Virus record (IMG/VR): IMGVR_UViG_3300030012_003880
Span: 1-22,238 of that record
Source of the DNA: a virus
Length of the DNA: 22,238 nucleotides
Direction: 5' to 3' (one strand)
Shown here: piece by piece, positions 1 through 22,238 of the stretch
Position numbering within the stretch: position 1 is the first letter of the stretch
Layout of the letters: each line of letters starts with the position of its first letter
Notes under the pieces: generated by a model
What the model was told of the DNA's origin: nothing
Database searches by the model: none
What the model saw: only the letters and a program-made list of their open reading frames with translations
Position numbers and translations under genes: made by a program

Positions 1-2
1 CG

Positions 3-107
3 GACCATCCCAACTATGCTGCATGTCAAATGGCATGGCTCGATGCCAACACCGACTATACCCTGGAAGAGTTTTGCGATAAGCACTGCGAGGATAGATC
101 GTGGTAA
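3..107 (+). CDS. C-terminal end of an upstream phage gene (partial)
   Basis: An open frame enters from the left edge and ends at a TAA at 105-107. The visible 34 residues are hydrophilic and rich in acidic residues and cysteine, ending in CEDRSW. The helicase GTG at 101 overlaps its last codons, which is the tight packing seen throughout this operon and supports the frame being real. The rest lies outside the window, so no function can be given. Confidence 0.6.
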   Translation, partial: DHPNYAACQMAWLDANTDYTLEEFCDKHCEDRSW

Positions 108-1393
108 GCCAACGGTGGGAAACTATACCTGTCACTCCAGAGCACACCGTCTTGGCTATGTGCTGGAAATACCCAGAGAGGGCATGGCCTTTAGCCAGTG
201 AGCATCTGAACAGCGATAGCTTCGCAGACACGCACTGCAGGATTCTGTGGGATGCAATGACAAGCTGCGTCAGGCATCATGAGCCTATCGACATAGTTAG
301 TGTCGGCATGAGAATACCAGAGCCCGTATTCCGGTCGATGGGTGGACCGCAGCAAGTTTGGCAATGGTTCCAGCATAACACTTTGCCGTGGATTCAGGAG
401 TCTTTTGAGCATCACTTAGGTAAGGTCGTGCAGGCAGCAAACAAACGTCGCTGTCAGGTCGCGCTGCAGCAAGCAATGCGGACCTTGGAAAAGGACGAAG
501 ATGGCTGCATATCCCAGGTGCAAAGCATTGTTGCAGACGCCACGATGGAGTCTGTCAAAACGGGCCTAGTGCCATACCAGAAGATTGTTGCTGACACCGC
601 CGCTCGGCTGGAGGACATGGCAAAGGCCGGCAGACCACCGGCAATACCGCTAGGCATACGTTCATTCGACGAGCGATTTGCTTTGGTGCCAACTGAGCCC
701 GACCTTGTGATTATCGCTGGGCGACCTGGATGGGGCAAGTCTGCCCTGAAGCAGCAGATTGCAGAGGCGCACGCTAAGGACGGGCCTACGCTTATGTTTG
801 AGCTTGAGATGGGCGCGCAGCAGTCGTGCCTTCGGATGGAAGCAGAACGGGCTCGGCTAGCTGTTGGCTTTGAAAGAAAACAGGATGTATCTCTGGTTCA
901 CGCTCAAAAGTTAGCACGGTCTGTCGGCTTTGCCGAGACTCTGCAGCTGTGGATGGATGATACTCCGAACCAGACTATCGAGTCGGTGACAGCGGCGGCG
1001 CTGGCCCATCAGATGAAGCACGGCAGGCTTAGTGCCGTGTTTGTAGATTACATCGGCCTTATGAGACAGACAGACCGTCGATGGGACCGACGACGGCATA
1101 TCGGACACGTCAGCCGCAATGCGAAGCTGCTGGCTAAGAAGCTGGGATGCCCAGTGTATCTCTTGAGCCAGATGAATCGAGGCATTGAAGGCGTGGAGCG
1201 ACCACCGCGACTGTCCGATTTACGTGAGTCTGGCGACTTGGAGCAAGACGCCGACACCGTGATATTTCCCTACCGACCAAACCCCGATGACCCGGAGTGT
1301 CAGATAATCGTAGGTAAGTATCGACATGGACCGCCTGGTTCGGTAAAAGTCGTGTGGGTGGGGCACTTTACGCGGTTTAAAGATGCAATTTGA
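101..1393 (+). CDS. dnaB: DnaB-type replicative helicase
   Basis: 430-aa RecA-fold hexameric helicase that would unwind phage DNA at the fork on the lagging strand. Seen: an N-terminal DnaB-like helical domain (about residues 10-75, with the EPIDIVSV signature of primase-interacting domains), Walker A GRPGWGKS at 207-214, Walker B VFVDYIGL around D316, the LLSQMNRGIE motif at 354-363, the SDLRESGDLEQDAD motif at 372-385, and a C-terminal KYRHGPPG turn near 406-413 where the arginine finger of the family lies. Start is GTG at 101, seven bases after a GAGG, overlapping the upstream stop. It is slightly shorter than bacterial DnaB, as usual for phage versions. No separate primase gene is visible. 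It leads the replication-recombination operon and overlaps rusA. Confidence 0.93.
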   Translation: MVSQRWETIPVTPEHTVLAMCWKYPERAWPLASEHLNSDSFADTHCRILWDAMTSCVRHHEPIDIVSVGMRIPEPVFRSMGGPQQVWQWFQHNTLPWIQESFEHHLGKVVQAANKRRCQVALQQAMRTLEKDEDGCISQVQSIVADATMESVKTGLVPYQKIVADTAARLEDMAKAGRPPAIPLGIRSFDERFALVPTEPDLVIIAGRPGWGKSALKQQIAEAHAKDGPTLMFELEMGAQQSCLRMEAERARLAVGFERKQDVSLVHAQKLARSVGFAETLQLWMDDTPNQTIESVTAAALAHQMKHGRLSAVFVDYIGLMRQTDRRWDRRRHIGHVSRNAKLLAKKLGCPVYLLSQMNRGIEGVERPPRLSDLRESGDLEQDADTVIFPYRPNPDDPECQIIVGKYRHGPPGSVKVVWVGHFTRFKDAI

Positions 1394-1811
1394 GTTCACA
1401 GTTCCTGGGGAGCCGGTCGCAAAGCAGCGACCAAAGGCTCGCATGGTACGCATAGGTGGTGGTCGCATGACCGTGAAGATGCGGACGCCGAAAAAAACAC
1501 TCGACTACGAGGCCAAGGTGGCGGAGTCGTGTGCTGACATCCCGCGCTTTGAGCCCGGACCCATCCGCGTAGCGGTGGTGTTTGTTTTTGAGCGACCAAA
1601 GCGGTTGATGCGTAAGAAAGACCCGCAGGGCAGGGTCTGGAAGACTACCCGCAGCGACGTAGACAACTGTTTGAAGTCGTTGTTGGATGGCATGGCCGGT
1701 CTGTGGGCAGATGACGCTGTGGTCTGCGATGTGCGAGCAGAGAAATACTATGCCGCGAAAGGTGAAGAGCCGCACGCTGCGGTGATGATCGAGGCTATCA
1801 ATGAAGGCTGA
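1383..1811 (+). CDS. rusA: RusA-family Holliday junction resolvase
   Basis: 142-aa endonuclease of the RusA family, which cuts four-way DNA junctions as a dimer. Seen: the N-terminal FTVPGEPVAKQRPK start typical of the family (residues 5-18) and the acidic metal-binding cluster SDVDN (D92, D94) followed by a lysine (K98) and WADDAVV (D110/D111). These match the Asp-Asp-Lys-Asp arrangement known as catalytic in E. coli RusA. Length is close to the family norm (about 120-140 aa). The ATG overlaps the end of dnaB by 11 bases and the gene runs into the next one by 11 bases, so translation is probably coupled. In context it would resolve branched DNA made by RecT annealing and replication before packaging. 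Confidence 0.92.
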   Translation: MQFEFTVPGEPVAKQRPKARMVRIGGGRMTVKMRTPKKTLDYEAKVAESCADIPRFEPGPIRVAVVFVFERPKRLMRKKDPQGRVWKTTRSDVDNCLKSLLDGMAGLWADDAVVCDVRAEKYYAAKGEEPHAAVMIEAINEG

Positions 1812-2055
1812 GCTGGACCCAGAGTCCATCCAGTGGATAGCCGTGTCGCTGAACGACCTGATATGGATTTGTGTACACGACAGCCTTTACAACCACCTAC
1901 GAAGCGAGGGGCTCGAACCTACGTATCCGAACAGTCGTTCTTTTGTGATGCCGATATGGCGAGCCTTTGACTTGCTGGCTGGCCGAGATGATTACGACTG
2001 TCGAGCGAGGGTTCAACTGTACGGTCCACACACACTAGAGATGGATGAGCTTTGA
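1801..2055 (+). CDS. Hypothetical protein, 84 aa
   Basis: Not recognised. It is an acidic, tryptophan-containing small protein without obvious membrane segment or zinc motif. The ATG at 1801 has GAGG about six bases upstream, inside the end of rusA, and its TGA overlaps the TTG start of the next gene. This tight embedding supports it being translated. Its 3' end carries a CACACAC-TAGAG tract (2026-2040) that serves as the leader of the following gene. A role in DNA metabolism is only suggested by its neighbours. Confidence 0.7.
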   Translation: MKAELDPESIQWIAVSLNDLIWICVHDSLYNHLRSEGLEPTYPNSRSFVMPIWRAFDLLAGRDDYDCRARVQLYGPHTLEMDEL

Positions 2056-2432
2056 AATGCGGCCAGTGCCCAAAGGCACAGCGCAAGGGCGCCTGGTTCG
2101 ACCTGTTGCATAGAAAGCTGTATGTATGTGATATTACAGGGGAAACAATGAAAGAAGACGACGACTGCATTGTCGAAAAGCCAAGCCACTATGTGCCAGA
2201 AGAAGGCGTCGAGTGCATTGATTACTTGCGCCAGGTGCTTACTCCCCAGGAGTTTCTGGGCTACTGCCGTGGCAACGTCATCAAGTATCAACATAGAGCT
2301 AATTTGAAGGGAACGCCTGGTCTGGACCTCAAAAAGTCGGCAAATTATGCTTTATTGGCAGCAGGTTATGACTTTCGTAAAGACTTGGTAAAAAACAGCA
2401 AAAAAAATGGTACCGTCGAGAAAACAACATAA
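2052..2432 (+). CDS. DUF3310 family protein (nucleotide kinase-like annotation)
   Basis: 126-aa member of the phage DUF3310 family, often labelled nucleotide kinase without experimental proof. Seen: the family signature KPSHYVPEEGVECIDYL (about 42-58), then FLGYCRGNVIKYQHRANLKG and a DLKKSANYALLAAGYD helix. Two starts are possible. TTG at 2052 overlaps the previous stop and adds a 32-residue head with a CxxC pair and further cysteines that could bind zinc. ATG at 2148 has a good AGGGGA Shine-Dalgarno and gives only the core domain. The long form is chosen because the frame is open and the cysteine pattern looks protein-like, but both products may be made. It sits between an unknown gene and the recombination exonuclease. 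Confidence 0.8.
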   Translation: MKCGQCPKAQRKGAWFDLLHRKLYVCDITGETMKEDDDCIVEKPSHYVPEEGVECIDYLRQVLTPQEFLGYCRGNVIKYQHRANLKGTPGLDLKKSANYALLAAGYDFRKDLVKNSKKNGTVEKTT

Positions 2433-2438
2433 AGTTTT

Positions 2439-2465
2439 GCCGCACGTCGCGGCCACACACTGGAG
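2439..2465 (+). promoter_or_regulatory. Hairpin plus CACACAC-TGGAG leader of the exonuclease gene
   Basis: A perfect five-base-pair stem, GCCGC (2439-2443) with GCGGC (2449-2453) and loop ACGTC, is followed directly by CACACAC and then the GGAG Shine-Dalgarno. It fills the short gap between two genes. The same hairpin, CA tract and GGAG order recurs on the other strand at 12523-12557, 13110-13144 and 13362-13388. Confidence 0.6.
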
Positions 2466-2474
2466 ACTAGACAT

Positions 2475-3491
2475 ATGAAATCAGATGCTCTTGCGACACC
2501 TGCTTTGGGTGGCCGCGCTCGTGTAGTTACATTCGAAAGCAGAGACGAGTGGCTCAAAAGTCGCGTAAATTACGTGGGCGGCAGCGAAATTGGCGCAGTT
2601 GTACACCGCCAGGATGACGAGTGGCCTGCGACTGGCGTTCAGCCCGGTGGATATGATAGCCCTTTGGATATCTACCTAAAGAAAGTAAGCCCTGATGACC
2701 AGGCAGAGCAGGATTCGGAGTCAGAAGCCAGAATGTGGCTGGGCCGTGAGCTTGAGTCTGCCGTTATTGACTTGGTGAACAAGCGATGGGGCATGGGGTT
2801 TGAAGGTACTCAACTAATTACCTGCTATGACCCAGAAAACGAGGCGTTTGGATGTACGCTCGACGGCTGGTCGCCAAAGTTAGATGCCAACCTTGAGGTC
2901 AAAACCACAGGCAACAAGTGGAAATACCCGAGGCCAACCGATGACATTCACGAGATAATGACCGTTACTGGCGAAGATGTAGCCAGCGGAAAGTTTCCCA
3001 GAAACACCTATTGGCAGGTGCAATGGGGGATGTCTATTACTGGTCGTAAGAAGTGTTACGTTGCCGTTCTTGGCGGTGGCAGCGGTGGCCTGGAGCTAAA
3101 CCTGTACCTTGTTCGTAGAGATGACGCAGACATCTCGCATGCTCGCAAGACCGTGGGCACCTTTTGGTCGTACCATGTAAAGGGCAAACTGCCTCCGGCT
3201 CCGCAGTTGTCGCACGACTACCGAACAGCTCAGGAGCAGTGGCCTAACGATGGTGGTGAGCTTCATTGCCCACATCAAGTAGTGCCTACAATGCTGAAGG
3301 CGTTGCGTTTTTATGACTATTGGTCAAAACTGGCCGATGGGCACAAGGCTCAACGAGATTTGACCAAGGCGCTGGTTCGATTCTACGGACGCGGGAAGGC
3401 GCTGCGTATTGTTGACCCGGACACAGGCTCGACGTGGCTGGCTACATTCCAGAAAAACAATGCATTGAAGGTTAGGGAGATAAAGGTATGA
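2475..3491 (+). CDS. YqaJ-type recombination exonuclease
   Basis: 338-aa nuclease of the YqaJ / lambda-exonuclease superfamily, which would resect double-stranded ends 5' to 3' to give single strands for RecT. Seen: GGSEIGAVV (35-43) at the start of the fold, LGRELESAV (89-97), catalytic TLDGW with D130, LEVKTTG with E141 and K143, and YWQVQWGMSITGRKKCYVAV (179-198) with the conserved glutamines. The C-terminal 120 residues form a helical tail. ATG 2475 follows GGAG at 2462-2465. It is two genes upstream of recT, the usual exonuclease-annealase pairing. It is distinct from the RecE and lambda Exo types by sequence style. Confidence 0.92.
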   Translation: MKSDALATPALGGRARVVTFESRDEWLKSRVNYVGGSEIGAVVHRQDDEWPATGVQPGGYDSPLDIYLKKVSPDDQAEQDSESEARMWLGRELESAVIDLVNKRWGMGFEGTQLITCYDPENEAFGCTLDGWSPKLDANLEVKTTGNKWKYPRPTDDIHEIMTVTGEDVASGKFPRNTYWQVQWGMSITGRKKCYVAVLGGGSGGLELNLYLVRRDDADISHARKTVGTFWSYHVKGKLPPAPQLSHDYRTAQEQWPNDGGELHCPHQVVPTMLKALRFYDYWSKLADGHKAQRDLTKALVRFYGRGKALRIVDPDTGSTWLATFQKNNALKVREIKV

Positions 3492-3706
3492 CCATGCCTT
3501 GGTGGAGAGGTGGGCCAGAGCAACAAGTTCAACTGGTCGAAGACCAGGACGGCTTTGGCTTGGTCGTCCAGAATGGTGAGGATAGCGTCAGGGTGGCGCT
3601 ACAGATGGTCGAGCTAGTCTTTTTAGGAGACGCACTGGGCGTCATAAAAGACAGATGGATAAACACACACATGGAGGACATCGAGTATGAGTTCGCTGAC
3701 AACTAA
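3488..3706 (+). CDS. Hypothetical protein, 72 aa
   Basis: Not recognised. It is a small acidic protein with a run of alternating hydrophobic residues (residues 14-55) that could form a compact beta/alpha fold. It starts at ATG 3488 in a four-base ATGA overlap with the exonuclease stop, and an in-frame ATG lies two codons on. Its 3' end overlaps the recT start by 20 bases. The position between exonuclease and annealase, with coupling on both sides, suggests a partner of the recombination pair, but that is inference from position only. Confidence 0.72.
   Translation: MTMPWWRGGPEQQVQLVEDQDGFGLVVQNGEDSVRVALQMVELVFLGDALGVIKDRWINTHMEDIEYEFADN
3664..3677 (+). promoter_or_regulatory. CACACAC-ATGGAGG translation leader of recT
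   Basis: A CA-dinucleotide tract directly followed by GGAGG, nine bases before the recT ATG at 3687. It lies inside the coding end of the preceding gene. It is the rightward version of the leader motif seen before many leftward genes. Confidence 0.6.
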
Positions 3707-4436
3707 AGTAAACCCGGTCGCAGCATTGCAAAACCGGGATGCGTACAGCGCAATCGAGGCGATGAAAGGCCAGCTTATGGCCGCTTTGCCCACACATTTA
3801 GCTCAAAACCGCGACCGGTACGCACGCATCCTTGTCACTACGCTGCGCAGGACGCCGAAGCTCATGCAGTGCGACCCGCTTTCGCTGCTTGGTTCGATCA
3901 TGCAGTCAGCGCAGCTCGGTCTGGAGCCGGGGACTGGCCAAGTACACCTCGTTCCGTTCAAAAACCAGGTGCAGATGATTATCGGCTACGAGGGGCTCAT
4001 CGAGTTAGCTCGTCGCGCTGGCGTGGTCATCCATCCACCTCGGATTGTGCGCGAGGGAGACACGTTTGACGTGGACTTTGGAAATATAAAGAACCCAGTC
4101 GTCCATAAGCCAGCGATGAATGACGCGCCGATGACTCATGTGTGGTGTGCGGCTGTCATCAAGGACATGGACCCCATCGTAGAGGTCATGAGCAAGGCCC
4201 AGTGCTTGGCAGTCATGCGCTCAACGCAGTCAAAGGGGAAGTACGGCCCATGGAAAGACCATTTTGAGTCTATGTGTGGCAAGACGTGCATCCGGCGGCT
4301 TGCTAAGTATCTGCCCAAGAATGCAGAGATGCTGATAGCAGAGAAGGTAGACGGACACACGCTGGCCATAGAGGACGTGATGTCAGAGCCAGTTGTGGAG
4401 TGGGACGGGACAGTGGAGGAAGCGACAGATGAATAA
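3687..4436 (+). CDS. recT: RecT single-strand annealing protein
   Basis: 249-aa RecT-family annealase. It would coat single-stranded DNA made by the YqaJ exonuclease and anneal it to complementary strands in phage recombination. Seen: the family block from about residue 41 to 112, including RILVTTLRRTPKLMQCDPLSL, GSIMQSAQLGLEPGTGQVHLVPF and IIGYEGLIELARRAG. Downstream are the KGPW-type segment (YGPWKDHFESM) and the KTCIRRLAKYLP helix. Length is close to the usual 250-300 aa. Start ATG 3687 has a strong GGAGG. The ssb ATG lies eight bases inside its 3' end, so the two are coupled. Confidence 0.95.
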   Translation: MSSLTTKVNPVAALQNRDAYSAIEAMKGQLMAALPTHLAQNRDRYARILVTTLRRTPKLMQCDPLSLLGSIMQSAQLGLEPGTGQVHLVPFKNQVQMIIGYEGLIELARRAGVVIHPPRIVREGDTFDVDFGNIKNPVVHKPAMNDAPMTHVWCAAVIKDMDPIVEVMSKAQCLAVMRSTQSKGKYGPWKDHFESMCGKTCIRRLAKYLPKNAEMLIAEKVDGHTLAIEDVMSEPVVEWDGTVEEATDE

Positions 4437-4821
4437 GAACATAGCGTTGTTGGCGGGTCGCATCGGCTCAGACCCAGATGTGAAAGAGACGGCGGGCGGT
4501 AAGCTTGTAAGCTTTAGTTTGGCGACATCCGAGACCTGGAAAGCCAAGGATGGCACCAAGCAAGAGAAAACCCAGTGGCACCGCTGCAAGGCGTGGGGTC
4601 GCACCGCCGACTTTATTGCAGAGCGCATGTCAAAGGGCGCGGGCGTGTTCGTCGAGGGTACTATCGAGTACGGCGAGTACACTACCAAGGACGGCGAGGT
4701 GAAGAAGACCACTGACATCAAGGTACACCGTCTCGACGTATGGAAGTGGCCAGAGACCGCAGGCGCACGCCCTGCACAGGCGCACAAGGCCAAGTACGCT
4801 GATGACGACATTCCTTTCTAA
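4429..4821 (+). CDS. ssb: Single-stranded DNA-binding protein
   Basis: 130-aa OB-fold SSB that would protect single strands and recruit partners. Seen: N-terminal NKNIALLAGRIGSDPDVK, the aromatic DNA-binding stretch around WHRCKAWGRTADF, VFVEGTIEYGEYTTKDGEV, and an acidic tip DDDIPF at the very C terminus, the known docking tail for host and phage DNA enzymes. The linker before the tip is short. Start ATG 4429 is chosen over an in-frame upstream codon at 4393 because GGAGGA lies nine bases before it and family proteins begin MNK. It overlaps recT and abuts the next gene (TAATG). Confidence 0.95.
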   Translation: MNKNIALLAGRIGSDPDVKETAGGKLVSFSLATSETWKAKDGTKQEKTQWHRCKAWGRTADFIAERMSKGAGVFVEGTIEYGEYTTKDGEVKKTTDIKVHRLDVWKWPETAGARPAQAHKAKYADDDIPF

Positions 4822-5642
4822 TGAATGCTAACAAGGAAGCAAAAGAGCTGCTTGGGATGTCCCCCGAGGGGCTCGAAGAGTACATTGCTGACGAGTTGTC
4901 GGCTATCGACACCACCGGGGACCGCAAGCGAAGTGCCTACTTGGGCATGGCGCTGCGCGTCCTCCGTGAAATACGTGGCGGCGGGGTCAGGGACGCCAAG
5001 GAGCTGGCCACGGCCTTCTCTAAGGTGGCCTCTGACCTCATTGAAAGGGCGGCGCCGCTTACCCAGAGCCAAGAGGTCGAGGTCGAAGAGTCTTTTTGGC
5101 AGTCTATTGCTGGCGACGTGTCGCACAAGCAGCCTAGCGCAGAAAATCACACCTTTTTAGGCGGTGTCGAGCAACGCGCTAAGAATCTGGAGCTGGACCC
5201 TGTTAGCCGAGAGGTCGAGGTAAACGAAAAAGCCAAGGAACTGGCTCGCCAGGTGCTCAAAGAGGTACCCAAAGAGGCAAGAAAGGCGGCAGAAAAAAGA
5301 AAATATAGGGAAAATGTGAGGTCCGTACCGTTTCGCAGAGAAAAAGAGCGCGTTGAAAAGGCCAGGAAGTACTTTCAGCTTCGTGTTGATGGCATAGGCC
5401 GCGAAGATGCCGCCGCTATGGTCAAAATAAACCGCACTACGGCCAGAAAGTACGACACAAATGGTCCAGAGGGCCTGAAAGTGCAGGCTAAGTATGCAGA
5501 GCATGAGAATCCAAAGCTCAGAATACAGCCGATAGTGATTAGCGGCTGGCCTACGGCTGATGTCGTTGAAAGGCTGCAAATGGACAGCATCAAGCTGGAG
5601 CGGAAGATTCGAGCCCAAGAAAAACTGAAGCTGAACCAATAA
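4821..5642 (+). CDS. Charged protein with a helix-turn-helix-like segment
   Basis: 273 aa, not recognised. The N-terminal 80 residues are helical. The middle (about 130-185) is highly charged, Lys/Arg/Glu-rich and probably coiled coil. Residues about 190-212 (GIGREDAAAMVKINRTTARKY) read like a helix-turn-helix in which the second helix carries TTARKY. It starts at ATG 4821 sharing a base with the ssb stop, with no strong Shine-Dalgarno, so it probably depends on coupling. As the last gene of the early operon it could be a DNA-binding factor for recombination, an antiterminator or a transcriptional regulator. None of these is proved by the sequence. Confidence 0.75.
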   Translation: MNANKEAKELLGMSPEGLEEYIADELSAIDTTGDRKRSAYLGMALRVLREIRGGGVRDAKELATAFSKVASDLIERAAPLTQSQEVEVEESFWQSIAGDVSHKQPSAENHTFLGGVEQRAKNLELDPVSREVEVNEKAKELARQVLKEVPKEARKAAEKRKYRENVRSVPFRREKERVEKARKYFQLRVDGIGREDAAAMVKINRTTARKYDTNGPEGLKVQAKYAEHENPKLRIQPIVISGWPTADVVERLQMDSIKLERKIRAQEKLKLNQ

Positions 5643-5675
5643 AAAACCCCTACCACCCATGAAGGGCAGCAGGGG
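5641..5675 (-). terminator. Rho-independent terminator of the leftward integrase operon
   Basis: Read leftward, the outer stem CCCCT (5647-5651) with AGGGG (5671-5675) and inner stem CCC/GGG (5656-5658, 5664-5666) around a five-base loop are followed at once by six T residues (A-run 5641-5646 on the plus strand). A second perfect hairpin, GGGGC/GCCCC (5686-5690, 5698-5702), lies just upstream in the leftward direction and might also slow the convergent early transcript. Confidence 0.65.
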
Positions 5676-5747
5676 CCACACACGTGGGGCAGGGAGTGCC
5701 CCGAGAAATAACTAGCCGTGACACTATCGCCGGTTAGCGTGTTTTAG
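5676..5747. other. Convergent junction beside int, candidate attP region
   Basis: About 70 bases separate the terminator from the integrase stop. In many temperate phages attP lies next to int, so this is the natural place to look. No tRNA-like end or clear core with arm-type repeats can be recognised by eye. It also carries a CCACACAC tract after the terminator hairpin, a remnant of the leader cassette without a convincing gene behind it. Confidence 0.3.
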
Positions 5748-6647
5748 TCAACCTATACTGATTAGTTTACTCACAGACAGCGCATCGTTTTTCCTCCGGT
5801 CGTCATACAGGCTAACTGTGTCTGACTTGACGTGTCGGCTAAACCTTTGCACCGTTCTGATATCCCCGTCAGTAGCATCTAAAGCGGCTGTAATGGCCGT
5901 GTGTCGTATTCCGTGGGGAGTTGCTCGGACATTGGCTTTTGCGCCCATAGACTTGATTATTCTGCATATACTGCGACCCGTAAGTCTCTTGCCATAGCTC
6001 TTAGGGTCTTGGGCAATGAACACTGGCTGGTTTAGCTCTGGATTGGGGTGTTGGCCTTTCCATTTGCTCAGTGCGTGCATGGTTTTTTCTGTAATGCTTA
6101 TGCGCTCTGATTGTTTCCTGCCTTTCCCGGTTATCTCAATGGACTGACTGCCAAAGTCAACGTGCCTCCAGTCCATTTTTGCTATCTCGCCACGCCGCAG
6201 CCCGTTGTTAGCCATTAGAACAAGCAGCGCTTTGTCTCTGAGGCTGCTGGACGCCTCGTACATGCGCTTGACTGCCTGCAAGCCTGGACCGCGTGTGTCG
6301 CGATACGCTTTTGACGGCACGTTTGGTATTTCAATGGTGTTTGATGACCATCCAAACATTCTAGCGGCCTTCAGCAGACTTTTTATCGACGTTAGCCTGC
6401 TGTTTATCGTAGCAGCGGCGAGTCCAGTGCTACTTAGCCATGACTTGTAGCGTACTATCACAAGATTTGCTTCGCCCTGTGACCCACGGACCACCGCTTG
6501 CACACCGCTAAATGGCTCAGGCTCTGACTGGCTCCACCTTTCAAACACCTCGATGCCTTTGAGGTATGACCGTCTGGTGTTTGCGTCGTGCGATTGCAGC
6601 CAGTCGTTTACGAGTGAGTTGCTACTGGTCTTTGCTAAACTCTGCAC
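5748..6647 (-). CDS. int: Tyrosine-family integrase
   Basis: 299-aa site-specific recombinase that would insert and excise the phage at attP/attB. Seen (residues counted from the GTG start): an N-terminal SAM-like core-binding domain (about 10-100), then the catalytic domain with the first arginine R151 in NNGLRRGEIAKMDW, a lysine in GKGRKQ near 175, HGIRH (H245, R248), the second histidine in SRH (H272) and the nucleophile tyrosine Y281 in VSLYDD. The full R-K-H-R-H-Y set is present. GTG 6647 is preferred because GGAGG lies six bases upstream; an ATG at 6668 in frame would add seven residues. The start overlaps the upstream gene. It is the last gene of the leftward unit driven by the promoter near 8173. 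Confidence 0.93.
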   Translation of the reverse strand: MQSLAKTSSNSLVNDWLQSHDANTRRSYLKGIEVFERWSQSEPEPFSGVQAVVRGSQGEANLVIVRYKSWLSSTGLAAATINSRLTSIKSLLKAARMFGWSSNTIEIPNVPSKAYRDTRGPGLQAVKRMYEASSSLRDKALLVLMANNGLRRGEIAKMDWRHVDFGSQSIEITGKGRKQSERISITEKTMHALSKWKGQHPNPELNQPVFIAQDPKSYGKRLTGRSICRIIKSMGAKANVRATPHGIRHTAITAALDATDGDIRTVQRFSRHVKSDTVSLYDDRRKNDALSVSKLISIG

Positions 6648-7134
6648 GGAGCACCTCCATAGTCGCATCCAGGGGCGGCGGTATGATTGGAGCCCACCGT
6701 TGTATCAGTGATTGTAGGCTGAACTTTCTGGTGTTTGGGCCTTCAAAGTCAGACCTGTCATACACTCCCACTGTCCCAGCCAGAGACTCGCCGTCTGCAC
6801 CAACCGCTTTTGTATTCCACCAGACCAGAAAGCCCACGGCGTTGTCTGGCAGTAGGTCCAGTATGTTTTCTGTCCTCTTGATGGGGCCACGCCACACCGA
6901 GCCTGCTTTCGTATGCCTTTCAAGGGATTGCAGATATATCTCGCTAATGGGTGGCACTCCCCCTTTGCGGTATTCTATAAACCATAGGCTGACTGCCGCA
7001 CTTGATATGCCTAACTTTTCTGCAAGACTGGCGCATGGCCGGTCCACAATGTAATCGCCGTATTCGTCTATGTACCTGCCGATTGTGGCCTTTCCAAATC
7101 GCTCGCGAGCGTTGGACCCTAGTTTGATTGACAT
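6622..7134 (-). CDS. Helix-turn-helix protein next to int, candidate regulator or excisionase-like
   Basis: 170 aa. Residues about 36-58 (SLAEKLGISSAAVSLWFIEY) fit a classic helix-turn-helix: an AEKLG first helix, a GIS turn and an SAAVSLW recognition helix. The rest includes a short beta-rich part (NAVGFLVWW near 100) and has no recognised domain. ATG 7134 follows a CACACAC-GGAG leader (7142-7153). Its 3' end overlaps int by 26 bases, so the two are translated together, which fits a directionality factor or a lysogeny regulator. The palindromic operators found upstream of five promoters need a dimeric DNA binder, and this is the best candidate in the leftward region. Family membership is inferred from the motif only. 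Confidence 0.7.
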   Translation of the reverse strand: MSIKLGSNARERFGKATIGRYIDEYGDYIVDRPCASLAEKLGISSAAVSLWFIEYRKGGVPPISEIYLQSLERHTKAGSVWRGPIKRTENILDLLPDNAVGFLVWWNTKAVGADGESLAGTVGVYDRSDFEGPNTRKFSLQSLIQRWAPIIPPPLDATMEVLRAEFSKDQ

Positions 7135-7331
7135 TTTTCTTCTCCGTGTGTGTCTTCTGAAATTATCAAGTTTATAGGTTTATCGCAATGTGGATCGAAG
7201 TCACCACACTGAGGACAATGTTCGCCAACTGGCAAGGGCTCGCCGCAACACAAGTCGTAGTCCTCCCATTGCGGCGGGGGTGTAGTTTTCCAGTGGTCGT
7301 AATTCAACTTCGTTGCTCGAATGTAAGCCAT
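7119..7331 (-). CDS. Small zinc-ribbon-like protein, 70 aa
   Basis: Unrecognised family. It has a cysteine knuckle pattern, CCGEPLPVGEHCPQCGDFDPHC, that could bind one zinc ion. This stretch resembles the CG-P-PVG-CP-C block of the small protein at 10441-10650, so the two may be paralogues. The ATG at 7331 overlaps the upstream gene by 28 bases with only a weak Shine-Dalgarno; a TTG at the upstream stop (about 7307), giving MNYDHWK, is an alternative start. Its last codons contain the CACACACGGAG leader of the next gene, so one stretch is both coding and regulatory. Confidence 0.65.
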   Translation of the reverse strand: MAYIRATKLNYDHWKTTPPPQWEDYDLCCGEPLPVGEHCPQCGDFDPHCDKPINLIISEDTHGEEKCQSN

Positions 7332-7495
7332 CGCTCGTAGTCTGGGTCCGGTCTGCGGCTTGGCGGATCAATCCATATTGAATCCCAAACTGGATACTCG
7401 TGCTCCATAACTGCTTCCGCTTTCTCTAGCGTTTCCTCGCGAGCAATAACTTCCTCTGTGTCTCCGTCATTACGACGGCCCATTACTAAATACAT
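7304..7495 (-). CDS. Hypothetical protein, 63 aa
   Basis: Not recognised. It is an acidic small protein with a predicted beta start (MYLVMGRR), a Glu-rich helix (EEVIAREETLEKAEAVMEHEY) and WDSIWID, which looks like a compact alpha/beta fold. The frame is open upstream to 7570, but ATG 7495 is chosen because AAGGAG stands a few bases before it. It overlaps the next gene downstream. No catalytic motif is visible. Confidence 0.7.
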   Translation of the reverse strand: MYLVMGRRNDGDTEEVIAREETLEKAEAVMEHEYPVWDSIWIDPPSRRPDPDYERWLTFEQRS

Positions 7496-7538
7496 GATGT
7501 CTCCTTTGTGCCTTAATGGCATTGTGTGTTTTGGTCCG

Positions 7539-7868
7539 TCAAAAGTTGTGCTTTTTAGCAAGCTCTGCAAGGCATTGCTCCCGCGCTTCGTCGTGCGTCA
7601 TGTGGTCAAGTGTTTGGCCAACCCATATTCGCTCGCCATCTTCGTGGATCTCGTAGCTAATTTCGGCTACATGCGGCACCTGATAGCCGTCGAACACGTC
7701 GAACTGATCCCAACCTGCCGGTAGCTTCGCGTAATCCGTTCGGGCGTGCTCTGGTTTTCTGCAATATAGCAGCACATGACACACATATTTGTCCGGGTTA
7801 TCAGTCGTAGTGTGCCAGTCCTGTACTACGTGTGGTTCATTTGTTGGCCTGAAGTCTTGCCGGTTCAT
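7539..7868 (-). CDS. Hypothetical protein, 109 aa
   Basis: Not recognised. It is hydrophilic, His- and Asp-rich, with VCHVLLYCRKPEHART (about 29-44) and a mid-protein block VPHVAEISYEIHEDGERIWVG, probably beta-strands, followed by a C-terminal helix. ATG 7868 overlaps the upstream TGA in a four-base ATGA, with GAAGG before it, so translation is coupled to the 82-aa gene. No membrane or zinc motif is evident. Confidence 0.75.
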   Translation of the reverse strand: MNRQDFRPTNEPHVVQDWHTTTDNPDKYVCHVLLYCRKPEHARTDYAKLPAGWDQFDVFDGYQVPHVAEISYEIHEDGERIWVGQTLDHMTHDEAREQCLAELAKKHNF

Positions 7869-8113
7869 ACCTTCACCATCTCAGTGTTTGTGTAAATTAC
7901 ATGACCGTTGCCGTCGTGTTGTGTTTCCATTTGCCAGTGCTCTGGCATATCAGATCGGATATATTCAATGTCTTTTGAGCTATCGACGTACAGCACTTGG
8001 TTGCCATCGTTGTCTACACTCAGCGCTTCGGGTCCAAGGCCGTGTCTGTTGGCGAATTGGCCGGGTGCTAGCTTTTGAAATATGACGTACATTATATCTG
8101 ATACGTGATTCAT
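7865..8113 (-). CDS. Hypothetical protein, 82 aa, first gene of the unit that includes int
   Basis: Not recognised. It is small and acidic, with a possible beta-rich second half (VLYVDSS, HVIYTNTEMVKV). ATG 8113 follows a CACACAC-GAGG leader (8123-8134) and lies about 30 bases downstream of the predicted transcription start of the promoter near 8173. It is therefore the first gene of the leftward unit that continues through int. Coupled to the next gene by ATGA. Confidence 0.75.
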   Translation of the reverse strand: MNHVSDIMYVIFQKLAPGQFANRHGLGPEALSVDNDGNQVLYVDSSKDIEYIRSDMPEHWQMETQHDGNGHVIYTNTEMVKV

Positions 8114-8147
8114 TTTTTGTTACCTCGTGTGTGTATAGCGTGGCCGC

Positions 8148-8185
8148 ACAGTATCAACCGCACGCCACACCGTCAAGTCACTTTA
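8148..8185 (-). promoter_or_regulatory. Leftward promoter P1 with palindromic -35/operator
   Basis: Read leftward: element TAAAGTGACTTGA (8173-8185), -35 TTGACG (8171-8176), 17-base spacer, -10 TACTGT (8148-8153). The element is one of five near-identical copies. It would drive genes 8113 down to int. Confidence 0.65.
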
Positions 8186-8202
8186 TTTAATGGGATGTAC
8201 CA

Positions 8203-8220
8203 CCCGCGAGTAAACGCGGG
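8203..8220. terminator. GC hairpin at the end of a leftward unit
   Basis: CCCGCG (8203-8208) and CGCGGG (8215-8220) form a perfect six-base stem with loop AGTAAA. It lies after the stop of the 23-aa gene and before promoter P1, where a terminator would be expected. No T-run follows in either direction, so it may be a weak terminator or a transcript-end stabiliser. Confidence 0.4.
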
Positions 8221-8242
8221 GATACCTAGTAATTTCAATGGT

Positions 8243-8314
8243 TTACTGGCGCTCGACCTTGTGCCAGTCTTTTGCGATTGCAAGCTCGTCGTCGCTTAGT
8301 TTTATATGGTTCAT
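8243..8314 (-). CDS. Very small protein, 23 aa (coupled)
   Basis: A short frame beginning MNHIKLSDDELAIAKDWHKV and ending with TAA. Its ATG overlaps the upstream gene stop in an ATGA, and GAAGG stands eight bases before it. The acidic-then-basic composition suggests a single amphipathic helix. Support is the coupling, the ribosome-binding site and the location as last frame before a hairpin. Function unknown; it could also be non-functional leftover reading frame. Confidence 0.5.
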   Translation of the reverse strand: MNHIKLSDDELAIAKDWHKVERQ

Positions 8315-9024
8315 GCGTTCACCTTCATTGTTGTCCACTCGTTTACCTCTGGATTGATTGCTCGAACGATACGTTGGACTATCCAGTCGTGAGCATTCGA
8401 TGTTGCCTCGCTAATCGCGTCTATCAAGCGTTCTAGCTCCGGCCCGTATTGATTCTGGTACTTCCAAGGTGCCGTGACTGCCGGGTGGCCGTGCCGCTGC
8501 GCCGCAGAGCGGTAAACAGTTGCGCCAAAGCCGGCTTTGTACCCGCATTGGTTGTACCCGCACCAGTAGCCTGAGTATCTCTCACTTTCCACGGTTATGT
8601 GGTCGGTGATGTACTCTGGTAGCCGGTGAGGCTCGCAAAAGCTCTCGCGGTCCGCGTTCAGAGCATCAATACGTTCCTGATGATCGCGGTACCCGGCCTT
8701 TTGAAGTACCGGGTCGAGATCACGGCCCAACGCACGCTCCTTTTCAAGCAGCGCGATTGCCGCGTCCAACCGTTCAGACATCCTGGCGCGGTACAAGTGG
8801 GCAGGCTCGTCCGGTGTGACCTCTACCGTGCCTAGTTTGTCAAGCTCCCGGAGCACTGCGTCCTGCCATTCGTTGACGTACTCGGCCAATTCAGATTTGT
8901 CGAACTCATAGCCGTGCTGGTGTTCCCACTCGTCCCGGTTCATAAACAGGTAATCGGCGTTGTCGCATAGGACGAGGTGAACGCCGTCCAACTTGTCCTT
9001 TGTCCATTTTGTTGCGGCTTCCAT
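8311..9024 (-). CDS. Hypothetical protein, 237 aa
   Basis: Not recognised. It is one of the larger proteins in the leftward region: charged, tryptophan- and tyrosine-rich, with a helical first half (AELAEYVNEWQDAVLRELDKL-like segment, ERLDAAIALLEKERALGRDL) and a Gly/Tyr-rich middle (YSGYWCGYNQCGYKAGFGA, about residues 150-170) whose two cysteines could pair. The start is ATG 9024 (TGATG overlap with the upstream stop) rather than a TTG at 9042, because an AGGGGG Shine-Dalgarno precedes it. It is coupled at both ends. No enzymatic motif can be named. Confidence 0.75.
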   Translation of the reverse strand: MEAATKWTKDKLDGVHLVLCDNADYLFMNRDEWEHQHGYEFDKSELAEYVNEWQDAVLRELDKLGTVEVTPDEPAHLYRARMSERLDAAIALLEKERALGRDLDPVLQKAGYRDHQERIDALNADRESFCEPHRLPEYITDHITVESERYSGYWCGYNQCGYKAGFGATVYRSAAQRHGHPAVTAPWKYQNQYGPELERLIDAISEATSNAHDWIVQRIVRAINPEVNEWTTMKVNA

Positions 9025-9245
9025 CACTTTACCCCCTGCCAAAGCTCTGCAATTGAATACCCCAGAATGAGATACTTTGTGTCCTTTGTTTTGTTGTTGT
9101 GGATGTCCACATGAGTCTGCACATCCTTGGTCTGGTAATTAAGGTGCACAGCTATGTGGAAGTCTCCGACCTCGATGGCAATCAAGTCCATAGACGGGTA
9201 GTAGCTGGTTACTTTCATACCGTTTTGTATCGTTATGTTTTCCAT
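9024..9245 (-). CDS. Hypothetical protein, 73 aa
   Basis: Not recognised. It is small and beta-rich (MDLIAIEVGDFHIAVHLNYQ) with a Lys/Asn/Thr-rich loop and ending GYSIAELWQGVK. The frame is open up to an ATG at 9353, but ATG 9245 is preferred because TAGGAG stands eight bases upstream and the intervening DNA encodes a different, membrane-type peptide in another frame whose stop codon is part of that Shine-Dalgarno. Overlaps the start of the next gene by one base. Confidence 0.7.
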   Translation of the reverse strand: MENITIQNGMKVTSYYPSMDLIAIEVGDFHIAVHLNYQTKDVQTHVDIHNNKTKDTKYLILGYSIAELWQGVK

Positions 9246-9256
9246 TGCTTTGACTC

Positions 9257-9346
9257 CTATATTCCAGGGCGGTTGAGCATATCCGCCGCTACAGATAGAA
9301 CGGCCACCAATACATAGAATGAGGTCAAGCTTGCTAAGTAGAACAT
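9257..9346 (-). CDS. Small single-span membrane protein, 29 aa
   Basis: Frame MFYLASLTSFYVLVAVLSVA followed by nine polar residues and TAG. Residues 2-21 are uninterrupted hydrophobic or small, so it looks like one membrane helix. GGAG of a CACACACGGAG leader (9356-9366) stands nine bases before the ATG, better spaced than for the competing ATG at 9353. Its TAG is embedded in the TAGGAG ribosome-binding site of the next gene. Possible roles for phage micro-membrane proteins include superinfection exclusion or membrane disruption, but nothing here decides it. Confidence 0.6.
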   Translation of the reverse strand: MFYLASLTSFYVLVAVLSVAADMLNRPGI

Positions 9347-9443
9347 GATTCATTTCTCCGTGTGTGCTTTGCTAGTTACTGCCTTGTCCCCCAAGGCGCA
9401 CGCCATCATTACAGGCGCGGGGCCGTCCACTGTAGACGACTGC

Positions 9444-9464
9444 CGGGGTGTTAGCGCCACCCCG
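9444..9464. repeat. Perfect seven-base-pair hairpin between genes
   Basis: CGGGGTG (9444-9450) and CACCCCG (9458-9464) with a seven-base loop, just after the stop of the 211-aa gene in the leftward direction. No T-run follows. It is followed about 80 bases later by the CACACACGGAG leader of the next gene. May stabilise the upstream mRNA end or be part of the leader system. Confidence 0.45.
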
Positions 9465-9472
9465 TTGCGCGT

Positions 9473-10108
9473 CTATTGGATGAACTCTGTACCGTCTTGA
9501 GTGAATACCGGCGATTCATTCTCGATATACTCTTGCATTGCCTCTTCGCTATACAAATGCTGATATTCTGATTCTAGTATGGTGTAGAACTCTTGCATGA
9601 CCCACCGAAAGCGATCCTTTAGTGCTTCGGTTAGCTCGTCGCACTCTTCCCCCTCGGAGTCATACGCGGTTATACATACAGATCCCTCATGCGATTCGCG
9701 TGATAGCCGGTTGCGTGTAATAGAAACGGATATTGGCTCGTCGCCAGGTTGCTCGTGCTGTAGCCGGTCTAGCTCCGCTGCTAGCTCCAGAATTTCGGTA
9801 TTGTTTGTGTAGCCCGAAAGTTTTTTTGTGGCTTTTGCGCAATACTCGTATTCTCCGGTAAACGATAGCCCGTAGCCTTGCCCTAGTAGCTGATAGGAAA
9901 ACTTAATGTAGTTGGGATCGTCTGCCCTTTTCGGATTCACAAAACCCAACGCTTGCAGCATTTCCCGAAAGCCATCTAGTACACATTCGCTCCACCAGTG
10001 ATCCATGGTCATAGCGTCACCGTGTTGCATTCTCGCGGTGTCTTGTGCGTCCGGTGTTAGCTCGTTGTATTTGTAGACGGTTATTGGGTTGTTTATTACT
10101 TGCGGCAT
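9473..10108 (-). CDS. Phage protein of the YKFDEL / SQGDGASFTG-type family
   Basis: 211 aa. The start ITVYKYNELTPDAQDTAR (about 10-27) and the later FSYQLLGQGYGLSFTGEYEY block resemble a family of phage hypothetical proteins that begin YKFDELSDEAKEKA and carry a GFxSQGDGASFTG segment. These are sometimes annotated as antitoxin-like without proof. The C-terminal half is acidic and helical. Start ATG 10108 is chosen over TTG 10114 because GGGAG of a CACACACGGGAG leader is well spaced. It is the first gene after promoter P2, about 27 bases from the predicted transcription start. Function unknown; the family resemblance is from memory of motifs. Confidence 0.75.
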   Translation of the reverse strand: MPQVINNPITVYKYNELTPDAQDTARMQHGDAMTMDHWWSECVLDGFREMLQALGFVNPKRADDPNYIKFSYQLLGQGYGLSFTGEYEYCAKATKKLSGYTNNTEILELAAELDRLQHEQPGDEPISVSITRNRLSRESHEGSVCITAYDSEGEECDELTEALKDRFRWVMQEFYTILESEYQHLYSEEAMQEYIENESPVFTQDGTEFIQ

Positions 10109-10141
10109 TTTCAATCTCCCGTGTGTGTTTTGTATGGGACG

Positions 10142-10179
10142 ACAGTAACGGCCCCTTTATGCGTTGTCAAGTGACTTGA
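10142..10179 (-). promoter_or_regulatory. Leftward promoter P2 with perfect palindromic operator
   Basis: Read leftward: TCAAGTCACTTGA (10167-10179), a perfect palindrome around its central base, overlapping -35 TTGACA (10165-10170), 17-base spacer, -10 TACTGT (10142-10147). The element ends beside the stop of the upstream gene. Drives 10108 to 8243. Confidence 0.7.
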
Positions 10180-10180
10180 T

Positions 10181-10420
10181 TTAGGTTGCTTGGTTTATTT
10201 CTCGCAAGTGATTCTGTGTCCCGCGTTTCACCGCTTCCCACTGTAACCGCGCAAGCTTTACGCATAGCAACACCAGGGACTTGCGGGGCCGAAACCCGTA
10301 GTCATCTTGTATAATTTCAGACGCCAGCGCGCACGCTCTTGCATGTGTTAGCGGCTGCACTTCCATCGTATCGCGAAGAATTGAGGCCGCGATTTGCACT
10401 TGTTCGTTGCTTAGGTACAT
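10181..10420 (-). CDS. Hypothetical helical protein, 79 aa
   Basis: Not recognised. It is an all-helical-looking basic protein (VQIAASILRDTMEV, HARACALASEIIQDDYGF, RKSLVLLCVKLARLQWEAVKRG). The middle resembles small DNA- or protein-binding helical bundles but no defined domain is visible. ATG 10420 follows CACACAC-GGAG (10427-10438). It is the last gene of the P3 unit, and the palindromic operator of P2 starts right after its stop. Confidence 0.72.
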   Translation of the reverse strand: MYLSNEQVQIAASILRDTMEVQPLTHARACALASEIIQDDYGFRPRKSLVLLCVKLARLQWEAVKRGTQNHLREINQAT

Positions 10421-10440
10421 GACTCTCTCCGTGTGTGTCT

Positions 10441-10650
10441 TTATTGCTGGCGCGTAAGCGCATTAAGCTCGCGCTTCATCGTGTCGTGCATGGACTCACC
10501 AGGAAGGTCGCCCGCCCTAGTTTTTGCCACTCTCACCCATTCAGGACTGTTTAGAATCTGAGTTATTTGCGCGGCGTGGCACTCTGGACACCGCACCCCA
10601 ACGGGGTCTGGCTTGCCGCATGCCTCGCATGTGTATCGTGGTGTTGTCAT
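10441..10650 (-). CDS. Small zinc-ribbon protein, 69 aa
   Basis: N-terminal zinc ribbon: two CxxC knuckles, CEAC and CPEC, 12 residues apart (about residues 8-24), enough for one structural zinc. The rest is a helical tail. ATG 10650 has GGAAG about ten bases upstream and a CACACGC tract further out, a degenerate leader. The CG-P-PVG-CP-C block matches the small protein at 7119-7331. Such ribbons bind DNA, RNA or protein; the partner is unknown. Confidence 0.72.
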   Translation of the reverse strand: MTTPRYTCEACGKPDPVGVRCPECHAAQITQILNSPEWVRVAKTRAGDLPGESMHDTMKRELNALTRQQ

Positions 10651-10708
10651 GTTTCTAGCTTCCTTTTTATGCGTGTGTTTTCCTTCCGTCAGTGGGCGGC
10701 ATATGCCC

Positions 10709-10726
10709 CCGAGCCGCTACACTCGG
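10709..10726. repeat. Hairpin upstream of the zinc-ribbon gene
   Basis: CCGAG (10709-10713) and CTCGG (10722-10726) with an eight-base loop, beside an imperfect GGGC-GGCATATGCC-CCC inverted repeat (about 10694-10710). The degenerate CACACGC leader of the zinc-ribbon gene follows leftward, matching the hairpin-then-CA-tract layout. Confidence 0.4.
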
Positions 10727-10745
10727 AAGCATAAACAGCTACCGA

Positions 10746-11579
10746 CTAGGCTAGTGCCAATGCGCGGCGATCCGGGTTATCTCCTACCCATGCGTCAAGC
10801 TCTGGCGATAGGGCCGACCCAACGCGGCACGGTGTCTTTCCGTTTTTCTCGAATTGAACAAGTAGCTCATGTGTAGCTTCGTTTCCGTGCTCTTCTAAAA
10901 ACTCCGTGAACTTGTCGCTCGTCTGGTCGTCGCAGTGGCTCCAAACATAGTCTGCAATACTTTCCAGGTTGAGCGTTACCCGTACGCGTGTAAGGTGTGA
11001 TCCGTGCCAGTCATTAGCCCGAAGACCTACGGCCTCAAAGGTTAGATCTACGCCAAAGTCACAACCTTTCTCCAGGTAAAAGAACGCCTCGCGCCCGCCG
11101 TTTTTTATGTACTGGAACCGGTCAAGCGCCCACTCTGAAGGGCTGAACCCGGCTCCGTTGTAGTACGTGTTTCCGTTGTCAATGACGTGTCTCAGCAGTC
11201 CAGCGGTTGAACCTTTGCACAGCGCATCTACTAGTTCCGCACACGTTTCCTCTAGATCGGGGCCGTCTTGAGCGTCGTCGTTTATGTCTGCCATCATAGC
11301 CGCGAATGCTTGAGCGTGTTCGTCCGCTGGTGCATCGCCGTACTCGAACTGATAGGCGTCCCAGTTACCCGTGAGAGCCAGCACTGTGCGCGCTTTATGG
11401 GTGTAAATAATGTACTCGTGGCCATCAATCCGCTCGTGCAATGCGTCGTATGGGTCACGTGCGTCGTAGCCTTCTGATGCGAAACCCTCGCCACCTGCGA
11501 ACAGTGGCCGCGCGTCTGCGATCCACTCTGCGGTTGCTCGTACTTCGTCCCAGTATTTTTTGTGTGTAAGCTCTGACAT
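10746..11579 (-). CDS. Hypothetical protein, 277 aa
   Basis: Not recognised; the largest protein in the small-gene region. The N-terminal part (residues 8-80: WDEVRATAEWIADARPLF, then HERIDGHEYIIYTHKARTVL, then GNWDAYQFEYGD) is of a kind seen in other phage hypothetical proteins. The middle has a helical block and the C-terminal part LRVRVTLNLESIADYVW-like strands followed by an acidic helix. Strongly acidic overall, which is common in DNA-mimic and host-inhibitor proteins, but that is only a hint. ATG 11579 follows CACACACAC-GGAG (11587-11600), the first gene after promoter P3. Confidence 0.78.
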   Translation of the reverse strand: MSELTHKKYWDEVRATAEWIADARPLFAGGEGFASEGYDARDPYDALHERIDGHEYIIYTHKARTVLALTGNWDAYQFEYGDAPADEHAQAFAAMMADINDDAQDGPDLEETCAELVDALCKGSTAGLLRHVIDNGNTYYNGAGFSPSEWALDRFQYIKNGGREAFFYLEKGCDFGVDLTFEAVGLRANDWHGSHLTRVRVTLNLESIADYVWSHCDDQTSDKFTEFLEEHGNEATHELLVQFEKNGKTPCRVGSALSPELDAWVGDNPDRRALALA

Positions 11580-11610
11580 TTTCTTTCTCCGTGTGTGTGT
11601 AACTGGGAGG

Positions 11611-11649
11611 ACGTTACCGCCCCCCGTTCTATGCTGTCAAGTGAATTGA
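11611..11649 (-). promoter_or_regulatory. Leftward promoter P3 with near-palindromic operator
   Basis: Read leftward: TCAATTCACTTGA (11637-11649), one mismatch from a palindrome, -35 TTGACA (11635-11640), 18-base spacer, -10 TAACGT (11611-11616). Drives 11579 to 10181. The leader is only about 25 bases long. Confidence 0.62.
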
Positions 11650-11656
11650 TAAAGAA

Positions 11657-11779
11657 TTACAATAAAAAGAACAAAACCGCTACAGGGTACAGCATTGGGG
11701 CCAATGCCGCCCCGGTTAGTATGCCCCGGCATAGCTCGCGTTTTTCCTGTTTCGTAAGTGGTCCGTTGTGCATTTTCAT
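11657..11779 (-). CDS. Small C-terminal-anchored membrane protein, 40 aa
   Basis: Frame beginning MKMHNGPLTKQEKRELCRG, basic and polar, then a hydrophobic run ILTGAALAPMLYPVAVLFFL to the TAA. This is the pattern of a tail-anchored or positive-inside single-span protein. The ATG overlaps the upstream stop in an ATGA and GAGG stands nine bases before. It is the last gene of the P4 unit; its stop is followed within ten bases by the P3 operator. Function unknown. Confidence 0.65.
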   Translation of the reverse strand: MKMHNGPLTKQEKRELCRGILTGAALAPMLYPVAVLFFLL

Positions 11780-12138
11780 CGTGCTAACACCTCGCGCTGT
11801 CTGGTTTGCTCTTGGTCCCGCTGTGCTTCGGTAAAGCGGTGGTTTTGCATCTCTTTCTCGCTCATTGGGTGCATTGGCGTGAATATCAATTCAATGGGCA
11901 GAACCAGTTCACGCCCGTCATGCGTCAACACTTGGCAGTTCTTGTTGCAAAAATTCCAGCGCCCGTTTTCATAGGTTGTCTGTAGTAGTCTGCGGGCTTT
12001 GATGTCTCTGCGCTGGTGCCCCATTGCGGCTAGCCTGGCGCACGCTTCTAGCTCCGCTGTAAGTTTCGACATTTCGCGCAGTCTTTCCCGTGTTGTCATG
12101 CTTTGCGCCTTTTGGCGGTGTTCTTGGTCGTTGTGCAT
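11776..12138 (-). CDS. Hypothetical basic coiled-coil-like protein, 120 aa
   Basis: Not recognised. The N-terminal half is Arg/Glu/Gln-rich and probably coiled coil (TTRERLREMSKLTAELEACARL). The middle has NGRWNFCNKNCQVL with a C-x3-C pair, then a beta stretch RELVLPIELIFTPM, and a Gln/Arg-rich tail. The frame is open to 12201, but ATG 12138 is used because AAGGAG is eight bases upstream behind a CACACGA tract. A hairpin (ACCGG/CCGGT at 12190-12205) lies further upstream. Confidence 0.7.
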   Translation of the reverse strand: MHNDQEHRQKAQSMTTRERLREMSKLTAELEACARLAAMGHQRRDIKARRLLQTTYENGRWNFCNKNCQVLTHDGRELVLPIELIFTPMHPMSEKEMQNHRFTEAQRDQEQTRQREVLAR

Positions 12139-12189
12139 CTTGCTAGCTCCTTCGTGTGTTTCGCGTTTCTGCCTTTTGGCTTCATCAGT

Positions 12190-12205
12190 ACCGGCGCACA
12201 CCGGT
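12190..12205. repeat. Intergenic hairpin upstream of the 120-aa gene
   Basis: ACCGG (12190-12194) and CCGGT (12201-12205), perfect five-base stem with loop CGCACA, between two leftward genes and before a CACACGA-AGGAG leader. Confidence 0.4.
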
Positions 12206-12241
12206 AGACGCAGCCCCTTACGAGGCCTTTGTTTCTAGTTG

Positions 12242-12517
12242 TTAGAATCGTGCGTTTCGCAACATCTGCTCCGCGATTGCCCTGGTGATGTCGCGCTCCA
12301 TGCGTTTCCGTGGTGTATGTGGCTGGTCTTCGTAGAAGTCCCAGCTTGCCAGAATTTCGAGCGCGTCCAATCCGCAGTCAAAGCCAGAGTCTTCGTGCTC
12401 GATTGATTTGCACATAACCCAAGTGTCCAGCTTTTTGATTAGCTGGTGAACGCTCGCCCTGGTAAGTCCCCGTAAAAGTGTCGCTAGCTCTTGGGCTTGT
12501 GGTGTCTTGTTCTGCAT
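12242..12517 (-). CDS. Hypothetical protein, 91 aa
   Basis: Not recognised. It is mostly helical (QAQELATLLRGLTRASVHQL, ALEILASWDFYED) with a charged C-terminal helix (RKRMERDITRAIAEQMLRN). ATG 12517 follows the CACACACGGAG leader (12523-12534); the upstream open frame to 12583 is not used because it would run through the hairpin and leader. Second gene of the P4 unit. Confidence 0.72.
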   Translation of the reverse strand: MQNKTPQAQELATLLRGLTRASVHQLIKKLDTWVMCKSIEHEDSGFDCGLDALEILASWDFYEDQPHTPRKRMERDITRAIAEQMLRNARF

Positions 12518-12522
12518 GTCTT

Positions 12523-12557
12523 CTCCGTGTGTGTGGTGTGTGGCCCCCGTGGGGGCC
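12523..12557 (-). promoter_or_regulatory. Hairpin plus CACACAC-GGAG leader
   Basis: Read leftward, GGCCCCC (12542-12548) and GGGGGCC (12551-12557) form a stem with a very small loop, followed by a CA-rich tract and GGAG (12523-12526) before the 91-aa gene. Confidence 0.55.
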
Positions 12558-12567
12558 GTTCTTTGGC

Positions 12568-12738
12568 CTACTGGATGCCGCACGCCTTCAAGAACAAGTC
12601 AGCGCGGAAATTCCGGTTTTGATTCTTTAGCTCTGGAACCATGGCTCGTGCTATTGCTTCCGCCCCTGGTGCCGTCTTGGGGTTGCCCATTTGTGCTTTG
12701 ATTGTGTCGGCTATCATTTGAAAGTGTCTGCGAGTCAT
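12568..12738 (-). CDS. Small phage protein of a widespread family, 56 aa
   Basis: MTRRHFQMIADTIKAQ at the start and NRNFRADLFLKACGIQ at the end match a short phage protein type whose members begin M-R-x-F-x-x-IA and end NPRFD-x-x-RFLxACG. No function is established for the type. It is two helices around an Ala-rich middle. ATG 12738 is chosen over 12759 because CACAC-GGAG (12747-12756) precedes it. First gene after promoter P4. Confidence 0.75.
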   Translation of the reverse strand: MTRRHFQMIADTIKAQMGNPKTAPGAEAIARAMVPELKNQNRNFRADLFLKACGIQ

Positions 12739-12769
12739 TTTTCTCTCTCCGTGTGTCAAGGATGTGTGG

Positions 12770-12808
12770 ACGGTATCAATCTGATTCTTTACCCGTCAAG
12801 TGAATTGA
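12770..12808 (-). promoter_or_regulatory. Leftward promoter P4 with near-palindromic operator
   Basis: Read leftward: TCAATTCACTTGA (12796-12808), -35 TTGACG (12794-12799), 18-base spacer, -10 TACCGT (12770-12775). Just upstream is an AT-rich hairpin TGAAAA/TTTTCA (12819-12833). Drives 12738 to 11657. Confidence 0.62.
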
Positions 12809-12842
12809 TGAAATTGCATGAAAATAGTTTTCAGCCTAGCGA

Positions 12843-13100
12843 TTAGAAGTCGAATCTGGGGACCACCGGTAGTCCGTCGCGGTAACCATCACAGTCAAGC
12901 GCATCATTCACATTGAGACGTATTCCGTGGTTCGTTTTCAGGTGCTGTTCTTGTAACTCTGTTTCGAACACGTATGCGTTGAATTTGTCCTCCGCTGTGG
13001 ATTCGTCGCACGTCTTGAACGTGGGACCGTCGAACGTGGTTAGCCGATAGCTATCTAATCCGGTGCGTTGGGAACGTGTTAGCTTCGTAGTTATCGTCAT
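12843..13100 (-). CDS. Hypothetical protein, 85 aa
   Basis: Not recognised. Short basic start (TITTKLTRSQRTGLDSYRL), then a beta-rich segment and an acidic tail ending RFDF. ATG 13100 has GGAG about ten bases upstream in a CACACGCACGGAG leader, itself preceded by a perfect hairpin. Second gene of the P5 unit; the P4 promoter follows its stop. Confidence 0.72.
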   Translation of the reverse strand: MTITTKLTRSQRTGLDSYRLTTFDGPTFKTCDESTAEDKFNAYVFETELQEQHLKTNHGIRLNVNDALDCDGYRDGLPVVPRFDF

Positions 13101-13109
13101 TGCTAGTTA

Positions 13110-13144
13110 CTCCGTGCGTGTGATGCTTGCCCCCTTTCGGGGGC
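13110..13144 (-). promoter_or_regulatory. GNRA hairpin plus CACACGCAC-GGAG leader
   Basis: Read leftward, stem GCCCCC/GGGGGC (13129-13134, 13139-13144) closed by a GAAA tetraloop, then AAGCAT, CACACGCAC and GGAG before the 85-aa gene. GAAA is a stable GNRA loop, which supports a real RNA hairpin. Confidence 0.6.
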
Positions 13145-13151
13145 GTTGGGC

Positions 13152-13352
13152 TTACAGGTTCTTAGCGACATATGCGATGGTTTCACGGATACGAGGGGGC
13201 GTTGCACCGCCCCGCTCGAATTGCCACCAATAACAGTCGACGTGAGCCTTTAGATACTTAGCGGCGATGTGGGTACCTTGCGATATTCCGTGCTGTCTTA
13301 GGTCGTCAGCGATGTCGTCGCGGTACTCGTCAAGCAGGATTCGGTTGTACAT
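13152..13352 (-). CDS. Hypothetical protein, 66 aa, first gene of the leftward region
   Basis: Not recognised. It has a helical acidic start (LLDEYRDDIADDLRQHGI) followed by KYLKAHVDCYWWQFERGG and a C-terminal helix. ATG 13352 follows CACACACAC-GGAG (13362-13374). As the first gene behind the rightmost promoter it may be the earliest expressed of the leftward set. Confidence 0.72.
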   Translation of the reverse strand: MYNRILLDEYRDDIADDLRQHGISQGTHIAAKYLKAHVDCYWWQFERGGATPPRIRETIAYVAKNL

Positions 13353-13361
13353 TTTTTTTCT

Positions 13362-13388
13362 CTCCGTGTGTGTGTCGCTCTTTCGAGC
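13362..13388 (-). promoter_or_regulatory. GAAA-loop hairpin plus CACACACAC-GGAG leader
   Basis: Read leftward, GCTC-GAAA-GAGC (13377-13388), then GA, a CA tract and GGAG (13362-13365). It sits at the 5' end of the P5 transcript, close to the predicted start near 13390. Confidence 0.55.
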
Positions 13389-13396
13389 TTGGGGCG

Positions 13397-13433
13397 ATGA
13401 TACTCATCCCACGGCCCCCGTCAAGTGACTTTA
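13397..13433 (-). promoter_or_regulatory. Leftward promoter P5 with palindromic -35/operator
   Basis: Read leftward: TAAAGTCACTTGA (13421-13433), -35 TTGACG (13419-13424), 16-base spacer, -10 TATCAT (13397-13402), the best -10 of the five. The A-run 13434-13440 upstream could act as an UP element. Drives 13352 and 12843-13100. Confidence 0.68.
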
Positions 13434-13819
13434 TAAAAAAAGATTCTAAATGTCTGTTTTTTCTGTGCCGTCTTGCGGTTTTGACCGTGGCTATGGTGGA
13501 TTACCGGGCAAATGTGGGTGGGATGGGGTGGAGTGTTTGCGTCCCATCTCCGACCCATGGGTGTGTGATAGGGGATGGGGGCACCTAGCTCAAGGCCTTC
13601 AGTACACACACCGTCCGTTGTCTGTGTCCGGTATTGGCTATTGTAGGACACACCCCCACGCAGACCCCCGGTGCCGCACTCATTTGTTCGTATGCTCCGG
13701 GCGCGCTCACGGTCTACGCGCGTACGTACACACGCGCGAGCGCAGAGGGGGGGGTGACCTTCGAGTCGATCGCAGGGTACCCATAGTATCAGGCGGATGC
13801 CGCCCCTCCGCTACAAAAT
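13434..13819. other. Gene-free region with inverted repeats and G-runs
   Basis: No convincing gene on either strand. Contents: a G-run cluster on the plus strand (GGG, GGG, GGGG at 13516-13528 and GGGG, GGGGG at 13571-13581), an inverted repeat TGTGTCC/GGACACA (13623-13629, 13646-13652), an alternating purine-pyrimidine stretch with hairpin CGCGCGT/ACGCGCG (13717-13723, 13732-13738), a G8 run (13747-13754), AGGGTACCCATA (13774-13785) and a hairpin GGCGG-ATG-CCGCC (13792-13804). Such density fits a replication origin, a regulatory site or a structured RNA; which one cannot be told by eye. Confidence 0.5.
13774..13785. repeat. AGGGTACCCATA repeat, copy 1
   Basis: Exact 12-base copy of 14672-14683 with palindromic core GGGTACCC. 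The two copies flank the three-gene leftward mini-operon. Confidence 0.5.
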
Positions 13820-14026
13820 CTAGGCTTGAGAACTTTGCTGCCGCCCAGCGATAACGTCAGCATATGTCACCTTGTCATAAGGCTTGGCCAACTTAGCGAG
13901 CGCCTGTTGTGTAGCCGTCATGGGTTTTTTGGCTGAATAGCCTTTACCCTTTTTTGGCTTTGGTGGTCGCTTTGGGGACTTTTTTCCTGGCTTTGGTCTT
14001 GGCATTGGCTTTGATTTTCCGCCCAT
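13820..14026 (-). CDS. Lys/Pro-rich basic protein, 68 aa
   Basis: The N-terminal half is extremely basic and proline-rich (KSKPMPRPKPGKKSPKRPPK), followed by a helical tail with YDKVTYADVIAGRQQ. It looks like a nucleic-acid-coating or condensing peptide, though no family is recognised. ATG 14026 has AGGAG seven bases upstream; the longer frame to 14128 is not used. The first 83 bases overlap the 3' end of the next gene in another frame, where that protein also becomes Lys-rich. Could be a DNA-binding or virion-associated peptide. Confidence 0.65.
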   Translation of the reverse strand: MGGKSKPMPRPKPGKKSPKRPPKPKKGKGYSAKKPMTATQQALAKLAKPYDKVTYADVIAGRQQSSQA

Positions 14027-14225
14027 CTCTAATCTCCTGGATTGCAGTAAGTAGTAAGTCAGCCTGATCATCACGAAGTGTAGCGACCATGCTGGATTCA
14101 GACCCATAGGTGCCAAATGGCTCGCCATGCAATACCAGTCGAACGGACCTCTGGCCTATGGGGTACACGATGACCTCGGTAAAGTTGACGTCATCAGTGA
14201 CCATGCGAAGCGTTGGTATATTCAT
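13944..14225 (-). CDS. Hypothetical protein with Lys-rich tail, 93 aa
   Basis: Not recognised. Residues 1-65 look like a small alpha/beta fold (VNFTEVIVYPIGQRSVRLVL, LRDDQADLLLTAIQEIRDG), then a tail AKTKARKKVPKATTKAKKG of basic residues that could contact DNA. ATG 14225 overlaps the upstream TGA as ATGA. The tail-coding DNA also encodes the start of the Lys/Pro-rich neighbour in a second frame. Confidence 0.7.
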   Translation of the reverse strand: MNIPTLRMVTDDVNFTEVIVYPIGQRSVRLVLHGEPFGTYGSESSMVATLRDDQADLLLTAIQEIRDGRKIKANAKTKARKKVPKATTKAKKG

Positions 14226-14512
14226 CGTACGATGATTGCCTCTATATGTTCGGGTTGGTCGTGATCTGCATCTTTTAGCTGCACTGGCTCTTGTACCACG
14301 ACTGCGGATCTGTAGTCCCCGTTGGGCATTTGCACCAAAACGGGCAGCCAGGGGTCTTTCATCAGGAAAGTCGCCAGCTCACAAGACACAAGCTGTGACT
14401 CCAGGTCTTTTTGGCTAATAGACATGCGATGGATATTGGTCCAATTCATCATCATTGGCAAGAACCGCGCAAAACCCCGCACGTAATTTATACACTTTGT
14501 GGGTAAATACAC
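14222..14512 (-). CDS. Hypothetical protein, 96 aa
   Basis: Not recognised. The core from SISQKDLESQLVSCEL to the end has WLPVLVQMPNGDYRSAVVVQ and an acidic C-terminal region, a compact alpha/beta look. The GTG at 14512 has AAGG a few bases upstream; internal ATGs (about 14425-14455) lack clear Shine-Dalgarno sites, so the start is uncertain. First gene of a three-gene leftward set coupled by ATGA and overlap. Confidence 0.62.
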   Translation of the reverse strand: MYLPTKCINYVRGFARFLPMMMNWTNIHRMSISQKDLESQLVSCELATFLMKDPWLPVLVQMPNGDYRSAVVVQEPVQLKDADHDQPEHIEAIIVR

Positions 14513-14527
14513 GGATGGCCTTGCGGA

Positions 14528-14554
14528 CCGGGGTTTGTGCGTTTTAAAACCCGG
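14528..14554. repeat. Imperfect hairpin CCGGGGTTT / AAAACCCGG
   Basis: Stem of nine with one mismatch (14528-14536 with 14546-14554). It lies in the gap between leftward and rightward gene sets. A second hairpin with one bulge (GAG-CCGT/ACGG-CTC, about 14599-14617) lies nearby. Both may form a divergent control or transcript-start structure. Confidence 0.35.
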
Positions 14555-14671
14555 AGGGTGATTGGAATGGAGGGGGGTTCTCAGGGGGGAGGAAACGAGG
14601 GAGGCCGTTTCACGGCTCCTTGCGTATCATATTTTTGGCCTTCTGTAAATATGGGGTGCCTGTTTTTCTGA

Positions 14672-14699
14672 AGGGTACCCATATTGGGGGCAATATACT
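14672..14699 (+). promoter_or_regulatory. AGGGTACCCATA repeat copy 2 with a TATACT -10-like box
   Basis: AGGGTACCCATA (14672-14683) ends ten bases before TATACT (14694-14699), at about the place of a -35 element, while no good -35 box is present. This would suit an activator-dependent rightward promoter for the gene beginning near 14703. Inference from spacing only. Confidence 0.35.
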
Positions 14700-14702
14700 A
14701 CG

Positions 14703-15080
14703 GTGCGCGGCGTGAGACACCGCTTTGACCGAAAATGGGGGGACTTTCCCCGGACCTGCAAAGATTGTGGGTTTACCGAGCACGGTATGGAGCGAGCTGG
14801 GCCTAGAAATGGCAAGAGAATTATGGTGTCGAACACCGCCTGGGGGCCAAAACGTCCTAGAACGCGCCGTGACCGTTTTTGTCGCAGCAAAGAGATGGGC
14901 TTTGACGCTGTATCTGCCAGACGGGCAGGCGGTGACTGGGTTGCCCTAAATCTTGGCAGGGGAGAATTTATGGTAGGGGCAGAATATGCCGAGCGATTGC
15001 TAGAGTGCCTAGTGGAGATGTTCGATTCAGAGGAAGAGTCCGAAGACTGTCAGCCCAGTCACCACCGAGAGCCATCGTAG
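14703..15080 (+). CDS. Hypothetical protein with CxxC start, up to 125 aa
   Basis: Not recognised. The N-terminal part is basic with CKDC near residue 19; the C-terminal half (GDWVALNLGRGEFMVGAEYAERLLECLVEMFD) looks like a folded domain with an acidic tail. The GTG at 14703 lacks a good Shine-Dalgarno, and later starts (ATG near 14788 or 14896) are possible. Its last 54 bases overlap the end of a convergent leftward gene. Either product may be real in full or part. Confidence 0.5.
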   Translation: MRGVRHRFDRKWGDFPRTCKDCGFTEHGMERAGPRNGKRIMVSNTAWGPKRPRTRRDRFCRSKEMGFDAVSARRAGGDWVALNLGRGEFMVGAEYAERLLECLVEMFDSEEESEDCQPSHHREPS

Positions 15081-15248
15081 AACCCACCCTATATCGGAGT
15101 GTACGTCCAGAAAGTTTGCACTTGTGGTGTAGGTTGCGTTTTGAAAGTCTTCAATTAGGTATGTAAGCCGCTTTTGCTCGCCGTCCTGCATGCGCTCCAT
15201 GTCTTTAAGCTTGCTTTCCATGATTTCACACTTTGCACATTCACTCAT
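15027..15248 (-). CDS. Small coiled-coil protein with C-terminal membrane anchor, 73 aa
   Basis: Starts MSECAKCEIMESKLKDMERM, a short CxxC-like head and charged helix that suits coiled coil, and ends with the hydrophobic run WVLRWLSVVTGLTVFGLFL, a probable membrane span. ATG 15248 has GAGG upstream; the longer frame to 15317 is not used. This architecture (coiled coil plus one span) is common in phage hemolysin XhlA-like or spanin-adjacent accessory proteins, but no signature is decisive. Its 3' end overlaps the convergent gene at 14703-15080. Confidence 0.65.
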   Translation of the reverse strand: MSECAKCEIMESKLKDMERMQDGEQKRLTYLIEDFQNATYTTSANFLDVHSDIGWVLRWLSVVTGLTVFGLFL

Positions 15249-15296
15249 TAGGGCCTCTTTTCTGTGTTTTGCGGTATCTACATCGTAATATGACGC

Positions 15297-15581
15297 ATGG
15301 ACCGCACGCGCAACCAAATGGCTGACCGTATTCTACGAAGCAAATTTCAGCCAGATGCCGAGATACCAGGTTATGGAGTCACCGTCAGCGAGTTTATACA
15401 CCAGCTTAGACACGGTGGGGAGCAGGCCGATGACTTTCTTGAGGGTATGTCCAATATGGCTGCGGCTCGACTGCGTCTTATTTTGCCAAAAAGCGCCGTC
15501 TCAAGGGACCATCCAAAGGGAATTGTTGCTGCGGTAGTTCGCAAGAAGAAGAAAAAGTCAAAATATCCTAAACTTTTGTGA
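15297..15581 (+). CDS. Hypothetical protein with basic tail, 94 aa
   Basis: Not recognised. Helical (VSEFIHQLRHGGEQADDFLEGM, NMAAARLRLIL) with a C-terminal RKKKKKSKYPK tail that could bind DNA. No Shine-Dalgarno stands before ATG 15297, but a TAATAT box (15286-15291) lies just upstream, so it may be read from a near-leaderless transcript. It begins 48 bases from the divergent membrane gene and precedes the packaging genes. Confidence 0.6.
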   Translation: MDRTRNQMADRILRSKFQPDAEIPGYGVTVSEFIHQLRHGGEQADDFLEGMSNMAAARLRLILPKSAVSRDHPKGIVAAVVRKKKKKSKYPKLL

Positions 15582-15620
15582 TTCGCTGGACATTTTTTTT
15601 GGGGTATATACAGTCGGGCT

Positions 15621-16202
15621 ATGCCAAAACCCGCTGAAGATACCAAAAACGCACCATTTACTGCCTCTCGACCTTCGCCGCCCAGGATGGCTGAAGGTGG
15701 TTCACCGTGGCCTATAGCCCTTGATTCGGCTTTGCAGCGAGAACTGACCAACCTGATGAGGGCAACTGGTCTTAAAAGCAGCCGGCCTATCATGGATTTT
15801 GTTGGCGAGTTGCTTGTTTCTTGGTGGGAGCCGCAAATCCCTAGTGATGCTTACAGCCTTTCCAAGGCAGAGCGGCAAGACACGGTTACTCTTAGCAATG
15901 GAAACGGTCTATATAGCCACGATATGAGCTGGCATGTATACTGCCGCTTGGATAAAATTGCTAAAGCGATAGGCACAACGCCGTCTGCGATGGTTTTAAT
16001 TGCCATGCATACTAATCGCATCCGCACTTTCTTGAGGGCAATACCCCCATCTCGGACCACTGCGCGCATGAGCGGCATCCGAAACTCAATAGTTGCTACC
16101 ATGGATGCCATTGATGACGCCGAGATTGCCCGTGAACAGAAGGCAGCAAAGAAGAAGGTAAGTCGCAAGAAAGCGAAAACGGCAACCCCTGCCACTGCAT
16201 GA
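15621..16202 (+). CDS. Candidate terminase small subunit
   Basis: 193 aa, no family recognised directly. Two segments (about 33-70 and 102-138) look like short DNA-binding helical units with an RHH/HTH feel (LDSALQRELTNLMRATGL; HVYCRLDKIAKAIGTTPSAM), and the tail (from about 170) is Lys-rich (KKKVSRKKAK). It ends in a four-base ATGA overlap with the large terminase, which is the usual place and coupling for TerS. TerS recognises the packaging site and hands DNA to TerL. The start ATG 15621 lacks a strong Shine-Dalgarno; an ATG at residue 23 is an alternative. The TerS role is inference from context and composition. Confidence 0.6.
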   Translation: MPKPAEDTKNAPFTASRPSPPRMAEGGSPWPIALDSALQRELTNLMRATGLKSSRPIMDFVGELLVSWWEPQIPSDAYSLSKAERQDTVTLSNGNGLYSHDMSWHVYCRLDKIAKAIGTTPSAMVLIAMHTNRIRTFLRAIPPSRTTARMSGIRNSIVATMDAIDDAEIAREQKAAKKKVSRKKAKTATPATA

Positions 16203-18079
16203 GCCGTCGTGGCGACATATGGCTGGCTCTAAGCAAAGACCCCTATCTGTTTTTCAAGCGTTGCCTGAAGATTCGCGTCAAAACTGACAACGGAATCGAG
16301 ATGCTGCCGTTTGAGCCAAACAATGAGCAGCGTGCTGTAATAGATTGGGTGCTGCACTGCATCGAAAACAAGAAGCCGGTCCGGGTGATTATCAACAAAT
16401 GTCGCCGTCTCGGCATGTCTACAGCCATCGAGGCCATTGGTTACTGGCTGTGTACCTTCAATCCAAACCTGTTTGCACTGGTAATAGCCCAGCTAGACCA
16501 GGCCACGAGGGAGATTGCAGGCATTGCGCGTAACTTTAAGAATAACTTAGACCCTCAGTTTGCGCGAATGTTTCCACATTCATTGCCGAAGAGCCGTGGT
16601 AACACGCTTGAGTGGTCATCCGATGTTGAGGGCGTGACCTGGGGCTCAAAGTTTCGCAGCATCACACAGGGCTCAACAGAAGCAAACCGGGGTGGCGACC
16701 CCTCATTTATACATATATCGGAGCTTGCAGCATGGGACCATTTACGGCGCTCGACTACTGCCGAGGCGCAGCTTACATCAACGCTGGCCTCTATGTTATC
16801 GGAATCATTTACATTTGTTCTAATTGAGTCTACAGCGAAAGGCGCAAGCGGCAGCCACTACAATCGTTTCAAGTCTGCGTGGCGAGATTGGACGGAAAGC
16901 CAGGACCACGCCATCTGGAGACCTTTTTTCTTTAGTTGGCAAGGAGTCCCCAAGTATACCACAGGCATCAGCGAAGACGAAGCAAGATTGCATGACGAGA
17001 TGCTGGCTCTGTGGGAGCAGGGTGATGTCTTGCGCTCTACCAGCAAAAGCAAAAAAGAGAACACGTTTCACAACAAAGCTCGTCTTATTGCTAAAGATGA
17101 ACTGCGGTACTGGCACCGCACAGATGGGTGGGCGTGGTTTGACAGGTGTTTCGAGTACGGCCTTACTCCTAGTGAAATGCGGTGGGGGTTGAATAAACGC
17201 CAAGAATTCGGTGACTTAGACGAGTTTGACCAAGAGTTTCCGTTGTCTTGGCAGATGTCGTTTATTGCCTCCGGCTCAAGAGCCATTGACCAGCGGGTCA
17301 TATCAGAGTGGGCATCTAAGCCGTTGCCCGATGGGTTCAGACAGTTCAGAGAGTTTATTGACGTGGACGGCGATATACAGCCTGGTGGCACTGGTCTTGA
17401 GTGGCAGATGTACAGGAAGCCGGTACCGGGCCATGAATACATCATTGGAACGGACTCTGCGATGGGCTCAAAGGACGGTGACTGGTCAGCAGCACGGGTT
17501 TACGACCGACACGCCAAAGAGATAGTAGCAGAACTCTACTCTAAGTACTCTCCAGAGTTTCTTGGGGAGCAGGCTGTTCTGGCTGCGAAGTATTATAACA
17601 GGGCGTTTATCTCACCAGAGGCTAACAATCACGGCTATTCAACCATCAGCCACATTGTAAATACTATGGGATATCGCCAAATGCAGTTGCGACGTCCCGG
17701 CAAGGCAATACGTCCCGGCAAAGATGCCTCGCAGATATATGGCACAATCATTGGCTCCTATAATAAGGCCAGGATTATTGATGAGCTGCGTCGAAGAATA
17801 CGAGACAAGGCATACACCGAGCACTCTCGACGCTTCTGCCATGAGTGTACCACGTATGTTCGCACTCAATCTGGCCGCTATGACCACATGCCAGGGGAGC
17901 ATGATGACCTGATTGACTGCACGGCTCTTATATTTGAAGCGGACAATAGAATGCGGCCTGTGTTAGAAGTGTCAGATAATTTGACTAAAGCTAAAGAGAT
18001 GGACGACATTGCATCACGCGGCGGTCGCAGGCGAGGTGTTCGTCCTCAGAAGCGATTCTACCGTGGAGGTGGCCGATGA
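16199..18079 (+). CDS. terL: Terminase large subunit (ATPase and nuclease)
   Basis: 626 aa. DNA packaging motor: the ATPase domain threads DNA into the prohead and the nuclease domain cuts it. Seen: Walker A-like NKCRRLGMST (66-75, the CRR-x-GMST style of terminases), Walker B SFIHISE with E175 as catalytic carboxylate, coupling-type segment LIESTAKG (208-215), then the RNase H-like nuclease with GTDSAMG (D419), SPEANNHG (E474) and HDDLIDC (D569/D570, D573). The C-terminal tail is Arg/Gly-rich. Length is normal for the family. The start overlaps the candidate TerS by ATGA, and the end overlaps the next gene the same way. Confidence 0.94.
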   Translation: MSRRGDIWLALSKDPYLFFKRCLKIRVKTDNGIEMLPFEPNNEQRAVIDWVLHCIENKKPVRVIINKCRRLGMSTAIEAIGYWLCTFNPNLFALVIAQLDQATREIAGIARNFKNNLDPQFARMFPHSLPKSRGNTLEWSSDVEGVTWGSKFRSITQGSTEANRGGDPSFIHISELAAWDHLRRSTTAEAQLTSTLASMLSESFTFVLIESTAKGASGSHYNRFKSAWRDWTESQDHAIWRPFFFSWQGVPKYTTGISEDEARLHDEMLALWEQGDVLRSTSKSKKENTFHNKARLIAKDELRYWHRTDGWAWFDRCFEYGLTPSEMRWGLNKRQEFGDLDEFDQEFPLSWQMSFIASGSRAIDQRVISEWASKPLPDGFRQFREFIDVDGDIQPGGTGLEWQMYRKPVPGHEYIIGTDSAMGSKDGDWSAARVYDRHAKEIVAELYSKYSPEFLGEQAVLAAKYYNRAFISPEANNHGYSTISHIVNTMGYRQMQLRRPGKAIRPGKDASQIYGTIIGSYNKARIIDELRRRIRDKAYTEHSRRFCHECTTYVRTQSGRYDHMPGEHDDLIDCTALIFEADNRMRPVLEVSDNLTKAKEMDDIASRGGRRRGVRPQKRFYRGGGR

Positions 18080-18300
18080 CGATTGCAATTATCGCTGCGG
18101 CTTTGATTGTAGGCATTTGGATTGGGTGGACGGCGAGAGACTGGATGCACGATTTACTTGTGAAATACAGCGAACTGCCTGATTTTCCAGACGCACCTGA
18201 AGAATCAAATGCGCTATATTGGTCGCAGGTGCCAGTGCATCAGAAGCGACAGCTTTCTATTGCTTTGTCAAAGCGTGATAAGCAAAACGGTGAGGGCTAG
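18076..18300 (+). CDS. Small membrane protein, 74 aa
   Basis: N-terminal span TIAIIAAALIVGIWIGWTA (residues 2-20), then an acidic and Pro-rich middle and a basic tail. ATG 18076 overlaps the terL stop (ATGA) with GGAGG upstream. It could be a small membrane or virion-associated protein. No family recognised. Confidence 0.7.
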   Translation: MTIAIIAAALIVGIWIGWTARDWMHDLLVKYSELPDFPDAPEESNALYWSQVPVHQKRQLSIALSKRDKQNGEG

Positions 18301-18301
18301 G

Positions 18302-18664
18302 ATGAATTACGGCAAAAAAGACAAAAAGCCTGTAGCAGGGTTTGGTGACATAGCAGGGCTACCGGGCGGTGTTTTTGAGCCATCGACATCGGATGGCATG
18401 GCTTTGCTTGAGAAAATGATTGGCACTGCGCCTATGGGCTCTTCCGAGCAAGACAGAGCTCGACGAATAGCAAGAGAAATGGAGTCAAGAACACTGATGA
18501 GGCTTACCAAGGATGTCCCAAAGATGTCCTTTAAGTTTGTGGAAAAGGTAGCAAAAGATCCGTTTGGATTGGCCGCAGAGAATGCAGCATCAGAGCTTTT
18601 TGGCCTAAAGTCGAAGCCAACTGAGTTTCAAAGCATTACCGGCCCACTAGGAGAGGACTTTTAA
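18302..18664 (+). CDS. Hypothetical protein, 120 aa
   Basis: Not recognised. Basic start (NYGKKDKKPVAGFGDIAGL) then helical charged regions (EQDRARRIAREMESRTLMRL) and a C-terminal LFGLKSKPTEF segment. ATG 18302 is used, with GAGGG upstream, not the longer frame from 18209, because it sits right after the previous stop. It lies in the packaging-head cluster and may be a head-completion or virion protein. Confidence 0.7.
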   Translation: MNYGKKDKKPVAGFGDIAGLPGGVFEPSTSDGMALLEKMIGTAPMGSSEQDRARRIAREMESRTLMRLTKDVPKMSFKFVEKVAKDPFGLAAENAASELFGLKSKPTEFQSITGPLGEDF

Positions 18665-18928
18665 ATGCTGGAGTTTATATTACCTGCTGTTATTGGCGGA
18701 CTGTTTGGGCTTGCTAAAGGCGACCCGGAAATCCCTGAGCCACCGAAGCCGCGAAAGCCTAGACCTCAATTCATTCCTCCGCAGTCTACAGCCGCTCCAG
18801 CGGCAATGATGGACCCAGGATCTGCAATGCCGATGATGACTGCCACGCCGCAGTCCCAGCTTGCGGCCTTGAGCATGTTTAGCCTTGACAGCGATGACAA
18901 AAACCCATTCAAAAAAGGAATGTCCTAA
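18665..18928 (+). CDS. Small protein with hydrophobic start and Pro/Met-rich body, 87 aa
   Basis: A short hydrophobic helix LEFILPAVIGGLFGLAKG is followed by a low-complexity Pro-rich segment (EPPKPRKPRPQ) and Ala/Met-rich tail. ATG 18665 abuts the previous TAA, with AGGAGAGG ahead of it. Similar small Gly-leader, Pro-rich proteins occur beside podovirus-type portal genes and are thought virion-linked, but the function is not known. Confidence 0.72.
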   Translation: MLEFILPAVIGGLFGLAKGDPEIPEPPKPRKPRPQFIPPQSTAAPAAMMDPGSAMPMMTATPQSQLAALSMFSLDSDDKNPFKKGMS

Positions 18929-19248
18929 TGAATGCCGAACCAATGGACGAGGGCAGGCCGAAGTTTACTTTTGAGGCTGCTGATACATCTCTCTTTGACC
19001 CAAGCATGTTGCGTGAAGCCCTAGCAAAGCAAATACGAACCGGTGTTGTTGGTGGCGGCGCTGCGCCACGTTCCCCAATGAAGGCGAATACGGTGCTTAA
19101 TCTTAAAGATCGCTTTCGCCGTAAAAAGTTTCAAGAGGCTATGAGTAACCCTATGGGCCTAAATCCTTCGCAGATGGCTGCGTTGACAATGGTTCCTGGT
19201 ATGGGGCAGACATCAGCAGACACATCTCAGTTGTATCGACAAGGATAG
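18928..19248 (+). CDS. Hypothetical protein, 106 aa
   Basis: Not recognised. Acidic start (PMDEGRPKFTFEAADTSLFDPSML), a Gly-rich hinge (VVGGGAAPRSP), then basic KDRFRRKKFQEAM and a Met/Pro-rich tail. ATG 18928 shares a base with the previous stop, with AAGGA about eight bases upstream. Four bases before portal. Possibly a head or connector accessory protein by position. Confidence 0.7.
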   Translation: MNAEPMDEGRPKFTFEAADTSLFDPSMLREALAKQIRTGVVGGGAAPRSPMKANTVLNLKDRFRRKKFQEAMSNPMGLNPSQMAALTMVPGMGQTSADTSQLYRQG

Positions 19249-19251
19249 TAA

Positions 19252-21468
19252 ATGCCATCCTCTGCAATAACTGACCAGTATACTCGGTTCGACAGTCAAA
19301 GTGGCGAAAGCTGGTCTCCCACTGCGGAGGAGGTCAAGCTTGTAAACTACGTCACTAAGCAGTTCGAGCTGTGTGAGCGGTTTAAGAAGCCTCATGTGCG
19401 TTCTGCGTACTACACCATTTCGTTTTATCTGGGCCAGCAGTGGCTCCGGTATGACCGTGCGTCTGAGACGCACGACTCTATAAAGTTTGAAGAGTGGGAA
19501 GAGCAGCCAGTCACCAACTACATGAAGCGGGTGATTGACGATGTAACTGCTAAGGTTACTGAAAACCGCCCTGCTGTGACTGTAGTTCCTGCTACATCTG
19601 ATGAGGATGACCAGGAGGCAGCTCGTGCAAGCGAGAAGCTACTTGACCACCTGTGGATGGAGTTGGACTTTGGGGATGGAATTGAAGAGGCAGTAAAGCT
19701 GGCTACGCTTACCGGCCTGTCCGCCATCAAGGTGTATTGGGATGCCGCAGGCGGCGAACAGTACCAGCCAACTCAAACGGAGATGGAGGTCGGCGCAGAG
19801 GTCGAAGGCGCTATTGGCGACCTTGGCCCACGCATGACAGGCATTCCTGACTGGGATGTGCTGTCTCTCATGGAGTTTGGTTTTGATCCAGGTGCGCGGC
19901 GTTGGTCGAAATGTCGCTGGGCATACAGCCGAAACACTGTTCACATCGATGTACTGCGACAGACTTACGAGAAAGCAAAGTATATCAAAAGCAATCGCCG
20001 TATGGACTTTGACCACTTTCAAGTCCAGCTAATGGATAAGCTGCGAGGCGACCGACAAAACAGCGCACAGAGCCTTACTGAGCACGTTGAGGTAATCGAG
20101 TATTACGAGCGCCCCTCGCCTCGGCACCCTAACGGCATGTTTTCTGTTATTGCCGGTGGGCTGGTTATGTACCACCAGGAGCGCCTGCCATTCGGTAAGC
20201 TGCCATTCTATCCCATACGGGATGGCAAGATACCCGGACGCATGATTGGACATGGGCGAGCAGTGTCTCTGCTAGACCCGCAGCACGAAGTAAACAAACG
20301 CGACAAGGACATTCGCGAGCACGCTAACCTGATGGCTCAGGCCAAGTGGATTGTGGCCGAGGGCTCGCTCAAGAATGGCAACTACATCAGCAATGAGCCC
20401 GGTGAGATTGTAGAGTATAACCCAGGATTCCCGGCTCCACGACCAATGGTAAACCCGCCGCTTCCCCAAGAGCACTTAGTCATCAAGAATGGCGCGGTCG
20501 AGACAATATTTGAGCTATCTGGGCTGTCCTCGCTTACTCGTGGTCGCATCCCGTCAAATATGTCTGGTCGTGCAATCGGAATGGCGACAGACCTTGAGGC
20601 AACTTTGCTAGGGCCGTTGGTCAAAGAGGTCGAGAAGGCTATCTGTGGCGTTGGCTCCATGCTGCTCACGATGTGGCGAGACATGATGCCCGTTGCCTAT
20701 ACCGTTCCAGTGATGGGCAAGAACTCGGTCAGCGAACTGATACGGTTCTTTTCAAGCGACATTTCCTCTACGGATGTTCGAATGCAGGGCGGCTCCATGC
20801 TGCCGAAGCTGCTGTCGTTCCGCCAGGAGCGTTTGCTGATGATGTGGGAGCGTGGTGTATTCGGCAATCCCCAAGACCCAATGAACCAAATCAAGTTCCG
20901 GAAGATGCTTGAGTTTGGCGATACGGACGTTATTGACGGAGACAACAGCCGTGAGCGCAGATACGCACGCGAAGTCAACGAGATGCTGAAGGTTGGTGCC
21001 TTCGTACATCCTAACCCAGCTATTGACTCTATGGAGATACAGATAGACGAGCGGACTGATTACATGCAGTCAGCCGAGTACCGCCGCCTTGCTCCAGAGA
21101 TACAGAATATGTTTATGCGCAATCTGGCGTGGTGCTACTACTACGCTTCGCAATCTCAGCAGGGCGTGCCTTGGTGGACTCACGTAGATGAAGACGCGAT
21201 ACAGGTTGAAGCGTGGCCTCCATTTATGCAGGAGCCACCACTTCAGGAAGGTCAGCCGGGTCAGCCGCAGATGGCCCAGCCTGAACCTATGGACGCATTT
21301 GGCATGCCTCCAGAGGCAGGTCCGCAGATGCCGCCAGAGCTTATGGAGCAGATGGCCGCATTGTCTCGTGGCAACACTGGGACTCAAATTGCCATACCCG
21401 AAGAGGATGCTGGAGTAATGGGTCCAGGAGTTGGCGAGTTTGACATGGTGCCCACCGAAGAGATGTAA
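19252..21468 (+). CDS. Portal protein
   Basis: 738 aa. It would form the dodecameric ring at one head vertex through which DNA enters and leaves and on which scaffold and tail assemble. Seen: N-terminal KPHVRSAYYTISFYLGQQWLRYD and NYMKRVIDDVTAKVTENRPAVTVVPA (roughly 50-125), typical of podovirus-style portals, mid-protein clip/wing block (HVEVIEYYERP, FGKLPFYPIRDGKIPGRMIG), the DIREHANLMAQAKWIVAEGS helix, the FELSGLSSLTRGRIPSNMSG tunnel-type segment, and a Gln/Pro/Met-rich acidic C-terminal tail. Size close to P22 portal (725 aa). Start ATG 19252 has AAGGA upstream. The name is by family style; no tail gene is in view to confirm morphology. Confidence 0.88.
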   Translation: MPSSAITDQYTRFDSQSGESWSPTAEEVKLVNYVTKQFELCERFKKPHVRSAYYTISFYLGQQWLRYDRASETHDSIKFEEWEEQPVTNYMKRVIDDVTAKVTENRPAVTVVPATSDEDDQEAARASEKLLDHLWMELDFGDGIEEAVKLATLTGLSAIKVYWDAAGGEQYQPTQTEMEVGAEVEGAIGDLGPRMTGIPDWDVLSLMEFGFDPGARRWSKCRWAYSRNTVHIDVLRQTYEKAKYIKSNRRMDFDHFQVQLMDKLRGDRQNSAQSLTEHVEVIEYYERPSPRHPNGMFSVIAGGLVMYHQERLPFGKLPFYPIRDGKIPGRMIGHGRAVSLLDPQHEVNKRDKDIREHANLMAQAKWIVAEGSLKNGNYISNEPGEIVEYNPGFPAPRPMVNPPLPQEHLVIKNGAVETIFELSGLSSLTRGRIPSNMSGRAIGMATDLEATLLGPLVKEVEKAICGVGSMLLTMWRDMMPVAYTVPVMGKNSVSELIRFFSSDISSTDVRMQGGSMLPKLLSFRQERLLMMWERGVFGNPQDPMNQIKFRKMLEFGDTDVIDGDNSRERRYAREVNEMLKVGAFVHPNPAIDSMEIQIDERTDYMQSAEYRRLAPEIQNMFMRNLAWCYYYASQSQQGVPWWTHVDEDAIQVEAWPPFMQEPPLQEGQPGQPQMAQPEPMDAFGMPPEAGPQMPPELMEQMAALSRGNTGTQIAIPEEDAGVMGPGVGEFDMVPTEEM

Positions 21469-21479
21469 TAGAGTTCGAC

Positions 21480-21600
21480 AGCGGCAAACAAGTTTACATT
21501 TTTTTGACAGCGAAATTTGTCCGCTTGTAATTTATGCACGCAGGCCAATGGGTCTGTGTGTGGTTATCCCAAATAATCGGGTGGCGCTCCGTCAAAGCGC
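21480..21600 (+). promoter_or_regulatory. Candidate promoter and hairpins before the scaffold-like gene
   Basis: In the 144-base gap after portal, TTGACA (21504-21509) stands 18 bases before TAATTT (21528-21533), a reasonable sigma70 promoter. The -35 lies in the loop of an imperfect stem AGCGG-CAAA/TTTG-T-CCGCT (21480-21488, 21516-21525). A second hairpin GCGCT/AGCGC (21584-21588, 21596-21600) lies just before the GGGAG Shine-Dalgarno. The stems suggest an attenuated or boosted start for head genes. Confidence 0.4.
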
Positions 21601-21612
21601 AGGGAGAAAACC

Positions 21613-22238
21613 ATGTCAGCAGAAGGCGTAACGAGCACAGACTCCGGTACGGAATCGCAGGCCGTAGGTGGTGAGGATTTGGCAAGCACTCCAGCAGTGG
21701 AGGTTGCCGCGACATCGGCAGATACTAGCGCAGCCAGCGAGGGCGATACCTCGTCTAGTCCGGGTCCGGTGCCGTATGACCGTTTTCAACAGGTAATAGC
21801 GCAGAAAAACGACTTTCAGACGAAGGCGAGCGAATACGAAGACCAGATTGCTCAACTAAGAAATTACATTGAGCATCAAAACCAGCAGGCTCAACAGGTT
21901 GTAGACCCCGTTGAGGCACTGCGAAAGGCATTGCAGCCAGAGCCAGAGCCAGAGTATGTGGACCCGCTTGAGCGAAAAACGCAAGAGCTGGAGAAACAAC
22001 TATCGGAACTGTCTCAATGGAAGCAGTCTCAGATGGAGCAGGTAGAAACTGCACGTCTGCGTACTCATTTCCGGTCAATGGCTGACTCGGCACTTGCGGA
22101 CTACCCGAATGCAAGTAAGCACGAGATTGCAATGCACCTGTTCCAGAACCCGAATCTCACCGCATCTCAAGTGCGGGACATTGCTCGTCAATCGCACGAG
22201 CGAGAGACTTCGACCTGGAAAGGGCGGTTTGCTCCAGC
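21613..22238 (+). CDS. Scaffold-like head assembly protein, 5' part (cut by window end)
   Basis: About 208 residues visible, open to the end. Starts MSAEGVTSTDSGTESQAVGG, a Ser/Thr/Glu-rich disordered arm, then PYDRFQQVIAQKNDFQTKASEYEDQI and a long Gln/Glu-rich coiled coil (about 55-150), then a helical segment. This disordered-acidic plus coiled-coil plan directly after portal matches phage scaffolding proteins, which guide capsid assembly and leave the head. ATG 21613 has GGGAG seven bases upstream. The identity is inference; the 3' part and a capsid gene should follow outside the window. Confidence 0.72.
   Translation, partial: MSAEGVTSTDSGTESQAVGGEDLASTPAVEVAATSADTSAASEGDTSSSPGPVPYDRFQQVIAQKNDFQTKASEYEDQIAQLRNYIEHQNQQAQQVVDPVEALRKALQPEPEPEYVDPLERKTQELEKQLSELSQWKQSQMEQVETARLRTHFRSMADSALADYPNASKHEIAMHLFQNPNLTASQVRDIARQSHERETSTWKGRFAP

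Follow-up and report, generated by a model that had tools for sequence, protein, structure and literature searches.

Paired non-coding elements upstream of a phage late operon: a candidate packaging or genome-end site

Introduction

The three nearest named portal relatives that we examined, Microbacterium phage Shocker (23.5% identity) and Arthrobacter phages Jasmine (21.2%) and Adat (20.7%), have direct repeats at the ends of their records, with lengths of 484, 1330, and 1551 bases, respectively. One or two leftward genes fall within each repeat, and rightward genes begin within 70 bases of it; the terminase (viewed in Adat and Shocker) and the portal lie further along. In Jasmine and Adat, the repeat includes a gene for an Lsr2-like nucleoid protein. 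The edges of these repeats had no significant common motif, with 98/500 shuffles matching the observed likeness for Jasmine, 114/500 for Adat, and 482/500 for Shocker. To our knowledge, little is understood of how a terminase selects the two edges of a terminal repeat.

The Jasmine length also appears in print, in an excerpt of PMC5513430, and repeats of about 190 bases are given for the group of phage SU10 in an excerpt of PMC9965538. Four phages related through their terminase, PTXU04, Bas95, 1.232.O, and CRP-7, had no end repeat in the end stretches compared, each of at least 3 kb, a comparison limited by the deposition of Bas95 as circular and of 1.232.O as partial. The excerpt of the CRP-7 paper has no mention of a terminal repeat (PMC6918029).

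Here, we describe a pair of non-coding elements, A and B, in a virus record and its relatives, and compare their layout with these systems.

Genome content and relatives of the window

The stretch of DNA analyzed, hereafter the window, is a virus record of 22,238 bases. The phage encodes a DnaB-type helicase, a YqaJ-type nuclease and RecT (both within 2475–4436), and a tyrosine integrase; coordinates of the other features are collected in Table 1. A megablast search of the window against 50,697 phage records gave no match. Viral contigs supplied the relatives. The comparison covers five lineages, namely the window and four relatives of 47–50 kb, G001 (L002), G002 (L005), G003 (L010), and G004 (L006/L030). 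We also used G005, which is nearly identical to G002, and the fragments L003, L008, and L009.

The G002 capsid matches the SU10 family. The window terminase and those of Adat and Shocker have only the same broad PHROG in common (phrog_2): BLAST found no significant similarity between them, and neither did a profile comparison with Adat. No relative of the terminase profile was found in the PDB at E 0.1. A small-terminase candidate had no relative among phages at E 0.01, and its predicted structure, with a mean pLDDT of 41, was set aside.

Table 1. Positions of the elements, motifs, and genes discussed, in window coordinates
Feature	Position	Strand	Remarks
M1, near-palindromic dyad GTCC-N16-GGAC	13626..13649	.	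once per record in G001–G005
Alternating purine-pyrimidine tract, Z-DNA-like, 24 nt	13715..13738	.	not conserved
M2, G8TGACCTTCGA, GGGGGGGGTGACCTTCGA	13747..13764	+	conserved in window, G001, G002, G003, G004; start of element A
M3 copy in element A, GGGTACCCAT	13775..13784	.	10 bases after M2
M4, CGCTACAAAATCT	13809..13821	.	present in five lineages, in G002 with one altered base
Element A core (M2 + M3 + M4)	13747..13821		
Leftward small genes of the A–B segment	13820..14512	-	13820–14128, 13944–14225, 14222–14512
Element B, non-coding partner	14561..14692	.	126–132/132 bases identical in G001, G002, G003, G004, L008
Shared marks in B	14653..14682	+	GGGGTGCCT at 14653–14661; GGGTACCCAT at 14673–14682
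A–B segment, predicted direct terminal repeat	13747..14692	.	place and make-up as in Shocker, Adat, and Jasmine repeats
Terminase large subunit	16199..18079	+	phrog_2, E 9.5e-19
Portal protein, P22/SU10 type	19252..21468	+	PF16510 and PF23899

Conserved motifs in a gene-free region

A first-pass annotation had described 13434–13819 as a gene-free region selected for DNA or RNA structure, and had proposed a replication origin, a pac site, or a non-coding RNA. As far as we tested it, the region is indeed gene-free. The longest frame (13450–13854, plus strand, 134 aa) had no PHROG match at E 0.01, and the frames of 134, 72, and 76 aa were kept as protein in 0/4 relatives by tblastn; their significant matches were partial, falling in G002 left of 13540 and in the part from M2 to M4 that is conserved as DNA.

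Most of 13434–13746 was unalignable across the five lineages, with the exception of a stretch against G002 (13357–13531, 80% identity). Four motifs, M1 to M4, persist in the window and in all four relatives. The selection that had been suggested is thereby supported at the level of DNA sequence; the hairpins and the alternating tract are not the conserved features. Among the features that had been stressed, comparison of the sequences singles out the G8 run as the conserved one. It occupies 13747–13754, is the only G8/C8 run in the window, and is moderately beyond chance (a run this long arises in 44/1000 dinucleotide shuffles of the region). Across the window, which is a genome fragment, and G001–G004, all G8/C8 runs (8/8) lie at M2 or up to 108 bases to its left. 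The alternating tract is real and was reached by 0/1000 shuffles, but it was not seen at the same place in the three aligned relatives (G001, G002, and G003). Inverted repeats of 5–7 bp are likewise present at no more than the chance level of dinucleotide shuffles: nine with an arm of 5 (that number is reached by 65/1000 shuffles), two with an arm of 6 (295/1000), and one with an arm of 7 (197/1000). The clusters of G runs amount to 10 runs of three or more, which 511/1000 shuffles also reach. The annotation was right about selection on DNA and in listing packaging, and misjudged most of the relevant features; the conserved element also passes the right limit it had set, ending at 13821, and has its partner at 14561–14692.

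The GC-rich sequence and its predicted pairings would suit a structured non-coding RNA made from the region. We consider this highly improbable, as no Rfam family matched the window at its gathering score (one match, at E 0.09, was far below the cut-off) and none of six folds was unusual, with z from -1.7 to +0.7; the proposal thus found neither a known family nor a fold steadier than shuffles.

M1 matched once per record in 5/10 records searched, G001–G005, which are those of the group that reach the site, and its reversed control pattern matched once, in G002. A dyad of about 24–30 bp with a variable center could be the attP of the phage integrase. However, the integrases of the window and G002 are 97% identical and their M1 agrees at only 18/24 bases, while that of G001 is 50% identical and its M1 agrees at 22/24 (hand counts), and the integrase gene is 7 kb away. 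As M1 does not vary together with the integrase, we rejected this assignment as extremely unlikely.

The core of M2 had one match in each of G001–G005 and in the unrelated records G009 and G010 (7/10 records); fragments G006–G008 had no A element. M2 and M3 are 10 bases apart in all five lineages, and the letters between them vary. M3 at A is exact in the window, G001, and G002, one base off in G004, and two bases off in G003. With G004 held out, columns invariant in the other four lineages agreed in 23/27 cases and variable columns in 5/18 (Fisher p 1.5e-4); this test was confined to the first 45 columns because one more base precedes M4 in G004. G004 keeps M4 beside its remaining gene, with the adjoining gene missing. 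Since tblastn finds neither 13820–14128 nor 14222–14512 in G004, and M4 is nevertheless kept, coding does not explain the conservation of M4.

M2 also marks a sharp step in homology, which by blastn starts at 13745 with G001, 13746 with G002/G005, and 13747 with G003. To the right of M2, G001 has 95% identity; in its 1.28 kb to the left there was no blastn match, and only M1 was recognizable by eye. G004 gave no blastn match near the step.

The M2 pattern was found in 12 stretches of viral contigs. The full layout was present in five, from five contigs of this group, and the other seven were judged by their flanks alone. A pattern of M2 and M3 also occurred in three bacterial genome contigs and in L059, where the other marks were absent by eye. 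In L019 and L024, outside the group and near a match to GGGGGGGTGGCCTTCGA, a common ATATCATACATTAGGGAG stretch lies ~40–60 bases before an M2-like motif and is possibly an independent site.

Element B and the marks it shares with element A

The identity of element B over its 132 bases is complete in G001 (132), followed by G002 (127) and by G003, G004, and L008 (126 each); L003 begins inside the element, and all of the 105/132 bases present are identical. In the two most diverged comparisons, B exceeds nearby genes in conservation: among overlapping 132-base windows from 14700 on, those as conserved or more numbered 3/508 in G004 and 0/220 in L008. In closer comparisons the same test did not make B outstanding (G003, 53/632; G002, 179/644; G001, 136/632; L003, 113/528). 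B contains two G6 runs. Its right end is a cassette boundary, with inserts in G002, G004, and L008, and in G004 and L008 the final bases of B are found again where the inserted cassette has its edge. Beyond the group, L072 matches the core of B, with no similarity around the match. When A and B were searched against phage records, three and four records were returned, with best E values of 8 and 0.8, and no likeness was found.

A and B flank ~0.9 kb of leftward genes and lie upstream of the late operon. By tblastn, all three leftward genes match in G001, G002, and G003, and only 13944–14225 matches in G004. The first of them, 13820–14128, encodes a short Lys/Pro-rich basic protein. The distance from M3 to M3 is 898 bases in the window, 886 in G001, 902 in G002, 909 in G003, and 472 in G004.

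Two marks, GGGGTGnCCT and AGGGTACCCATA, are common to A and B in the same orientation. Copy number is low: in the window, G001, and G002, GGGTACCCAT is confined to A and B, in G003 and G004 it is confined to B, and GGGGTGnCCT has one additional copy in G002 and one in G004. The longest exact match between A and B was reached by few shuffles of the B stretch in the window (1/200), G001 (2/200), and G002 (0/200), and was no better than shuffles in G003 (22/200) and G004 (123/200). A leftward mini-frame on the minus strand, beginning MGTL, runs from M3 at A in the window, G001, and G002, and also at B (by hand); no ribosome-binding site was seen by eye.

Paired sites for a regulator are the strongest rival to a packaging function. 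A and B would then be operators or phage-specific promoters controlling the leftward regulon as well as the genes at 13820–14512, which also run leftward. Both do stand upstream of leftward genes and have a palindrome in common, M1 has the dyad form to which a dimer binds, and in the window B is placed between diverging genes. We nonetheless regard this as unlikely: the shared mark has only two copies per genome where counted, A and B are at unequal distances from the next leftward gene, and the sole promoter-like site near A (13397–13424) is at chance level (one site, compared with 1.6 on average in shuffles).

A candidate packaging and genome-end site

Among the first proposals, position and comparison favor a packaging site, widened here to a genome-end or packaging site. 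That the locus is such a site, of whatever kind, seems to us about an even prospect. More narrowly, and with latitude on the form, we tentatively assign element A as a site of the packaging enzyme at one chromosome end and element B as the other edge of the ~0.9-kb segment, a reading that we hold at somewhat below even. The form with a terminal repeat is possible, if doubtful. A and B were proposed as its edges because the segment resembles the repeats of the portal relatives in content and location, and because G002 has an SU10-type capsid. Counting against this form are the four terminase relatives that lack an end repeat in the stretches compared, which lowered our estimate of it and of paired edge marks, the absence of significant BLAST similarity to the terminases of Adat and Shocker, the known repeats whose edges have no significant common motif, the A–B match at shuffle level in G003 and G004, and the additional GGGGTGnCCT copies in G002 and G004. 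As would be looked for at a terminal-repeat edge, a fixed site near the terminase operon is kept in the relatives.

In the proposed sequence of events, the terminase would recognize the GGGGTGnCCT and palindromic marks common to A and B and would cut concatemers at both elements. Each end of the virion DNA would then carry the A–B segment, which would form a direct terminal repeat, and the YqaJ-type nuclease together with RecT could afterwards close the circle. The reader of the marks, the cutting at both sites, and the repeat are all predicted steps; the records themselves have their ends at other places. It is rather unlikely, in our estimate, that the palindrome and GGGGTGnCCT define both repeat edges for one terminase across a temperate podovirus group. 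If they do, paired edge marks would set this group apart from the three terminal repeats checked above. A narrow literature search found no report of poly-G tracts at terminal-repeat cleavage.

The closest parallels are Jasmine, Adat, and Shocker, in which a segment of leftward genes is likewise followed by a rightward block with terminase and portal; their repeats are seen in the records, whereas that of the window is predicted. All three phages infect actinobacteria. Kuravirus-like phages (phiEco32 and SU10) resemble the group in the SU10-type capsid of G002 and in a portal match, and differ in that the predicted A–B repeat is longer than theirs. The cos site of lambda also precedes terminase genes and packs several parts into a compact site, but the window has a second site 0.9 kb away. 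The locus would be a known kind of element, with a paired layout of A and B.

A single cos or pac site, either A alone or B alone, would give one cut or packaging start without a terminal repeat, and is the next rival after a regulator. In its favor, the elements are compact, low in copy, and upstream of the terminase genes, and the four terminase relatives have no end repeat in their records. We consider it quite unlikely, since one site would not need two elements with common marks, and since the resemblance between M2 and the lambda end is unremarkable and no cosN-like site was recognized. As a candidate lambda cosN, M2 had looked striking, with 10/12 bases in agreement, and was rejected: the window has 31 sites at up to three mismatches against a shuffle mean of 20, and three at two mismatches. 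The M2 of G002 is not among the matches of that genome at up to two mismatches, and G003 and G004 each have closer matches elsewhere.

If the packaging reading is true, an unannotated gap can be named as an end of the viral chromosome, and virion DNA would not be needed to orient such genomes or to predict their mode of packaging. The paired marks, kept in five lineages, would in that case supply short, testable terminase substrates.

Replication genes and GC skew

A replication origin had been the remaining proposal for the region, and cumulative GC skew had been suggested as a check. Run on the four relatives, it placed the minimum within 419 bases of M2 in 4/4, as an origin would; skew, however, tracks gene direction here, which confounds the result. 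The gene for the initiator or helicase loader, with an internal tandem array, lies elsewhere in 4/4 relatives, either ~13 kb left of the site in circular coordinates or on an inverted segment. Iterons beside or inside the initiator gene, a mark of origins, were absent from the region and found in the initiator gene of 4/4 relatives. Because this iteron-like array lies elsewhere and the skew minimum is confounded, an origin at the region is disfavored and very unlikely.

Tandem 12-nt repeats of the CAGTAACAGTAG type at L041:3020–3055, inside the replication-initiator gene of G002, are a candidate origin, and matching arrays are present in G001, G003, and G004. In G003 (L047–L049), the replication/recombination block, which matches window 1–5057, has the opposite orientation to that in the window and in the other relatives, and the maximum of GC skew travels with the inversion.
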